The notes under the pieces were generated by a model. It was given only the letters and a program-made list of their open reading frames with translations, ran no database searches and was not told the origin of the DNA. Source: Acidimicrobiales bacterium (GTDB lineage Bacteria; Actinomycetota; Acidimicrobiia; Acidimicrobiales; Aldehydirespiratoraceae). From it: 64,000 nt of DNA. Positions 1 to 64,000 of the stretch are shown here, piece after piece (the first letter of the stretch is position 1; every line of letters starts with the position of its first letter). The position numbers and the translations under genes are program-made. The DNA lies in the NCBI GenBank assembly GCA_029263195.1, contig JAJCXX010000016.1:1-64000 (forward strand), read 5' to 3'.

Positions 1-654
1 GACCGATGCACCAGCGTTCAGCACAGTGCCTCGGGCTTCGCCGGCACTCGACGTCGAAGCGTTGTCCGTATTGCCCGTGAGCACCACAACATTGGCGGCA
101 CCCGGAACCGGATCGACCATGTTGAGAACCGAGCCACGCACGCTGTCCCACAGCTTGTTGCCGCCGGAAGCGCTCAGAATGTTGGTGATGATCTCACGGG
201 TGCGGTCATGGTCATTGTTGAAGCCGACACGAAGGCGGGCGACGCCACCGGTGGTCCAGACCTCGATGTCCTCGGTTGTCGGAGCACGACGCACATAGTC
301 GTCGGCCGCGGCGATGAACGAGTCGAGAAACTCCGACGACTCGGCGCTGTTGTCGATCAAAATGACCGTTTGGACGGGAATGCCTGAAGCTGCGATTGCG
401 ACAGGCGTGTCCGTGTCGACGCTGAAGTCGGCGATGGCGATATCGACTCGCGAGGGCTGTTCGGCTGTCCGAATGACCACGTATGGATCTTCGGTCGCAT
501 CGATCATCAGCAGCTCTGGGGGCGCGGCCGGAGCCTCCGCCTCTGCCTCTTGGGCGAGAGCAGCTGGAGCGACAAACGCCGCAGCCAGCATCATCGACGC
601 GAGAAACAGCGCGAAAAGTCCTCGCCGACGAGCGACGTAAGAGGACTCGGTCAC
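1..654 (-). CDS. VWA-domain TadB-like Flp pilus assembly protein (3' part beyond window edge)
   Basis: The frame reads 218 codons from a GTG at 654 to the window edge, so the C-terminus is missing. It opens with a basic stretch and a clear signal peptide (about residues 12-36, ending APAALA), then a short acidic/proline linker. A von Willebrand A fold starts near residue 75, with strand VQTVILIDNSAES and a later VVVLTGNTD strand. The metal-site motif reads DNSAES rather than DxSxS. The GTG overlaps the TGA of tadA (GTGA), so translation is probably coupled. In many actinobacteria the gene after tadA is tadB, and some TadB proteins carry an N-terminal secreted VWA domain before the T2SSF membrane domain. 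That the missing part is T2SSF is inferred from position only. Confidence 0.7.
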   Translation of the reverse strand, partial: MTESSYVARRRGLFALFLASMMLAAAFVAPAALAQEAEAEAPAAPPELLMIDATEDPYVVIRTAEQPSRVDIAIADFSVDTDTPVAIAASGIPVQTVILIDNSAESSEFLDSFIAAADDYVRRAPTTEDIEVWTTGGVARLRVGFNNDHDRTREIITNILSASGGNKLWDSVRGSVLNMVDPVPGAANVVVLTGNTDNASTSSAGEARGTVLNAGASV

Positions 655-2105
655 TGAGCCACCATCCCGGCACCGTTGGGCTGGAACGTTTCCGGACCGA
701 GCCGGATGCCCTCAGCCGTGAGCTTCTCGGCGAACTTCGGACGAATACCCGTGGGCTTGAGCACACCGCGGTAGCGGCCGGCGTCGTCGACCCCGGCGGA
801 AAAGTCGAACATGAAGATGTCCTGGAGCGTGATGACCTCACCCTCCATACCCTGCACCTCGGTGATGTGGGTGACACGACGAGAACCATCACGCAGACGA
901 GCGATCTGAACGATCACGTCGATGGCGGAGGCCATCTGCTCACGAATCGCTCGTACCGGCAGATCGAAACCGGACATCAGCGTCAGTGTCTCGAGACGAG
1001 AGAGCGTGTCACGAGGGGTATTGGCGTGAACCGTCGTCAGCGAGCCGTCATGGCCCGTGTTCATGGCCTGGAGCATGTCGAGGGCCTCGCCGGCGCGACA
1101 CTCACCAACCACGATGCGGTCAGGGCGCATACGCAGCGAATTCTTGACGAGGTCACGAATGCTGACCTGGCCGCGACCCTCGATGTTCGGCGGGCGCGTT
1201 TCCATGCAGAGCACGTGGTCCTGATGGAGCTGGAGCTCCTTGGCATCCTCGACCGTGACGATGCGCTCGTCGGTGGGGATGAACGACGACAAGACGTTGA
1301 GCGTCGTCGTCTTACCGGTACCGGTACCGCCGGCGACAACCATGTTCAGTCGACCGACCACGCACGCCTGCAAGAAACGGGCGGCGTTGGCGTCGAACGT
1401 GCCGAAGCGGATCAGGTCGTCGACCTGGAGCGGATCAGCCTTGAACTTACGAATGGTGAGGAACGGGCCACCGATAGTGAGCGGCGAGATGATCGCGTTC
1501 ACACGGGAGCCATCGGGAAGGCGGGCGTCACACATCGGACTGGATTCATCGATACGACGACCCACCTGGCCGACGATCTTGTCGATGATGCGCCGAAGGT
1601 GACTCTCATCGACGAACGTGACGGGATCCTTGGTGAGCTTGCCGCCCCGCTCGACGTAGACCGAGTCCGGTCCATTGACCATGATTTCGGAGACTTCATC
1701 GTCACGGAGAAGAGGGTCGATCGGTCCGTACCCGAGGATGTCATCAGACACATCCTGAATCAGCTGGGCCTTGTCCGATGCCGAGAGCGGCGCCCGCTCC
1801 TGAGCAAGAGCGGCATGAAGCTGCTCGTGCACCTTCTTGCGAAGGTCCTCCTCGGACAGACGGCTGTCATAAAGGATCGGGCCGAGTTCTTCGATCAGGC
1901 TGTGATGGATACGCTGACGCAACTCATCCAACACCGGATCACGGCGGGCACCGCCGCCCGCCTTGGCGGCCTGCGCCGCCGCGGCAAGGCCACCCTGGAC
2001 ACCGCCCGCGCTTCCTCCGGCCGCAGCAGGAGCTGGGGCGGCGGGCGGGTTGGAATCGGACTCTGCGCCCTGCTGCACTTCGTGCAGACGCTTGTACAAA
2101 CTCAT
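651..2105 (-). CDS. cpaF: Flp/Tad pilus secretion ATPase TadA (CpaF)
   Basis: A 484-residue hexameric ATPase that would power assembly of Flp-type pili at the inner membrane. The first 50 residues are an Ala/Gly/Pro-rich linker. The PilT/VirB11 N-terminal domain follows ([15 protein letters not shown] near 140-155). Walker [10 protein letters not shown] lies at about 259-267, and the Walker B/Asp-box region [12 protein letters not shown] near 330 is followed by the arginine/histidine segment [19 protein letters not shown]. Length is normal for TadA. It sits 26 bp downstream of cpaE and overlaps the next gene by 4 nt, in the order cpaB-cpaE-cpaF-tadB. The long antisense frame over the same region is a GC-rich shadow. 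Confidence 0.96.
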
Positions 2106-2131
2106 CGATGCTCCTCAGATCCGGGGAGGGA

Positions 2132-3424
2132 TTACTTCTTGCGACGGCCAGAGGTGGCCGCTGGCGCATACAGGCTGGCGAGCTCTTCGAGTGACTTGGC
2201 CACTCCAGAGCGGGGGGCACTCTGAACCACGGGTACGCCGCGGTTCACAGATTGGGGGACGACGATGTCGCTCGGAATCAGGATGTCGGCGCTGACCTGA
2301 AGGGTTCGCTCGACTTCGGTGACGTCGAGCTTCACCTTCGAGTTGGCCCGGTTCAAGATCAGACGCAGCTTCTCCATCGGCGTGTTGAGCAGCCGTAGGG
2401 TCTGGAGACCGATCTTCACGTTCTTGATGTTGGGAATGTCCATTCCGGCCACCAGCAACACGTCGTCGCTTATCTCGATCATCCCCAGCACCACGTCGTT
2501 GAAGTAGGCAGGGGTGTCGACGATGACGTACGAGCAGAAGCTCTTGAGAACCTCGATGATCCGCACCATCTCCGCGGCGCCGATCTGATCGGCGAATGCG
2601 GGCTCGAGCGGAGCGGGAAGGATCTTGAGGCCCGACGACTCGTGGGTGATCAACAAGCTCTGGAGCAGGCTCGGATCGAGCCGGTCGAGCGAGCTGACCG
2701 CGTCGACGATCGTGTGTTGCGGGGCGAGCTTGAGCATCACGGCGATGTCACCGAACTGAAGGTCGGCGTCAACCAGACACACTGGCTTCTCTGACCGCTG
2801 GGCCAGAGCCACACCGAGATTGGTTGCGATCACCGACTTGCCGGCACCTCCCTTGGTGGAGAACACCGTGATGACGTGCGCCAAATCGCCGTCGGTCTCG
2901 AAGGCCGGCGGGTCGTCTGGAGTCGCAGCAGCCGGAGTGGCGAGTCCGGGTGACACTCGAGCTATCGCCTCCGATAGCTGAGTTCGATCGGCCGGGGCAG
3001 CAAGCACATCCTTCACACCGGCGCGAAGCGCCTGCTGGAGAAGGTTGGTGGTGAGTTCCTCAGCGATGAGGATTGCGCCAATTTCGCGATGCTTGTGCAG
3101 AAGATGCTCGATGTTCAACACCGGGTCATCGACCGCGCAGGTCGGTCCGAAAACCAACACGATCGGCTCGCCGTTCAGGAACGGGACCAACTCCTCGGTG
3201 CCGGCGAACGAACTGATGTCGTCACCTAGCTGGGCGAGGATGCGTTTGCGGGCGAACTCGTCGGGGTCGATGACCACAACGTTGACGCCCGAACTGTCGA
3301 AGGTTCGACCACTCGGCGATACCGGTGCAGGCGTGACTGGTGACGCCTCCTCGATCTCCGGAGAGCTGTCCACTTCCGGGATTGAGCTGGTGTCGTCGGT
3401 GAAGAAGTTCGACATGGTGGTCAT
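2132..3424 (-). CDS. cpaE: CpaE/TadZ-like MinD-family ATPase of the Tad pilus
   Basis: A 430-residue polar localisation ATPase. The start is taken as the ATG at 3424, which overlaps the cpaB TGA as ATGA; a second Met three codons on is also possible. Residues 1-45 are acidic and Ser/Pro-rich. Residues about 46-150 form a receiver-like domain (VVVIDPDEFARKRIL) that lacks an obvious full phosphorylation pocket. Residues about 180-420 form the MinD/ParA fold with deviant Walker A KGGAGKS (about 191-197) and CLVDADLQFGDIAVML. The C-terminus is basic (GRRKK). Proteins of this family place the Tad machine at a cell pole; that role is inferred from the family. Confidence 0.93.
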   Translation of the reverse strand: MTTMSNFFTDDTSSIPEVDSSPEIEEASPVTPAPVSPSGRTFDSSGVNVVVIDPDEFARKRILAQLGDDISSFAGTEELVPFLNGEPIVLVFGPTCAVDDPVLNIEHLLHKHREIGAILIAEELTTNLLQQALRAGVKDVLAAPADRTQLSEAIARVSPGLATPAAATPDDPPAFETDGDLAHVITVFSTKGGAGKSVIATNLGVALAQRSEKPVCLVDADLQFGDIAVMLKLAPQHTIVDAVSSLDRLDPSLLQSLLITHESSGLKILPAPLEPAFADQIGAAEMVRIIEVLKSFCSYVIVDTPAYFNDVVLGMIEISDDVLLVAGMDIPNIKNVKIGLQTLRLLNTPMEKLRLILNRANSKVKLDVTEVERTLQVSADILIPSDIVVPQSVNRGVPVVQSAPRSGVAKSLEELASLYAPAATSGRRKK

Positions 3425-4374
3425 CCCTCCCAGATCGCCTGGCAGCTGTAGCCGGTGAGCAATGCCGTCTCGTCTTCGGCGAGTCCGCCAGTGTCGCCGG
3501 CCACGTAGCCGTCGACCCCATACGGGGTGAGGCACTCAGGCAGCTCTGCTGGAGTCGGTCCCTCGATGACCTCGGTGGACAGAGCCGGGAGAGGCTCAGC
3601 CTGGTAGTCCTCAGGGAGAAGGGTCAGATACATCAGCGTCGGGTCGAGGGAAGTGATGATCTGGGCGGCCTCGTTGGGGACCATGAAGGTGATGGTGCCG
3701 CCAACGGGGACGAGCGCCGCTTCGGAGGTCTGTCCGGGCTGGAGGGCCTGACGGTCGCCAATGGCGAGGATCTTCACTCGCTGGAAGACGTAGCGCGACG
3801 GCTGGGAGTAGGAGCAGTACTCCTGGGCCGGCTCGGCCTCCAGCCCGATCGTCGTGGTGGGAGGAGCGTCGGCGTTCGTGTCCTCCTCTTCGGTGTCGCC
3901 GCAACCGAACCCGGCGTCGTTGACCATGATGTTGACTTCGTCTCCGGGCTGGAGATATCCGCCAACGGCCCGAACCTGGGCGACCGAAACCGATACGGCC
4001 ACCTGGCCACTTGGTATCTGGTCCTTGAATGACTGCTGGATCACGGTCGGATCGACAAAGAGCCCGCGGACGATTATTTGATTGCGCGGTATGTCGCTCA
4101 GGGCGACCAGTCCGGCGAGTTCATCGGTGCCTTCGGCCGGGATGTAGGTCGATGGCCGGATCTCCAGCGGGATCTCTTTCACCTCCACAGCCTGTAGAGC
4201 ATCAGACGCCGGTGTCCCTTGGGGAATGTCGGCGGTGGCGATCAGAATCTGGACGGGCTGTGCGTCTTGATACACACCGTCCTCGATTCCGCGGATATAG
4301 CTGAGCAATGCAAAGCCGGCAAAGGCACCTACTGCTATTGCTGCTACCAAGATGAGTGTTTTTCGTGAACCCAC
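3421..4374 (-). CDS. cpaB: CpaB/RcpC-type pilus assembly protein with SAF domain
   Basis: A 317-residue protein starting at a GTG (4374) preceded by GAGGG six bases upstream. A longer reading to 4494 adds 40 residues with no family character and is rejected. One N-terminal membrane segment (TLILVAAIAVGAFAGFALL) is followed by a SAF domain (VLIATADIPQGTP type, about residues 40-110). An RcpC-like beta region carries Cys residues (CGDTEEEDTN, QEYCSYSQP). CpaB is thought to be a periplasmic or extracytoplasmic partner of the pilus channel; in a monoderm cell it would face the wall. It is first in the visible operon and overlaps cpaE by 4 nt. Confidence 0.9.
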   Translation of the reverse strand: MGSRKTLILVAAIAVGAFAGFALLSYIRGIEDGVYQDAQPVQILIATADIPQGTPASDALQAVEVKEIPLEIRPSTYIPAEGTDELAGLVALSDIPRNQIIVRGLFVDPTVIQQSFKDQIPSGQVAVSVSVAQVRAVGGYLQPGDEVNIMVNDAGFGCGDTEEEDTNADAPPTTTIGLEAEPAQEYCSYSQPSRYVFQRVKILAIGDRQALQPGQTSEAALVPVGGTITFMVPNEAAQIITSLDPTLMYLTLLPEDYQAEPLPALSTEVIEGPTPAELPECLTPYGVDGYVAGDTGGLAEDETALLTGYSCQAIWEG

Positions 4375-4547
4375 GGGACCCTCGTTTGTCGGGAGACGAC
4401 CTTCCGCGAACCTGTCGGCTGCTCTCACTCGTATGTGAGGCATTCGACCCGGGACCACGGACCACCGCGCATAGTTCGCGCGGCTGATTTCCATCTCGTC
4501 GGCACTTCGGGGCGAGGTCTTGATGCGTTGTGCCGCTCCGGGACCTC

Positions 4548-4584
4548 AAAAAGCCGGATGGGGCACCCGTTTGGGTGCCCCATC
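4548..4584 (-). terminator. Rho-independent terminator downstream of rpsA
   Basis: A perfect 12-bp stem (4557-4568 with 4573-4584) closes a GTTT loop. On the minus strand it is followed by CGG and five T (4552-4548). It lies 37 bp beyond the rpsA stop and separates rpsA from the pilus operon. The 4385-4545 stretch before cpaB presumably holds the pilus promoter, but I see no convincing hexamer pair there. Confidence 0.9.
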
Positions 4585-4621
4585 TCGTTGACTCGGTGAC
4601 GGGCCGGATCGGCCCGGTGGA

Positions 4622-6142
4622 TCAGGTTTCTTCGGTGTCTGCCACGGCGTCGACGGCATCACCGTCGGTTTCGACAGCAGCTTCGACGGCGGTCTCCTCG
4701 ACTACCTCAGCGACAGTCTCCTCGACTACCTCAGCGACGGTCTCCTCCGCGACGGTCTCCTCGACCGTTTCGACATCGACTTCTTCCTCGACCTCGACAT
4801 ATTCGTATTCGGTACCGTCGTCGTCGGTGCCGCTCTCTCCAACAACAGCGGTCTCGTCGTCGTCGGTGCTGGCGTAGTACTCCTCCCAGGCCTGCTGACC
4901 TTCGGAGTCGTTCTCGCCACCGATGAAGTTGCCTTCGGTGTCGTAGGCGTGCTCACCGAAGTGCTCCTGGTATTCGGCTGCCACCTGACCGCCTTCAGCG
5001 GCCTGCTTGATCGACAAGCTGATGCGGCGGCGCTGCAGATCGAGATCGATGATCTTGACCCAGAGCTCTTCGCCGGGGGTGACGACCTGTTCGGGAAGAT
5101 CGATGTGGTGGGCCGACATCTCCGAGATGTGGACCAGACCTTCGATGCCGTCGCCAACCTGAACGAACGAGCCGAACGGAACCAGCTTGGTGACACGGCC
5201 GTAGACCAGTTCGCCAACTCGATGGCTTCCGGCGAACTCCTGCCAAGGATCCTGCTGGGTGGCCTTGAGCGAAAGGCTGATTCGTTCGCGGTCGAGATCG
5301 ACCTCGAGAACCTCGACTTCAATTTCGTCGCCAACGGAGACGACAGAACTCGGGTGGTCGACGTGCTTCCATGACAGTTCGGAGACGTGGATGAGTCCGT
5401 CCATGCCGCCGAGATCGACGAACGCACCGAAATTGACCACCGACGAAACGACACCGGTGCGGCGCTCGCCGGGCTTGAGATCGTCGAGGAACGCCTCGCG
5501 CTGGTCGCGCTGGGTCTCTTCGAGCCAGGCTCGGCGCGAGAGCACGACATTGTTGCGGTTCTTGTCGAGCTCGATGATCTTGGCGTCGAGTTCCTTGCCG
5601 ACATAGGGCTGAAGGTCGCGCACCCGACGGAGCTCCACGAGAGAGGCCGGAAGGAAGCCACGAAGGCCGATATCCATGATCAGGCCGCCCTTGACGACCT
5701 CGATGACCAGACCCTTGACGACGCCTTCGGCTGCCTTGACGTCCTCGATGCGGCCCCAGGCACGTTCGTACTGCGCCCTCTTCTTTGAAAGGACGAGACG
5801 TCCTTCCTTGTCTTCCTTGGTGATGACGAGAGCTTCGATCTTCTCGCCCATCGACACGACCTCGGACGGGTCGACGTCGTTGCGAATCGACAGCTCCCGG
5901 GCGGGTATGACGCCTTCGGACTTGTAGCCGATATCGAGTAGGACTTCGTCGTGGTCGACTCTGACCACGGTGCCTTCCACGAGTTGGCCGTCTTCGACGA
6001 GGACCATCGTGGAGGTGTACGCCTCTTCGATGTCGACACCCTTGAGATCGGTGTCGATTATCTGGCGAGGGGTATAGGTGCCATCGGCATTGAATGTGCC
6101 GAACTCCGATTCGGAGGCGGCGGGAACGTTCTGATCTGACAC
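4622..6142 (-). CDS. rpsA: 30S ribosomal protein S1
   Basis: A protein of about 506 residues with four S1 RNA-binding repeats, recognisable from GQLVEGTVVRVDHDEVLLDIG, the second repeat ending NNVVLSRRAWLEE, GVVSSVVNFGAFVDLGG and GRVTKLVPFGSFVQVG. The four-repeat form is usual in Actinobacteria (Escherichia has six). The start is uncertain: GTG 6142 gives VSDQNVPAASES; ATG 6184 and ATG 6235 are in frame, and none has a strong ribosome-binding site. The last 80 residues are a highly acidic Glu/Val/Thr tail partly made of a tandem 24-bp repeat. A terminator follows directly. Confidence 0.95.
   Translation of the reverse strand: MSDQNVPAASESEFGTFNADGTYTPRQIIDTDLKGVDIEEAYTSTMVLVEDGQLVEGTVVRVDHDEVLLDIGYKSEGVIPARELSIRNDVDPSEVVSMGEKIEALVITKEDKEGRLVLSKKRAQYERAWGRIEDVKAAEGVVKGLVIEVVKGGLIMDIGLRGFLPASLVELRRVRDLQPYVGKELDAKIIELDKNRNNVVLSRRAWLEETQRDQREAFLDDLKPGERRTGVVSSVVNFGAFVDLGGMDGLIHVSELSWKHVDHPSSVVSVGDEIEVEVLEVDLDRERISLSLKATQQDPWQEFAGSHRVGELVYGRVTKLVPFGSFVQVGDGIEGLVHISEMSAHHIDLPEQVVTPGEELWVKIIDLDLQRRRISLSIKQAAEGGQVAAEYQEHFGEHAYDTEGNFIGGENDSEGQQAWEEYYASTDDDETAVVGESGTDDDGTEYEYVEVEEEVDVETVEETVAEETVAEVVEETVAEVVEETAVEAAVETDGDAVDAVADTEET
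4692..4739 (-). repeat. Two tandem 24-bp units in the acidic tail of rpsA
   Basis: Two consecutive 24-bp units differing only at the last base encode the near-identical peptide VAEVVEET twice. A related, shorter unit follows at 4740-4770. The unit length is a multiple of three, so slippage would keep the frame. Confidence 0.9.
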
Positions 6143-6256
6143 GGTTGGCTGCTTTGTAGAGGGAATAGGGTCACGACGCGGCATCGGGCCACGAAGGGTC
6201 GTCGGGAGACGACCTCCCAACGCTATCCGCCTCATCCACAGGCAACACCCGGAGGC

Positions 6257-8926
6257 TCAGCCTTTGGCTCCAGCCCAGGTGGAGGCCACGTTGAGGTCGA
6301 CCTCGAGCGGGACCCTGAGTTGGTAGGCGCCGATCATGGTTGACCGCACCAACTCGGTGACCTCGTCGACCTCATCGAGCGCTGACTCGACGAGGATCTC
6401 GTCGTGGACCTGCAACACGATTCGGCTACGAAGCTCCGCTTCTTCGAGCCCGGCATCGAGACGTATGAGTGCCACCTTGAAGATGTCGGCGGCAAGTCCC
6501 TGGATCCCTGCATTCATGGCCTGGCGTTCCCCGGCCTGGCGGATCTGGCGATTGCCGGAGGCCAGCTCCGGGATCTGACGCCGACGACCGAACAAGGTCA
6601 GGGTGTAGCCCTTGGATCGGGCCTCGGCGATGGTCTCATCCATGTAGGACCGCACCGAGGGAAACTGCTCGAAATACGAATCGAGAATCTCACCGGCTTC
6701 TCCTGTGGGGATATTGAGCCGTTGGGCCAAGCCGTAGGCCTCCATTCCGTAGGCCAGGCCGTAGGAAACCATCTTGGCCTTGGAACGCATTTGATGGTCG
6801 ACTTCTGCCGGCGACACGCCGAAGACCCGCGCCGCGACGGTGGTGTGAATATCGTCTCCTGCCTCGAATGCAGCGATCAGGCCGGGATCCTCGGCCAGAT
6901 GGGCGATGCATCGCAGTTCGATCTGGTCGTAGTCCGCGACCACGAGAAGGCTTCCCTCCGGGGCCACAAATGCCGTTCTGAACACCCGGCCCCGTTCGGA
7001 TCGCACCGGAATGTTGTGGAGATTTGGGGCATCAGAGCTCAGGCGGCCGGTTCGGGCCACGGTCTGGTTGAACGTGGCTCGGATTCGTTCACCCGGCCCG
7101 ACCTCGGCCAGGAGGCCCTCGCCATAGGTGGACCGCAGCTTCTCGAGTTCGCGGTATTCGAGCAAGTGCTCGATGATCTCGTGATCGCCCCGAAGCCTTT
7201 CGAGCGACTGGGCATCAGTGCTGAACCCGGTCTTGGTCTTCTTCTGGGGGGTCAGGCCCAGCTCTTCGAACAGAACCTCTCGAAGCTGTTTGGTCGAGTT
7301 GACGTTGAAGTCGTGGCCGGCATCGGCGATCACCGCCGCACGCAGACCGGCGGCACCTGAGTCGAGTTCGTCGCGGATACGGGTGAGGACGGCACGGTCG
7401 ACTCCGATACCGATGCTCTCCATGCGGGACAGGACCCTCACCAACGGGATCTCGAGTTCGTCGTGAAGGTCGTGGAGTTCAAGGGCCCTCATCGCGTCGC
7501 CCATCGGACCCACCAGCCGGTCAACAGCCAGAGCTTGTCGGGCCATTTGGAGATAGTCGGGCTCGGTCTCACCTGTGAGATCGAGTTGCCCGTCGGGCGG
7601 ACCTGACTCCGGGAGTTCGAGTCCGGCGAATCGACCGAGGATGTCGGCTATTTCGTAGGAACGGTGGGCGGGGTCGATTAGGTAGGCCGCCAACCGGGTG
7701 TCGAAGACCAGCCCCCTCATGTCGATCCCGACCTCGAGAAGTTGCCGTATGGCGGTCTTGGCGCCGTGCATGGCGATACCCGGCCCGTCAACCGATGCGA
7801 ACTCGGCGAGCGCCGCCTTGACGTCGTCGTCCTCGAGTATCCCGCCCGGGATGAACACCGTTCCGGCCATCGGCGGGTCGACCACGATCACCAGCCCGAG
7901 TGCGATGTCGTCCATCGCGACAGCCACTGGCCCGGAGCCCGATGATTCGCCGGCTTCGGTCATTGCCGCGATCGCTTCCGACGCGGAGTCGGCCACAGCG
8001 ACCTCCGCCTCGAGGACCACGGACGCTGCCCCCGACGATTCATCGGTGTCGAGTCCGTCGACCACGGCGGCCAATCTCCGGTGAAGGTTGCGGAATTCGA
8101 GGAAGTCGAACAGTTCCCGCACCGCTACTTCTTCGACATCTCCCCGGACAAGGTCGGCGACCCCAATCGGCAGTTCTACGTCGCGGACCAGGGTCATCAT
8201 CTCGATGTTGCTGCGGACCTTGTCCTGGCTGGCAGCGAGGTTCTCGCGGAGCTTCGGCGTCAGCTCGTCGAGGCTGGCGTAGATCCCGTCGATGCCGCCC
8301 CGTTCGTTGATCAGCTTCGCGGCTGTCTTCTCCCCCACCCCGGGGACTCCGGGCAGATTGTCCGACGGATCTCCTCGCATCGCTGCGTACTGCACGTAGT
8401 CGACCGGATGGACGCCGGTGCGCTCGAAGATTCCGGCTTCGTCGTAGAAGGCGTAGTCGGAGACCCCGCGCTTGTTGTAGAGGACCTTCACATGGGGGTC
8501 CTCGACCAGTTGGTAGCTATCGCGGTCGCCGGTGACGATCACGACGTCGTCGCCCCGGTCGCGCCCTTCGGTGGCGAGCGTGGCGATGATGTCGTCGGCC
8601 TCGAACCCCTTGAGGTCGATCGACTGGATCGCGAGAGTGTCGAGGAGTTGACGAACGAGTCCCATCTGCTGAATCAGGATGTCGGGGGTCGCGTCGCGGT
8701 TGGCTTTGTAGCTGGGAAGCGCCTCGTGCCGGAAGGTCGGCTCACGGCGATCGAAGGCAACGCCGAGCAGATCAGGCTGGTGGTCCTTCAGCAGATTGAT
8801 GAGCATCGACGTGAAGCCGTACACGGCATTGGTGACCTGACCCGACGCTGTGGCCATGTCGGTCGGGAGCGCGAAAAAGGCCCGATACGTGAGTGAATTT
8901 CCATCGATCAGCATCACCTTCGACAT
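6257..8926 (-). CDS. polA: DNA polymerase I
   Basis: An 889-residue family A polymerase used in repair and Okazaki-fragment processing. The 5' nuclease domain is at about 1-300 (MLIDGNSLTYRAFFAL, GVAFDRREPTFRH, IVTGDRDSYQLV). The middle domain corresponds to the 3'-5' exonuclease but lacks the DxE pair; only the FDTRLAAYL strand is left, so proofreading is probably absent. The polymerase domain has motif A VADYDQIELR, motif B KMVSYGLAYG and motif C VHDEILVE (about 840-847). Tyr722 in motif B is the residue that permits dideoxynucleotide use; Escherichia has Phe. The start is an ATG with TAGGGT 8 nt upstream and no Shine-Dalgarno. Confidence 0.97.
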   Translation of the reverse strand: MSKVMLIDGNSLTYRAFFALPTDMATASGQVTNAVYGFTSMLINLLKDHQPDLLGVAFDRREPTFRHEALPSYKANRDATPDILIQQMGLVRQLLDTLAIQSIDLKGFEADDIIATLATEGRDRGDDVVIVTGDRDSYQLVEDPHVKVLYNKRGVSDYAFYDEAGIFERTGVHPVDYVQYAAMRGDPSDNLPGVPGVGEKTAAKLINERGGIDGIYASLDELTPKLRENLAASQDKVRSNIEMMTLVRDVELPIGVADLVRGDVEEVAVRELFDFLEFRNLHRRLAAVVDGLDTDESSGAASVVLEAEVAVADSASEAIAAMTEAGESSGSGPVAVAMDDIALGLVIVVDPPMAGTVFIPGGILEDDDVKAALAEFASVDGPGIAMHGAKTAIRQLLEVGIDMRGLVFDTRLAAYLIDPAHRSYEIADILGRFAGLELPESGPPDGQLDLTGETEPDYLQMARQALAVDRLVGPMGDAMRALELHDLHDELEIPLVRVLSRMESIGIGVDRAVLTRIRDELDSGAAGLRAAVIADAGHDFNVNSTKQLREVLFEELGLTPQKKTKTGFSTDAQSLERLRGDHEIIEHLLEYRELEKLRSTYGEGLLAEVGPGERIRATFNQTVARTGRLSSDAPNLHNIPVRSERGRVFRTAFVAPEGSLLVVADYDQIELRCIAHLAEDPGLIAAFEAGDDIHTTVAARVFGVSPAEVDHQMRSKAKMVSYGLAYGMEAYGLAQRLNIPTGEAGEILDSYFEQFPSVRSYMDETIAEARSKGYTLTLFGRRRQIPELASGNRQIRQAGERQAMNAGIQGLAADIFKVALIRLDAGLEEAELRSRIVLQVHDEILVESALDEVDEVTELVRSTMIGAYQLRVPLEVDLNVASTWAGAKG

Positions 8927-8945
8927 GGCTGACGACCCTACTCAC

Positions 8946-9554
8946 TCACGGGCTGAGCGACCCCTCCAACACCTCGGAAGCCACGTCGACCATCTTCCGA
9001 CGCCCCGACATGGCGGTTCGCTGAATGAAGCCGAAGGCATCGGCCTCGCTGAATGAGTGGTGGTCGATCAGATGACCCTTGGCCTTCTCGATCAATCCAC
9101 GGTCGCGCAGCCGACGTTGGAGGTCGTCGACATGGCCCTCCGCCGCCTGCAGATCGCGGAATCGAGCCCGGGCCAATTCGACCGCCGGTATCAGGTCCGA
9201 TCGCCGGTAGGGCTTCACGAGATAGGCCATCACCCCCGCGTCCTTGGCATCAGCTATCAGCTCGCGTTGACCGAAAGCCGTGAGAATCACCACCGCCGAC
9301 GAGCCCACCTCAGATATCTGACGGGCGACATCTATCCCGCTGGCTCCGGGCATTTTGATGTCGAGCAGTGCTACGTCGGGCTCGAGTTCGGTCGCCAATC
9401 GGATCGCGTCGTCTCCTCGGCCGGTGGACGCGACCACCTCGTAGCCCTCGGATTCGAGTGTCTCGACGAGATCAAGACGAATAATCGCCTCGTCTTCAGC
9501 CACCAGCACACGTATCGCCGCCGCAACGGGCGAATCCGCCGGCGTTTCGCTCAC
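8946..9554 (-). CDS. ANTAR-type response regulator (PdtaR/AmiR-NasR family)
   Basis: A 202-residue two-domain regulator. The receiver domain (about 14-130) has the acidic pocket AEDEAII, phospho-Asp in VALLDIKMPG and Lys in YLVKPY. The C-terminal ANTAR RNA-binding domain (about 145-195) shows LRDRGLIEKAKGHLID and FIQRTAMSGRRKM. ANTAR regulators bind paired hexaloop hairpins in mRNA leaders to stop termination. The mycobacterial PdtaR answers to the PdtaS kinase, but no such kinase is in this window. It overlaps the upstream coiled-coil gene by 4 nt, so the two are co-translated. Confidence 0.9.
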   Translation of the reverse strand: MSETPADSPVAAAIRVLVAEDEAIIRLDLVETLESEGYEVVASTGRGDDAIRLATELEPDVALLDIKMPGASGIDVARQISEVGSSAVVILTAFGQRELIADAKDAGVMAYLVKPYRRSDLIPAVELARARFRDLQAAEGHVDDLQRRLRDRGLIEKAKGHLIDHHSFSEADAFGFIQRTAMSGRRKMVDVASEVLEGSLSP

Positions 9555-9838
9555 AGTTCGCTGATGCGATCGAGCAGATCGTTCTGTTCCTGCTCCAGTT
9601 CACGGATACGGGTCTGGGACCGTTCGCGGTGTCGGCGGAGTCGTTCGGCGTGGCGGTCGGCCTGACGATGCTCACGTTCGGCCAGCGGGGTCTCCGACAC
9701 GAGAGCCCGCAGACGGGCGTCGTCGGCCTCATCGGAGAGTTGCCGAGACTGGTGGTCGGATTCGCGAAGATCGTCGCGCAGCCCTCGGATCTGGCTGCTG
9801 ATTACGTTCAGACGGCGCTCGATCCTTGCCTTCTTCAT
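9551..9838 (-). CDS. Small coiled-coil protein, function unknown
   Basis: 95 residues, almost wholly charged helix: KKARIERRLNVISSQIRGL at the start, a middle with many His/Arg/Glu, and a C-terminal leucine heptad region (IRELEQEQNDLLDRISEL). No membrane segment or signal is seen. I do not recognise a family. Its TGA overlaps the ATG of the ANTAR regulator (ATGA), so it probably acts with it, for example as a dimerisation partner; this is inference. A TAGAGT element lies 6 nt before the ATG, suggesting a leaderless operon start here. Confidence 0.75.
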   Translation of the reverse strand: MKKARIERRLNVISSQIRGLRDDLRESDHQSRQLSDEADDARLRALVSETPLAEREHRQADRHAERLRRHRERSQTRIRELEQEQNDLLDRISEL

Positions 9839-9936
9839 CGAATCACTCTAGGTCCGACCACGAGGGGAACCATTCTTGTCTGCTCAGCTCGTTGGGCCGC
9901 GGTGTGATCGGTCCATGTCGATGGCAGAGTTCAGCG

Positions 9937-10407
9937 ATGTCCCGCGTGGCCGTAATCATCGCTGTGAGTGTCCTGTCGGTTTCCTGCGGTACCTCCGGCG
10001 GCTCGGCGACATGCCGCGAACTCCGTGAGTCGGAAGATCCGGCGTCGAACCTCCATGTGATCGATCCAGCCACGGCGGTCTTTCTCACCGACCCTCCCAC
10101 TTCGGGCCCTCACGTGTCCGGAGCGATCCCGGTCGGGGTCATCGAGGTCTCCCTCGATCCGGCCATTCAGGTGTCGATCCTCGAAAGCGGCGCCGCTCTG
10201 ATCCAATACGACGCGTCACTCGACTCCCATGCTGTCGACACGATCATCGCCCTGGCCCGACCCGGAGTCGTGATTGCACCGGGTGAGAATCTTCCCCAAC
10301 CGATAGTCGCCACCGCCTGGACCTGGAAGCTCACGTGCAGCGCCCCCGATGCCGCCATAGAACGATTCCTGGCCGAGCGAGTCGCCGAGGCCCCCGGCTC
10401 CGACTAA
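9937..10407 (+). CDS. DUF3105 lipoprotein
   Basis: 156 residues from the ATG at 9937; upstream in-frame starts only add unlikely sequence. A short hydrophobic signal ends in the lipobox LSVSC, so the protein is probably lipid-anchored outside the membrane. DUF3105 hallmarks are present: TDPPTSGPHVSG in the middle, ALIQYD, and the C-terminal IVATAWTWKLTC. The biochemical role of this family is not known. It diverges from the coiled-coil gene; the 98-bp gap shows no clear site. Confidence 0.8.
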   Translation: MSRVAVIIAVSVLSVSCGTSGGSATCRELRESEDPASNLHVIDPATAVFLTDPPTSGPHVSGAIPVGVIEVSLDPAIQVSILESGAALIQYDASLDSHAVDTIIALARPGVVIAPGENLPQPIVATAWTWKLTCSAPDAAIERFLAERVAEAPGSD

Positions 10408-10510
10408 CCCTTCGCCCCCCCAATCCCCAATCCAATCCGAAATCTGTGGCCGCTAGCGACAATCCTTGTGGGTGGGGCGCCCTGATTTCGGTGGGTGGGC
10501 GAGATTTCTT

Positions 10511-10565
10511 GGTCGGGACAGAATTTGAACCAGCGCGCTGTGAGCGCTCCTGGAGAGCGTGGTTG
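10511..10565 (-). other. Candidate decayed tRNA 3' end (possible att remnant)
   Basis: Read on the minus strand, this segment ends like a tRNA: a GGTTCAAAT T-loop, then TCTGTCCCGACCA. Aligned to the last 25 bases of the tRNA-Leu at 14351, it matches at about 18 positions, and most differences are C-to-T or G-to-A. The T-stem no longer pairs and no matching 5' acceptor strand exists nearby, so it is not a functional tRNA. Conserved tRNA bases explain part of the match. Confidence 0.35.
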
Positions 10566-10574
10566 ATCGCCGGC

Positions 10575-11186
10575 TCACCGGAAAAGGATGGCGACCGCAA
10601 AGGCGAGTATGACCAGATTGCCGAGAATGACCCCAGCTGTCTGCGCCCGTTCGCTGAGCCGGCCACCGGCCACGGCACCGATTCCGGCAAGGAGCGTCTG
10701 CCACGTCAACGACGCCAAGAACGCTCCAACCGTGAAGAGGACACCCTCGGAGGCCGACATTTCGTTGGCAACGCCAAGCCCAACTATCACGGCGGCGAAA
10801 TAGACGACGGTGGTCGGATTAATAATGGTGAGACCAACGAACCGAGCGTAGGTACGAGCCAACTCACCGCGGTCGGGAAATGAGATCACCACCGACTCCT
10901 GGTTCTTGCCAACTCGTCGTAAGCCAACCAAAGCAATAACAACCAGGACCGCCGCGCTAACGATTCGCAGCTGCTCTTCAACCGACTGGACCGGTCCGGC
11001 AAGCGAGGCGCCACCAATCACTGCCAGACCCGCATACATGAAATCGGCAGAGGCGGCGCCCGCACCGGCGAATAAGGCGCATCGAAACCCGCACCTGACG
11101 CCCACCTCGACGATGAGAACAGCGATGGCACCAACAGGAATAGCAATCGCGTACCCCGCCACCACCCCGGTGAGGAACGCATCCAT
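10575..11186 (-). CDS. LysE/RhtB-family amino-acid exporter
   Basis: 203 residues from the ATG at 11186, where the hydrophobic sequence begins (MDAFLTGVVAGYAIAIPVGA). About six membrane segments are visible. The family signatures are an N-terminal PVGA helix and the central FVGLTIINPTTVVYF segment. LysE/RhtB proteins export amino acids or similar small solutes; the substrate cannot be told here. Codon use is more AT-rich than in neighbours (ataatg, gcaata), in line with transfer. No strong ribosome-binding site is seen. Confidence 0.82.
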   Translation of the reverse strand: MDAFLTGVVAGYAIAIPVGAIAVLIVEVGVRCGFRCALFAGAGAASADFMYAGLAVIGGASLAGPVQSVEEQLRIVSAAVLVVIALVGLRRVGKNQESVVISFPDRGELARTYARFVGLTIINPTTVVYFAAVIVGLGVANEMSASEGVLFTVGAFLASLTWQTLLAGIGAVAGGRLSERAQTAGVILGNLVILAFAVAILFR

Positions 11187-11314
11187 GAGCAAGCGACCGT
11201 AACAGACACCTGGATGTGGGACCCGAAAATTCGGTCGTGTGGGTTGAGCAGGGCACATGGCCCCGGCTACCGGGGATGAGTCTCACAGGGCAATCGCCGC
11301 CGTGTCGAAACCGG

Positions 11315-11980
11315 TCAGCCTTCCCCTGTACGCACAAACCCTGACTCGTAGGCGGCGATCACGGCCTGGGTGCGGCCGTGGACCCCGAGCTTCGTGAGAA
11401 CAGATCCGACATGGCTCTTTGCCGTCTCGTGCCCGATGAACAGCTCGTCTGCGATCTCCCGGTTCGACTTTCCCCGGGCGACCAGTCGCAGTACCTGCCG
11501 CTCTCTGTCGGTCAGAAACTCGATGTTGGAGCGCAGGCGGTCGGCCTGCTCGCCGGCCGCTGTGTACTCCGCGACGAGGCGCCGCATCACCGGAGGGAAG
11601 AGGAGTGAATCGCCCGAAGCGATGACGCGGACCGCCTCCACGAGGTCCTCGGGCGAGGCCCGCTTGAGCAGGAAGCCGCTGGCGCCCACCCGCAGCGCCT
11701 CGAAGACGTATTCGTCGAGCTCGAAGGTCGTGAGCACGAGCACTCTCGGGGCCGCATCGCCCCCGGACACGATCTGCTCGGTGGCGGCCAGGCCGTCCAT
11801 GGTCGGCATCCTGATGTCCATGACGACGACGTCGGGGCTCAGCTCCGCGGCGAGTGCGACAGCGTCGCTCCCGTCCGCCGCCTCGCCGATGACTTCGAGG
11901 TCGTGCTCGCTGTTGAGTACAGCTCTGAGTCCCGCGCGAACCATGGCATCGTCGTCGGCGAGCAGCAGCTTCAGGTTCAT
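11315..11980 (-). CDS. NarL/LuxR-type response regulator
   Basis: 221 residues. The receiver domain has [13 protein letters not shown], phospho-Asp in [13 protein letters not shown], Thr in VLTTFE and Lys in GFLLKRASP. The C-terminal LuxR helix-turn-helix (about 150-215) shows [18 protein letters not shown] and the recognition helix [15 protein letters not shown]. It overlaps the histidine kinase stop by 4 nt (ATGA), so the two form a co-translated pair. The target genes are unknown; the kinase-regulator operon itself is the first candidate. Confidence 0.93.
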
Positions 11981-13239
11981 CGGTCCGGGAATCGTACCCG
12001 GACGCCGTAGCCGCCTTCCGGGCGAGGCCCCAGGTCGACGTCGGCTCCGAACACGGCGGCCCGCTCCCGGATCCCGATCAGTCCCTGGCCGGCCCGGTCG
12101 GCCGGGGCGAGGTCGGTCGACCGGCCCTCATCGGTCACGTCGATGACCAGAGCATCCGTCTGATAGTCGATGCGGATCGTGGTCGGCGCGGCGGAGGCGT
12201 GCTTGAGGACGTTGGTCAACGCTTCCTGCACGATCCGGTATGCGGAGTTGTCCAGTCCTTGTGACAGCGGCCGTCGTTCGCCAGTGACCTCCAACGTCGC
12301 CACCAGCCCGGCGTCGCCCACCTCGCGCACCAGATCTGGGAGACGATCCAGTCCCGCGGGGGGTGCGGAGCCGCCGCCCTCGCCCTCTCTGAGCAGTCCC
12401 AGGATGTGATCGAGCTCCGCGAGCGCTCTGCGCCCGCTCACCTCGATGGTCTCGAGCGTGCCTCGGGCGAAGTCGGGATCGGAGTCGAACACCTTGCGAC
12501 CGGCCCCCGCCTGCACGGTCATCAGGGTCACGGTGTGACCGACCGCGTCGTGCAGTTCATGGGCCAGCTTGGTGCGCTCTTCCAGCACCGTCGTGCGGGC
12601 CTGAAGCGCCTGCTCTCGAGCGCTCGACGAAGGGCCGAGCAGCGCCGTACCGACGACTACGTGGATCCAGGCGAGTCCCCGCACGATGTGCGGTTGGACA
12701 GCGAGGAGTAGCAGGCCCGCGGGAAGGGCGAACCGCTCGTCGATGGAGTCGAGGAAGTGATTCTCGTCGAACACCTCGGCCCACTCCGCGAAGTCGAGGT
12801 CCAGGATGGCACCGACCCCGAGCCCGATGAGAGCGCCGCTCGTCGCCAAGAACGTGACCAGCACGACGAACACGAAGATCCCTGCCGGGAACCGAACGAG
12901 CAGCCAGAGCAGCGTCCGCCATGTCACCGCGTCGGTGAGTAGCAGCTTGGTCCGGTGCCACAGGGAGCCCTCACCGCGGATCGGCGTGAGTGGCTCGTCG
13001 ATCTCGACGTCGAGCAACCGACGCTGCAGGAGCCGCTCGAAACCACCCAGCGCCCGCCACGACAGGAGCATCCCGAGCAGGATGGGCACGCCGACCCCCA
13101 CGACCACGAGGCCGACGCCAACCAAGATGCCCGTGACCAGGAAGACGAAATACGCCAGCCCGAGCGGAAAGGCCAAGGCCAGATAGGCGAGCTGGGCATA
13201 CATCCGGGCGGACACCCACGGCGCGAAGAACGCTCGCAT
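11977..13239 (-). CDS. Sensor histidine kinase (PF13796-type sensor, HisKA_3)
   Basis: 420 residues starting at the ATG 13239, which shares one base with the preceding TGA (TGATG). The membrane sensor domain has about four segments ([35 protein letters not shown] and others). The dimerisation/phosphoacceptor motif [17 protein letters not shown] carries the His. The HATPase_c domain has [15 protein letters not shown] and [16 protein letters not shown]. Kinases of this type pair with NarL regulators, as here. The region is unusually GC-rich, which supports acquisition as a unit. Confidence 0.93.
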
Positions 13240-13457
13240 CAGACGTTCTCCAGCTCGGCGCGCACGTCCGTACCGTACCGGTCGTGCCTCGGGTGTCGAG
13301 CGAGTGACCTGGCCTCCCAGCGAGAGCCCAGCTTCTCGACGCACGACAGCAGCACGTCCGCGATACCGCTCAGCAGTACCAGTGCTAGTACGGATGCGGT
13401 GAGGAGCACGGGGGCGGAAAGCCACGGGTCGATGAGTTTGGTGGTGAGGAAGTCCAT
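13239..13457 (-). CDS. Small single-span membrane protein coupled to the kinase
   Basis: 72 residues. One membrane segment (APVLLTASVLALVLLSGIA) is followed by a basic, probably cytosolic tail with the single Cys just after the span. Its TGA shares a base with the kinase ATG, so it is first in a three-gene operon and likely feeds into the sensor. I do not recognise a family. No good ribosome-binding site is visible. The upstream string contains a dyad, CACTGACACTGAGTG, near the start that could be a regulator site. Confidence 0.6.
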   Translation of the reverse strand: MDFLTTKLIDPWLSAPVLLTASVLALVLLSGIADVLLSCVEKLGSRWEARSLARHPRHDRYGTDVRAELENV

Positions 13458-13643
13458 GCACTCAGTGTCAGTGAACGGGCTGGCGGAGTCATCACGACCC
13501 CGGGGGTTTGATCGTCCCCCGAACGGGGGATTCGCGGCGAGCTTCGGTCGGAATCGCCAAACAAGTCGCGATGCTCGGCCGAACGTGAGCTTCAGCCGAC
13601 GTGTGGGAGGAATGCTCGTAACTCGTCTAGGAAGAGACCGGGT

Positions 13644-14251
13644 TCATCGAATCATCTCGATCAGCTCTACGCGGAACTCTCAGCGACGGGCGGCCGCAAG
13701 GGCGCTGGCCGTCTAGCGTCGACAGTGCGCGAAGTCCATGCTGTCATTCGCAAAGGGCTGGCCGACGCGCAACGCAAAGGACTTGTCCCGACAAACGTCG
13801 CTGATGCTGCCGATCCCCCATCGACCGCAGCAGCCCGACCCGCTGAGCGGAAGGTCTGGGACGCTGCGACCGGGTTTCGTCCAATCCGTTGGGAAGGCAT
13901 CCGCGTTCAGGACCGGCCTCTCGTGGTGCTAGCGATGTTGGGCGGGCTACGTCGCGGCGAGATTGCCGGGTAGTGACGCTTCCCGCGGAAGCGATCGCCG
14001 CACTCAACACGTACCGACGCGAGCAGGTTTCGTGGTTCATGGCGTCCGGCTCTCGGCCGGCCACGGACCGGATGATCGTCTCAGTCAAGACACTCGAGCC
14101 GATCACGCCGGAGGAATTGTCGCGGGCGTGGCGTCGTCTCGTGTCGGAGATCCTCGGCCATGCCGACCCGGGGTTCACATTGCGTGTGCATGCCCATTCT
14201 GACGACGAAAGAAAGCGGGCCGCGGCACGCACACTTGGCGCGATGGGATGA
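13644..14251 (+). pseudogene. Broken tyrosine recombinase/integrase
   Basis: Two reading frames carry successive integrase pieces. The first (about 13644-13973) reads HLDQLYAEL, then VREVHAVIRKGLADAQRKGL, then VVLAMLGGLRRGEIAG before a TAG. The second, in another frame from about 13970 to 14251, reads RVVTLPAEAIAALNTYRREQ and ends EILGHADPGFTLRVHAHSDD. The N-terminal domain, the WxDVDL region and the HDLRH catalytic box are missing, so at least one frameshift and two deletions have inactivated it. It lies 100 bp from the 3' end of tRNA-Leu, the usual site for such integrases. Confidence 0.85.
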
Positions 14252-14350
14252 TGCCCACCACGGCTGGTGTGTCATGGATGTGTCATGGCACCACGTACCG
14301 ATTCGCTCACCTGGTCGTGATTCGACGCGTCTGCGCAGGTCAAGAATTGT

Positions 14351-14434
14351 GCCCGGGGCGGGACTTGAACCCGCACGCTCGTGAAAGCAACGGATTTTGA
14401 GTCCGTCGTGTCTGCCAATTCCACCACCCGGGCC
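14351..14434 (-). tRNA. tRNA-Leu (anticodon CAA)
   Basis: 84 nt including discriminator A. The acceptor stem GCCCGGG pairs with CCCGGGC. The D-arm is typical (TGGTGGAATTGGCAGAC). The anticodon stem ACGGA/TCCGT closes the loop CTCAAAA, giving anticodon CAA. A long variable arm (GCTTTCACGAGC) marks it as class II, and the T-arm is GCGGG-TTCAAGT-CCCGC. CCA is not encoded. The genomic neighbour on the 3' side is the broken integrase. Confidence 0.97.
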
Positions 14435-14475
14435 GGATGTGTTCGCAGTGTCCGGCGCAGCGTAGCCTCTCTCCG

Positions 14476-14613
14476 ATGTTCCGAAACGTTCCGAAGACCC
14501 TCACCCGGCTTGTTGTGGTCGTGGCTGTTCTGGCCCTGATTCGCGAGTTGTCCATCCGGAAGAATTCGGAGGCGATGGTCGACTGGCCACGCCAAGGCGA
14601 TACCCACAACTGA
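14476..14613 (+). CDS. 45-residue single-span membrane protein
   Basis: A short open frame, MFRNVPKTLTRLVVVV and so on, with one hydrophobic helix (LVVVVAVLALI), a basic N-terminus, and a polar tail ending DWPRQGDTHN. TAGCCT sits 7 nt before the ATG and there is no Shine-Dalgarno, the same pattern as other starts in this window. Function unknown. It lies between tRNA-Leu and the fatty-acid operon. Confidence 0.5.
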   Translation: MFRNVPKTLTRLVVVVAVLALIRELSIRKNSEAMVDWPRQGDTHN

Positions 14614-14714
14614 TCTGAGTGACACATTCCACTCGCTTTACCGACTGGTAATGAAACCCTAGGCATCGTCGCCGGGTCACAATGACCAGAACAACAGCTC
14701 CGAGGGCCAACTGA

Positions 14715-15890
14715 ATGATCGCTTTCACATACCCGGGACAGGGTTCCCAGAAGCCTGGAATGGGTTCAGAATGGGCCGACCATCCCTCTTGGGAACTCGT
14801 TGAGGAGGCGTCGGAGGCTGCTGGTCGTGATGTCGCCAAGCTGCTTCTACACACCGACAAGGACGAACTCACCCTCACCCGCAATGCCCAGCTCTCCACC
14901 TTCGTCACCACGATGGTGGTGCTCGACGCGGTCGGCCGACTCGGTGTCGTGCCAACCGCTCATGCCGGCCACAGCCTCGGCGAGTACTCCGCTCTCACTG
15001 CCACTGGGGCGCTCGACTTCGCCGACGCGGTCGGCTTGGTAACCGAACGCGGCGATGCCATGCAGTCGGCCGCCGATCAACAAGAAGGCACCATGGCGGC
15101 CGTGCTCGGGCTCGACGACGACCAGGTCGACATCGCGTGCCAGAGGACCGCTGGTGAGGTATGGATCGCCAACTACAACGCTCCCGGCCAGGTAGTGATC
15201 GCCGGAATCCCCGAGGATGTCGACCGGGCCACGACCCTTGCCAAGAACCTCGGTGCGAAGCGGGCCATGAGATTTCCGGTCGGCGGGGCCTTCCACACAC
15301 CGCTGATGGCACCGGCACGCGACCGTATACGCAAGGCGATAGAGCAGATCGAGTTTCGGGCCCCTGAGCGTCCGATCTACGCCAACGTCGACGCCAGCGC
15401 CCACGACGACGCCGAGCCGTGGCCCGACCTTCTCACCGCTCAGCTTTGTTCGCCGGTCCGGTGGAAGCAGACTCTCCGACGTCTCGAGGCCGACGGACTG
15501 CGGACATTCGTCGAGATCGGCCCTGGCAACGTTCTTACCGGCCTCGCCAAACGCACCGTGGCCGATTGCAAGCGCATCTCCGTGTCGACTCCCAACGACC
15601 TCGATGGTCTCCTGGAGTTTCTTGCCAGCCAGCCTTCTCCAGCGCTGGGCCATCTCGAAGGTGAGCACCTGTTCGCGACCGAACGTCTGGTGGTTTCTCC
15701 GGCGGCAGGAGTGTTCGCTCCAACCACCGACTGCCAGGCCGGCACGACCATCGACGTCGGACACATTCTCGGACTGGTCGGGGCGCGCGAGGTCGTGAGT
15801 TCGTTCTCGGGCGAAGTGATCGGCGTGCTTGCCCTCGAAGGGGAACGAGTAAAGACCAACCAGCCGATCGCCTGGTTGCGGACGGCCTGA
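14715..15890 (+). CDS. fabD: Malonyl-CoA:ACP transacylase with extra C-terminal biotinyl/lipoyl-like domain
   Basis: 391 residues, against about 310 in ordinary FabD. It loads malonyl groups onto ACP for fatty-acid synthesis. The catalytic features are YPGQGSQKPGMG near the start, nucleophile Ser in AGHSLGEYSAL, Arg in VTERGDAMQ and His in GGAFHTPLM. Beyond residue 310 lies a beta-rich segment (VVSPAAGVFAP, DVGHILGLVG, SSFSGEVIGVLALEGERV) that resembles a biotin/lipoyl carrier fold but has no Lys at the usual turn. It is first of five tightly packed genes. The start has weak ribosome-binding signals; ATG 14715 places the conserved N-terminus correctly. Confidence 0.93.
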   Translation: MIAFTYPGQGSQKPGMGSEWADHPSWELVEEASEAAGRDVAKLLLHTDKDELTLTRNAQLSTFVTTMVVLDAVGRLGVVPTAHAGHSLGEYSALTATGALDFADAVGLVTERGDAMQSAADQQEGTMAAVLGLDDDQVDIACQRTAGEVWIANYNAPGQVVIAGIPEDVDRATTLAKNLGAKRAMRFPVGGAFHTPLMAPARDRIRKAIEQIEFRAPERPIYANVDASAHDDAEPWPDLLTAQLCSPVRWKQTLRRLEADGLRTFVEIGPGNVLTGLAKRTVADCKRISVSTPNDLDGLLEFLASQPSPALGHLEGEHLFATERLVVSPAAGVFAPTTDCQAGTTIDVGHILGLVGAREVVSSFSGEVIGVLALEGERVKTNQPIAWLRTA

Positions 15891-16810
15891 TGACCATTCG
15901 CATAGCCGGCATTGGCACATCGCTGCCCGAGAAGATCATCACCAACAACGACCTGGCGAAGTCGATCGACACCAGCGACGAGTGGATCAACGAACGCACC
16001 GGCATCCGTCGTCGGCATGTGGGCGGGGTCACGTCGCGGATGGCGATCGAGTCGGGACGGGTCGCCATGGCCGACGCCGGGGTTTCGCCCGACGACATCG
16101 ATCTCCTGATCTTGAGCACGACCACTCCCGATCAACGCTTCCCTGCTACCTCGGCAGTGGTTCAGTCGGGACTCGAACTCTCGTGCGGCGCCTTCGACGT
16201 CAACGCGGTCTGCGCCGGCTTTCTCTACGGATACGTCACCGCCTACGGGCTCATGTCCATCCCGGGAGGACCATCAACGGTGCTGTTGTGCGGCTCCGAC
16301 TCGTTGGCATCTCTCACCGACTGGACCGACCGGAGCACCGCGATCCTGTTCGGCGACGGTGCCGGTTCGGTGATACTCGAACGACACGAGCAAGGTGACC
16401 TGCTCGGCTGGGACCTCGGAGCCGACGGGAATCTGCAGTCGATCCTGTACTGCGATCACGGTGACTTCATCCAGATGGAAGGGCGTGAGGTGTTCAAGAA
16501 GGCGGTCCGGGCCGTCGTCGGCTCGGTCGACAAGGCCCTTTCCAATGCCGGTCTCACCGCCGATGACATCGACGTCTTCCTTCCCCATCAGGCCAACATC
16601 CGTATAATCGAAGCCATTGCCAACCGGGTTGGCATACCTATGGAAAAGACCCACAACGTCATAGCCGACACCGGCAACACATCCTCGGCCAGCATTCCGT
16701 TGGCCATGGCCAAAGCCCAGGCCAACGGGGTTCTCCAGCCGGGTGCAGTCGTCTGCATGACCGGCTTCGGCGGCGGCATGACCTGGGGCACCGCGGTGGT
16801 GAGATGGTGA
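15890..16810 (+). CDS. fabH: 3-oxoacyl-ACP synthase III
   Basis: 306 residues. It condenses an acyl-CoA starter with malonyl-ACP. The catalytic triad is in place: Cys in FDVNAVCAGFLYG, His in FLPHQANIRII and Asn in IADTGNTSSASIP. The N-terminal IGTSLPEKIITNNDLAK is typical. Its ATG shares a base with the fabD stop (TGATG), so the two are coupled. Confidence 0.96.
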   Translation: MTIRIAGIGTSLPEKIITNNDLAKSIDTSDEWINERTGIRRRHVGGVTSRMAIESGRVAMADAGVSPDDIDLLILSTTTPDQRFPATSAVVQSGLELSCGAFDVNAVCAGFLYGYVTAYGLMSIPGGPSTVLLCGSDSLASLTDWTDRSTAILFGDGAGSVILERHEQGDLLGWDLGADGNLQSILYCDHGDFIQMEGREVFKKAVRAVVGSVDKALSNAGLTADDIDVFLPHQANIRIIEAIANRVGIPMEKTHNVIADTGNTSSASIPLAMAKAQANGVLQPGAVVCMTGFGGGMTWGTAVVRW

Positions 16811-17517
16811 CCAGTCGCGTCGTTCTCATCACTGGCGGAAACCGCGGAATCGGACTCGCCACCGCTCGGCGATTTGCCGACGCCGGACACAAGGTCGCGA
16901 TCACCTCTCGTTCCGGCCAAGCCGACAACGCCACCGGGATGTCGGTTGTGAAATGCGATGTCACCGACACCGAGTCGGTCAACAACGCTGTCGGCGAGGC
17001 GGAGGATCTACTCGGGCCGATCGAGATCCTCGTGTCCAACGCCGGCATCACCGACGACGGGCTCGTTCTTCGCATGAAGGACGACGCCTTCACCAGTGTC
17101 GTCGACACCAACCTCACCGGCAGTTTTCGGGTGGCCCGACGGGTCGTCAAGTCGATGATGCGCGCCCGTTGGGGACGGATGATCTTCGTTTCGTCCGTGG
17201 TCGGTCTCGGTGGACAAGCCGGACAGGCCAACTACGCCGCGTCGAAGGCCGGCCTCATCGGATTGTCCCGATCGTTGGCCAAGGAATTTGCCAGTCGAAA
17301 CATCACGGTCAACGTGGTTGCACCGGGTCCGATCGAGACCGACATGCTGGCCGAGCTCAACGACGAGCAACGCAACGCGATGCTGTCCATGGTCCCGCTC
17401 GGCCGGCTGGGCGCCGCCGATGAGATCGCCGCAGCAATTCAGTTTCTCGCATCCGACGAGGCCGGCTTTGTGACCGGTAGCGTTCTTCCCGTCGATGGCG
17501 GCCTTTCGATGGGCTGA
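16804..17517 (+). CDS. fabG: 3-oxoacyl-ACP reductase
   Basis: 237-residue short-chain dehydrogenase carrying out the NADPH-dependent keto reduction of the cycle. The nucleotide-binding motif is TGGNRGIGLATA, the catalytic Ser lies in FVSSVVGLGGQ, and Tyr/Lys in YAASKAG. The C-terminus FVTGSVLPVDGGLSMG is standard. It overlaps fabH by 7 nt. A start at GTG 16807 is equally possible. Confidence 0.94.
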   Translation: MVTSRVVLITGGNRGIGLATARRFADAGHKVAITSRSGQADNATGMSVVKCDVTDTESVNNAVGEAEDLLGPIEILVSNAGITDDGLVLRMKDDAFTSVVDTNLTGSFRVARRVVKSMMRARWGRMIFVSSVVGLGGQAGQANYAASKAGLIGLSRSLAKEFASRNITVNVVAPGPIETDMLAELNDEQRNAMLSMVPLGRLGAADEIAAAIQFLASDEAGFVTGSVLPVDGGLSMG

Positions 17518-17551
17518 CCCAACCATCGAGCCAGACAAATCTGACAGACTT

Positions 17552-17571
17552 CGGGAAGCCCAAGCTTCCCG
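17552..17571 (+). other. mRNA hairpin between fabG and acpP
   Basis: A perfect 8-bp stem CGGGAAGC/GCTTCCCG closes a CCAA tetraloop. It lies 8 bases before the GGAGA ribosome-binding site of acpP. No T-run follows, so it is not a terminator. A role in mRNA processing or stability that raises ACP yield is inference. Confidence 0.6.
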
Positions 17572-17590
17572 CCGGAAATGGAGATATCAA

Positions 17591-17824
17591 GTGAGTGACG
17601 ACAACTTCGCACGATTCAAGAAGTGTGCCGTGGAGGTTCTCTCGGTTGAGGAATCAGCCGTCGTTCCAGAAGCAACATTCGAGTCCCTCGACGCCGACAG
17701 CCTCGACCTCGTCGAGCTGGTCATGGCGCTCGAGGAGGAATTCGATGTCACCGTGGAGGAAGAGGAGCTCGACGGCGTGACCACCATCAACGCCGCATTC
17801 GAACTCGTCACCTCGAAGCTCTGA
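17591..17824 (+). CDS. acpP: Acyl carrier protein
   Basis: 77 residues from the GTG at 17591, which has GGAGA 7 nt upstream. A longer reading back into fabG is rejected. It is strongly acidic, with helix II motif DADSLDLVELVMALEEEF, where the Ser takes the phosphopantetheine arm. It carries the growing acyl chain for the flanking enzymes. The stop shares a base with the fabF start. Confidence 0.96.
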   Translation: MSDDNFARFKKCAVEVLSVEESAVVPEATFESLDADSLDLVELVMALEEEFDVTVEEEELDGVTTINAAFELVTSKL

Positions 17825-19002
17825 TGGAAGGCCGCCGCGTCGCGGTCACCGGAATCGGAGTCGTTGCCCCTTGCGGTATCGGTGTCGACGACTACTTTGC
17901 CGGTCTTTGCGGACCCGCCACAACCGGAGAGCGCCGAGTCGAGGAATTCGATGCGGGTAGCTACTTCGACAATCCAAAGGATGCCCGCCGCGCCGACCGC
18001 TTCACACAGTTCGCGGTGGCCGCTGCGGCCGAGGCCGTCGCCCAGGCCGGTGATCTCACCGCCCAACCCGACCGAATCGGCACGTTCATCGGCACCGGCG
18101 TCGGTGGCCTCCAGACCCTGGAGTCCCAGATCGAGGCCCGGCTGAGCAAGGGAGTCCGTCGCGTTTCGCCATTCCTCGTTCCGATGATGATGTCCAACGC
18201 CGCGGCCGCCACCTTGTCGATGAAGTACGGCTGGACCGGCCCGTGCGAAAATACGGTAACCGCCTGCGCAGCCGGCACCCACGCCATAGGAAACGCCGCC
18301 CGGTTGGTCGCCAGTGGCCGCTGCGATGTGGTCGTGTCCGGTGGTAGCGAGGCACCGTTCAGCGAGACTTCGGTTGCCGGGTTCGCCAACATGACCGCGC
18401 TGTCGAACTCCGGCACGAGTCGGCCCTTCGACCTCCATCGCGACGGGTTCGTAATGGCCGAAGGCTGCGGCGTGCTCATTCTCGAAGAGATGGACATGGC
18501 CCTGGAGCGCGGCGCCACGATCCTCGGTGAGATTCTCGGGTCGGCCAGCACCGCCGACGCCCATCACATCACCGCACCCGCACCCGGCGGCACCGGAGCC
18601 ATCAACTGCATGCGCATAGCGATCGCCGATGCCGGTCTCGAGCCGGCCGACATCGTCCACGTCAACGCCCACGGCACCTCCACCGGCAAAAACGACGAGG
18701 CCGAGGCCCACGCCGTGGCCACCGTGTTCGGACTTCCGGGGCCAATCATCACCTCAACGAAGGGCATCACCGGCCATGCGCTCGGCGGCGCCGGTGCCAT
18801 CGAGGCAGTAGCGGTGTTGTTGTCCATGAGCCATGGGGTAGTCCCGCCGACCTCCGGATACGCGACCCCAGATCCCGAACTTCCCGAGATCGACATAGTG
18901 AGCGCCGAGCCCCGTCCGTGGACTCCCGGCCCATCCATGTCCAACTCCTTCGGATTCGGCGGCCACAACGGGTCGATCGTGATAGGCCCCCCTCCGGCCT
19001 GA
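17824..19002 (+). CDS. fabF: 3-oxoacyl-ACP synthase II
   Basis: 392-residue elongating ketosynthase. The catalytic Cys is in NTVTACAAGTHAIG, and His residues in HVNAHGTSTGKND and GITGHALGGAGA. The C-terminal SNSFGFGGHNGSIV is conserved. Coupled to acpP through TGATG. With fabD, fabH, fabG and acpP it makes a nearly full elongation module; the dehydratase lies convergent downstream, while an enoyl reductase is not in the window. Confidence 0.96.
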   Translation: MEGRRVAVTGIGVVAPCGIGVDDYFAGLCGPATTGERRVEEFDAGSYFDNPKDARRADRFTQFAVAAAAEAVAQAGDLTAQPDRIGTFIGTGVGGLQTLESQIEARLSKGVRRVSPFLVPMMMSNAAAATLSMKYGWTGPCENTVTACAAGTHAIGNAARLVASGRCDVVVSGGSEAPFSETSVAGFANMTALSNSGTSRPFDLHRDGFVMAEGCGVLILEEMDMALERGATILGEILGSASTADAHHITAPAPGGTGAINCMRIAIADAGLEPADIVHVNAHGTSTGKNDEAEAHAVATVFGLPGPIITSTKGITGHALGGAGAIEAVAVLLSMSHGVVPPTSGYATPDPELPEIDIVSAEPRPWTPGPSMSNSFGFGGHNGSIVIGPPPA

Positions 19003-19027
19003 CACCAGGGACTCGACGACCGCCGAC

Positions 19028-19456
19028 TCAGCTGGCGTCGACGATCACGAACATCAACTCGCACTCACAGGCGACTTTCCCTCCGACGAGGGCCTGACCG
19101 ACCCCTTTGCCGGCACGAGCCGACATTCGCGTCATCTCGGCCCTCAACTCGAGGGTGTCGCCCGGAACAGCTTGGCGACGGAACCGGGCCTTGTCGAGGC
19201 CACCAAACAGAGGCAGGCGACCGGCGTACTTCTCGTCGGTGAGCACCGCTATCGCCCCCATTTGGGCTATCGCTTCGCACATCAGCACCCCGGGAAGGGT
19301 CGGCCGACCCGGAAAGTGCCCAGCGAAGAACGCCTCTTCACCCGAGAGATGCCACAGACCGGCTGCGCTGTGCCCCGGTTGCAGATCCGTCACCTCATCG
19401 ACGAACAGGAACGGATCGCGGTGAGGCAGGATGTCGACTGGGTGGGGGTAAGCCAT
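19028..19456 (-). CDS. fabZ: FabZ-type 3-hydroxyacyl-ACP dehydratase
   Basis: 142 residues from the ATG at 19456, preceded by TTGGAG 7 nt upstream. Upstream in-frame starts are poor. The hot-dog fold has catalytic His in DILPHRDPFLFVDEV and the helix GHFPGRPTLPGVLMCEAIAQ with Glu. It removes water from 3-hydroxyacyl-ACP and so completes the cycle of the convergent operon, from which it is separated by 25 bp. Confidence 0.92.
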   Translation of the reverse strand: MAYPHPVDILPHRDPFLFVDEVTDLQPGHSAAGLWHLSGEEAFFAGHFPGRPTLPGVLMCEAIAQMGAIAVLTDEKYAGRLPLFGGLDKARFRRQAVPGDTLELRAEMTRMSARAGKGVGQALVGGKVACECELMFVIVDAS

Positions 19457-19494
19457 GGTGTCTCCAAGGTCATCTGTCGGGGCGAAATAGGGCG

Positions 19495-19535
19495 AAAACG
19501 TCGACGTGGGGGCGGCACAGGCCGCCCCCACGTCG
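19495..19535 (-). terminator. Terminator downstream of hup
   Basis: A perfect 14-bp inverted repeat (19502-19515 with 19522-19535) with a 6-nt loop, followed on the minus strand by ACG and four T. It lies 47 bp past the hup stop and upstream of fabZ. The T-run is short, but the stem is very strong. Confidence 0.8.
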
Positions 19536-19582
19536 CAGATCTGACCTGGCAGGCCTTGGCCTACCCGAGTTGCAAGAGCCGA

Positions 19583-19858
19583 TCAGCTCTTGCCAGCGGC
19601 CTTCAGCTTCGATCCGACAGACAGCTTGGTTCGGGTGCCGGCGGGCACGAAGATCTCAGCTCCGGTCTGCGGGTTGCGAGCGGTGCGAGCCGATGTGTTG
19701 GCCCTGCTTGCCTTCAACCATCCGGTGATCGACACGTCGTTGCCCCGGCCGACCTCGCTGGCCACCGTCTCGAACATCGCGTCGAGACAGGCGCCGGCAT
19801 CCTTCTGGCTGACGCCAGCCTTGTCGGCCATTGCTGCCACCAGTTCGCCCTTGTTCAT
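19583..19858 (-). CDS. hup: HU-family nucleoid DNA-binding protein
   Basis: 91 residues, short HU form without the Lys-rich tail seen in mycobacterial HupB. N-terminus MNKGELVAAMADKAGVS, DNA-binding arm TARNPQTGAEIFVPA, C-terminal KLKAAGKS. It bends and compacts DNA as a dimer. AGAAGGAG lies 7 nt before the ATG. A perfect TTGACA on the minus strand at 19934-19929 probably marks its promoter, but the -10 is not well spaced; the closest candidate, TGTAAT, is 22 bp away. Confidence 0.95.
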   Translation of the reverse strand: MNKGELVAAMADKAGVSQKDAGACLDAMFETVASEVGRGNDVSITGWLKASRANTSARTARNPQTGAEIFVPAGTRTKLSVGSKLKAAGKS

Positions 19859-20033
19859 CCTGCACTCCTTCTGTTCGCCACATAATTCGTGGCTCCGTGA
19901 ATTACATGCGAGTCGAAAATAGGCGCAATGTCAAGCATTTCCCCAGAGTTTCACATTACGTGTCCGTTGGAATACTGGCCAAGTCGTGACAATCCGAGAG
20001 TCCCGCTCCAAATTACAAGACCCGCATCGCTGG

Positions 20034-20423
20034 TCAGTCAGAGTTGCGAAGGAATTCCGCGGAGCGAACAAAATGCTCCCATACCGCCTCCTCGGCCTCC
20101 GGCGGGACCGTCACCTGGGCGAGCGAATATCTCATCCGAGCGAGCCACGCGTCGCTGGCCGCCTCGTCGATTCGAAACGGGGTGTGACGCATCCGCAATC
20201 TCGGATGACCCCGCTCATCGCTGTACTGGGTGGAGCCGCCCCAGTACTGGATCAAGAACCCGGCGAGGCGCCGGCGAGGACCGGCCGTGTCGTCGGGATA
20301 CATCGGGCCGAGCAGAGGATCGGAGGCAATGTCGTCGTAGAAGCGATCGACCAGATCGACGAAGAACTGGTCGCCTCCCACCAGGGCGTGAAGGGTCAGG
20401 GATGCTGAATCGTCGTCACTCAC
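20034..20423 (-). CDS. glbO: Group II truncated haemoglobin (GlbO-like)
   Basis: 129 residues from a GTG at 20423. Signatures are LYDRFYDDIA-like VDLVDRFYDDIASDP, QYWGGSTQYSDERGHPRL, the proximal His in RMRHTPFRID and Trp in DAWLARM (the G8 Trp of group II). Such haem proteins bind O2 or peroxide/NO and are linked to redox tolerance. TATCGT sits 6 nt before the GTG and no Shine-Dalgarno is seen, so the mRNA is probably leaderless. Confidence 0.92.
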   Translation of the reverse strand: MSDDDSASLTLHALVGGDQFFVDLVDRFYDDIASDPLLGPMYPDDTAGPRRRLAGFLIQYWGGSTQYSDERGHPRLRMRHTPFRIDEAASDAWLARMRYSLAQVTVPPEAEEAVWEHFVRSAEFLRNSD

Positions 20424-20444
20424 GCCGGCACGATACCGGAGTGG

Positions 20445-21077
20445 TCAGCTCACTCCGAACAGCGTTGACATGGCACTTCTCAGACGCGCCTCGTCCATGG
20501 CTCCGTTGACCGTGTCGAGGTAGTTGCCGTTGGCGTCATAGAACGCGGTGATCGGCATACCGGTGCCACCCAGGCTGCGCCACAGGCCCGAGCCACCGCT
20601 TTGTTGGCCGTTGATGTCCTTGGCGATCGGCCACCAGTCGGTGCCGAAATCGTCGACCAGACGGTGCCAGTTGCCGCTTTCCTGGGAGTTGACGTGCACA
20701 AAGTTGACATCGTCGCGGAACTCGTTTGAAACCGCGGAGAAGGCCGGAAGCTCGGCCTCGCAGGCGCTGCACCAATCGGCATAGAAGTTCAGGACAATCG
20801 GCTTGCCCCTGAACTCCGACAGGGTGATCCGCCCGTCGCCGTTGGGGTCGTTGTCTCGCACCGGAAGATCCCATGCGCTGATGGTGGTGTCACCGCTCTG
20901 TGAGCGCGAACTCCAGATCGACACACCGAGCACGCCCCCTACGATCAGTGCTCCGACCCCAACCACGGCAACCCACTGCAGTCGGGCCTTTCGACTGGCC
21001 CGGATGGCAGCTTCGCGCCGCTCCTCCGCGGTTGGTCGTTTGCGCCGCGACGTCGAGGCGGTTGATTTCTTGGCCAT
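20445..21077 (-). CDS. Membrane-anchored TlpA/ResA-like thioredoxin with an EF-hand-like loop
   Basis: 210 residues from ATG 21077, with GGAGGGG 7 nt upstream. The cytosolic N-terminus is very basic (RRKRPTAEERREAAIRASRK). One membrane anchor (QWVAVVGVGALIVGGVLGV) leads to an outer thioredoxin domain with active site ADWCSACEAELP and cis-Pro region GTGMPITAFYD. Just before it is DPNGDGRITLSE, which fits the 12-residue EF-hand loop. It would reduce disulfides outside the membrane, fed by CcdA, whose gene ends 16 bp upstream. Confidence 0.9.
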   Translation of the reverse strand: MAKKSTASTSRRKRPTAEERREAAIRASRKARLQWVAVVGVGALIVGGVLGVSIWSSRSQSGDTTISAWDLPVRDNDPNGDGRITLSEFRGKPIVLNFYADWCSACEAELPAFSAVSNEFRDDVNFVHVNSQESGNWHRLVDDFGTDWWPIAKDINGQQSGGSGLWRSLGGTGMPITAFYDANGNYLDTVNGAMDEARLRSAMSTLFGVS

Positions 21078-21093
21078 TACTTTCCCCTCCGGA

Positions 21094-21846
21094 TCAGCCG
21101 AGCTCGACAAGGAAGTCGAGCCCGAACAGTCGTGCAAGTCGTTGAATCTGGACCGTGAGCCATGTGAGGCGATCGAGCGTGAGAATCGCTCCGAAGATCG
21201 CCAGAGATAGAGCAGAGAACCATGTCACGCCACGCATGTGCCGCTTCATGACGTTGAGAAGGTTGGTGGCCCGACCAAATGCCAGGCCCGTGATCATGAA
21301 CGGAAGGCCGAGTCCGAGGGTGTATACCCCCAGAAGGAGCGCTCCTCGACTGGCCCTTCCGTCGGCGGCGGCGACGGCCAACACCGAGGTGAGCACCGGT
21401 CCGATACACGGGGTCCAGCCGAAGCCGAAAGCAACACCGGCCACGGGTGGGGCGAAATGACCGTATTGAGACACTTGTGGATGGAAACGGGCCTCTCGGT
21501 AGAGCCAAGGAGCCTGCAAATACATGGAACCGAGAACGAACAGCCCCATGGACAGAACCATCAGACCCGAGACTCGAGTCAGGAGCTGCTGATTGTCGAT
21601 GAAGACCGAACCGATCGAGGTGGCTCCCATTCCCAGGAGAACGAAGACCGAACCGAATCCGAGAATGAAAAGTGAGGTGTCGCGAGCGATACGGCCCATA
21701 TTGGCCGTCCCGCCCTCTTCCAGCTCGCTCACCTCCAGACCGGTGACCAGCGAGAGATAACCAGGAATTATCGGCAGCACGCACGGTGAAAGAAACGAGA
21801 TCACACCCGCCCCGAAGGCGGCATAGAACGTTACGTCGGGGCTCAC
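21094..21846 (-). CDS. ccdA: CcdA/DsbD-type thiol-redox membrane transporter
   Basis: 250 residues with six membrane segments. The two redox Cys lie in helix motifs FLSPCVLPIIPGY and FGWTPCIGPVL. CcdA passes reducing power from cytosolic thioredoxin to an outer thioredoxin, here the TlpA-like protein encoded next. The GTG start overlaps the TGA of the upstream zinc-finger gene (GTGA). Confidence 0.94.
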   Translation of the reverse strand: MSPDVTFYAAFGAGVISFLSPCVLPIIPGYLSLVTGLEVSELEEGGTANMGRIARDTSLFILGFGSVFVLLGMGATSIGSVFIDNQQLLTRVSGLMVLSMGLFVLGSMYLQAPWLYREARFHPQVSQYGHFAPPVAGVAFGFGWTPCIGPVLTSVLAVAAADGRASRGALLLGVYTLGLGLPFMITGLAFGRATNLLNVMKRHMRGVTWFSALSLAIFGAILTLDRLTWLTVQIQRLARLFGLDFLVELG

Positions 21847-22151
21847 TGCGAGCTCAGCCGATCGGCCTCAGTGTGCAAACGGACGACAGCGTCGGGCACT
21901 GCCGCACCGCCCCTGACCCGCCTGATCGATGCCTTCATCTTCAGCAGTGCCGCGACCTCACCGGCGCAGTCCTCGCAACCCTCCACGTGGGCATCGACAC
22001 AACGAGCGCGGCGTTCACCGAGCTCGTCGTCGATCCATCTCTCGAGAGAGTGCCCCCATCGGGCACGGTGCAACCGTCCCATGCGCAGCCGAAACCCACC
22101 ACGGCCCGTGGCAATTCCCGCCCATCCGTGCCCTGTCACCTTATTGACCAT
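21843..22151 (-). CDS. Soluble HxxxCxxC zinc-finger protein (anti-sigma-like)
   Basis: About 102 residues from ATG 22151; ATG 22082 (79 residues) and a start at 22217 are alternatives. The central motif CVDAHVEGCEDC has the C-x3-H-x3-C-x2-C spacing of zinc anti-sigma factors. A helical segment, LKMKASIRRVRGG, follows. No membrane span is seen. It is co-translated with ccdA (4-nt overlap) and stands head-to-head with the ECF sigma gene, 23 bp away. A second anti-sigma-like protein follows that sigma gene, so the role of this one is open. Confidence 0.7.
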   Translation of the reverse strand: MVNKVTGHGWAGIATGRGGFRLRMGRLHRARWGHSLERWIDDELGERRARCVDAHVEGCEDCAGEVAALLKMKASIRRVRGGAAVPDAVVRLHTEADRLSSQ

Positions 22152-22156
22152 TGACG

Positions 22157-22166
22157 TTGCTAGTTT
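22157..22166. promoter_or_regulatory. Shared divergent -10 elements (zinc-finger gene / ECF sigma)
   Basis: TTGCTAGTTT holds TAGTTT for the plus strand (8 nt before GTG 22175) and TAGCAA for the minus strand (5 nt before ATG 22151). The hexamers share the TA at 22161-22162. The minus element lacks the final T, so this is the weakest of the three such sites. Confidence 0.45.
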
Positions 22167-22174
22167 GGCGGGTC

Positions 22175-22735
22175 GTGGGCGAGCAATTGACTGATGAGAT
22201 GGTGCAGAAGGCGGCATTCGATCAATACGTCGTGCCCGAAATCGAGGTTCTCTACCGGGTGGCGCGGTCGATCACACGCAACCCCACCGATGCCGAAGAC
22301 CTGGTCCAGGACACCATGCTCCGGGCCTACCGCGCGGTTGGTCGCTTCGATGGGCGTCATCCTCGGGCCTGGCTGCTCACCATTATGCGCAACGCCCAGA
22401 TCAATCGGGTGCGGCGTCGCCGACCCGAACTCATGAGAGACCCCGATGCCACCATGGAACGCGTAGCGGCCGAAGATTCCGGCGACGACGGACCCGAGGC
22501 AACCGTTCTCGACCGTGGCTACAACGCTGCTCTCGAAACCGCGTTCGACTCGCTTCCCGAGAAGTTCCGAACCGTGGTCGAGCTAGTCGATGTGCAGGGG
22601 CTCGCCTACCAGGAGACGGCCGACATTCTCGGAGTGCCTGTCGGCACCATCATGAGCCGATTACACCGAGCCCGTTCGCGCTTGCGTAAGCACCTCGAGT
22701 CGAGCGGGGCCTACGTCGATGGTCGACCGACATGA
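22175..22735 (+). CDS. ECF sigma factor (SigR/SigH-like)
   Basis: 186 residues from GTG 22175. Region 2 is FDQYVVPEIEVLYRVARSI through NPTDAEDLVQDTMLRAYRAV, RPRAWLLTIMRN-type HPRAWLLTIMRNAQINRVR follows, and region 4 is DSLPEKFRTVVELVDVQGLA with GTIMSRLHRARSRLRKHL. The order sigma then zinc anti-sigma, plus neighbouring thiol-redox genes, fits the SigR/RsrA disulfide-stress type. The likely leaderless start has TAGTTT 8 nt upstream. Confidence 0.9.
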   Translation: MGEQLTDEMVQKAAFDQYVVPEIEVLYRVARSITRNPTDAEDLVQDTMLRAYRAVGRFDGRHPRAWLLTIMRNAQINRVRRRRPELMRDPDATMERVAAEDSGDDGPEATVLDRGYNAALETAFDSLPEKFRTVVELVDVQGLAYQETADILGVPVGTIMSRLHRARSRLRKHLESSGAYVDGRPT

Positions 22736-22995
22736 TCAAACGTAGATGGTTCCGCCGCAAGCCTGAAGTCGACTGCCGCGAGGTTGGTCGAGTCCTGCAG
22801 AGCTACCTCGATCACAATGTCGAGGCCGACTTCGCAGGTCGAATCGCCTCACATCTCGAAGAGTGCAAGAAGTGCGGACTCGAAGCCCGCACCTACACCA
22901 AGATCAAGCACTCGCTGGGTGAGACCAGGCCCGAGGTCGACCCCGAGGCAATCGAGCGCCTCAGGTCGTTCGGCAACGAGCTCACCGAGGACTGA
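22732..22995 (+). CDS. RsrA-like zinc anti-sigma factor
   Basis: 87 residues, soluble. An upstream Cys (VDCREVGRVLQSYLDH) and the motif HLEECKKC give the HxxxCxxC zinc site of redox-sensing anti-sigma factors. It overlaps the sigma gene by 4 nt (ATGA), the usual layout for a sigma/anti-sigma pair. Oxidation of the Cys pair is known in RsrA to release the sigma factor; the same here is inferred. Confidence 0.85.
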   Translation: MIKRRWFRRKPEVDCREVGRVLQSYLDHNVEADFAGRIASHLEECKKCGLEARTYTKIKHSLGETRPEVDPEAIERLRSFGNELTED

Positions 22996-23003
22996 ACCCA
23001 ACC

Positions 23004-23768
23004 TCAGTCGACTGCGCTGTTGGGATCTCGCTCGCCGCGCATGAACGCTGCTCTCGCCTCGTCACCGAGGCCCTGGAGATTGAGCTCGAACGTGAATCCT
23101 TGTTCGTACCGATAACTGCGCGAGATGTCGTCATCGATCCCGTTGAGCGATTTCTTGGCAGCTCGAATTACGGTGGGGTCCTTCGACGCGATGACCGTCG
23201 CGACCTCGCGCGCCGTGTCGAGCAAGTCGTCGAGCGGCACCACCTTCAAGACGGTGCCCCAAGCGAGAAGTTGCTCAGCCGACACCGGCACGCAGCTGTA
23301 GAGCATCCATCGCAGATGCTTCTCCGGCACCAGCCGGCCGAGGTGGGTGGCCGCTCCGAGCGCCCCGTTGTCGACTTCGGGGAGCCCGAATCTGGCGCCT
23401 TCAGCCGCCACCACGATGTCGGCGCTTCCCGCCATCCCGATACCGGTGCCGAGACAGAAATCGTTGACGGCGCAGATCACCGGCACCGAGCACTCGTAGA
23501 TGGCCCGGAAGGCCTCGAAGCAGGCGTGATTCACCCCGAGGATGCCCTCGTTGCCGGGCATCGACTGCATTTCTTTGATGTCGACCCCTGCGCAGAACCC
23601 GCGACCGGTGGCGGTAAGGATGACGGCCTTCACTTCGGGCCGCGCCGACACCGCGTCGCAGACCTCGGCGATTCGCCTGGTGTCGGCGATCGGCAAGGCG
23701 TTGACCGTCGGGTTGTCCATCACCAACTCGAGTATTCCGCGGTCGCCGAGCGACTCATGAATGGTCAT
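23004..23768 (-). CDS. Enoyl-CoA hydratase family protein, EchA20-like
   Basis: 254-residue crotonase fold. Oxyanion-hole segments are RGFCAGVDIKEMQ and CLGTGIGMAGSADIVVA. FGLPEVDNGALGAATHLGRL and the C-terminal YRYEQGFTFELNLQGL look close, from memory, to mycobacterial EchA20, a hydrolase that opens the last steroid ring (HIP pathway). Ordinary hydratases lack that tail. It overlaps the thiolase gene by 4 nt. The EchA20 assignment needs an alignment; crotonase membership is sure. Confidence 0.85.
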   Translation of the reverse strand: MTIHESLGDRGILELVMDNPTVNALPIADTRRIAEVCDAVSARPEVKAVILTATGRGFCAGVDIKEMQSMPGNEGILGVNHACFEAFRAIYECSVPVICAVNDFCLGTGIGMAGSADIVVAAEGARFGLPEVDNGALGAATHLGRLVPEKHLRWMLYSCVPVSAEQLLAWGTVLKVVPLDDLLDTAREVATVIASKDPTVIRAAKKSLNGIDDDISRSYRYEQGFTFELNLQGLGDEARAAFMRGERDPNSAVD

Positions 23769-24952
23769 CGACGAACCACCACTGACGATCCGTGACCGAA
23801 TAATCCCTGATTAGCGGTAACGCCGACGCGGGCCCCCTCGACCTGTCGGGCACCGGCCTCTCCGCGAAGTTGCCAGGTGAGCTCACAAACCTGGGCGAGC
23901 GCCTGGGCTGGAACCGCCTCGCCGAACGCCCCCAGTCCCCCGCTGGGGTTCACCGGGAGTCGACCCCCGATGGTGGTGACACCATCGCGCAGAAGCTTCT
24001 CGGCATCTCCGGAAGCGCAGAAGCCGAGCTGTTCGTACCAATCGAGTTCGAGCGCGGACGACAGGTCGTAGACCTCGGCGACATCGACATCGTCGGGGCC
24101 GAGTCCGGCCTCTGCGTAAGCGCTGTGCCCGATCGATTCCTTGAATCCGACCTCCGGTTCGGGGGTGCCTGCGCCGGAATCGGTTGCCAGATAAGGAAGA
24201 TCGATCATGGTGTCGGGGTAGGTCGGGGTGACGGTGGAGATTCCGGCCACTCTCACCGGATCGGAATGCCCGTGGGCCTTGGCGTAGTCCATCGAGGAAA
24301 CCACGATCGCGGCGCCCCCATCGGATGTGGCGCAGATATCGAGCAGTCGGAGTGGGTTGGAAACGACCGGCGAGTTGCGAACATCGTCGAGGCCGTACTC
24401 CTTCGTGAACCGAGCCCGCTCGTTGTGGACGCTGTGACGGGAGTTCTTGACCTTCACCATGGCGAAATCGTCGGTGGTCGCGCCGTAGAGATCCATTCGG
24501 CGCCGGGCGTGCAGTCCGAAATACACCGGGTTGGTGGCGCCCACCAGATGGAACCGCAGCCAATCCATGTCGTCGGGTCGATCGCCGGCGTTGGGAGCCA
24601 GGAAACCCTTCGGAGTGGTATCGGCGCCCACCACGATCGCCACATCACACGCGCCCGACAGGATCTGTCCGCGGGCCACCTGCAGGGCGGTAGCTCCCGA
24701 TGCGCAAGCCGCGTAGCTCGACGAGACCTGTGAGCCGTTGAATCCGAGTGCCCTGGCGAACGTCGAGCCCGACACGTATCCGGGGTAGCCACACCGGACC
24801 GTGATGGCGCCGGACACGAAGCCGACGTCGTTCCAGTCGACCCCGGCATCAGCGAGGGCTTCGTGGGCGGCATGGGTCCCGTACTCCACGAAGTTGCGGC
24901 CCCATTTGCCCCAAGGGTGCATGCCCACACCGAGAATCGCTATCTCGTCCAT
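23765..24952 (-). CDS. Ltp/SCP-x-type thiolase
   Basis: 395 residues from ATG 24952, which shares a base with the DUF35 stop; a longer start at 24991 is rejected. It lacks the classic thiolase C-terminal Cys motif but has Cys in SSYAACASGATALQ and the lipid-transfer-protein thiolase features DICATSDGGAAIVV and LPVNPSGGLGAFGEAVPA. Such enzymes cleave or retro-aldol steroid side-chain CoA esters with a DUF35 partner. The DUF35-thiolase-hydratase operon fits sterol or branched-chain acyl-CoA breakdown. Confidence 0.88.
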   Translation of the reverse strand: MDEIAILGVGMHPWGKWGRNFVEYGTHAAHEALADAGVDWNDVGFVSGAITVRCGYPGYVSGSTFARALGFNGSQVSSSYAACASGATALQVARGQILSGACDVAIVVGADTTPKGFLAPNAGDRPDDMDWLRFHLVGATNPVYFGLHARRRMDLYGATTDDFAMVKVKNSRHSVHNERARFTKEYGLDDVRNSPVVSNPLRLLDICATSDGGAAIVVSSMDYAKAHGHSDPVRVAGISTVTPTYPDTMIDLPYLATDSGAGTPEPEVGFKESIGHSAYAEAGLGPDDVDVAEVYDLSSALELDWYEQLGFCASGDAEKLLRDGVTTIGGRLPVNPSGGLGAFGEAVPAQALAQVCELTWQLRGEAGARQVEGARVGVTANQGLFGHGSSVVVRR

Positions 24953-25407
24953 CAGCGCAACTCCGATTCGATGGGATCGGTCGGCCGCCATTTCCAGACC
25001 ATGTACTCATTGTCGTCGTCCTCGTAGAGGACATCGAGCGCCAGCTTCATTTCCTGGCCGACATGAAGATCGTCGGGGCCGTATCCCTCGACCACCTGAC
25101 CGAGAATCACCATCTTCTCGGTGTGCAGCTGAACCGCCGCCACAGTGATGGGCTGATAGGGATCGGTGTTGACAACGAACGGCGGAGGCGGCGGGTAGTC
25201 GCTGGTGGTATACGACCACACCGTGCCCCGACTGCTCAGCTCGACCTCCTCGAGTTGCGCCGGACCCGCGACGCCGGGATCGCCGCCGGCCAGGTGGCAG
25301 GGGAAGAAGTAAGAGTCTCGGCCGGCGATCTTCGCACCGATCAGATGCGGGTCATCCGGGTCCATCGTGAACATGCCCTCGACCGCAGGAACTCGAGTCT
25401 TGGCCAA
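24952..25407 (-). CDS. DUF35 OB-fold partner of the Ltp thiolase
   Basis: 151 residues from a TTG at 25407 with AGGGG about 5 nt upstream. The rubredoxin-like N-terminal part has a single Cys (SYFFPCHLAGG), so the zinc ribbon of DUF35 is not preserved. The OB-fold part includes GTVWSYTTSDYPPPPPF and VGQEMKLALDVLYED. In actinobacteria DUF35 proteins form complexes with Ltp thiolases or MaoC-type hydratases. First gene of the three-gene operon. Confidence 0.82.
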   Translation of the reverse strand: MAKTRVPAVEGMFTMDPDDPHLIGAKIAGRDSYFFPCHLAGGDPGVAGPAQLEEVELSSRGTVWSYTTSDYPPPPPFVVNTDPYQPITVAAVQLHTEKMVILGQVVEGYGPDDLHVGQEMKLALDVLYEDDDNEYMVWKWRPTDPIESELR

Positions 25408-25490
25408 TTTTCCCCTCGTTCGTCGCCCGAAATCTGACAGGCTGCCAGACTAGCGTCTAGCTTCTCGGCACTCATTTCCGTCGAGTCTCG

Positions 25491-26642
25491 ATGACGGACA
25501 AGGGAGGGGTCGTGTCGGAGTCTTCGGTCTCGGCGTGGGATGACTACCCGATACATCAGACGTCTGAGTACGTACGCCATCCGGCGACCTCAGACCGAAA
25601 CTTCTACGATCGCTACTACTTCAATTTGCACCCGTCATCCGACGAGTATTTCGCAATATTCGGTCTCGGGGTCTACCCGAATCTCGGGGTGGTCGATGGC
25701 TTCGTGGCGGTGACGAGCGGTGGCGTGCAGCGCATCATGCGAGCAAGCCGGCCCCTCACCGACCGGGCCGACATCTCGGTCGGTCCGATGCGCATCGAGA
25801 TCATCGAACCGTTGCGGAAGCTCCGCGTGGTCGTCGAATCCAATGAGGCCGACGTTGCCCTCGATGTCATCTGGAACGCTTCGATCCCGGCGTTCGAGGA
25901 GCCTCGCCAATACCTGCGATCACAAGGAACGGTCGTATTCGACACGCAACGCTTCGCTCAGACCGGCCGGTGGGAAGGTGATCTTGCCGTTGGTGGCAGC
26001 GAATTCGATGTCAATCCGACTCACTGCGGCGGCTCGCGAGATCGTTCATGGGGAATCCGCCCGGTCGGTGAGCCACAACCGGACGGGATTCGCCAGGACA
26101 TCTCGGTCATGGGTGGCATGTGGAACTACATGCCCATCGATTTCGGCGACCACACGATCATCTACATGTGCCATGAAGAGGCCAACGGAAACCGGCCCCT
26201 CCAAGAGGCGGTGAGAATCTGGTCCGATCCCTCGCGGCCCGTCGACTGGCTGGGAAGACCCGACTGGAGGCACGACATGATCCAGGGCACCAGATTGTTG
26301 TCGTCTTCGATCATCACCTGCCCCGACGCCGCCGACGGTCCGATAGAGATCACGGCAACTCCGATTCTCACCAACTTCATCTCGCTCGGAACCGGCTACG
26401 GAATGGACGCCGACTGGCGACACGGAATGTGGCAGGGCGACGATGAAGTCGTTCAGGCCATTCGCTACGAAGTCGACGAGATCCGGGCCCTCGCCCAGTA
26501 CGGCGTGGTCGACTCCGTCGGACGCTTCCGATACCACGATCCAGTGCTCGGTGAACAGATCGGTCACGGGCTGTACGAGCACGGTTTCTTCGGCGCATTC
26601 CCTCCGATGGGTCTCAACGACAGGGGCGATCTGCACCCCTGA
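25491..26642 (+). CDS. Conserved hypothetical protein, CrtC/AttH-like beta fold possible
   Basis: 383 residues, with no signal peptide and no membrane span. Visible blocks include SAWDDYPIHQTSEYVRHP, RNFYDRYYFNLHPSSDEYF, the motif HCGGSRDRSWGIRPVG, and MWNYMPIDFGDHTIIYM. A His-rich/Trp-rich 'RDRSWG' motif of this kind occurs in actinobacterial proteins distantly like hydroxyneurosporene synthase/AttH, lipocalin-like folds for lipid substrates. I cannot name a reaction. GTG 25512 is an alternative start. It diverges from the thiolase operon. Confidence 0.7.
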   Translation: MTDKGGVVSESSVSAWDDYPIHQTSEYVRHPATSDRNFYDRYYFNLHPSSDEYFAIFGLGVYPNLGVVDGFVAVTSGGVQRIMRASRPLTDRADISVGPMRIEIIEPLRKLRVVVESNEADVALDVIWNASIPAFEEPRQYLRSQGTVVFDTQRFAQTGRWEGDLAVGGSEFDVNPTHCGGSRDRSWGIRPVGEPQPDGIRQDISVMGGMWNYMPIDFGDHTIIYMCHEEANGNRPLQEAVRIWSDPSRPVDWLGRPDWRHDMIQGTRLLSSSIITCPDAADGPIEITATPILTNFISLGTGYGMDADWRHGMWQGDDEVVQAIRYEVDEIRALAQYGVVDSVGRFRYHDPVLGEQIGHGLYEHGFFGAFPPMGLNDRGDLHP

Positions 26643-26667
26643 TTCGAGGGCCTACGATGAGCGGGCC

Positions 26668-27417
26668 GTGATCGAGCCCGACCACACCGAACCCGCCAAT
26701 CAATGGCCGCCACCCGACGAGCCAGTCGTCGACACCCCCCGGTGGGGCATCGGCGATGCTCTTGCGTCGTACGGCATCTTCATTCTGGTCTCGACCATGC
26801 TCGGGCTGACTGCCCTTCGTGTCGGTGACGGAGATCGCTTCGCCGGAGCTTGGCTGCCGATCGTCGTCACCGTTCCGCCGTTGATTCAGGTGGTTCATCT
26901 CGGCTGGGTGGCCCGTTCCAAGGGACGAGGCCTTGTCTCGGATTTCGGATTGTCGTTCGATCGCCGCGATCCGGCGGTGGCCGCGGGGCTCTGGATCGCC
27001 GCCATGGCTGGCGCCACCGTCGCGGCATCGATCATCGTTCGTGTCATCGGCGAATCCCCCAACGCCGCTGTGGCCGAATTGGCCGAGAACTCCGAGAACG
27101 GAGGCGGCATCACCATCTGGATCCTGCTGCTGGTAGTGGCCGCCATCACCGTCATTCCGCTGACGGAGGAGCTTCTCTACCGGGGCCTGTGGTGGAGCGC
27201 GCTCGCGAAGCGTGGGGTCGACGAACGATGGATCTTGGTGATCACATCACTCATATTCGCCGCGGTGCACCTCGAACCGAGTCGCACACCCGTTCTGTTC
27301 GCGATTGGTTTGGCGATCGGATGGGGGCGGCTCCGCACGGGACGAATTGGCGCCGGGATCATCGCCCACTCAATGATCAACACGCTGGGAATGATCGCTC
27401 TCCTGGCTCGAATCTGA
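26668..27417 (+). CDS. CPBP-family intramembrane metalloprotease
   Basis: 249 residues from GTG 26668; the 75-codon extension upstream overlaps the previous gene and is rejected. About seven or eight membrane segments are seen. The CAAX/Abi signatures are PLTEELLYRGLWW (EExxxR), FAAVHLEP and AHSMINTLG. These proteases cut within the membrane; targets are unknown. TACGAT stands 9 nt before the GTG with no Shine-Dalgarno. Confidence 0.88.
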   Translation: MIEPDHTEPANQWPPPDEPVVDTPRWGIGDALASYGIFILVSTMLGLTALRVGDGDRFAGAWLPIVVTVPPLIQVVHLGWVARSKGRGLVSDFGLSFDRRDPAVAAGLWIAAMAGATVAASIIVRVIGESPNAAVAELAENSENGGGITIWILLLVVAAITVIPLTEELLYRGLWWSALAKRGVDERWILVITSLIFAAVHLEPSRTPVLFAIGLAIGWGRLRTGRIGAGIIAHSMINTLGMIALLARI

Positions 27418-27510
27418 GCCTCGAATCGGGGCAAGCAAACAACACTGGCGCTGGCACAATTGCCGGTGTGGATCTGCAAGGATGCAGACAATCTTTCCCG
27501 GAGGATATCG

Positions 27511-30411
27511 ATGTCGGAAATCTCGCCTGCTGACCACGGGTCGCGGCCCTCGATGCAAGAGTTGGAAGGGCGCGACGCGTTCGTCAAACGCCACATCGGC
27601 CCGATCGAGACGAATCTGCCGGCCATGCTCGAAGTGATCGGTGTGAGCTCTCTCGATGAACTGATCGACCGGACCGTTCCCGACGACATTCGTTCACGCA
27701 AGCCGCTCGATCTGCCGTCACCGGTTGGGCAGCAGGCTGCCCAAGACGAGCTTCGAGCCATTGCCGCCGCCAATCGTCAGCTGACCTCTCTCATTGGGGC
27801 CGGCTACAACGACACTGTCACTCCCCCAGTGATCCGTCGCAACATCATGGAGAACCCCGGCTGGTACACCGCCTACACGCCCTATCAGCCCGAGATATCC
27901 CAGGGTCGGCTCGAGGCGCTGCTCAACTTCCAGACCATGGTGATTGAGCTCACCGGCATGGAGATCTCCAACGCGTCGCTCCTCGATGAAGGCACCGCCG
28001 CCGCCGAGGCCATGACCATGCTCCATCGGATCGATCGAGGCAAGAGCGGAGACCGCTTCGTGATCGACATCGCATGTCACCCCCAGACCATTGCCGTGAT
28101 CGAGACCAGAGCCGTTCCGATCGGCCTCGAAGTCGATGTTTGTGACCCGTCGACCGCCGACCTCGATGGCGTGTTCGGCGTGTTGGTTCAGTATCCCGGA
28201 ACCACCGGACAGATCCCCGACCTCGCGTCGTTGATCACTCGTGCTCACGATTCCGGCGTAATGGTGGCGGTGGCCGCCGACCCGCTGGCCCTCACCCTGC
28301 TGACTCCTCCCGGCGAACTGGGAGCCGACATAGTGGTCGGGTCCACCCAGAGATTTGGCGTGCCGATGGCGTTCGGCGGCCCTCACGCCGCCTACTTCGC
28401 CACCCGCGAGAAGTATCAGCGATCGATGCCAGGTCGCCTCGTCGGAGTCTCGGTCGACACCAAGGGAAGGCCCGCCCTGCGATTGGCGCTACAGACCCGC
28501 GAGCAGCACATCCGCCGCGAAAAGGCCACGTCCAACATCTGCACATCTCAGGTGCTGCTGGCCGTGATGGCTTCCATGTACGCGGTTCATCACGGCCCCG
28601 ACGGTCTCCGAAGAATTGCTTGGCGGATCAACCGAATGGCGGCAGTACTCGCAGAGGGTCTACGCGAAGGCGGTATTGAGGTCGTTCACGACTCGTTCTT
28701 CGACACGGTCTGCACGCGGGTCCCGGGCCGGGCCGACAAGATCATGGCTGTCGCACTCTCAGAGGGGTTGAATCTGCGCCGGGTGGACGCCGACACCGTT
28801 TCGATCGCCCTCGACGAGACCACCACGACATCGGTCATTGAGCGGGTGTGGCACTCCTTCGGAGTCGAGGCCGACGCCGCCGCGATCGATCTCGTGGTCG
28901 ACGATCCCCGTCCCGAGGCCTACATCCGGACCTCGCCTCCGCTCGTTCACCCCATCTTCTCCGCCCACCACAGCGAAACCGAGCTGGTCCGCTACATGCG
29001 TCGCCTGGTCAACCGCGACATTGCTCTCGACCGGGCGATGATCCCGCTCGGTTCGTGCACGATGAAGCTCAATGCAGCCACCGAGATGGAGCCGATCTCC
29101 TGGCCCGAGCTCGCTTCGATACACCCGTTCGCTCCGGTTGATCAGACCATCGGATATCAGCGGATCATCGATCAGCTCGAGCGCTGGCTCATGGAAATCA
29201 CGGGCTATGCCGCGGTGTCGCTGCAACCCAACTCCGGCGCCCAAGGCGAGCTCGCCGGATTGCTGGCGGTGCGTGAATATCACCGGAGCCGTGGCGACGA
29301 ACTCCGCAATATCTGCCTGATCCCGTCGTCGGCACACGGCACCAATGCCGCCAGCTCGACCATGGCCGGTTTCGATGTGGTGGTCGTGTCGTGCGACGAC
29401 AACGGCAACGTTGATCTCGACGACCTCGAAGCCAAGATCGATGCTCATCGCGACAACCTGGCCGTGTTGATGATCACCTACCCCTCGACCCACGGCGTAT
29501 TCGAGACCGAGATCCGTCGGATTTGTTCTTCGGTGCACGATGCGGGCGGGCAGGTCTATCTCGACGGTGCCAATCTCAATGCCATGGTCGGACTGGCCCA
29601 ACCCGGGCAGTTCGGAGCCGACGTCTCCCACCTCAACCTCCACAAGACGTTCTGCATCCCCCACGGCGGTGGTGGACCCGGCGTCGGACCAATCGCAGTG
29701 GGCACCCATTTGGCTCCGTTCCTGCCTCGGCACCCACTCAACCCCGTCGCCGGACCTCCCACCGGTCCCGGCCCGATATCGGCAGCTCCGTGGGGCTCGG
29801 CCGGCATCCTTGCCATCACCTGGATGTACATCAAGATGATGGGAGCCGAGGGTCTCACCGAAGCAACCAGGGCCGCGATTCTCAACGCCAACTACATTGC
29901 TTCACGTCTCGATTCTCGCTACCCGGTGCTCTACACGGGCTCCAACGGTTTCGTCGCCCACGAGTGCATCCTCGACACCAGGATCATCCAGAACGAGGCT
30001 GGGATCTCCGTCGACGACATCGCCAAGCGACTCATCGACTACGGCTTCCACGCCCCGACCATGTCGTTCCCCGTGCCCAGCACGTTGATGGTCGAGCCGA
30101 CCGAGTCGGAGAGCCTGGCCGAACTCGATCGATTCTGTGATGCCATGATCGCCATTCACGACGAAGCGGTGGCTGTCCGCGACGGCCAGTGGCCAGCAGA
30201 CGACAACCCTCTCGTCAATGCTCCTCATTCGGTGATGGAGGTCGCGGCCGACGAGTGGGATCATCCGTATTCGCGCACCGAGGCCGCCCATCCCGAGGGC
30301 TGGGGCCAGGGCGACAAGTACTGGCCGCCGGTGAGCCGGATCGACAACGCCCACGGCGACCGTCATCTCATCTGTAGTTGTCCACCGATGTCGGAGTACG
30401 TCTCGGAATGA
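27511..30411 (+). CDS. gcvP: Glycine dehydrogenase (decarboxylating), P protein
   Basis: 966 residues from ATG 27511, with CGGAGG 7 nt upstream. It is the single-chain form (Escherichia-type, two fused halves). FVKRHIGP and the N-terminal half lead to the C-terminal PLP site [20 protein letters not shown], where Lys binds PLP. It decarboxylates glycine and passes the aminomethyl group to lipoylated GcvH. The upstream 93 bp hold the palindrome GGCACAATTGCC and a small TCTGCA/TGCAGA hairpin, but no glycine riboswitch core. gcvT and gcvH are 16-24 kb away. Confidence 0.97.
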
Positions 30412-30456
30412 TGGCGCCACTTGCCCGAGTTCGGTATCGGACCTAGTCTTCAAAAC

Positions 30457-30470
30457 CGTAACAGGTTCTA
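30457..30470 (+). promoter_or_regulatory. KstR-like operator before the LLM oxidoreductase
   Basis: CGTAACAGGTTCTA fits the KstR consensus TnnAACnnGTTnnA at every fixed base but the first. It lies 29 bp before the ATG and overlaps a possible -10 (TAGTTT, 30469-30474). KstR is the cholesterol-sensing repressor of mycobacteria; no kstR gene is in this window. One site alone is suggestive only. Confidence 0.45.
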
Positions 30471-30498
30471 GTTTCGTTCGCTTTCGTCAGGAGCACCC

Positions 30499-31701
30499 AT
30501 GGAGTTCGGCCTCTTCTTCAACGGATACCTGCCAGGTCCGGCAGCTCACGATGCCGGAGCCGAGCACGTGATGTTGATGAACGAAATCGACTACGCGGTA
30601 CTCGCCGACTCCCACAACTGGAAATACGCGTGGTTCGGAGAGCACCACTGCCTCACCGAATACAGCCACATGTCGGCTCCGGCCCCGGTCATGGGATACG
30701 TCGCCGCCAAGACCGACCGTATCCACATCGGCTCGGCCATCACCTCGTTCCCCACCGACAAGGAACATCCGGTGAGGCTGGCCGAGAGGGCGGCAATGCT
30801 CGACCACATCACCGAGGGTCGCTTCGAGTTCGGCACGGGCCGGGGAGCCGGCAGCCATGAGGTCGCCACCTTCAACGGTCTCGCCACGGCCGATACCAAG
30901 GCAATGTGGGACGAAGTGGTTCGAGAGATCCCGAGGATGTGGGCACAAAAGGACTACCAGTTCGAAGGCGATCACTTCTCGGTGCCGACCCCCCACAACG
31001 TGCTGCCGAAGCCCTACGGCGAATCTCATCCTCCGCTGTGGGTGGCCTGCGGCAACCCGGCCACGTTCACCAAGGCCGGCGCTCACGGAATCGGTGCAAT
31101 CGCATTCAACTTCGAACCGATCCACAATCTGCGGGGACGCATCCAGGCCTACAAGGAGGCATCGGAGAACCCGACTGATCAGATCGGGCAGTACCAGAAC
31201 AACAACGTGATGATGACCAACGCCGTCATTTGTCTGGAGGACCGCGAGGAAGCTCGACGAATCGCCAAACAGGACCGCGGCTACCGCGTCACGATGGTCA
31301 ACCTCTACCACGACACCATGCCGAAGTCGCCCGACGCGATCGTCTGGCCCCACCCGCCGCGTACCGTCGAGTGGTCCGACGAGATTCTCGACATGGCGAT
31401 CGACGGCGGCTACATGTTGTGCGGTAATCCCGAAGAGGTGTGCGAGCAGGTCACCCGATATCAGGAAGTCGGTTGCGATCAGCTCGTGTTCGGAACGCCC
31501 GACGAGGGGTTCAGCCACGAACAGACTCTCGAGATGATCGAAGTGTTCGGAGATCAGGTCGTCCCCGAATTCGACACCGATCCGGTCCATTCCACGACCC
31601 GCTTTCGCCAGCAGGCCGTACCAACCTTCCCGGCGTTCAACGAACCCGTCTCGGACGATCTCGCCAACACCCGCCCGCCGGTGTTTCCGGTGTCGATCTG
31701 A
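30499..31701 (+). CDS. LLM-class flavin-dependent oxidoreductase
   Basis: 400-residue luciferase-like TIM barrel using FMN or F420. Signatures: MEFGLFFNGYLPG, YAWFGEHHCLTEYSHM, DKEHPVRLAERAAMLDHIT and FEFGTGRGAG. Strong Shine-Dalgarno AGGAGC 5 nt upstream. The substrate is unknown; the KstR-like site and the sterol-type neighbours point to lipid or steroid breakdown. Convergent with the VOC gene, 3 bp apart. Confidence 0.9.
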   Translation: MEFGLFFNGYLPGPAAHDAGAEHVMLMNEIDYAVLADSHNWKYAWFGEHHCLTEYSHMSAPAPVMGYVAAKTDRIHIGSAITSFPTDKEHPVRLAERAAMLDHITEGRFEFGTGRGAGSHEVATFNGLATADTKAMWDEVVREIPRMWAQKDYQFEGDHFSVPTPHNVLPKPYGESHPPLWVACGNPATFTKAGAHGIGAIAFNFEPIHNLRGRIQAYKEASENPTDQIGQYQNNNVMMTNAVICLEDREEARRIAKQDRGYRVTMVNLYHDTMPKSPDAIVWPHPPRTVEWSDEILDMAIDGGYMLCGNPEEVCEQVTRYQEVGCDQLVFGTPDEGFSHEQTLEMIEVFGDQVVPEFDTDPVHSTTRFRQQAVPTFPAFNEPVSDDLANTRPPVFPVSI

Positions 31702-31704
31702 CGG

Positions 31705-32163
31705 CTACCCGGTCGGCTGGTCGAACTCGCCCACCAGGTAGGTGCCGCTTCCCAGCGGGCCGGCCGACATCAAGAAGTGCTCGTAGTAGCGACTGAAACG
31801 ACCTTGAAGGTGCTCGTCGATCTGGCTCTGGTCGTAGTCGAGCGTGTGGAAGCTCCCAACGCCGGTCTCGAGCGCAGCGTCGCGTGACGCATCGGCGTCG
31901 GCCACGGCGAACACCACGCCGACGACGCCTTCGCCGTGCTCCTCGAGCCATGATCGGATGTGACTGTCGCGCCCTTCGATCGGGGCCACGAGCTCAACAC
32001 CACCGTCCCACGACATGACGATCTCCACCCCGAAGGTTGCGGCTTCTTCGCGATTCGCGTGATGAAATGTTGCCCCGAGAAACTTCTCGTAGAACCGGCG
32101 GCCCGACTCGAGATCCCACACCGCCATGATCACTCGGTTGATTCCGCGCTGTCTGCTGGTCAT
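31705..32163 (-). CDS. VOC (glyoxalase/bleomycin-resistance fold) family protein
   Basis: 152 residues. The vicinal-oxygen-chelate fold is seen in INRVIMAVWDLESGRRFYEK, VELVAPIEG and VVGVVFAVADADAS. Metal ligands are not clear from sequence. The C-terminal half mentions no known family motif, so it could be a lyase, dioxygenase or epimerase. TACGTT stands 6 nt before the ATG, a leaderless pattern. Confidence 0.78.
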   Translation of the reverse strand: MTSRQRGINRVIMAVWDLESGRRFYEKFLGATFHHANREEAATFGVEIVMSWDGGVELVAPIEGRDSHIRSWLEEHGEGVVGVVFAVADADASRDAALETGVGSFHTLDYDQSQIDEHLQGRFSRYYEHFLMSAGPLGSGTYLVGEFDQPTG

Positions 32164-32246
32164 TGTGCCAACGTAGCCATGTGGGGTGATGGTTTCAGAC
32201 CCCGGACATGCCCGATACTTGATCTAAACCAACCGGGAGTGTGGCG

Positions 32247-35200
32247 ATGACCGACACATATCGTCTGACCGACCGATACACCAACGACCACGGAACCGTC
32301 TTCATGACCGGGGTTCAGGCGTTGGCCCGACTGCCGATCGAGCAGCTCCGGGTCGACCGCCGCAACGGCCTCACCACTGCCGCCTTCGTGGCCGGCTACC
32401 CAGGCTCGCCGCTGGGCGGACTCGATTCCGCCATGGCCTCCGCCATCGAACTGGCCGACGACCTGCCGATCGTGCTGCGTCCATCGCTCAATGAGGAGTA
32501 CGCCGCATCAGCGGTTATGGGAAGCCAACTCGCGGCCTCTCGCCCGGACTCACGCTACGACGGTGTCGTCGGCCTCTGGTATGGCAAGGCTCCAGGGGTC
32601 GATCGGGCCAGTGATGCTCTGCGCCACGCGGTCTTCGCCGGTACCGATCCGCTGGGAGGAGCAGTCGCACTCGTCGGCGACGATCCCAGTGCAAAGTCAT
32701 CCACTGTTCCCTCCTCGTCAGCGGCGTCTCTCGCCGACATGCACATTCCGGTGCTCTACCCCGGCGACCCCGCCGAAGCCCTCGACCTCGGCCGACACGC
32801 CATCGCCATGAGCCGGGTCACCGGCCTGTGGACCAGTCTCAAGATCGTCGCCGATGTCGCCGACGGCACGGCCACGGTTGATCTCGATCCGTCGCGTGTC
32901 GTTCCCCGGATTCCTCTGCTCAACGGCGAGCCCTACCAACATCAGCCCGACGGCCGACTCCTCACCCCCCACACCGTCGACATCGAACGCGAGATCTACG
33001 AGGTGAGGTATGCGCTCGCCCTCGACTACGCGGCGCTCAATCACCTCAACCACACCACTGTCGACCCGTCTGATCCATGGATCGGGATCGTGTCATCGGG
33101 CATCACCTACAAGGAAGTTCGGGAGGCCCTGGCCCGGCTCGGTCTGGCCTCCGACCGAGATGTGGCGGACGCCGGTATCAGGTTGCTCAAGCTCGGAATG
33201 CCGATTCCGTTCAATGATTCGACCATCAGCGCGTTCGCCTCCGACCTCGAGGAGATCTTTGTCATCGAGGAAAAGCATCCCAACGTGGAAAACCTCATCA
33301 AGAACGCTCTCTACAACCATCAGCATCACCCTCTGGTGGTCGGCAAGCTCACCGAGTCCGGAGAGACGCTCCTACCCGGTCACGGCGGTCTCAGTGCCGA
33401 TCAGATCATGCCGGCCCTACGGATGCGGCTGGCGCCTCGTCTGTCGGAGCGACTGGTGCCAGCGGCGCCGGTGCGGGAGCGAATATCGCTGGCTGTAGCC
33501 CGCACTCCATTCTTTTGTTCCGGGTGCCCCCACAACCGTTCGACCTTGGTTCCGGATGGCACGCTGGTCGGGGTGGGGATCGGTTGCCACACCATGGTGA
33601 TGCTGGCCGACGAGGATCGCGTCGGCGACATCGCCGGACTCACCTGCATGGGCAATGAAGGCACCCAGTGGATCGGCATGGAGCAATTCGTCGACACCGA
33701 CCACATGACCCAGAATCTCGGCGACGGCACCTACTTCCATTCCGGTCAATTGGCGATTCAAGCTGCCATCGCCGCCGGCTCGCACATCACCTACAAGCTG
33801 CTCTGGAACGGCGCCGTCGCCATGACCGGTGGGCAGGACCCCACCGGGCGTCTCGAACTCGCCGAAGTGGCGGCCCAACTCCTCGGGCAGGGAGTCAGCC
33901 GAATCATCCTCACCACCGACGACCCTGCCAAGCACCGCCACGGCCGGCTGCCGGCTGCCGTCGAGATCTGGCACCGCGATCGGATCATCGAAGCTCAGGA
34001 GGCGCTGCGCGCCACCTCAGGCGTCACCATGATGATCCACGATCAGCGGTGCGCGGCCGAGGCCCGTCGCGACCGCAAGCGGGGCGACGAAGAGACACCC
34101 CGCACCCGAGTGGTGATCAACCCTCGGATCTGTGAGGGATGCGGGGATTGCGCCAGCGTGTCCAATTGTCTGTCGGTGCAGCCCATCGAAACGACATTCG
34201 GCCGCAAGACCACAATCGACCAGACCAGCTGCAACCTCGACCTGTCGTGCCTCGAGGGCGACTGTCCGGCGTTCATGTCGATCACCCGCCCGAGGTTCGG
34301 CCGCAGATCCGGTAGAGACAGATCGCCCGACGGCACAGCTGAGTCGATCGAGCCCCCGACCGATCTCCCCGAGCCCGAGCCGGGGCATCGCGATGTGAGC
34401 GTGCACATCACCGGCATCGGCGGCACCGGCGTGGTCACCGTCGCACAATTGATCGGCACCGCAGCGATGCTCGAGGGCGCCCAAATCCATGGCCTCGATC
34501 AGATCGGCCTGTCCCAGAAGGCCGGTCCGGTGGTGAGCGACATCCGCATCACCCACGGCGAGTCCGCCGACAGCAGCCGCGTCGGCACCGGCCAAGCCGA
34601 CCTCCTCTTGGCCTTCGACCTTCTGGTGGCGGCATCGTGGGCCGGCCTGGCCGCCTCCGACCCGTCACGAACGGCAGCGATCGGCTCAACCGCAGTGACC
34701 CCGCCGGGGGCGAAGGTCTCTCATCCCGAGATCGAGATGCCCACGGTCGCTGAAATGCTGGAGAGGATCGACGAAGTCACCCGCCCCGGAAACCGGCACT
34801 GGGCCAACGCCGCCGAGATCACCAACGCGATTCTCGGTAGCACTGTCACCGCCAACGTGTTCGTGGTGGGAATGGCGGTTCAGTCGGGCCATTTACCGGT
34901 ATCGCCGATCCTCATCGAGAAGGCGATCGCCCTCAATGGCGTGTCGGTCGATGTCAACACCGCCGCCTTTCGATGGGGCCGGTGGCAGGTTGCCGACCCG
35001 TCGAAGGTCGAGGCCACCGTGGCACTACATGATCATTCGGTCGAGCCGAAGCCCTCCCTTCCGACCGAACTCACCGAGCGCATCACCGCGCTCTCCGGAC
35101 CTCGAGACGACGTGGCCGAGCGAGTCGGGGTCTTTGTCGACGACCTCATCGGATTCCAGAATCGACGACTGGCCGACAGCTACATCGACCATCTCGAGAC

Positions 35201-35741
35201 CGTGAGCGATGCCGAGCAGGCGGTGATGCCAGGCAGTCGCCAGCTGACCAATGCCGTTGCCATCGGCCTCCACAAGCTCACCGCCTACAAGGACGAGTAC
35301 GAAGTCGCCCGCCTGATGATCAGCGGGGCGGCCGATCCCAACATCGAACAGATTCTCCAGCCCGGCGATCGAGTCGCCTGGCGCCTGCACCCACCGACTC
35401 TCAGGGCCCTCGGGCTCGGCCGAAAGCTCTCCGTGTCGATGCGATGGCGTCCGGCCTTCGCCGTTCTGGCCCGAGGTCGGCGACTTCGCGGCACCCGACT
35501 CGATCCCTTCGCCCGAAATCCGATCCGACGGCTCGAGCGATCCCTTATCGACGAATACGTGGCCGCGCTCGGATCGGCGGTCTCACGGCTCGACGAATCG
35601 AACTTCGCTTCGGCCGTCGAATTGGCCGAACTTCCCGACATGGTCAGGGGATTCGAGGACCTCAAGGTCCGCAACGCGGAACTCTTCCGACAGGAGTTGG
35701 CGCTACGGTCCGCCGCGGCGACAGGATCGCCAATCGACTAG
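32247..35741 (+). CDS. Indolepyruvate ferredoxin oxidoreductase, fused subunits
   Basis: 1164 residues, the long fused alpha/beta-gamma form. It oxidatively decarboxylates aryl or branched 2-oxoacids to acyl-CoA, giving electrons to ferredoxin. N-terminal pyrimidine-binding part: AAFVAGYPGSPLGGLD. Thiamine-diphosphate part: SGCPHNRSTLVPDG and GLTCMGNEGTQWIG. A Cys-rich stretch, ICEGCGDCASVSNCLSVQ, suggests Fe-S centres. The gamma domain begins HITGIGGTGVVTVAQLIG. ATG 32247 with GGGAG 7 nt upstream is preferred over GTG 32241. Confidence 0.92.
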   Translation: MTDTYRLTDRYTNDHGTVFMTGVQALARLPIEQLRVDRRNGLTTAAFVAGYPGSPLGGLDSAMASAIELADDLPIVLRPSLNEEYAASAVMGSQLAASRPDSRYDGVVGLWYGKAPGVDRASDALRHAVFAGTDPLGGAVALVGDDPSAKSSTVPSSSAASLADMHIPVLYPGDPAEALDLGRHAIAMSRVTGLWTSLKIVADVADGTATVDLDPSRVVPRIPLLNGEPYQHQPDGRLLTPHTVDIEREIYEVRYALALDYAALNHLNHTTVDPSDPWIGIVSSGITYKEVREALARLGLASDRDVADAGIRLLKLGMPIPFNDSTISAFASDLEEIFVIEEKHPNVENLIKNALYNHQHHPLVVGKLTESGETLLPGHGGLSADQIMPALRMRLAPRLSERLVPAAPVRERISLAVARTPFFCSGCPHNRSTLVPDGTLVGVGIGCHTMVMLADEDRVGDIAGLTCMGNEGTQWIGMEQFVDTDHMTQNLGDGTYFHSGQLAIQAAIAAGSHITYKLLWNGAVAMTGGQDPTGRLELAEVAAQLLGQGVSRIILTTDDPAKHRHGRLPAAVEIWHRDRIIEAQEALRATSGVTMMIHDQRCAAEARRDRKRGDEETPRTRVVINPRICEGCGDCASVSNCLSVQPIETTFGRKTTIDQTSCNLDLSCLEGDCPAFMSITRPRFGRRSGRDRSPDGTAESIEPPTDLPEPEPGHRDVSVHITGIGGTGVVTVAQLIGTAAMLEGAQIHGLDQIGLSQKAGPVVSDIRITHGESADSSRVGTGQADLLLAFDLLVAASWAGLAASDPSRTAAIGSTAVTPPGAKVSHPEIEMPTVAEMLERIDEVTRPGNRHWANAAEITNAILGSTVTANVFVVGMAVQSGHLPVSPILIEKAIALNGVSVDVNTAAFRWGRWQVADPSKVEATVALHDHSVEPKPSLPTELTERITALSGPRDDVAERVGVFVDDLIGFQNRRLADSYIDHLETVSDAEQAVMPGSRQLTNAVAIGLHKLTAYKDEYEVARLMISGAADPNIEQILQPGDRVAWRLHPPTLRALGLGRKLSVSMRWRPAFAVLARGRRLRGTRLDPFARNPIRRLERSLIDEYVAALGSAVSRLDESNFASAVELAELPDMVRGFEDLKVRNAELFRQELALRSAAATGSPID

Positions 35742-35772
35742 ACCAAGCCCATCATCTCTGAGAGAGGCCGAA

Positions 35773-36921
35773 GTGAAACTAAGAAACGCCCAGACCACCG
35801 AAGAGCTCGAGGCGATTCGCGATCAGACGATCGACTTCGTCCGAAACGAAGTCGTGCCACACGGTGATGCATGGGAGCTCGACGGGAGGGTGCCGCGCGA
35901 GGTGCTTCGATCGATGGGAGATCTCGGAATGTTCTCCCTGAGGGTTCCCGAGAAGTTGGGTGGCTTGGGTCTCGGGCCTCTCGCATCCGTGACGTTCGCC
36001 GAGGCTCTCGGGTCCTCTACATTCGCCGGATTCGACGTGACCGTCCTCGTGCACACCGACATGGCGATGCCCCATCTCATCAACGTGGGTAGCGACGAAC
36101 AGCTCGCGCGATACCTGCCTGGCGTTCTCTCCGGCGAGCAGATTCTCTCGATCGGGGTCACCGAGCCGGACGCCGGCTCCGACGTGGCCGGACTGAGGAC
36201 GTCTGCGGTGCGAGACGGCGACGGATGGCGGATCAACGGATCGAAGATGTTCATCACCAACGCCGTCTACGGCGACATGACGATCGTCGCCGCCCGCACC
36301 GACCCCGACGACCGATACGGCATTTCGATGTTCCTGATGGACCAGGGCACGGAGGGATTTTCGGTAGCCAAGAAGCTCGACAAGACCGGCTGGAGATGCT
36401 CAGACACTGCCGAGTTGCACTTCGACAATGTCTGGTTGCCCGACTCTCAACTTCTCGGAACCCTCCATCGCGGCTTCTACGAGACCATGCGCAACTTCCA
36501 GAACGAACGTATGGTGCTGGTCGGGATGGGAGTCGGAGCTTCGCAGGCTGCGATCGACATGACCGTCGAGTACACCTCGGAACGCAAGGCCTTCGGGGGC
36601 CGCCTGTTCGATCTTGGCGCCATCAGACAGCGTCTAGCCATGCATCAGGCCGAGGTAGACGCCATGAGGGCATCGCTCTACCACTCTGCTTGGCTCACCG
36701 AGCAGGGCCACGACACCGCACGAGATGTGTCGGGACTCAAGGCCTGGGGCTGTGAGATCGCCAACCAGGTGATGTACGACTGCGTCCAGTTCCACGGCGG
36801 AATGGGCTACATGCGCGAATCGGCCATCGAACGCATGAGCCGCGACGCCCGCATTCTGCCCATTGGGGGCGGAGCCACCGAGGTGATGCTCGAAGAGGTT
36901 GCCAAGAGGCTCGGCTCCTGA
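35773..36921 (+). CDS. Acyl-CoA dehydrogenase
   Basis: 382-residue FAD enzyme. Signatures: ILSIGVTEPDAGSDVAGL, WRINGSKMFITNA, RKAFGGRLFDLGAIRQRLA and the C-terminal QFHGGMGYMRESAIERMSRD. It introduces a double bond into an acyl-CoA. GTG start with GAGAGAGG upstream. It is coupled (TGATG) to the CitE-like gene, and a MaoC gene follows convergent. The set recalls the mycobacterial fadE19/Rv2499c/citE group for branched amino-acid acyl-CoAs; that link is from memory. Confidence 0.93.
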   Translation: MKLRNAQTTEELEAIRDQTIDFVRNEVVPHGDAWELDGRVPREVLRSMGDLGMFSLRVPEKLGGLGLGPLASVTFAEALGSSTFAGFDVTVLVHTDMAMPHLINVGSDEQLARYLPGVLSGEQILSIGVTEPDAGSDVAGLRTSAVRDGDGWRINGSKMFITNAVYGDMTIVAARTDPDDRYGISMFLMDQGTEGFSVAKKLDKTGWRCSDTAELHFDNVWLPDSQLLGTLHRGFYETMRNFQNERMVLVGMGVGASQAAIDMTVEYTSERKAFGGRLFDLGAIRQRLAMHQAEVDAMRASLYHSAWLTEQGHDTARDVSGLKAWGCEIANQVMYDCVQFHGGMGYMRESAIERMSRDARILPIGGGATEVMLEEVAKRLGS

Positions 36922-37766
36922 TGGCCGCCCTCCCCGACCGAATCCGGTCTTTGCTGTTCGCCCCGGCCGTACGGCCCGACCTCATACGCAAGATGCCGGC
37001 GGTTGGTGCCGACGCCGTCGTGATCGACTGCGAAGACGCCACCCCTGTGTCGGCGAAAGACTCCGCCCGAAGCGACGCCGCGGCGTTGGCCACCGAAATC
37101 GGAGGCGAGGTCCCCACCCTTATTCGGGTCAACGACGTCGACACGCCGTGGTTCAGCGATGACATCGCCTCGCTCCCCGACACCATCGCCGGCATCGTTT
37201 TACCGAAGGTCGAGACAGTCGCAGGTCTGGAGTTCGCGGCTGAGTCTCTCACCACCGCCGGGCGGCCCGATCTACCGGTCATCGCCGGCGTCGAGACCGC
37301 CCTCGGTGTCGCCGATGCCCGGGAACTGCTCCGACACCCGATGGTCTCCGGCGCCTATTTCGGGGCCGAGGACTTCGTCGCCGACATGGGAGGTAGCCGC
37401 ACCGCAGACAATCACGAGGTTCACCACGCCAGGTCGGTGGTTGCTTTGGCCGGCCGCCTGGCCGAAGTGCCGGTCATCGATCAGATAGTCGCCGACTTCC
37501 ATGACGACCGCCGTTGTCAGGTCGAATGCGAGCAGGCCAGGGCCCTGGGCTACTCAGGAAAGCTGTGCATCCATCCGGCCCAAGTGGCGATCGCCAATAT
37601 GGCGTTCACTCCATCGCCTGAAGAGCTCGACCATGCTCGGCGGCTCGTCAGTGCCTACCAGGAAGCCTCGGCCCGCGGTCTGGCCGCAATCGACTTCGAG
37701 GGCCACATGGTCGACGAGCCGGTGGCCAATCAAGCCCGAAACCTCCTTCGCCTCGCCCCCGGCTGA
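36921..37766 (+). CDS. CitE-like HpcH/HpaI-family acyl-CoA lyase
   Basis: 281-residue TIM barrel. N-terminus RSLLFAPAVRPDLIRKMPA, with the metal-binding ADAVVIDCEDATP, VLPKVETVAGLEF and FGAEDFVADMG. No citrate-lyase alpha/gamma genes are near, so this is a stand-alone CitE-like enzyme of the citramalyl-, malyl- or hydroxymethylglutaryl-CoA lyase group. Start shares a base with the dehydrogenase stop. Confidence 0.87.
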   Translation: MAALPDRIRSLLFAPAVRPDLIRKMPAVGADAVVIDCEDATPVSAKDSARSDAAALATEIGGEVPTLIRVNDVDTPWFSDDIASLPDTIAGIVLPKVETVAGLEFAAESLTTAGRPDLPVIAGVETALGVADARELLRHPMVSGAYFGAEDFVADMGGSRTADNHEVHHARSVVALAGRLAEVPVIDQIVADFHDDRRCQVECEQARALGYSGKLCIHPAQVAIANMAFTPSPEELDHARRLVSAYQEASARGLAAIDFEGHMVDEPVANQARNLLRLAPG

Positions 37767-37787
37767 TCCGCCACGCTCGGGCCGTAG

Positions 37788-38261
37788 TCAGCCTTCGGTT
37801 GGCCGACCCAGCATGAGCGCATTCCGGGTCGCCCGGCACACGAGGGTGTCGTCTTGGTTGTAGCCACGATGCTCGAAGGTGACCACACCCTGGCCCGGTC
37901 GGGAACTCGACGGGCGCGACGCCATCACCTCGGTCTCGACCCGAAGCGTGTCGCCGTGAAAGACGGGAGCAGGAAACTCGACCTTCTCGAATCCCAGGTT
38001 GGCCACCGTCGTTCCGAGCGTCGTCTCGTGCACCGAGATGCCGATCACCATCCCGAGTGTCAGAAGCGAGTTGACCAGTGGCTGTCCGAACTCGGTCTCG
38101 TTGGCGGCGTAGTCGGCGTCGAGATGAAGCCACGCCGGGTTCATGGTCATAGTGGTGAACCCGACATTGTCGGCCTCGGTAATCGTGCGGCGAACGACGT
38201 GATGCATCACGGTTCCAGGGGTCAGCTCCTCGAACCACCGTCCGGATGTTGGTCTCTGCAT
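37788..38261 (-). CDS. MaoC-family (hot-dog) dehydratase
   Basis: 157 residues. Hot-dog hydratase: [36 protein letters not shown] and [20 protein letters not shown]. Similar proteins act as mesaconyl-CoA or (R)-enoyl-CoA hydratases, in line with the lyase and dehydrogenase next door. It is convergent with the lyase gene and just downstream of the lipoprotein gene. Confidence 0.86.
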
Positions 38262-38273
38262 CCCGTCAGTCTC

Positions 38274-38780
38274 TCAGGTTGGTCGACCCAGCAGCGACCC
38301 GGACATCAGCGACCCGTCGAATCGGCCGAGAGAACAGATGACTCGGCGATCTCCTTCGTTCCAGGAGTCCTCATCGGGGACGTAGGCCGACAGGCCGACC
38401 GTCAGGTCGGTGAGGTTGCCGTCGAGGGCGTCGGATGCCGCGCCGAAGCACAGCAACTGGGCCCGATCCAGCAGTTGGGACACGCCCGGCCAATCCGTCG
38501 ACCCGTCGTCGTCGAGTTCCACCAGGGCGGCCACCTGTGAGTCGTGGAGCTCAGCGCAGGGCACACCCTGCACCAGTTGGGTCGAGCCTTCCGCAGAGTC
38601 GATGAAGCAGTCCCCTACTTGCAGTCGCTGGGTGCCGACCTCGCCACCTTCGGTGATCGCTCCCGACAGCGGATCACGTCCGGCACCATCGGTGTTGGCC
38701 GGCGAGCCGCACGCCGACAACGCCAGCACGCTCAAGGCCACCAGGACCGACCCGCGTCCGGGCGGTCGCCGGAAGCTCAC
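38274..38780 (-). CDS. Lipoprotein with septum-formation-like domain
   Basis: 168 residues from GTG 38780, which overlaps the upstream TGA (GTGA). Signal VLVALSVLALSACGS has a lipobox with Cys. The outer domain starts LQVGDCFIDSAEG, then QGVPCAELHDSQVAAL, and carries Cys pairs as in the actinobacterial 'septum formation' (DUF4190-linked) domain. The function is not established. Longer frames upstream are rejected. Confidence 0.7.
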   Translation of the reverse strand: MSFRRPPGRGSVLVALSVLALSACGSPANTDGAGRDPLSGAITEGGEVGTQRLQVGDCFIDSAEGSTQLVQGVPCAELHDSQVAALVELDDDGSTDWPGVSQLLDRAQLLCFGAASDALDGNLTDLTVGLSAYVPDEDSWNEGDRRVICSLGRFDGSLMSGSLLGRPT

Positions 38781-40303
38781 CTCCGGAACCGCGCCATCGA
38801 GTCCTCCAGTCCTCCCGGGCGGCTGCCCGACAGCCATGCCGCGCGCTGCTGATCGATCACCGCCGCTACCTCTTGATCGCTCGGTTCGTCGCACTCCAGT
38901 CCGGCACCGGCGCCAATACGGCGAAGCCCGATGTCGGCGGCAAGGCAAATGGCCGCGAGTTCGGCACTGATCTCAGGGCCTCTTGCCCCACCGAAGGGGA
39001 CATCGGTGAACGTTCTTGTCGCCTCGGCGACCGTTTGGCGCGCCTGTTTGAATCGGGCTTGATCAAGATCACCCCGGACGGGCCATCCCCGATCCACACA
39101 GGCATCGAAAACTGCCGTGCCATTGAGACACGCCATCCCGATGCTCTCGCCAACAGAACCGAGTCGGTCGAGCAGCGCTCCGGTTCCAGGGGTGGCACTT
39201 GTGAGAGCGTCGATCACCGGGCCGGGATCGAAATCCTCGGCGGCGACGCCGTTCCAGGACGCTACGCCACACCTGACAATCGAGGGCAGTGAGATCGCCA
39301 ATGGTTGCCAGTGACCGTTGTCGCCCCAGTCGGTCAGGAGAATTCCCAGAGCGCTGTGGCGCACTCCGACCTCAATGGCGTCGGCGATGTTGGCGGCGGC
39401 GTTGAGATTGCGGCCGATCAGTGAGTTCCAGCTACCTGTGCCCGGTGAGATCCAGAATGGCTCTCCCGACGTCACGAAGAGTCTCGCGTGGGACTCGAAT
39501 CCGAGATCGGCATCATCGGGGATTCCGAGAAACTCCCGAGAATTCTGATCGAGTGCCTCCATCCAGGTGTCCGGGCCGGGAGCCTCGTAGTTCCAGACGA
39601 TGCCCACCGCGTCGTCGGGGATATCGGCCATCAACGACATGTCGCGACGAAAGAGATCGCCCCAGAACATGACTTCGTGGCCGGAGTCCACCAAAGGGTC
39701 GATGATTCGGCGCAGGTGATCCAAATAGACCCGGTCTCGACCCTGATCTGCGACGATCGCCGCCGACTTCCCTAGCCCCAGTTCGAATGGTTCGTCGCCA
39801 CCGATGTGCACGCGAGAGTGTCGAACCGATGAGGCGATCTCCTCGGCCAGTGTCACTGCGAACGCTGCATTGTCAGCAGTGGGGGCCAAGGAACCCGGAG
39901 GCTGATGTCCGTCTCCGAAGACACTCGTGTAGCCATCGGGGCATTCGGCCATCGACCGATATCTGTCGTGACACAGCCACCGGCCCATGTGGCCGAATCC
40001 GTTCATGTTCGCGACCAGATCGATCCCCGCACCGGTGCAGCGCTGATCGAGCCAGGCCATGTCGGAGGGGGTGAGCGGCGACGCCTTGGCCCACACATCG
40101 TCGTGCCCCGCGTAGGCGAAGGTGTGCTCCACGTATAGCTGCAGTTCGTTGTAGCGAAGAGCGGACAGGATTTCGATCAGCCAACCGAGCGTTTCGAGCG
40201 TGGGAACACGATCGCGCGACACATCGAGCATGAAGCCTCGCCGGTCCATCGCAGGAGTCGGAGTCTCGAAGAATCGATCGACCCTGGAGCCCATTTCGTG
40301 CAT
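38777..40303 (-). CDS. Glycoside hydrolase family 20-like beta-N-acetylhexosaminidase
   Basis: 508 residues with no signal peptide. The barrel shows DRRGFMLDVSRDRVPTLETL at the start, YVEHTFAYAGHDDVWA, and the Asp-Glu pair in VHIGGDEPFELG typical of substrate-assisted GH20 enzymes. It lacks the small N-terminal beta domain. It may recycle cell-wall or chitin sugars inside the cell. Leaderless start likely (TAGCGT 6 nt before ATG). Met4 is an alternative. Confidence 0.8.
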   Translation of the reverse strand: MHEMGSRVDRFFETPTPAMDRRGFMLDVSRDRVPTLETLGWLIEILSALRYNELQLYVEHTFAYAGHDDVWAKASPLTPSDMAWLDQRCTGAGIDLVANMNGFGHMGRWLCHDRYRSMAECPDGYTSVFGDGHQPPGSLAPTADNAAFAVTLAEEIASSVRHSRVHIGGDEPFELGLGKSAAIVADQGRDRVYLDHLRRIIDPLVDSGHEVMFWGDLFRRDMSLMADIPDDAVGIVWNYEAPGPDTWMEALDQNSREFLGIPDDADLGFESHARLFVTSGEPFWISPGTGSWNSLIGRNLNAAANIADAIEVGVRHSALGILLTDWGDNGHWQPLAISLPSIVRCGVASWNGVAAEDFDPGPVIDALTSATPGTGALLDRLGSVGESIGMACLNGTAVFDACVDRGWPVRGDLDQARFKQARQTVAEATRTFTDVPFGGARGPEISAELAAICLAADIGLRRIGAGAGLECDEPSDQEVAAVIDQQRAAWLSGSRPGGLEDSMARFRR

Positions 40304-40309
40304 CGCCCG

Positions 40310-40319
40310 ACGCTACCCT
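40310..40319. promoter_or_regulatory. Shared divergent -10 elements (GH20 gene / mycothione reductase)
   Basis: ACGCTACCCT fits AnnnTAnnnT. Plus-strand TACCCT is 6 nt before GTG 40326; minus-strand TAGCGT is 6 nt before ATG 40303. They share the TA at 40314-40315. Only 22 bp lie between the two start codons. Confidence 0.6.
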
Positions 40320-40325
40320 GCGCCC

Positions 40326-41684
40326 GTGCGTCAATTCGACCTGATGATCATCGGGGCCGGGTCGGGAAACTCGATCATCGGTCCCCAACACGACAATCTC
40401 GACATCGCAATGATCGAGCGGGGCAAGTTCGGCGGAACCTGCATGAATGTCGGGTGCATCCCCTCCAAGATGTTCGTCTACAGCGCTCTCGTGGCCGAGA
40501 TGGCGACCCATGGACCCGCTCTCGGTGTCGACACCCGATTCGAGGGTGCCGATTGGCCCGCTATCCGCGACCGCGTGTTCGGTCGCATCGATCCGATCGC
40601 CGCGGCCGGCGACGCCTACCGCGAGGGACTGCCCAACGTCACCGTCTATCGCGACTCCGCTCGTTTCGTGGGCCCCAAGCAGGTCGCCGTCGGCGGGGAG
40701 GTCATCACCGCTGAGAAGATTGTCATCGCCGCCGGGGCCCGCCCCATGGTCCCCGAAACCCCCGGCCTTTCCACTGTCGGCTACCACACCTCCGACACGA
40801 TCATGCGTCTCGACGAACTGCCCGAGAGATTGCTGGTGCTCGGCGGCGGCTATATCGCCACCGAACTGGGCAATGTCTTCGGCTCCTTCGGTTCGAACGT
40901 CACGTTTCTCGTGCGCAGCAACGCTTTGCTCCGCAACGAAGACGACGACGTGAGCAAACGGTTCACCGAGATCTACCGCCACAGGTTCGATGTTCGTTGC
41001 ATGACCCAGGTACTGGCCGCCCGCCGCGAGGGCGACGAGATCGTCCTCGAGGTCTCAGAGGGCGGCGTCCACGGAGAGGTGCGCGGCGACCAGTTGTTGG
41101 TGGCCACCGGTCGAGTCCCCAACGCCGACGACCTCAATGTCGTGGCCGGTGGCATCGAGGTCAACTCCCGTGGCTACATACCAACCGACGACCAGATGCA
41201 GACCAACGTTCCAGGAGTCTGGGCACTCGGCGACATCACCAATCCGTTGCAGCTCAAGCATGTCGCCAACTACGAAGCCAAGATCGTGGCCCACAACGTC
41301 AGCTACCCCGACGATCCCCGAACGATCGACGGCCGGCTCGTTCCTCACGCCGTCTTCGGTCATCCGCAGGTCGCGAGTGTCGGCCTGACCGAACGTGAGT
41401 GTCATCAGTTGGACATCCGCCATGTCTCACACATCCAAGCGTTCAGCTCGGCTGCCTACGGCTGGGCCATGGAGGACACACGAAGTTTCGTGAAGGTGAT
41501 CGCCGATCCCGACACACGACTGCTGCTGGGCGTCCACATCATTGGCCCGCAGGCCTCCACACTCATCCAGCAGTTGGTCCAGGCCATGGCGTTCGGGCAA
41601 ACCGTCGATGAGATCGCCACCGGCCAATACTGGGTCCATCCGGCCCTGCCCGAGGTTCTGGAGCAGGCTCTACTCGGGCTCTGA
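40326..41684 (+). CDS. mtr: Mycothione reductase
   Basis: 452-residue FAD/NADPH disulfide reductase. It reduces mycothiol disulfide, the actinobacterial counterpart of glutathione disulfide. FAD site MIIGAGSGNSIIG; redox Cys pair in GGTCMNVGCIPSKMF; NADPH region LLVLGGGYIATELGN; the interface QYWVHPALPEVLEQALL, with His, is typical of Mtr. Start GTG 40326 is the only one that places the FAD motif correctly. Its 3' end overlaps the convergent ligase gene by 15 bp. Confidence 0.93.
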   Translation: MRQFDLMIIGAGSGNSIIGPQHDNLDIAMIERGKFGGTCMNVGCIPSKMFVYSALVAEMATHGPALGVDTRFEGADWPAIRDRVFGRIDPIAAAGDAYREGLPNVTVYRDSARFVGPKQVAVGGEVITAEKIVIAAGARPMVPETPGLSTVGYHTSDTIMRLDELPERLLVLGGGYIATELGNVFGSFGSNVTFLVRSNALLRNEDDDVSKRFTEIYRHRFDVRCMTQVLAARREGDEIVLEVSEGGVHGEVRGDQLLVATGRVPNADDLNVVAGGIEVNSRGYIPTDDQMQTNVPGVWALGDITNPLQLKHVANYEAKIVAHNVSYPDDPRTIDGRLVPHAVFGHPQVASVGLTERECHQLDIRHVSHIQAFSSAAYGWAMEDTRSFVKVIADPDTRLLLGVHIIGPQASTLIQQLVQAMAFGQTVDEIATGQYWVHPALPEVLEQALLGL

Positions 41685-43295
41685 GCGAGTCATCTCCTCG
41701 GCGGTGGCACGGGCCCACTTGTAGTCGGTCTTGCCGTTGGGGCTTCGCATGATCTCCGGCACCCGAAGCACGTGCTTGGGGGTCTTATAGGCAGCAATCC
41801 TGGTCCGGGCGTGACCCACGAGATCGGAGTCGGAGATGTTGTGGCCGTCCTCGATACTCACCACTGCGGTGACCGCCTGTCCCCATCTATCATCGGACAG
41901 GCCGACCACATTGGCGTCGCGAACCGATGGATGCGACTTCAGCGCCTCCTCCACCTCTTCGGGATAGATCTTCTCGCCCCCGGAATTGATGCAGACCGAC
42001 CCTCTGCCGAGCAGGGTGATGGTGCCGTCGGTCTCGACCGTGGCGTAGTCGCCGGGGATCGACCATCGCTTGCCGTCAATGGTCGGAAATGTCTCGGCCG
42101 TCTTGGCCTCGTCGCGGAAGTATCCGAGCGGGATGGCTCCCCCGTTGGCGAGTCTCCCGACCTCTCCAGAGCCGGGCTCCACGGCGCGGCCCTCATCGCT
42201 GAGCACCACCGTGTTGGGACCGAGGGTGAACCGGGCGGTGGTGGTCGATCCCATCTCGCGACGTGACACCTGAGCGGCAAAACCGACGGCCTCGCTCGAT
42301 CCGAGACTGTCGAGCAGGGTCATATTCTTGTGGGCCAGGAAGGCCTGCTTCGACTCACTCGACCACATGACCCCCGACGAGAGAATCTGATACAGACTCG
42401 ACAGGTCGTGGGGCAGGCCAGCGTCTACCGCGGCATCGAGCGACGCGAGCATCGGCCTAGCAAAGGCATCACCGACGATGGTGAGCATGGTGAGGCGATG
42501 TTCGGCAACCGCTGTCCAGAGTTCATCAGCGTCGAAGCTCCGGTTGGTCAGGGTCGCCACCATTCCGCCCTGGGTCAGGAACTGCAGAGCCGAAATGCCC
42601 GAGGTTCCGTGCATCAGAGGTGCTGCGGCCAGTAGACGAGTGACGCGACGCCTCTCGTGTATCTCGACCGCCGCCACCACCGCCTCGTCGACCGTCGCTG
42701 GAACATCACGGTCGATCACCGAGTAGTGGGCCGACATGTTCCCGATGAGGTCGCGGTGCTGCCACATGACGGCCTTGGGGTTGCCGGTCGTGCCGCCCGT
42801 GTAGAGGAACCAGAGATCGTCGCCCGAACGTTGGATTCGTGGGGCTGGGTCGTGGCCGGCCAGCAGATCCTCGTAGCCGATGGCCCCATCGACCACTCCG
42901 TCTCCCCCTACCTGCACGAGGAGGCGCAGATCGCGACATCGGTCCCGGACCTCGAGGATCCGGTCGGCGATGCTGTGATCGAAGAACAGCACTGACGCCT
43001 CGGCGTTGTTGAAGAGATATGCCAGCTCATCAGCGAGATAGCGATAGTTGACGTTGCAGGGAACGGCGCGATTCTTGAACGCCGCAAACTCGGCCTCGAG
43101 GTACTCGAACCCGTTGTAGAGGCACAAAGCGACCTTGGAGTCGCGACCTACGCCATATTGGATCAGAGCTTCGGCCAGTCGAGCAGCCCGATCATCGAAC
43201 TCGGCCCATGAGTGCGACTCCGCTCCGTGGGCCGCCGCATCGGCCTCAGGACGGGCGTCGGCGATGCCTTCCCAGATGCTCGCGAAGTTGATCAT
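41670..43295 (-). CDS. FadD19-like acyl-CoA synthetase
   Basis: 541-residue adenylate-forming ligase. ATP motif LYTGGTTGNPKAVMWQHRD, then LDSLGSSEAVGF, GYFRDEAKTAETFPTIDGKR and LGRGSVCINSGGEKIYPEEV, with catalytic Lys region SPNGKTDYKWA. 'TGGTTGxPKxVMW' and 'SINSGGEKVYPEEVE' are, from memory, near the FadD19/FadD17 steroid side-chain group. It would activate a lipid or sterol acid to its CoA ester. Good Shine-Dalgarno (AGGAGAG). Confidence 0.9.
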   Translation of the reverse strand: MINFASIWEGIADARPEADAAAHGAESHSWAEFDDRAARLAEALIQYGVGRDSKVALCLYNGFEYLEAEFAAFKNRAVPCNVNYRYLADELAYLFNNAEASVLFFDHSIADRILEVRDRCRDLRLLVQVGGDGVVDGAIGYEDLLAGHDPAPRIQRSGDDLWFLYTGGTTGNPKAVMWQHRDLIGNMSAHYSVIDRDVPATVDEAVVAAVEIHERRRVTRLLAAAPLMHGTSGISALQFLTQGGMVATLTNRSFDADELWTAVAEHRLTMLTIVGDAFARPMLASLDAAVDAGLPHDLSSLYQILSSGVMWSSESKQAFLAHKNMTLLDSLGSSEAVGFAAQVSRREMGSTTTARFTLGPNTVVLSDEGRAVEPGSGEVGRLANGGAIPLGYFRDEAKTAETFPTIDGKRWSIPGDYATVETDGTITLLGRGSVCINSGGEKIYPEEVEEALKSHPSVRDANVVGLSDDRWGQAVTAVVSIEDGHNISDSDLVGHARTRIAAYKTPKHVLRVPEIMRSPNGKTDYKWARATAEEMTRSEPE

Positions 43296-43362
43296 TCACT
43301 CTCCTGCTCGATCGGCTGCGTAGCCTAGGACTCAGCCGGCCACGGTCGAAATGCCGTCCGGA

Positions 43363-43378
43363 TAGATTGCTTGTACAA
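43363..43378 (+). promoter_or_regulatory. Possible glpD promoter and operator
   Basis: TAGATT (43363-43368) could be a -10. The palindrome TTGTACAA (43371-43378) lies where transcription would start, 20 bp before the ATG. A repressor site is plausible, but no regulator is linked. Confidence 0.35.
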
Positions 43379-43398
43379 CAACGAAAGCCGGGCATCCC

Positions 43399-45114
43399 AT
43401 GGACGCAGTACCAGGATCGCTTGGACCCGCCCAGCGGGACGAGTCCATCAACAAACTCAAATCCGAGCACTTCGACGTTCTCGTCGTGGGTGGCGGAATC
43501 ACAGGAGCGGGCTGCGCCCTCGACGCCGCCACCCGCGGCCTCAGTGTTGCCCTCGTCGAACAGCGAGACCTCTCCTCTGGAACCTCGAGTCGGTCATCGA
43601 AGCTGATCCACGGTGGGCTCCGCTACCTCGAGCAGTTCGACTTCGCGCTGGTGCGCGAAGCACTCCGCGAACGGGGACTGCTGGCCCACACAATCGGGCC
43701 GCACCTGATCCGACCAATCTCGTTTCTCATCCCGCTCACATCGAGACTCTGGCAGCGCGTCTATATCGGTTCCGGAGTGTTGCTCTACGACCTACTGGCC
43801 CTGAGTAGCAAGCACCCCTTCGCCCGGCATCGGCACCTCAGCCGCCGGTCGGCGCTGGAGCTCATGCCCGGCCTGAAATCGTCCTCGCTCATCGGCGGCA
43901 TCATTTACCACGACGCCCAGGTCGACGACGCCCGCTACACCATCGCAGTCGCCCGCACCGCCGCACGCCACGGGGCGGTCGTGGCCACCAGCACCGAGGT
44001 CGTCGGTCTCACTCTCGCCAACGGCAAGGTTGTCGGAGCGAAACTCCGCGACGTCGAGACGGGCAACTCCTTCGATGTCAGTGCCACCAAGGTGATCAAT
44101 GCCACGGGTGTCTGGATCGACCAGATCCAGGACATGGCGGGTCCGGCCGGCATCAAGGTCGAAGCCGCCAAGGGAATCCACATCATCGTTCCGGGTCACT
44201 GCATCGATGGCGACACGGGAGTCGTCGTCCGCACCGCCAAGAGCGTGCTGTTCATCATTCCTTGGGGCGACCAATGGCTGCTGGGCACCACCGACACCGC
44301 ATGGCACCTCGATCGAAACCATCCCGCGGCATCAGGAGCCGACATCGACTACCTGCTCGAGCAGGCCAACACTGTTTTGCAACGCCGCCTCACGTCTGAG
44401 GATGTGGTCGGCGTCTTTGCCGGACTACGACCGCTGATTCAGGGAACCGACGAAGACACCACCAAGCTGAGCCGAGAGCACGCCGTGGCCGAGGCCACCC
44501 CCGGGCTCATCTCGATCGCCGGCGGGAAATTCACGACCTACCGAGTGATGGCTGCCGACGCCATCGACCGAGCAGCCGAAGGCCTCGGGCACGCCGTGTC
44601 GAAATCCTGCACTGCTGAGGTTCCTCTGATCGGCGCCGACGACTGGGGCCAGTGGAAGGATTCCGCCTCCGAGCTGGCATCTGCCCACGGGCTCGATGCT
44701 CGACTCATCGAGAGGCTCCTCTGGCGTCACGGCTCACGCATCGCCGATGTGCTGGGCATTGCAGAGTCCGATCCCGCCCTCAAAGAGGTCCTACCGGGCG
44801 GGCGCTACCTCGCAGCCGAAGTCGTGCACGCCGTTCGGCACGAGGGAGCACTCCACCTCGACGATGTTCTGGCCCGTCGAATGCGGATCTCGTTCGAGAA
44901 CGAGCTGCGCGGCATCAGCGCGGCCGGCCACGCTGCGGCCCTGATGGCAGACGAACTCGGTTGGAGCACCGAAAAGACGCAACACGAGATCGCACTCTGG
45001 ACCGACCGGGTGGCAGCCGAGCGAATCGCCAACACGGCACCCGACGACGATGCAGCCGACGCGGCCAGGCGCGAGGTCACCGACGCCCGCCTCATCGTCG
45101 ATGTCGATTCGTGA
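43399..45114 (+). CDS. glpD: Glycerol-3-phosphate dehydrogenase (FAD, aerobic)
   Basis: 571 residues. It oxidises glycerol-3-phosphate to dihydroxyacetone phosphate and passes electrons to quinone at the membrane. FAD motif LVVGGGITGAGCALDAATRG; GTSSRSSKLIHGGLRYLEQ; VINATGVWIDQI; IIPWGDQWLLGTTDT; GGKFTTYRVMA. A C-terminal DAO domain is complete. Possible Met start 43399 lacks a clear Shine-Dalgarno; a GAAAGC lies nearby. Confidence 0.95.
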   Translation: MDAVPGSLGPAQRDESINKLKSEHFDVLVVGGGITGAGCALDAATRGLSVALVEQRDLSSGTSSRSSKLIHGGLRYLEQFDFALVREALRERGLLAHTIGPHLIRPISFLIPLTSRLWQRVYIGSGVLLYDLLALSSKHPFARHRHLSRRSALELMPGLKSSSLIGGIIYHDAQVDDARYTIAVARTAARHGAVVATSTEVVGLTLANGKVVGAKLRDVETGNSFDVSATKVINATGVWIDQIQDMAGPAGIKVEAAKGIHIIVPGHCIDGDTGVVVRTAKSVLFIIPWGDQWLLGTTDTAWHLDRNHPAASGADIDYLLEQANTVLQRRLTSEDVVGVFAGLRPLIQGTDEDTTKLSREHAVAEATPGLISIAGGKFTTYRVMAADAIDRAAEGLGHAVSKSCTAEVPLIGADDWGQWKDSASELASAHGLDARLIERLLWRHGSRIADVLGIAESDPALKEVLPGGRYLAAEVVHAVRHEGALHLDDVLARRMRISFENELRGISAAGHAAALMADELGWSTEKTQHEIALWTDRVAAERIANTAPDDDAADAARREVTDARLIVDVDS

Positions 45115-45225
45115 CGGCCACCATCTCCGTTCCTGCCGGCGTCTACCGTCAGATAGGCGTCGAGATGCCTGGCGATCGCAGCAAAATCCCTCAGCATCCC
45201 GGCAGAGAGTCGTAAGCTCGCTTCG

Positions 45226-46329
45226 ATGTCGAGCACATTCGGGACACTTCTCAGACTCTCCACCTTCGGCGAATCCCATGGCGGCGGTGTTGGGGTCGTG
45301 GTCGACGGTTGCCCCCCACGATTGGCTCTCGACGAGGCCGACATCCAACGCGACCTCGATCGCCGACGCCCCGGCCAGAGCCGTCTGGTGACCCAACGCG
45401 ACGAGGCCGACACCGCTCGGATCATCTCCGGGGTCTTCGGAGGCTTCACCACGGGAACCCCCATCGCGATCGTGGTCGACAACGAGGATCACAACAGCGA
45501 GGCCTACGACCATCTGCGCGATGTCTACCGGCCATCCCATGCCGATTTCACCTACGACGCCAAATACGGATTCCGCAACTGGCAGGGAGGTGGTCGCAGC
45601 TCGGCCCGAGAGACCATCGGACGGGTGGCCGCCGGTGCCATTGCCCGCAAGCTGTTGTTCGAGGCCTGCGGGATCGAGGTGCTGGCATGGGTGTCGAGCG
45701 TCCGCGACATTGAAGCCAAGGTCGATTCAGCAGCCGTGTCGACCGATGAGGTCGAGGCTGATCCGACCAGGTGCCCCGATGCGGCGGCAGCAATCCGGAT
45801 GACAGCTGCCATCGAACAAGCCAGGCGCGATGGCGACTCTCTCGGCGGCGTGGTCACGTGCGTGGCTCGCAACGTGCCCGCCGGCCTTGGTGAACCGGTG
45901 TTCGACAAGCTAGACGCCGATCTTGCTGGCGCCCTCATGTCGCTCCCGGCCGCCAAGGGCATCGAGATCGGCAGCGGCTTCGGCGGCACCTTGTTGAGCG
46001 GTCTCACCCACAACGATCCGTTCACGGCCGGTCCCGACGGGGTTGGCACGACCTCCAATCGCAGTGGAGGAATCCAAGGGGGGATCTCCAACGGGCAGGA
46101 CCTCACCATGCGGGTCGCCTTCAAGCCCACCGCCACTATCTCCAGCGAGCAGCAGACAATCACCCGCGACTCCCTGCCCACGGTGCTCGCCGCCCACGGC
46201 CGCCACGATCCTTGCGTCCTACCTCGTGCCGTGCCGATGGTCGAGGCCATGGCCCTGCTGGTGATCTCCGACCATTGGCTGCGTCAGAAGGCCACGGACG
46301 TGCTTCCACCGCTCACGGAGTTGCCCTGA
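45226..46329 (+). CDS. aroC: Chorismate synthase
   Basis: 367 residues. Last step of the shikimate pathway, needing reduced FMN. Signatures: [37 protein letters not shown] and [20 protein letters not shown]. The rest of the pathway is not nearby. TAAGCT lies 7 nt before the ATG with no Shine-Dalgarno, so a leaderless mRNA is likely. Confidence 0.97.
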
Positions 46330-46336
46330 GCAAGGA

Positions 46337-46576
46337 TCAAGCAGCCGCTGGGTTGCAAATACACAGTGGCCGCTCGGCGAATCCGAGAGCAGCGGCGAGG
46401 GCCGCGGCCTGAAGTTCGAGTTCGGCGGCGCGGCGGCGGTAGGTGGTCGACAGCGGCGTGCGGATGCTGGTGGCCGTGAGTCGCAGGCCGGCGGCACGTG
46501 ACCTGAGCGCGGCGAGCGCGGAAGAGGGATCTCGGGTCCAGCGGACCTCGCCGGTCGAGGGAATTGTTGATCCCAT
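46337..46576 (-). CDS. Small hypothetical protein
   Basis: 79 residues from ATG 46576, chosen because GAAGGAGAA lies 6-7 nt upstream; a longer frame to 46663 has no such signal. The C-terminal half is an Ala-rich amphipathic helix (RRRAAELELQAAALAAALGF) and it ends with two Cys (RPLCICNP). No known family. It stands convergent with aroC, 7 bp away. Confidence 0.6.
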   Translation of the reverse strand: MGSTIPSTGEVRWTRDPSSALAALRSRAAGLRLTATSIRTPLSTTYRRRAAELELQAAALAAALGFAERPLCICNPAAA

Positions 46577-46701
46577 GGCGGTTCTCCTTCGTGGATCGTC
46601 TGGTGCCCAGCTACAACCGGGGGACCCCCCTGCCCCTTCCAATTTCGTCCGAAAGCGACTCAACGAGAACGATTGATGGTCCGAAGTGGCGGGAAGCCGA
46701 C

Positions 46702-47775
46702 TCAGCCCTTGTGGAATGGCGGTGCGGTCACCGTCGCTTCGACGTCGGTTCCGCGAACGTCGATCGTGACCTCAGCGCCGTCTTCGGTGCCGGCCTCGAG
46801 GAACGCCAGAGCGATTCCCTTACCGAGAACGGGAGAGAAGTTCCCGCTGCTGACTATTCCGATCTGGCGTCCTGCCAGGCTCACGACCTGTTCGGCCCGC
46901 GGCGGCCTGCGGCTCTCGACAACGAGGCCCCTGAGTGTTCGGGAGGGTCCGGCGTCGGCCTCGGCTTGCAACGCTTCCTTGCCACGGAATCCGCCCTTGT
47001 CGAATCGTACGACCCAACCAAGACCGGCCTGCAGTGGCGTGATGCCGGCCCCGAGTTCGTGGCCGTGGAGAGGTAGGCCCGCTTCGAGCCGGAGGGTGTC
47101 GCGGGCTCCTAGACCAGCCGGCGCCACGTCGGCCCTCAACACCATGTCCCAGATTCGGGTCGCATCGGCGATCGGCACGGCGATCTCGACACCGGCTTCT
47201 CCCGTGTAGCCGGTTCCGGCCACCGTCACCGCCACACCGTCGATCTCGACCTCGGCCACATTGAATCGTTTGACCGCAGCTGCTTCCGGAGCCACGGTCG
47301 CCAAGCGCGATCTTGCTTCCGGTCCCTGGACTGCCATGACGGCACGCGTGCTGGTGACGTCGGTGATCTCGGGAACCAGTGGACCTTCCGACAAAGCCGC
47401 GACGACTCTTGAGGTGTTGGAGGCGTTGGGCATCACATCGAATCGATCCTCGGACACCCACCAGATGATGATGTCGTCGAGAACCGACGCATCGGCGGCA
47501 TCGAGGAGGTGAGTGTATTGTGCTCTGCCGGGTCGGATTCGGTTGAGGTCGTTGGTGAAAGCCCATTGGAGGGCGTCGAACGCTCCCTCTCCGCTAACAC
47601 TCACCGTTCCAAGGTGCGAGACATCGAACATGACAGCTGCTTCCCGGCAGGCCACGTGCTCGGCCAGCGTCCCTTCTGGATACGACAGTGGCATTTCCCA
47701 GCCACCGAAGGGAACCATCTTGGCGTCGAGTTTCAGATGAGATTCGTGCAGGGGCGAGCATCGATATTCGGACAC
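46702..47775 (-). CDS. gcvT: Aminomethyltransferase (T protein of glycine cleavage)
   Basis: 357 residues from GTG 47775 with GGAGC upstream. Tetrahydrofolate-dependent transfer of the methylene group from GcvH. Signatures: MVPFGGWEMPLSYPEG, VMFDVSHLGTVSVSG, VAGTGYTGEAGVEI and LGARDTLRLEAGLPLHGHEL. Catalytic Asp lies in FDVSH. Separate from gcvP and gcvH. Confidence 0.96.
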   Translation of the reverse strand: MSEYRCSPLHESHLKLDAKMVPFGGWEMPLSYPEGTLAEHVACREAAVMFDVSHLGTVSVSGEGAFDALQWAFTNDLNRIRPGRAQYTHLLDAADASVLDDIIIWWVSEDRFDVMPNASNTSRVVAALSEGPLVPEITDVTSTRAVMAVQGPEARSRLATVAPEAAAVKRFNVAEVEIDGVAVTVAGTGYTGEAGVEIAVPIADATRIWDMVLRADVAPAGLGARDTLRLEAGLPLHGHELGAGITPLQAGLGWVVRFDKGGFRGKEALQAEADAGPSRTLRGLVVESRRPPRAEQVVSLAGRQIGIVSSGNFSPVLGKGIALAFLEAGTEDGAEVTIDVRGTDVEATVTAPPFHKG

Positions 47776-47833
47776 AATTGCTCCAAACGAGCGGGGTAGG
47801 TTTCGTTGCTGTTGCCGGCCCGGTCGGGGCGGT

Positions 47834-48157
47834 TCACGCAGCGTGCGACAGACCGTACTTCAGACCCAGTCGTTCGACATCTCGGCGATAGAGGAGCTTG
47901 ACCCTCACATCGGGACGCTGCTTCTCGAGCATTCTGATCTTGCGATGCTTGCGGGTGACGAGCGGCTGGCGCAGGGTCGTCACCTCCACGTAGACGTCGA
48001 AGTCGGACAGGAAGAAGTCGGGAGTGAAAGCACAGGTGGGGTTGCCTTCATCATCGGATTCGAGCACGAATGTCGTGGGTTCGTATTCCCAGTTGATGCC
48101 ATAGCTGTCGAACAGCGCGGCTATCTCGCGTTCGGAGGGGTGAGCGAATTGGCTCAT
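47834..48157 (-). CDS. Small PD-(D/E)XK-like protein, function unknown
   Basis: 107 residues. The core reads YEPTTFVLESDDEGNPT, then FTPDFFLSDFDVYVEVTTLR, where PD and the E-V-T strand recall the PD-(D/E)XK nuclease fold with Thr in place of Lys; RKHRKIRMLEKQ follows. Proteins like this are often small nucleases or inactive relatives. It sits 7 bp after the MerR gene on the same strand, so it is probably co-transcribed. Confidence 0.6.
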   Translation of the reverse strand: MSQFAHPSEREIAALFDSYGINWEYEPTTFVLESDDEGNPTCAFTPDFFLSDFDVYVEVTTLRQPLVTRKHRKIRMLEKQRPDVRVKLLYRRDVERLGLKYGLSHAA

Positions 48158-48164
48158 CGAGGGA

Positions 48165-48647
48165 TCAGACCTCGCCGACGGCCTTGCGCCGAATCGCGAG
48201 TGGCTCCCCGATCCCCGGAGTGGTGCGATCGGGGAAGAGCTCGACGATGCGAGTGTCGACCTCTTCCTTCACCGCGGCGAGCGGCAACACGTTGAGTACG
48301 CCCTGGCCGTTCTGAAGAATGTCGATCAGTTCGGCACCAGTGTTTACGAGAACGGAACGCGACCCGTCGATCACCAGATTGGCCGAGGCGATGTCCTCGC
48401 CGAGGTTTTCGCGAACGTACTTGAACACTCGCCGGACCTGCTCGAGACGAATACCGGCGTCGAGCAGGCTCTTGATGACCTTGAGTTCGAGGAGATCGCG
48501 GTAGCTGTACTCACGACGACTTCCGCTGCCACTCGCCTCGGTGAGGGACGGTCGCACCAAATCGGTGCGGGCCCAGTAGTCGAGCTGACGATAGGTGATG
48601 TCGACGATCTCGGCTGTGCTCTTGCCGCTGAAGCCCTGTTCGTTCAC
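48165..48647 (-). CDS. MerR-family regulator, Rv1830/McdR-like
   Basis: 160 residues from GTG 48647 with GGGGAGA 6 nt upstream. Winged-helix motif: AEIVDITYRQLDYWARTDLV, then SGSGSRREYSYRDLLELKVI, KSLLDAGIRLEQVRRVFKYV. The second half includes DILQNGQGVLNVLPL. No metal-binding Cys. Rv1830 in mycobacteria is linked to cell-division control. The promoter region carries a dyad in a 20-bp spacer, a MerR-type layout. Confidence 0.88.
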   Translation of the reverse strand: MNEQGFSGKSTAEIVDITYRQLDYWARTDLVRPSLTEASGSGSRREYSYRDLLELKVIKSLLDAGIRLEQVRRVFKYVRENLGEDIASANLVIDGSRSVLVNTGAELIDILQNGQGVLNVLPLAAVKEEVDTRIVELFPDRTTPGIGEPLAIRRKAVGEV

Positions 48648-48664
48648 TGATCGTCTCCCCGGTT

Positions 48665-48696
48665 TATTTACACCGACGAAATTACGTCGATGTCAC
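48665..48696 (-). promoter_or_regulatory. MerR-type promoter with dyad in a 20-bp spacer
   Basis: On the minus strand: -35 GTGACA (48696-48691), 20-bp spacer, -10 TAAATA (48670-48665). A near-perfect dyad, ACACCGACG-AAATTA-CGTCGATGT (48670-48693), fills the spacer. MerR proteins bind such sites and untwist over-long spacers. Autoregulation by the downstream MerR gene is inferred. Confidence 0.6.
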
Positions 48697-48755
48697 CTGG
48701 GTGAGAGGATACGACTGCTCCGCGCGGAGGTCAACGATCCGACGCCGATTCCGTC

Positions 48756-49187
48756 TCAGCGACCGGTGGTTATGTAGTCCTCGAGGTGGCGCCGCTCGTC
48801 TTCTAGCTGGGACAGTCGAGCCTTCACGACATCGCCGATGCTCACCAAGCCGACCATCTCGTCATCGGCCAACACTGGAAGATGGCGAATGCGGCGGTCG
48901 GTCATCAACAGCATCAGATCCGCGATGTCGTCGGTCATGGCGCATGACACCACATCGGGTGTCATGATTTCGGTGACAACAGTCGTGAGAGTGTCGCCCT
49001 CGCGGTTGAGACTCCTGACGATGTCGCGCTCACTCAGAATGCCGTCGACGTGCGTTCCGTCGGCCGACACGATCAGCGCGCCAAACGAGAGCTCCGCGAG
49101 CATCTTCACCGCGTCGGCAACCGTGGCCGACGGCTCGAGCGTGACGACTTCAGCGCCCTTGCTTCTGACGATGTCACTCACCTTCAT
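48756..49187 (-). CDS. CBS-domain pair protein
   Basis: 143 residues, almost only a tandem CBS pair: VSDIVRSKGAEVVTLEPSAT, GALIVSADGTHVDGILSERD, VTEIMTPDVVSCAMTDDIAD and RHLPVLADDEMVGLVSIGDV. Such proteins bind adenine nucleotides; the partner is unknown. GAGAGGGA lies upstream of the ATG. Confidence 0.9.
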   Translation of the reverse strand: MKVSDIVRSKGAEVVTLEPSATVADAVKMLAELSFGALIVSADGTHVDGILSERDIVRSLNREGDTLTTVVTEIMTPDVVSCAMTDDIADLMLLMTDRRIRHLPVLADDEMVGLVSIGDVVKARLSQLEDERRHLEDYITTGR

Positions 49188-49282
49188 GGCATCCCTCTCA
49201 TTGGCCTCTGCGCAGACACTGTTTCAGATTTGACACAGATTGTGAAGGGCGCCCCCGAAACCGTAGGGCCGGTCCGGCGGAC

Positions 49283-49780
49283 CTACTCCTCGAAATCTTC
49301 AGGCGAAATCGACTCGATGAACTCCTTGAATTGCTCCACCACTTCCTCAGATTCGCCCTCTTCGGCGTCGTCGTCGGCACCCTCCACGTAGCCGACTTCG
49401 TCGATCACGACGTCGTCCATGAATATGGGTGTGCCGGTGCGAGCCGCGATCGCGATCGCATCGGACGGGCGGCTGGAAACCGCAAAGTGCTGCTCGCCTC
49501 GAACCATGTGGAGTTCGGCAAAGAAGGTCTTCTCGTTGAGATCGGTGACCACCACCTTCTCGACATCTACCTGGAGCTCATCGAAGATCTCGCGGATCAG
49601 ATCGTGAGTCATGGGACGGGGCGTCTCGACCTCATCGAGCGCCAGCGCTATGGCGGTGGCTTCCGGTGCGCCGATGAAGATCGGGACCATTCGGCCGTTG
49701 TCGGAACGTTCCCGCAACAGCAGGACCGGCACATTGGACGGCATCTCGACACGAACCCCTACAAGCTCCATTTCTTGCAT
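49283..49780 (-). CDS. Bifunctional nuclease (BFN/DUF151) domain protein
   Basis: 165 residues: MELVGVRVEMPSNVPVLLLR, IFIGAPEATAIALALD, FFAELHMVRGEQHFAVSSRP and SDAIAIAARTGTPIFMDD. An acidic tail follows (DDDAEEGESEEVVEQF). Equivalent to mycobacterial Rv1829, which also sits between the two MerR genes. DNase/RNase activity is reported for plant BFN relatives only. Confidence 0.92.
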   Translation of the reverse strand: MQEMELVGVRVEMPSNVPVLLLRERSDNGRMVPIFIGAPEATAIALALDEVETPRPMTHDLIREIFDELQVDVEKVVVTDLNEKTFFAELHMVRGEQHFAVSSRPSDAIAIAARTGTPIFMDDVVIDEVGYVEGADDDAEEGESEEVVEQFKEFIESISPEDFEE

Positions 49781-49789
49781 GGAAACAGA

Positions 49790-50353
49790 CTACGACACGT
49801 ACAGCGCCTCGACATAGGCGTCCGGGTCGCTCGCCAGAATATCGGCATCGACGGAGGCCAACATCCTCAGGTTGCGATAACGACCTCGATAGTCGAGCCC
49901 ATAGCCGACGACGAACTCGTCGGGGATTTCGACACCGATGTGATCGAGCTCAACCGGGACCATTCTCGCCGAGGGCCGATCGACGAAGGTGCAGATACTC
50001 AGTGAACGCGGCGACCGCCGGCTGAACTCTCCCCACAGGAAGCCTGAAGTGAGCCCGGTATCGACGATGTCTTCGACAATGACGACCTCACGGTCGGTTA
50101 TGTCGATGTCGAGGTCCTTCAGCAAACGGACCCGACCGGTGCCTCGTTCATACTTCGTGATGGCGAGAAAGTCGACGACCGACCGGATACTCATTGCCCG
50201 CGACAGATCGGACAGGAACGGTACGCTGCCCCGCAACACGGCAGCCAACACCACCCCATCGTGGTACTTCTCAGACAGCTCGGCAGCGAGGCGGGCAACC
50301 GACGACTCGACTCCCTGTTGATCGAGGACGACCCGGTAGTCCGGGGAATTCAC
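49790..50353 (-). CDS. Hypoxanthine-type phosphoribosyltransferase
   Basis: 187 residues from GTG 50353, overlapping the MerR stop by 4 nt (GTGA). PRPP-binding loop VVIVEDIVDTGLT; N-terminal VVLAAVLRGSVPFLSDLSRA; C-terminal FVVGYGLDYRGRYRNL, the typical HPRT end. It salvages hypoxanthine/guanine to IMP/GMP. Inserted between the FtsR-like and BFN genes, which are neighbours in mycobacteria. Confidence 0.9.
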   Translation of the reverse strand: MNSPDYRVVLDQQGVESSVARLAAELSEKYHDGVVLAAVLRGSVPFLSDLSRAMSIRSVVDFLAITKYERGTGRVRLLKDLDIDITDREVVIVEDIVDTGLTSGFLWGEFSRRSPRSLSICTFVDRPSARMVPVELDHIGVEIPDEFVVGYGLDYRGRYRNLRMLASVDADILASDPDAYVEALYVS

Positions 50354-51171
50354 TGATCCCTCAGATGACGACCCAGGCTGCGCCGGAGTATCGACCTCTG
50401 AATGGTTTCGCCGAGCGTCACGAGATCGCCCAATTCGGACCGGGCCAAGGCGGCCTCGTCGCCATTGCGCTGGGCCCGAGCCCCCAATAGTTGTTCGAGC
50501 ATCCCGGCCTGTCGTTCGGCGGCGACCTTGAACATTCGTAGATGCCGGGGCTGGACGCCTTGGTTGTTGAACGTTGCCGCGGCTCGGGTGACGATCAGCG
50601 CTTCATGGTCGTAGACGACGGCATCGTCGATCTCGGCTGCGACTATGAGTCCCAGTCGCTTGAGATCGTCAATGAACGAAATTTCAACTCCTCCGGCATC
50701 GGCCAACTCGCCGGGGGTCAGGCTCACTGAGCCTGTGACTTCGGCTAGAGGACCGTCGGCAGTCGTCGACTTCGACCGGGTGGAAGGCGGCTTTGATGTC
50801 AGCGTCGGCGACCGATCGTGGGTTGAGGGTTCCGATTTCGGATCGGCATCGTCGTCGGCTCTGGAAAACAGAGTGGGTTCACGCAGTCGAGCCGGGAGAT
50901 CCCGCGGATCGACTGCACCATCGGGATCACCGGAGTCGAGCCGTCGCTTGATCACCTTCAATGGGAGGAAGTTGTCGCGCTGCTGCTCGAGAATCCATCG
51001 CAGGCGGTCGACATCGGACTCGAAGAACTTCCGGTATCCCGAGGGTGTGCGCTCCGGGGAGATCAGGCCCTGGCTCTCGAGGAACCTGATCTTCGAAATC
51101 GTTATGTCGGGATGTTCCGCTTTGAGCAGCGCCAGGACCTCGCCGATTGATCGATGTTCGGGGTCAGCCAT
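50350..51171 (-). CDS. ftsR: MerR-family regulator FtsR (Rv1828-like)
   Basis: 273 residues. N-terminal winged helix: RSIGEVLALLKAEHPDITIS, KIRFLESQGLISPERTPSGY, RKFFESDVDRLRWILEQQRD, then a Ser/Thr/Pro linker (about 105-145) and a second helical domain with LTPGELADAGGVEISFIDDL. Relatives regulate ftsZ in corynebacteria. It is placed next to garA and gcvH as in mycobacteria. Confidence 0.9.
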   Translation of the reverse strand: MADPEHRSIGEVLALLKAEHPDITISKIRFLESQGLISPERTPSGYRKFFESDVDRLRWILEQQRDNFLPLKVIKRRLDSGDPDGAVDPRDLPARLREPTLFSRADDDADPKSEPSTHDRSPTLTSKPPSTRSKSTTADGPLAEVTGSVSLTPGELADAGGVEISFIDDLKRLGLIVAAEIDDAVVYDHEALIVTRAAATFNNQGVQPRHLRMFKVAAERQAGMLEQLLGARAQRNGDEAALARSELGDLVTLGETIQRSILRRSLGRHLRDQ

Positions 51172-51189
51172 GTGTCCGCGCCGTTCGAC

Positions 51190-51663
51190 TCATACGGGAG
51201 CGGTCCCGTGGGCGAACACCAACTTGTATTTGCCGATCTGGACCTCGTCGCCGTCCGCCAGATCAATTTGGTCGATGATCTTGCGGTTCACGTAGGTTCC
51301 GTTGAGCGACCCGACATCGCAGACCGTGTAGCGACCGGCGGCGCGTTGGACTTCGGCATGTCGGCGCGACACGGTGATGTCGTCGAGGAAGATATCGCTC
51401 TCGGGATGCCGACCAATGCGCACCAGATCGGTGTCGAGGGCGTAGCGGGCACCGGTCTTTGGTCCCTGCAGAACCAGGAACAGGGCTTGGTCGATTCGGA
51501 ATGATGAGCGATCGATGTCGAGGAGTGGACTTGGATCGCCGCCGTCGATCACGGCATGGCTGGTGGTGATCTCAGCCGGAGTCAGCTCCGCCCCACACGA
51601 CGAACAGAAGCGAGCCGGCGACGGGTTGCGATGACCGCATTCGGGACACGGGGCCTCGGACAA
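51190..51663 (-). CDS. garA: GarA-like FHA protein with N-terminal zinc ribbon
   Basis: 157 residues from a TTG at 51663, 2 nt after the gcvH TAG; the longer frame into gcvH is rejected. Zinc ribbon CPECGHRNPSPARFCSSCG (about 5-24) is absent in mycobacterial GarA. FHA domain: IGRHPESDIFLDDITVSRRH, VGSLNGTYVNRKIID. The phospho-motif is PAEITTSH instead of ETTSVF. GarA binds 2-oxoglutarate and glutamate dehydrogenases when unphosphorylated; the same is likely but not proven. Confidence 0.88.
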   Translation of the reverse strand: MSEAPCPECGHRNPSPARFCSSCGAELTPAEITTSHAVIDGGDPSPLLDIDRSSFRIDQALFLVLQGPKTGARYALDTDLVRIGRHPESDIFLDDITVSRRHAEVQRAAGRYTVCDVGSLNGTYVNRKIIDQIDLADGDEVQIGKYKLVFAHGTAPV

Positions 51664-51665
51664 GT

Positions 51666-52052
51666 CTATGCACCGCCCTCGATCAGCGCCCGGTAGCCCG
51701 CGGCATCGAGCAACGCTTCGGTCTCCGAAGGGGTCGACATTTCGATCTCGCAGATCCACCCTTCCCCGTATGGGTCGGAGTTGATCAGTTCTGGGGTGTC
51801 GTCGAGTTGGTCGTTGACGGCGACGATCTCGCCGCTGACCGGCGCATAGATGTCGGATACTGACTTCGTGGACTCCACCTCGCTGAACGAGCAGTTGGCC
51901 TCAACCGCCGTTCCACCGGCCGGCACGTCGACGAAGACCACGTCGCCGAGTGCGTCCTGGGCGTAGTCGGTGAGCCCGATACGAACGCGACTTCCCTCGG
52001 CCCGAACCCACTCGTGGTCGCTTGAGTATTTCAGATCTTCTGGAACATTCAT
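51666..52052 (-). CDS. gcvH: Glycine cleavage H protein
   Basis: 128 residues, lipoyl carrier. Lipoyl Lys in FSEVESTKSVSDIYAPVSGE; N-terminus KYSSDHEWVRAEG; C-terminus DPYGEGWICEIEM. Shuttles the aminomethyl group between P, T and L proteins. Leaderless start likely: TAGCTT is 7 nt before the ATG with no Shine-Dalgarno. Confidence 0.97.
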   Translation of the reverse strand: MNVPEDLKYSSDHEWVRAEGSRVRIGLTDYAQDALGDVVFVDVPAGGTAVEANCSFSEVESTKSVSDIYAPVSGEIVAVNDQLDDTPELINSDPYGEGWICEIEMSTPSETEALLDAAGYRALIEGGA

Positions 52053-52104
52053 ATGAGAGAAGCTAACCGATGGTGGAGCGGCTCAGGAAGCGGAACCAAC
52101 AAAC

Positions 52105-54594
52105 TCAGCCGCGAACCAGTTCTTCGATTCTTCGGGCGTACTCCGCGGCGAGGCCGTCGGCCGCTTCGGGCCGATCTGCCTCGGCCATCACGAGTGTGGT
52201 CGGTTCCTCGGGGTCGGGGAGAATGAGCGCCCATCCGTTGTCGTGGTGGATTCGTACGCCGTCGACCAGGTCGGTTCGACGGCCCTTGGCCTGCTCGACC
52301 ATGACCCGCATCACCGCGCCTTTCTGCTCCCACGGCGTGATCACGTTTCGGCTGGCCATGTGGACCAACGGAAGCGAATCGACGATCTGCGACAGCTTTC
52401 GTTCGTCGCGGGCAAGCACGTCGACAAGTGACGCGAACGTGGCGATGGCGTCGAACGCCGGCATGAATCCGGGAACGATGTAGCGCCCCGATGTATCGGC
52501 CGCCATGCAGACGAGCGGGTCGGCTGAGGCCGCCATTATCGCTGCGGACGAAGTGGAAGTTGTCACCACGGTGCCGTTCGAGGACTCGACCAGCTCTGCG
52601 GCATGGAGGGTGGCGGACACCGGGAGCACCACACAGCCACCGTCGAGATCCGAACCCCTGATGGAGATGAGGGCCATCAGCGCCTGAGCGTCGGTGAGAC
52701 AACGCCCGGTGTCATCGACGATGCCGAGTTGCTCCCCACCGGGGCTGAAGATGACCCCGAGCTCCGAACCCGAGGCGGTGACGAGGTCGGCTACCCGGCG
52801 GGCGTGGGTCTGACGATCGAATCTGGCAACTCCGGAGGTCGAGACAAATGGATTGATCGCCATCACTTCGGCACCGAACTTCGACATCAGGTTGGGCATC
52901 ACGAACGACACGGCGCCGAATCCGAAGTCGGTGACCATCTTCATGTTGGCGGCGCGAATTCCCTTGAGATCAATAGTCGATTCGATGGCTGTCGCGTAGT
53001 GTTCGAGTGCACGGGGGGCGTAGTCGATGTCGCCTATCTCAGCCGGGAACACCCGTCGGTAGTCCTCTCGACTGAGGAGTCGCTCTATCTTGCGGTGCCC
53101 GCTCTCGGCCATATCGGAGCCATCGGTGTCGACGAAGCCGATGATCACCGACTGTGGATCCGACTCGTCGAGACGGATCGTCACCGCACCGGCGATGGCA
53201 GGTCGGCGCGAGACGAACCGGGTGACCGGAAGCGGCGCGACTTCCAGATCCTGGACGGATACGCCGGCCGCGTTGAGTCCGGCGTGGATGGCCCGCTTGA
53301 GCATGCGCGCCGAACGCGACGAATCGCGGCTCGTGACGACGATGTCGCCCTGCTTCAGGGTCGAGGCGTAAGCCATCGCCAACCGGGTGACGAGCTCCGG
53401 TGTGATGTCGACGTTGGATAGTCCCCGCACCCCATCGCGCCCGAACAGGCTTCTCGAACCCTTTGACTCCCACACGATCGAGGAGTTGACGGTGGCACCC
53501 GACTCGATTGTCTTGAACGGGTAGACCTTGACGTCGGCACCGATGGTGGCGTGCTCTCCGATGAAACACTCGTCGCCGATCACCGCTCCCTCATCGGTGC
53601 GAACACCGCGTCGGAGATCGCACGCCCGGCCGATCACCGATCCACGGAGATGAACCCCTTCGGCCAGATAGGTGTTCTCGCCCACGACCGTGCGTTCGAG
53701 GTCGGCTTCGGCTCGCACCCTCACGTTGGCGCCGAGAACCGTGTAAGGGCCGAGCTTCGCTCCCTGCTCGATTCGGCAGTTGTCGCCGAGCACTGCGGGT
53801 CCGGCGACGATGGCTTCAGGGTGAATCACAACGTTGTCGCCGACGAACAGTCGCTCTCGTTGTTCGAACCCGTCGATTCGGATCGAAACCGTGCCGTCGA
53901 GGATGTCGGTGTGGGCACTGACGTAGGACTCCAGGTTGCCGACATCCTCCCAGTAGCCATCGCAGATCGCCCCGAAGATGGGTTTCTCGTCGTTCAGAAG
54001 AGCGGGGAACACCTCGGACGAGAAATCAACCGGCCGGGAGGGCTCGATGTAGTCGAATATCTCCGGATCAAGAACGAAGATTCCGCTGTTGATGGTGTCG
54101 CTGAAGACCTGGCCCCACCCCGGCTTCTCGAGGAAACGTTCGACCGACCCGTCGTCGTGGGTGATGACGATGCCGAACTCGAGCGGGTCGTCGACTCTGA
54201 CCAGCCCGATGGTCGCCATCGACTGTTTGGCGTCGTGGAACTCGACGACTTTGGTCAGGTCGATGTCGGTGAGAACGTCGCCGGAAATGACCAGGAACGG
54301 CTCATCGAGTTCGGCCATGGCGTTGCGCACCGAACCGGCGGTGCCGAGCGGTGTCTCCTCGATGGCGTAGACCATGCGGACACCGAACTCGGAACCATCG
54401 CCGAACCAATTCCGGATCACGTTGGGCATGAACGCCAGAGTCACCACGATCTCGTCGAAACCGTGGAGCTTCAGCAGATCGACCACGTGTTCCATCATCG
54501 GCCGATTGGCGAGAGGCATCATTGGCTTGGGAACGTTGGAGGTCAGCGGCCTCAGGCGGGTTCCCTCGCCGCCGGCCATGATCACTGCCTTCAT
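52105..54594 (-). CDS. Sugar-1-phosphate nucleotidyltransferase fused to a PMM/PGM-like domain
   Basis: 829 residues. Domain 1 (1-240) is a mannose-1-phosphate guanylyltransferase-type fold: AVIMAGGEGTRLRPLTSNVP, KPMMPLANRPMMEH, LGTAGSVRNAM. Domain 2 (about 250-365) is a left-handed beta helix. Domain 3 (about 375-829) follows the phosphomannomutase fold (VTSRDSSRSARMLKRAIHAG) but the catalytic TASHNP loop is replaced by VTIRLDESDPQSV, so no phosphoserine can form. It likely makes GDP-mannose or a related sugar nucleotide; the third domain may be regulatory. Confidence 0.9.
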   Translation of the reverse strand: MKAVIMAGGEGTRLRPLTSNVPKPMMPLANRPMMEHVVDLLKLHGFDEIVVTLAFMPNVIRNWFGDGSEFGVRMVYAIEETPLGTAGSVRNAMAELDEPFLVISGDVLTDIDLTKVVEFHDAKQSMATIGLVRVDDPLEFGIVITHDDGSVERFLEKPGWGQVFSDTINSGIFVLDPEIFDYIEPSRPVDFSSEVFPALLNDEKPIFGAICDGYWEDVGNLESYVSAHTDILDGTVSIRIDGFEQRERLFVGDNVVIHPEAIVAGPAVLGDNCRIEQGAKLGPYTVLGANVRVRAEADLERTVVGENTYLAEGVHLRGSVIGRACDLRRGVRTDEGAVIGDECFIGEHATIGADVKVYPFKTIESGATVNSSIVWESKGSRSLFGRDGVRGLSNVDITPELVTRLAMAYASTLKQGDIVVTSRDSSRSARMLKRAIHAGLNAAGVSVQDLEVAPLPVTRFVSRRPAIAGAVTIRLDESDPQSVIIGFVDTDGSDMAESGHRKIERLLSREDYRRVFPAEIGDIDYAPRALEHYATAIESTIDLKGIRAANMKMVTDFGFGAVSFVMPNLMSKFGAEVMAINPFVSTSGVARFDRQTHARRVADLVTASGSELGVIFSPGGEQLGIVDDTGRCLTDAQALMALISIRGSDLDGGCVVLPVSATLHAAELVESSNGTVVTTSTSSAAIMAASADPLVCMAADTSGRYIVPGFMPAFDAIATFASLVDVLARDERKLSQIVDSLPLVHMASRNVITPWEQKGAVMRVMVEQAKGRRTDLVDGVRIHHDNGWALILPDPEEPTTLVMAEADRPEAADGLAAEYARRIEELVRG

Positions 54595-54603
54595 GGGCCG
54601 ACC

Positions 54604-55212
54604 CTAGTTGACTGCCGACCTACCGTCGCGGAGAGCCTGTCGAGCTAGCGGCACATACTGGGCGGCCGACAGGTAGCTGTAGATCAGCGAAGGAACGGCG
54701 ATGATCCAGCCGGCCACCCTGAACCAGTCGTTGATGCCCACATCGGACGCTCCGGCCAACAAGAACGGGAACGCGAAGTAGAGGCCGAAGGTCGCGACCT
54801 TGCCCCACCACGTGACGTCGATGCGCCGGGCGCCCAGCGCTCCCAACACGACTCCGGCCACCGCGACCAGCACCTCGCGGGCCAGTGCCGCCACCACCAG
54901 CCACCATGGAACCGATCCGTCGATGCCAACCGCCAACATTCCTGTGATCAGCACGACCCGATCGGTGACGGGGTCGATGAGCTTGCCCATCTCGCTCACG
55001 ACGTTGAACCGGCGGGCCCACCAGCCGTCGACCCAGTCGGTGGCTCCGAGAATCCCCCACAGCCAGGCTGCTTCGTATCGCTGGTCCTGAGAGAACAGGA
55101 GCCAGAGAAACACCGGAACTCCCGCCAGCCTCAGCACCGAGATCAGGTTGGGCACGGTGAGGATGCGATCCTCGAACACTCCGAGTTGCCGCGGTGGGTT
55201 CTCCTCGTCCAT
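54604..55212 (-). CDS. CDP-alcohol phosphatidyltransferase (PgsA-like)
   Basis: 202 residues from ATG 55212. The CDP-alcohol motif is present in spread form: DWVDGWWARRFNVVSEMGKL then IDPVTDR (D-x2-D-G-x2-A-R...G-x3-D-x3-D). About six membrane segments. It makes a phospholipid such as phosphatidylglycerol phosphate or an inositol phosphate lipid. Position near gcvH/garA recalls pgsA2 in mycobacteria. TAGGCT lies 7 nt upstream of the ATG. Confidence 0.9.
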   Translation of the reverse strand: MDEENPPRQLGVFEDRILTVPNLISVLRLAGVPVFLWLLFSQDQRYEAAWLWGILGATDWVDGWWARRFNVVSEMGKLIDPVTDRVVLITGMLAVGIDGSVPWWLVVAALAREVLVAVAGVVLGALGARRIDVTWWGKVATFGLYFAFPFLLAGASDVGINDWFRVAGWIIAVPSLIYSYLSAAQYVPLARQALRDGRSAVN

Positions 55213-55219
55213 CAGCGTC

Positions 55220-55229
55220 AGCCTACGAT
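55220..55229. promoter_or_regulatory. Shared divergent -10 elements (pgsA-like gene / HIT gene)
   Basis: AGCCTACGAT fits AnnnTAnnnT. Plus-strand TACGAT is 6 nt before GTG 55236; minus-strand TAGGCT is 7 nt before ATG 55212. They share TA at 55224-55225. The start codons are separated by 23 bp. Confidence 0.6.
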
Positions 55230-55235
55230 CTCTCC

Positions 55236-55664
55236 GTGCCAACAATCTTCACCAGAATCATCAACAGCGAATTGCCGGCCCGTTTCGTGTGGCAGGACAA
55301 CACCTGTGTGGCGTTCCTTCCCTTGGAGTTGTTGAACCGCGGTCACGTTCTCGTGGTTCCGCGCCTCGAAGTCGACCACTGGACCGATCTCCCTCCGGAT
55401 GTGGTTGGTCATCTCGCCACCGTGGCCCAGACCATCGGCAAAGCGCAACAAGAGGCCTTCAGCCCGGCGCGTATCGGCCTGATGATCGTCGGGTTCGACG
55501 TGCCGCACGTGCACATCCATGTGGTGCCGGTCGATGACCTCACACACTTCGACTTCTTGTCGGCCGACCGACACCCCGACCCCGGCGACCTCGATGAAGC
55601 TGCCCGGATGCTGCGCTCGGCACTTCGAGGCCAGGGAAACAGCGAGAGCATTCCCGCCGACTGA
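55236..55664 (+). CDS. HIT-family nucleotide hydrolase/transferase
   Basis: 142 residues from GTG 55236. Starts TIFTRIINSELPARFVW and has HIT motif VPHVHIHVVPVDD. Acts on dinucleoside polyphosphates or aminoacyl-/acyl-AMP forms. Convergent with the SRAP gene, 1 bp apart. No Shine-Dalgarno, leaderless-type -10. Confidence 0.92.
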   Translation: MPTIFTRIINSELPARFVWQDNTCVAFLPLELLNRGHVLVVPRLEVDHWTDLPPDVVGHLATVAQTIGKAQQEAFSPARIGLMIVGFDVPHVHIHVVPVDDLTHFDFLSADRHPDPGDLDEAARMLRSALRGQGNSESIPAD

Positions 55665-55665
55665 C

Positions 55666-56376
55666 TCAATCGATCGGTTCGATCAGGTCGGGACCGTTGT
55701 TCCTGACATTGTTGACTTCGGTCGAGACCGGCTGAACACGAATCAATTGGGACGGGGCCGGCCTGAAGAGTTGGCTCAGCGTTTCGGTGTCGTGGTTGTC
55801 GCGATCGAGCCATGGGTCCCATGCAGATGGCGGGAGCATGACCGGCATCCTGTCGTGAACCTCGGCGACCTTGTCGTTTGGTTCGCCGGTGAGGATGGTG
55901 CAGGAGTGGAGTTGCATGGGCTCGCCGGCCTCGTTGAGACGGCCGGGGTCGTTCCAGATCTCCCACAACCCGGCGAAAGCGAACGGAGCGCCATCGACGC
56001 GGCTCATGTACATCGGCTGCTTGAGCTTCGACCCTTCGATCTTCTTCCACTCGTAGAAGCCGTCGGCCGGGATGATGCAGCGCCTCTTCGCGAACGGTCG
56101 CTTGAACGAGTTCTTCTCGGCGATGGTCTCGGAACGGGCGTTGATCATTCGGTTGCCGATCTTGGGGTCTTTGGCCCAGAACGGGACGAGCCCCCAACGA
56201 AAGGCGTCGATGCGCCGGGAGGCTCCGTCGTGGTAGACCGCCAGAATGTCCTGGCTCGGAGCGACGTTGTAGCTCGGCGGACGGACACCGAGCTCTTCAT
56301 CGACCGTTGGTGCCTCCGCACCGAAATAGTCGGCCAGTTCCTCAGCAGACGTGGTGGAAACGAACCGTCCGCACAT
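55666..56376 (-). CDS. SRAP/HMCES abasic-site DNA-protein crosslinker
   Basis: 236 residues. MCGRFVSTTS starts with the catalytic Cys2, which forms a thiazolidine link with abasic DNA. Other family residues: Asn/Arg in MINARSETI, Glu in GFYEWKK, His in AEVHDRMPVML. Protects abasic sites in single-stranded DNA. The ATG overlaps the previous stop (TGATG). Confidence 0.93.
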   Translation of the reverse strand: MCGRFVSTTSAEELADYFGAEAPTVDEELGVRPPSYNVAPSQDILAVYHDGASRRIDAFRWGLVPFWAKDPKIGNRMINARSETIAEKNSFKRPFAKRRCIIPADGFYEWKKIEGSKLKQPMYMSRVDGAPFAFAGLWEIWNDPGRLNEAGEPMQLHSCTILTGEPNDKVAEVHDRMPVMLPPSAWDPWLDRDNHDTETLSQLFRPAPSQLIRVQPVSTEVNNVRNNGPDLIEPID

Positions 56377-57500
56377 CAGGGACGAAGAACCTCGGCGGTG
56401 AGAGCACAGCTTCCGGATCGACCCTCACCGAAATCGAACAAGAGGTTGTCTCCGGCCGCGCCCCCGAAGGCCGGAACAACCACATCGGAGCCCGTTCCGA
56501 CAGCGATGGTGCCCCTCACCGTGAGTATTTCGTAGACGCCGCCACCGTCGGAGATCGACTGGAGTCTTATGGCATCGGCGAAACCGGTTCCGCCTTCCGG
56601 AAGTGGCACTTCTCCGTCGGGGACGCGTACGTCGAGAGCCAACGCGTCGTTACCCATGCAGCGAATCGTGGCCGGCCGGCCGATGGGGTCGTTGCAGTTG
56701 CCGTACCAGACGGTGTCGAGCGGTCGGAGTTCGCCGGTGGAGACGCTTGCCACCAGGCAGGCATCGGCGGTGAACCCGGCCGGGCCGACGAAAGCGACCA
56801 CGCCGACGCCGCCGTAGGAGAACACCGACGACGATATGGCACTCGGCGGGTAGAGGTAGTCGGCGAACGGTGCGGTGACGATGCGATCTTCTCGTGGGCC
56901 ATCACCGACCGCGATGGCGACGTCGCGCGCCAGCGACACCGTGAGCCGGGGATCGGCTATCGGTGATCCGCCGTCGATCGACCCGTCGGTTGTGGACACC
57001 TCGGCCGCGGCGAACTTGAGGGTGCCTGAGGTACGGAGGTCGTTGTCGGCAAGGGATTGCCAACCCAGGTAGCCGCCGATGCCGAGACCCGACACCACGA
57101 CCAGCACCACGACGAGGTTGACGATCCGTTGTCGGCGGCCGTCCTTCAGGGCCGTCTCGACCTGATGTTCGTCGAGCTTCTCCTCGAGTGTGAGTGGACC
57201 GAACGCCTCGGAGGTGGTTCCACCCGCGAGTAGGTTTCGCCAACGTGTGGCCGTCTCGGTGGGCATCCGGGCCAGGTAGGTCTCGAACGCGGCTTGTTCG
57301 TTGCTTCCGAACAAGATGGTGAGGCTGTTGACCCGCGCGAACTCGACAGGGTCGGCCTCCTCGACAGTGGGGCGTCCATCGACGACGAAGTCGACGAACT
57401 GGCGGGCCGCCCGGTCGGCATCCTCGGCGGTCCACACCGGTCCGGGCTCGGCGACCGGCAACTTACGTTCGAGCGTGCCGGTGCGCAGGAACCCGGCCAC
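56376..57500 (-). CDS. Single-span membrane protein of unknown function
   Basis: 374 residues from the GTG at 57500. A cytosolic part of about 125 residues (EDADRAARQFVDFVVDGRPT), a membrane segment (VNLVVVLVVVSGLGIGGYLG), and an outer domain with Cys (TADACLVASVS, WYGNCNDPIG, SGSCALTAEVL). No family recognised. The frame is open upstream for 23 more codons of plausible protein (DDWYDGADQDGPPPE) without ATG, GTG or TTG; an ATC at 57569 is preceded by TACCCT with a 6-nt gap. The real start may therefore be non-canonical. Confidence 0.75.
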   Translation of the reverse strand: MAGFLRTGTLERKLPVAEPGPVWTAEDADRAARQFVDFVVDGRPTVEEADPVEFARVNSLTILFGSNEQAAFETYLARMPTETATRWRNLLAGGTTSEAFGPLTLEEKLDEHQVETALKDGRRQRIVNLVVVLVVVSGLGIGGYLGWQSLADNDLRTSGTLKFAAAEVSTTDGSIDGGSPIADPRLTVSLARDVAIAVGDGPREDRIVTAPFADYLYPPSAISSSVFSYGGVGVVAFVGPAGFTADACLVASVSTGELRPLDTVWYGNCNDPIGRPATIRCMGNDALALDVRVPDGEVPLPEGGTGFADAIRLQSISDGGGVYEILTVRGTIAVGTGSDVVVPAFGGAAGDNLLFDFGEGRSGSCALTAEVLRP

Positions 57501-57668
57501 CTCGGGGGGTGGGCCGTCCTGGTCTGCGCCGTCGTACCAATCGTCGGGTGAATCCGTATGCGAATCGATGCTCTGAGGGTATTACGGCTGGTGCCGAGTC
57601 GCGGGTCGCCACCCGGAGTTGCACGGGGCATCCCTGCACCACAGTCGAGCGTCAGGTCAGAATTGGCT

Positions 57669-58271
57669 GTGCCCGACCTCGATCTGATCCTTGCCAGCTC
57701 GTCCCCGCGGCGAATCAAGCTCCTCGAACGACTTGACCTTGTCTTCGGTACTGAGCCGGCCGACATCGACGAGTCGGTGATCGACGGGGAATCACCCGAC
57801 AAATACGTGGCGAGGTTGGCGATGGCCAAGGGCCTCTGTTCGGCCCGATCGGGAACTGTGGTGATTGCAGCCGATACGGCAGTCGTGGTCGACGAAGTGA
57901 TCCTCGGCAAGCCCACCGATCCCGACGACGCGGTGCGCACTCTCCGCCAGCTTTCAGGGCGCTCTCACGAGGTGGTGTCGGGGGTAGCCGTGATTCTGTC
58001 GAGGGCCATCGAGGCTCAGCGATCGGCCTCGGCCATCGCTACCACGACGGTCCGGTTCGCCCAGATGACCGAGGATCGGATCCGCTGGTACGTCGAAACT
58101 GGTGAACCGTCGGACAAGGCCGGCAGCTACGGGCTGCAGGGTGCGGCTGCTCTGTTCGCCGACGAGATCGACGGCAGCTCCACCAACGTCGTCGGGCTTC
58201 CGATGCCGCTGCTCGACTCGCTGTTCAGCGAGTTGGGGCTAGATTTGCTCGACTTCATGCGGCCGGCCTGA
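57669..58271 (+). CDS. maf: Maf-family nucleoside triphosphate pyrophosphatase
   Basis: 200 residues from GTG 57669. ILASSSPRRIKLLERL is the conserved start; also VIAADTAVVVDEVILGKP, SGRSHEVVSGVAVI and DKAGSYGLQGAAALFADEID. It removes aberrant nucleotides such as m5U-, pseudo-U- or 7-methyl-GTP. A longer reading from 57558 or 57591 adds an unlikely leader. Confidence 0.92.
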   Translation: MPDLDLILASSSPRRIKLLERLDLVFGTEPADIDESVIDGESPDKYVARLAMAKGLCSARSGTVVIAADTAVVVDEVILGKPTDPDDAVRTLRQLSGRSHEVVSGVAVILSRAIEAQRSASAIATTTVRFAQMTEDRIRWYVETGEPSDKAGSYGLQGAAALFADEIDGSSTNVVGLPMPLLDSLFSELGLDLLDFMRPA

Positions 58272-58316
58272 CCGACCAACGAGGCGACCCGCGCCGTCGT
58301 TCGTAGCCTTGCGGAA

Positions 58317-59495
58317 GTGACCACCGCTCCGCTTCACCATTCCGATCCGCAGGATTCGGGCGACTCGTCGGAGTTCAACGTGCTCCGGATCGGCTCGGTG
58401 GAGGTTTGGCCGCCGGTTGTGCTCGCTCCAATGGCCGGTGTCACCAACGCCCCGTTTCGTTCGCTGTGCCGACGTCACGGTGCCGGCCTCTACGTCAATC
58501 AGATGATCACGGCGAGGGCGATCGTCGAAGGTCATCGCAAGAGTCTCAAGCTGGCTTCTTTCGCACCCGGCGAGTCGCCGCGGAGCATCCAGCTCTACGG
58601 AACCGAACCCGAGTCGATCGGCGAGGCCACCCGCATGCTCGTCGACGGCCAGGGGGTCGACCACATCGACATGAACTTCGGCTGCCCGATGAAGAAGGTG
58701 ACCCGTCACGGCGGCGGCGCCGCTCTGCCTTGGAAACGTGAGCTGTATCGATCGATCGTGGCAGCGGCAGTCGGTGCGGCTGGCTCCGTGCCGGTGACCG
58801 TGAAGTTCAGGGTGGGAATCGACAACGACACGCCGACCTTCATCGATGCCGGACTGATCGCCGAAGAGGAGGGCTGCAGCGCGCTGGCGCTTCATGCCCG
58901 GACCGCCAACCAGCTCTACAGCGGCTCAGCCGATTGGACGAAGATCGCCGAGTTGAAGCAGGCCGTGAAGTCGATTCCTGTGCTCGGCAACGGCGACATC
59001 TGGGAAGCCAGCGACGCCCTGGCGATGATGCGAGACACCGGCGCCGACGGTGTGGTGGTCGGGCGAGGCTGTCTGGGCCGGCCATGGCTGTTTCGTGATC
59101 TCGCCGACGCATTCGGCGGAACCCCACTCGGGGTGAGGCCGAACCTCGGCGAGGTTCTCGACGGGATGATCGAACACGCCGAGTTGCTGTGCGACTGGAT
59201 GGACGAGCCCAGCGGCATTCGTGATTTTCGAAAACACACCGGTTGGTACCTGAAGGGGTTTCCAATCGGCTCGAAGGTCAGACGCGACCTCAACCAGATC
59301 AGTTCGCTCTCCGCATTGAGGGCCGTGTCCGGCGAGCTCGACCGTGATCTGCCGTTTCCGGATGGAGCGATGCGCCTGGTCAGGGGGCACCATGGCTCAC
59401 CGAAGCAAGTGCATCTCCCGGAGGGTTGGCTCGACGAGCGCGATGATCTTGTGAGACTCTCAGCCCTAGCCGACGATCTGGTGTCAGGCGGCTGA
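58317..59495 (+). CDS. dusB: tRNA-dihydrouridine synthase (DusB-like)
   Basis: 392 residues. FMN TIM barrel: VVLAPMAGVTNAPFRSLCRR, DMNFGCPMKKVTRHGGGAAL with catalytic Cys, VTVKFRVGIDND, LALHARTANQLYSG, GADGVVVGRGCLGRPWLF. It reduces uridines in the D-loop. GTG start 58317 has TAGCCT 7 nt upstream. The 3' end overlaps the ABC ATPase by 12 bp. Confidence 0.95.
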   Translation: MTTAPLHHSDPQDSGDSSEFNVLRIGSVEVWPPVVLAPMAGVTNAPFRSLCRRHGAGLYVNQMITARAIVEGHRKSLKLASFAPGESPRSIQLYGTEPESIGEATRMLVDGQGVDHIDMNFGCPMKKVTRHGGGAALPWKRELYRSIVAAAVGAAGSVPVTVKFRVGIDNDTPTFIDAGLIAEEEGCSALALHARTANQLYSGSADWTKIAELKQAVKSIPVLGNGDIWEASDALAMMRDTGADGVVVGRGCLGRPWLFRDLADAFGGTPLGVRPNLGEVLDGMIEHAELLCDWMDEPSGIRDFRKHTGWYLKGFPIGSKVRRDLNQISSLSALRAVSGELDRDLPFPDGAMRLVRGHHGSPKQVHLPEGWLDERDDLVRLSALADDLVSGG

Positions 59496-60266
59496 GGTCG
59501 GAATCACCGGCACGATGATCGGTCCGGCGTCGTCGTCGATCACCATCACCTTGGCCCCGAAATGCTCCGAGATGTTGGCCTCAGTGAGGACCTCGCGGGC
59601 GTTGCCTCTCGCCACGATTGCCCCCTCGTTGAGCATCACGAGCCTGTCGCCGTAGCGTCCCGCCATCGTGAGGTCGTGTTGAGTCGCCAGGATGGTCATA
59701 CCGGTCTCCGTTCGTAGTTCGTCGACCAGATCGAGAACCTCTTGCTGATGACCGAGGTCGAGCGCGCTGGTCGGCTCGTCGAGCAGCAACAGACTCGCCT
59801 CCTGCGCCAGTGATCGTGCCAGCACGACTCGCTGACGCTCCCCTCCCGACAGCGAACTCACCTCTCTCTTGGCGAAGCTAGTGAGGTCCAGGCGGTCCAT
59901 CACGTCTCCCACGACGGCACGATCACGTCGCGATTCGCTGGCGAAGACGCTGCGGTGGGGGGTGCGCCCAAGCATGACGTATTCGACCACGCCCAATCCG
60001 GGAGGAATCACCGGAATCTGGGGAACGAGGGCGACGTTCAATGCCCGATCGCGGGCCGAGTGATCATGCGATCCCCTGAATTCGACGGCTCCCTCGTAGC
60101 CGACACCCCCGACCACGGCACGGAGCAGGCTTGTCTTTCCGGCGCCGTTGGGACCGACGATGGTCGTCCAGGTTCCCTCTTTGACTTCGAGGTTGACTCC
60201 GTCGAGCACACGCGAGCCGTTGTAGGAGACGGTGAGGTCTTCGACTCGAAGCACGGGCGTCACCAT
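59484..60266 (-). CDS. btuD: B12-type ABC transporter ATP-binding protein
   Basis: 260 residues. Walker A VGPNGAGKTSLLRAVVGG; signature SLSGGERQRVVLARSL; Walker B LLLLDEPTSALDLGH; switch His in ATQHDLTMAGRYG. FepC/BtuD family of siderophore and B12 importers. ATG 60266 overlaps the permease stop by 7 nt. Substrate assigned from the riboswitch. Confidence 0.9.
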   Translation of the reverse strand: MVTPVLRVEDLTVSYNGSRVLDGVNLEVKEGTWTTIVGPNGAGKTSLLRAVVGGVGYEGAVEFRGSHDHSARDRALNVALVPQIPVIPPGLGVVEYVMLGRTPHRSVFASESRRDRAVVGDVMDRLDLTSFAKREVSSLSGGERQRVVLARSLAQEASLLLLDEPTSALDLGHQQEVLDLVDELRTETGMTILATQHDLTMAGRYGDRLVMLNEGAIVARGNAREVLTEANISEHFGAKVMVIDDDAGPIIVPVIPTSAA

Positions 60267-61333
60267 GTCTGCCTGCTCGAAGTGCGTAGCACCAGAACGA
60301 AGAACGGTGCCCCGACGAACGCTGTGACGACACCGATTGGCAGCTCGGCCGGACTCACTATTGTGCGGGCGAGAAGATCGGCCAACACCATGAACGCTCC
60401 CCCCACCAGGATCGTCATGGGCAGAAGCGCTCGGTGGCCGACCCCGACCATCAGTCTCACGGCATGGGGCACGATGATCCCGACGAAACCGATCAGCCCG
60501 GTGACCGACACGGCGGCGGCCGCTCCCAGCGATGCGGTGATCACGACGATCGCCCGGATACGTCCCGGATCGAGCCCGAGAGTGGCGGCCTCTTCGTCGC
60601 CCACCGACAAGACATCGAGCGCTCGCCCGTATCTCAGCAGCACGAGGCAGGTGATCAAGAAGTACGGGGCCAACAGCGTGACCTCACCCCAGCCCGAGGT
60701 GGCCAGACGGCCGAGGATCCACGAGTAGACCTCGCGGATCACGTCGCTGTGTCGTTGCAGCACGTAGGTCTGGAGCGCCGTGAGGAAGCTGGCAACGGCC
60801 ACTCCGGCGAGTATCAGCGACACGGTCGACCGGCCGCCGATGTTGCCAGCGGCGAATGATATGGCCACGGCGACGAGAGCGCCGATGAACGCCGCCAACG
60901 GAACCGGATCGACGATGCCGATGCCGTCTCCCACGCCGGAAACGATGGCGATGGTGGCCCCGAGACCGGCACCTGCGGCGATGCCGAGCAGGTACGGGTC
61001 GGCGAGGGGGTTGCGAAAGGCGCCTTGATAGGCGGCGCCGGTGAGCGACAGCAGCGATCCGACCATCAGCCCGAGTACGACCCGAGGCAGGCGGATCTTG
61101 GTGATGATCGCCGACTGGGCCGGACTCAGGTCCGATGAGCCATCGATGCCGGGTAGCAATCCGACGACCTCATGCAAGGAATCGAACCAGCCAATGGATG
61201 CCGGTCCGATCGTGACTCCGGCGACGACGGCGGCCGCCATCGCTCCGATTGCCACGGCGAACCAGCCGAGCGGGAAACGGGTCGCCTCGACGACGAACCG
61301 TTCCGCGTCAGCCGACTCGCGCAACGTGTCCAT
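60260..61333 (-). CDS. btuC: B12-type ABC transporter permease (FecCD/BtuC family)
   Basis: 357 residues from ATG 61333, 1 nt after the btuF stop; the longer frame is rejected. About ten membrane segments. Signatures: KIRLPRVVLGLMVGSLLSLT, GAAYQGAFRNPLADPYLLG, GFVGIIVPHAVRLMVG. Forms the channel of a type II importer. Confidence 0.9.
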   Translation of the reverse strand: MDTLRESADAERFVVEATRFPLGWFAVAIGAMAAAVVAGVTIGPASIGWFDSLHEVVGLLPGIDGSSDLSPAQSAIITKIRLPRVVLGLMVGSLLSLTGAAYQGAFRNPLADPYLLGIAAGAGLGATIAIVSGVGDGIGIVDPVPLAAFIGALVAVAISFAAGNIGGRSTVSLILAGVAVASFLTALQTYVLQRHSDVIREVYSWILGRLATSGWGEVTLLAPYFLITCLVLLRYGRALDVLSVGDEEAATLGLDPGRIRAIVVITASLGAAAAVSVTGLIGFVGIIVPHAVRLMVGVGHRALLPMTILVGGAFMVLADLLARTIVSPAELPIGVVTAFVGAPFFVLVLRTSSRQTW

Positions 61334-61334
61334 G

Positions 61335-62201
61335 TCAGGCCGGAACAGCGATCTTGGCCAGTGCCGCCGCGATGCTCTCGGCAAGGTCCACGATGCGTGG
61401 GCTCCATCTCGACGCCACGTCGTCGTCGAGGGCCACAATGTCGCCGCTGATGACGCTGGAGATGGTGTCCCAGCCGGGCCGGGCGGCCACCGTGGCGGCG
61501 CTTTCCCCGCTGTAGAGAGCGTCGGAAAGGAAGATCAGATCCGGATCAGCGTCGATGATGTATTCGTTGCTGAGCTGAGGGAAGCCAAAGGACGAACCAT
61601 CGGCATCGGCGGCATCGGCGATGTTGGACATCCCGAACAGGCCGTAGATCTCTCCGATGAAGGTCGATGATGTCGCCGTGTAGAGGGTGTTGTCGATCTC
61701 ATGGAAGAACGTGACGCCGTTCCCGGCGGGGGTCTCGGATACCAGATCGGCCAACTTGGTCTTCATGTTCTCGACGAGATCGGCGGCCTCTTGCTCATGG
61801 CCGGTCGACGCACCGAGCTCGTCGATCTGGGCGTAGACATCGGCGATCGACGCGGCGGGGGCCTGGACGAGTCCGGCCACGCCGAGCTCTCCGAGTCCGT
61901 CGATGAGATCGCCCGGGTCGTAGCTGACGACCACGAGATCGGGGTCGTAGCCCGCGATCGCTTCGACGTTGGGCTGAAAGGCGCTGAGGTCGGTGATCGG
62001 GGCTTCGGCCGGGAAGTTCGACAACGAGTCGACGCCCACGACCTGGTCGCCGGCTCCGATTTCGAAGAGGATCTCGGTGGCGGTCGGTGACAGCGACACT
62101 ATCTGGCGGGCTTGACCGTCGGCTTCGCCTTCGGTGCCGCCCGATCCGCAAGCGGTCGCCAGAGCAGCCGTCGCCATCAGGGCAATCATCATGTGTTTCA
62201 T
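61335..62201 (-). CDS. btuF: B12-type ABC transporter substrate-binding lipoprotein
   Basis: 288 residues. Signal peptide with lipobox LATACGSG. Fold of BtuF/FhuD-type binding proteins: RQIVSLSPTATEILFEIGAG, VVGVDSLSNFPAEAP, VEAIAGYDPDLVVVSYD, ADPDLIFLSDALYSG. AGGAGGT lies 7 nt before the ATG. A cobalamin riboswitch in the leader assigns cobalamin or a cobamide as the likely substrate. Confidence 0.9.
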   Translation of the reverse strand: MKHMMIALMATAALATACGSGGTEGEADGQARQIVSLSPTATEILFEIGAGDQVVGVDSLSNFPAEAPITDLSAFQPNVEAIAGYDPDLVVVSYDPGDLIDGLGELGVAGLVQAPAASIADVYAQIDELGASTGHEQEAADLVENMKTKLADLVSETPAGNGVTFFHEIDNTLYTATSSTFIGEIYGLFGMSNIADAADADGSSFGFPQLSNEYIIDADPDLIFLSDALYSGESAATVAARPGWDTISSVISGDIVALDDDVASRWSPRIVDLAESIAAALAKIAVPA

Positions 62202-62285
62202 CGGTTGTACCTCCTGTGGCTCGAGGTTCAGGCACGAGCGACGGGGTCAACCGGTCGCACGAGCCGTCCCTTTTCCTCGAGGGTC

Positions 62286-62403
62286 GGTTCGTGAGTGTTC
62301 AGCGGGAGGCGATCGGACTCGTTCGGCCACCGACGGGGTCGGGACCGACATCACCGCTGCGGGACAGCGCCGGATTCAAACCGGACTTCGCTCCTTGTGA
62401 ACC
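62286..62403 (-). promoter_or_regulatory. Cobalamin riboswitch upstream of btuFCD
   Basis: The minus strand carries the core AAGTCCGGTTTGAATCCGGC and GCTGTCCCGCAGCGGTGA, then the B12-box-like GAGTCCGATCGCCTCCCGCTGA. Outer GGTTC/GAACC strands (62403-62399 with 62290-62286) can close the element. Behind it the leader (62202-62285) has two CCTCGAG strings, one near the AGGAGGT, so a switch acting on translation is likely. Confidence 0.85.
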
Positions 62404-62411
62404 CTTGGAGA

Positions 62412-63485
62412 CTAGACCGTCAGGGCGTCGAGTCGGCCAATCGCGTCGGCAACAATGCGCGTAATCAGCTCATCGCAGGTCGGTAGGTCGTCGACAACCC
62501 CGACACATTGGCCGGTCGGGAGGATCCCGACTTCGGCACGTCCCTCCACCAAGGCGGCCCGCGTGAGCATCGGGGCGTTGGCCGCCATCGCCACCTGTGA
62601 CCACGAGAGTTCCTGGCTTCGTCTCATGGCCAGCCCCTCCTTCACGAGGGCGGTGAGAGGTGTCCCCGTGAGCTTCCGGAATCGGAGAGCGTTGAGGGCG
62701 GCTCGCGGGAACCGGGCCAGACGGGACGACTCGAGCTGTTCGACCATCGACGTGCGGATCACCCTCTGGGGTGCACCGTCGATCGCGGTCGACACCACCG
62801 TGCCGGTGACCGCAGTGTCGAGATAGATCGCCTGGACCTCATCGGGCACTCGACTCTCGGCGGTCAGCAGGAATCGGGTGCCCATGGCGATGCCGTCGGT
62901 GCCCCACGCCAAAGCAGCCGCGAGGCCCCTTCCGTCGTGGAAGCCACCCGCTGCGATCACCGGTAGATCGACGGCGTCGAGCACTTGAGGCACCAGCAGC
63001 GAAGTCGGGATCGTGCCGGTGTGGCCTCCGCCCTCGGCTCCCTGGCAGAGCACGGCGTCGACACCCCACTCGGCGACCTTCTCGGCGTGGCGTCGGGCCC
63101 CGATGGTGGGCATGACGACCACACCACCGTCCTTGAGCTTCTTCACCATGTCGGGGCGAGGGGCCTGCGCGAAGCTGGCGACCTTCACACCCGCCGCGAT
63201 CATGTGGTCGACCCGCTCGACTATGTCGGCGGCATCGGTTCGGAGGTTGATCCCGAACGGTCGGTCGGTGGCGTCCTTGATCCGGGAGACCGCGGCCTTG
63301 GTTTCTTCGAGGGTCAGGGTGGCCGAGGCCAAGATGCCCAAGCCACCGGCCTCAGCGGTGCCGACCACGAGTGATACGCCGGCCACCCAGCCCATACCGG
63401 TCTGCACGATCGGGTAGTCGACACCGAACAGAGATGTCGCTCTCGTCTGCAGTCTGCGGTCGACGGTGCGTCGATCAGTGGCCAT
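62412..63485 (-). CDS. Nitronate-monooxygenase-family flavoenzyme, IpdC-like
   Basis: 357 residues. FMN TIM barrel: FGVDYPIVQTGMGWVAGVSL, GGLGILASATLTLEE, CQGAEGGGHTGTIPTSLLVP, AAGGFHDGRGLAAALAWG. The C-terminal SQELSWSQVAMAANAPMLTR looks, from memory, like mycobacterial IpdC (Rv3553), which acts in breakdown of the last steroid rings. The alternative is a general nitronate monooxygenase. AAGGTGG precedes the ATG; TAAGGT also fits a -10 with a 6-nt gap. Confidence 0.87.
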   Translation of the reverse strand: MATDRRTVDRRLQTRATSLFGVDYPIVQTGMGWVAGVSLVVGTAEAGGLGILASATLTLEETKAAVSRIKDATDRPFGINLRTDAADIVERVDHMIAAGVKVASFAQAPRPDMVKKLKDGGVVVMPTIGARRHAEKVAEWGVDAVLCQGAEGGGHTGTIPTSLLVPQVLDAVDLPVIAAGGFHDGRGLAAALAWGTDGIAMGTRFLLTAESRVPDEVQAIYLDTAVTGTVVSTAIDGAPQRVIRTSMVEQLESSRLARFPRAALNALRFRKLTGTPLTALVKEGLAMRRSQELSWSQVAMAANAPMLTRAALVEGRAEVGILPTGQCVGVVDDLPTCDELITRIVADAIGRLDALTV

Positions 63486-63557
63486 GGCGCCACCTTAGGT
63501 TGAGTGGGTCTGATGCCGGGCACTCCATAGGTCCCGATCCGGATCTATGGTCGCGAC

Positions 63558-64000
63558 ATGTTGCTCAAGGGCTCGCAGATACTGTCCGATCGCTACCTCA
63601 ACAAGAGCACGGCCTTCACGCATCGGGAGCGAGAGGCCTATCGCCTTGATGGGTTGATTCCACCGGTGGTCGAGGACATCGAAACCCAGCTCGGTCGGGT
63701 GCGGGCGGAGTACGACGCCAAGAGCGCCGACCTCGAACGTCACATCTTTCTGCGGGCATTGCAGGAACGAAACTCCGTGTTGTTCTATGCGTTCGTATCG
63801 GAGAATCTCGAAGAGATCCTGCCGATCATCTACACCCCCACGGTCGGTGTCTCGTGCCAGAAATGGTCTCGCACCTACCGACGCGAACACGGTCTGTTCC
63901 TGTCGTGGCCTCAGCGCCATCGGGCCGCCGAAATGATCAACAACGTCGTTGGCGATGCCGAGATCGACGTGGTCGTGGTGACCGACGGCGAACGAATACT
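63558..64000 (+). CDS. Malic enzyme, N-terminal part (continues past window)
   Basis: 147 codons are visible from ATG 63558. The malic-enzyme N-terminal domain is clear: RYLNKSTAFTHREREAYRLD, GLIPPVVEDIETQLGRV, EILPIIYTPTVGVSCQKWS, YRREHGLFLSW, and VVVVTDGERI at the edge. It converts malate to pyruvate and CO2. The cofactor cannot be told yet. TATGGT is 6 nt before the ATG, without a Shine-Dalgarno. Confidence 0.93.
   Translation, partial: MLLKGSQILSDRYLNKSTAFTHREREAYRLDGLIPPVVEDIETQLGRVRAEYDAKSADLERHIFLRALQERNSVLFYAFVSENLEEILPIIYTPTVGVSCQKWSRTYRREHGLFLSWPQRHRAAEMINNVVGDAEIDVVVVTDGERI

Follow-up and report, generated by a model that had tools for sequence, protein, structure and literature searches.

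How can the 23 bp that separate two divergent start codons serve both genes? The question is raised by positions 55213-55235 of the window, a 64-kb stretch of DNA from an uncultured Acidimicrobiales bacterium (contig C16 of a metagenome-assembled genome of 3.63 Mb in 106 contigs). A sequence-only reading had proposed one symmetric promoter element for two leaderless genes, with the symmetry setting the length of the intergenic region. This proposal is supported by the positional preference of candidate -10 boxes, the excess of the symmetric motif, the distribution of gap lengths, and the conservation described below.

The pgsA/HIT intergenic region

The proposed bidirectional leaderless promoter, CAGCGTCAGCCTACGATCTCTCC, is flanked by ATG 55212 on the minus strand and GTG 55236 on the plus strand. 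The former starts the gene of a CDP-alcohol phosphatidyltransferase (54604-55212, minus strand; CDP-OH_P_transf, PF01066), for which the best NCBIfam match, ClsA/PgsA, is below the cut-off; for brevity it is called pgsA. The latter starts the gene of a HIT-domain protein (55236-55664, plus strand; PF01230). The region has the layout CAGCGTC + AGCCTACGAT + CTCTCC. Its conserved symmetric core AGCCTACGAT (55220-55229) has the form AnnnTAnnnT and thus reads as a TANNNT box on either strand. The candidate -10 box of the HIT gene is TACGAT (55224-55229, plus strand), 6 nt before the GTG, and that of the pgsA/clsA-like gene is TAGGCT (55220-55225, minus strand), 7 nt before the ATG; the two overlap at TA. 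The gap length, the boxes and both spacings are as initially read. No purine-rich Shine-Dalgarno sequence was found at the usual distance on either strand of the 23-bp gap, and no -35 element was identified for the proposed promoter.

The divergent pair very probably shares one mirror-image promoter that starts both messages at the start codons. We consider it quite likely that the 23 bp are a single bidirectional promoter of the sigma-A type, belonging to the published class with 23 bp between transcription start sites (TSSs), with start codons at both +1 sites. RNA polymerase would bind the two TANNNT boxes, lying on opposite strands with the central TA in common, in either orientation and never in both at once. 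The RNAs of the two strands would start at a distance of about 23 bp, and both start codons would be at, or 1-2 nt from, the +1 sites. Because the start codons would coincide with the +1 sites, both mRNAs would be leaderless and would need no Shine-Dalgarno box, and the intergenic region would consist only of the 10-bp core and two spacers of 6-7 nt. The distance of 23 bp follows arithmetically from the sharing of TA. Since leaderless start codons fix the TSSs, gaps should range from 22 bp (spacings 6/6) to 24 bp; at the focal site the box positions predict TSSs 23-24 bp apart. We infer that transcription does proceed from these 5' ends and uses sigma-A; the opposing polymerases would exclude each other, and the gene pair would be co-expressed.

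Predicted leaderless genes and symmetric motifs in the host genome

Genes were predicted from coding statistics and start-codon type only, that is, blindly with respect to motifs, in 2.38 Mb (66% of the genome; 2022 genes), and the start codons in all genome counts are such predictions. The same four start codons were selected at 55213-55235 and at a second site, 40304-40325. Where the upstream neighbour is divergent or opposite in some other way, TANNNT ends 6 nt before the start in 11.2% of genes, 7 nt in 6.5% and 8 nt in 3.5%, compared to about 0.4% at other spacings. Both focal genes, with spacings of 6 and 7 nt, carry this signature, which is known from leaderless actinobacterial genes (PMC3160421, PMC3898074).

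The 2.38 Mb contain 313 divergent gene pairs, and a start-to-start gap of 20-25 bp is possible in 32 of them. AnnnTAnnnT with spacings of 5-8 nt was found in five of these 32, whereas the mean in shuffled sequences is 0.25 and none of 2000 shuffles reached five. The excess over shuffles in such gaps, which the sequence-only reading had itself proposed as a test, is thus observed, and it persists when the two sites from the window are removed (3 vs. 0.25, P = 0.0015). Of the 15 alternative palindromes with this shape, none occurs more than once in the 32 eligible pairs. The remaining three motif-containing pairs are PhyH / beta-eliminating lyase (contig C17), PALP / S9 peptidase (C28), and a Fer2_2-MoCoBD protein / unknown protein (C69). 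The motif was rejected as a general explanation of short divergent gaps, as seven more pairs, whose motif-blind gaps measure 23-31 bp, lack it.

Two further sites in the window had been assigned the same layout. The first of them (40304-40325) is confirmed: it has a gap of 22 bp with the layout CGCCCG + ACGCTACCCT + GCGCCC, the core being at 40310-40319 with spacings 6/6. It separates the genes of a GH20-domain protein (38777-40303, minus strand) and mycothione reductase (40326-41684, plus strand; NF005884, above the cut-off). The core ACGCTACCCT recurs in two other genomes of the genus, and another genus has the variant AAGCTAGCCT. The other assignment, 22152-22174, does not stand: the gap between the genes of a zf-HC2 protein and an ECF sigma factor is indeed 23 bp, but the symmetric motif is absent. 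The plus strand has a box TAGTTT 8 nt before GTG 22175 of the sigma factor gene, whereas the minus strand reads TAGCAA. Genes of ECF sigma factors and zf-HC2 (anti-sigma-like) proteins are usually co-directional; here (21843-22735) they are divergent and 23 bp apart.

One may suppose that two ordinary leaderless genes simply happen to lie 22-23 bp apart, so that their boxes must share TA. Indeed, spacings of 6 nt and a gap of 22 bp do force the sharing, and the window sites were selected because they look symmetric. However, such gaps are over-represented among doubly leaderless pairs. TANNNT is present on both sides in 24 divergent pairs; four of them have gaps of 22-23 bp (Poisson P about 3e-4), and none has a gap of 1-21 or 24-36 bp.

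Enrichment in the family and the phylum

The pattern CAY-N6-AnnnTAnnnT-N6-RTG has 177 matches in 51 genomes of the family, compared to 30 with N4 and 33 with N9 (Wilcoxon P 1e-8), and is thus about fivefold enriched at exactly the 6/6 spacing. The N9 control preserves the coding phase of N6; the reversed pattern was not used as the main control, since its TA becomes AT. N6 matches outnumber N9 matches in 43 genomes, and the opposite is observed in none. In 18 of the 30 family matches inspected as loci, open frames of at least 80 codons start on both sides; these loci include the pairs peptide deformylase / methyltransferase, Leu/Phe-tRNA transferase / methyltransferase, and TauD / ABC. In the phylum, 291 of 396 genomes have a match at 6/6 and 205 at 9/9, an excess weaker than that in the family because some members have a high background. 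The fivefold excess over a control in the same phase, together with the long conservation of the focal site, speaks against chance juxtaposition, which we regard as the least credible of the alternatives considered here.

A leaderless layout of the 18-bp class was considered as the main form and rejected, with 54 matches in the family vs. 17 at the control spacing and no match in the genus of the window. A leaderless divergent site of this class, CACGGGCTTAGGCTAACGGCGTG, is near-identical in about ten genomes of genus g2 (e.g. G004:C30:262345-262367). Avoidance of A at -6, which would create the 18-bp class, was also dismissed, as it largely reflects the fact that A rarely follows that T in general (6.8% in controls). 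In several genomes of family f37 of the phylum, an inverted sequence GTTGAGACTAGTTTCAAC is repeated near start codons and is possibly an operator (e.g. G088:C1:2675950-2676005).

Conservation of the pgsA/HIT element

When 41 sequences are anchored at the HIT start, each of the columns -17 to -6 contains 1.2-1.7 bits, whereas the flanking columns -26 to -18 and -5 to -1 mostly contain 0.1-0.7 bits. The former columns define a conserved 12-bp island CAGCCTACGATC (55219-55230). About 35 Acidimicrobiia genomes retain it at a constant spacing from HIT, between variable flanks, although the orthologous sites are not independent of one another.

The spacing to HIT is 6 nt in 32 of the 35 loci with the core. 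That to pgsA is mostly 7 nt (16 of 35 loci) or 8 nt (11 loci), and four loci have 15-27 nt. This drift suggests that the pgsA mRNA is probably not leaderless in every orthologue. A stronger form of this view is that the promoter and the leaderless start belong to HIT alone, the box facing pgsA being a by-product and pgsA itself relying mostly on an mRNA with a leader or on expression from another place. It would account for the difference between the nearly invariant and the varying spacing, but not for the similar degree of conservation of TAGGCT and TACGAT, nor for the candidate boxes retained or acquired by pgsA at the separated loci (below). We therefore consider it improbable, somewhat less so than coincidence.

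All six variable positions of the core are conserved as well, which is more than TANNNT on two strands requires, and this full conservation of the interior goes beyond what -10 recognition alone explains. One possibility is that the 12 bp are an operator of a transcription factor regulating one or both genes, the resemblance to -10 boxes being secondary. Indeed, conservation extends over the whole 12 bp and takes in the nnn triplets, which are hardly constrained in the ordinary TANNNT boxes of this genome. On the other hand, the 12-mer CAGCCTACGATC occurs once in the 2.38 Mb, so there is no regulon in this part of the genome, although an operator would be expected in several copies. The element keeps a constant spacing of 6 nt to the HIT start, as a -10 box would. 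Finally, in two genomes of another family (G173 and G119) the HIT site is AGCGTACGCT at 6/6, with a different interior and A..TA..T retained; in G173 the GTG opposite HIT coincides precisely with residue 1 of the pgsA match. Together with the independent decay of single halves described in the next section, these observations make an operator unlikely, though it is the strongest competitor of the shared promoter.

Separated loci and the base at -16

At two loci (L201 and L192) the starts of HIT and pgsA are further apart and the element is duplicated, one copy being 6 nt from HIT and another 8 nt from pgsA. L201 also has a middle copy, from which the TA has disappeared. The HIT-side copy of L192 retains TACGAT but has lost the T(-7) facing pgsA. 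The same holds for the HIT-side copy of a third locus (L188), where pgsA has TAGGGT 6 nt from its ATG. Following separation, each start retains a box, and only the half that is no longer needed has decayed in two lineages. The duplications with the promoter element between HIT and pgsA are in tandem (L192:9840-9990, repeat of about 37 bp; L201:9870-9990, with one broken middle copy).

The partner base A(-16) is the outermost A of the symmetric motif. Among orthologues of mycothione reductase, A(-16) is present in all four that have a divergent start at 22 bp, and in none of the nine leaderless ones lacking such a start, which have C or G instead (Fisher P 0.0014, relatedness ignored). The divergent partners differ among the four. 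The same symmetric element, upstream of mycothione reductase in L253, L254, L168 and L272, faces GH20, a 166-codon frame, or a weakly periplasmic-binding-like protein.

Genome-wide, A(-16) was found in 4 of 117 leaderless genes (spacings 6-8) with a co-directional upstream gene; the effect is smaller with these spacings than with spacing 6 only, where the count is 0 of 63. With a divergent upstream gene, the counts are 5 of 12 in short gaps and 11 of 117 in long gaps. The difference between co-directional genes and short divergent gaps is significant (P 3e-4), whereas that between co-directional genes and long divergent gaps (4/117 vs. 11/117) is not. In other Acidimicrobiia loci, none of 68 co-directional cases has A(-16).

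The mycothione reductase orthologues, the split pgsA/HIT loci and the depletion in co-directional contexts all fit a scheme to which we give even chances. In leaderless-rich actinobacteria, one base may set the direction of a promoter: given A(-16), the TANNNT box would also fire backwards, and selection would keep this A if a divergent leaderless start is about 22 bp away and remove it if the upstream gene is co-directional.

Relation to known promoters

In bacterial bidirectional promoters, the symmetry of the -10 element allows RNA polymerase to bind either way, and opposing polymerases exclude each other; common distances between TSSs are 18, 10 and 23 bp, the 23-bp class having been published in E. 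coli (PMC12825309). The divergent TSSs of such promoters lie 7-25 bp apart on opposite strands. On the chromosome, these promoters are over-represented in the intergenic regions of divergent genes (PMC10268837). The element described here resembles the promoters of Warman, Grainger and colleagues in its overlapping symmetric -10 boxes on opposite strands and in the predicted TSS distance of 23 bp. Unlike them, it would have start codons on both +1 sites, so that the promoter is the whole intergenic region. Moreover, the 18-bp class dominates among those promoters, whereas the 23-bp form is commoner among leaderless pairs of this family (177 over a background of about 30, compared to 54 over about 17).

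Actinobacterial leaderless promoters, in M. tuberculosis and others, have TANNNT about 12 bp before ATG or GTG and do not need a -35 element (PMC3898074, PMC3160421). The box-to-start spacing and the ATG/GTG starts are similar here, but the boxes treated in those papers are one-directional, and here they are on both strands. In M. tuberculosis, divergent promoters often lie close together, as in prpD/Rv1129c, where both genes are leaderless (PMC3898074); the part of that paper dealing with divergent promoters does not describe a shared -10 box.

The principle of the symmetric promoter is already known; what seems to be new is its leaderless form, the conservation of this form, and a signature of direction that resides in one base. 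The shared promoter would be an extreme and conserved version of an established principle, found several times per genome. With +1 tied to the start codon in leaderless genes, both TSSs can be read off the start codons, so that bidirectional promoters may be counted across thousands of genomes that lack transcript data. As far as can be judged from sequence alone, symmetric promoters can be a conserved, selected means of expressing gene pairs, beyond being a source of stray antisense RNA, and the result yields a testable one-base rule for promoter direction.
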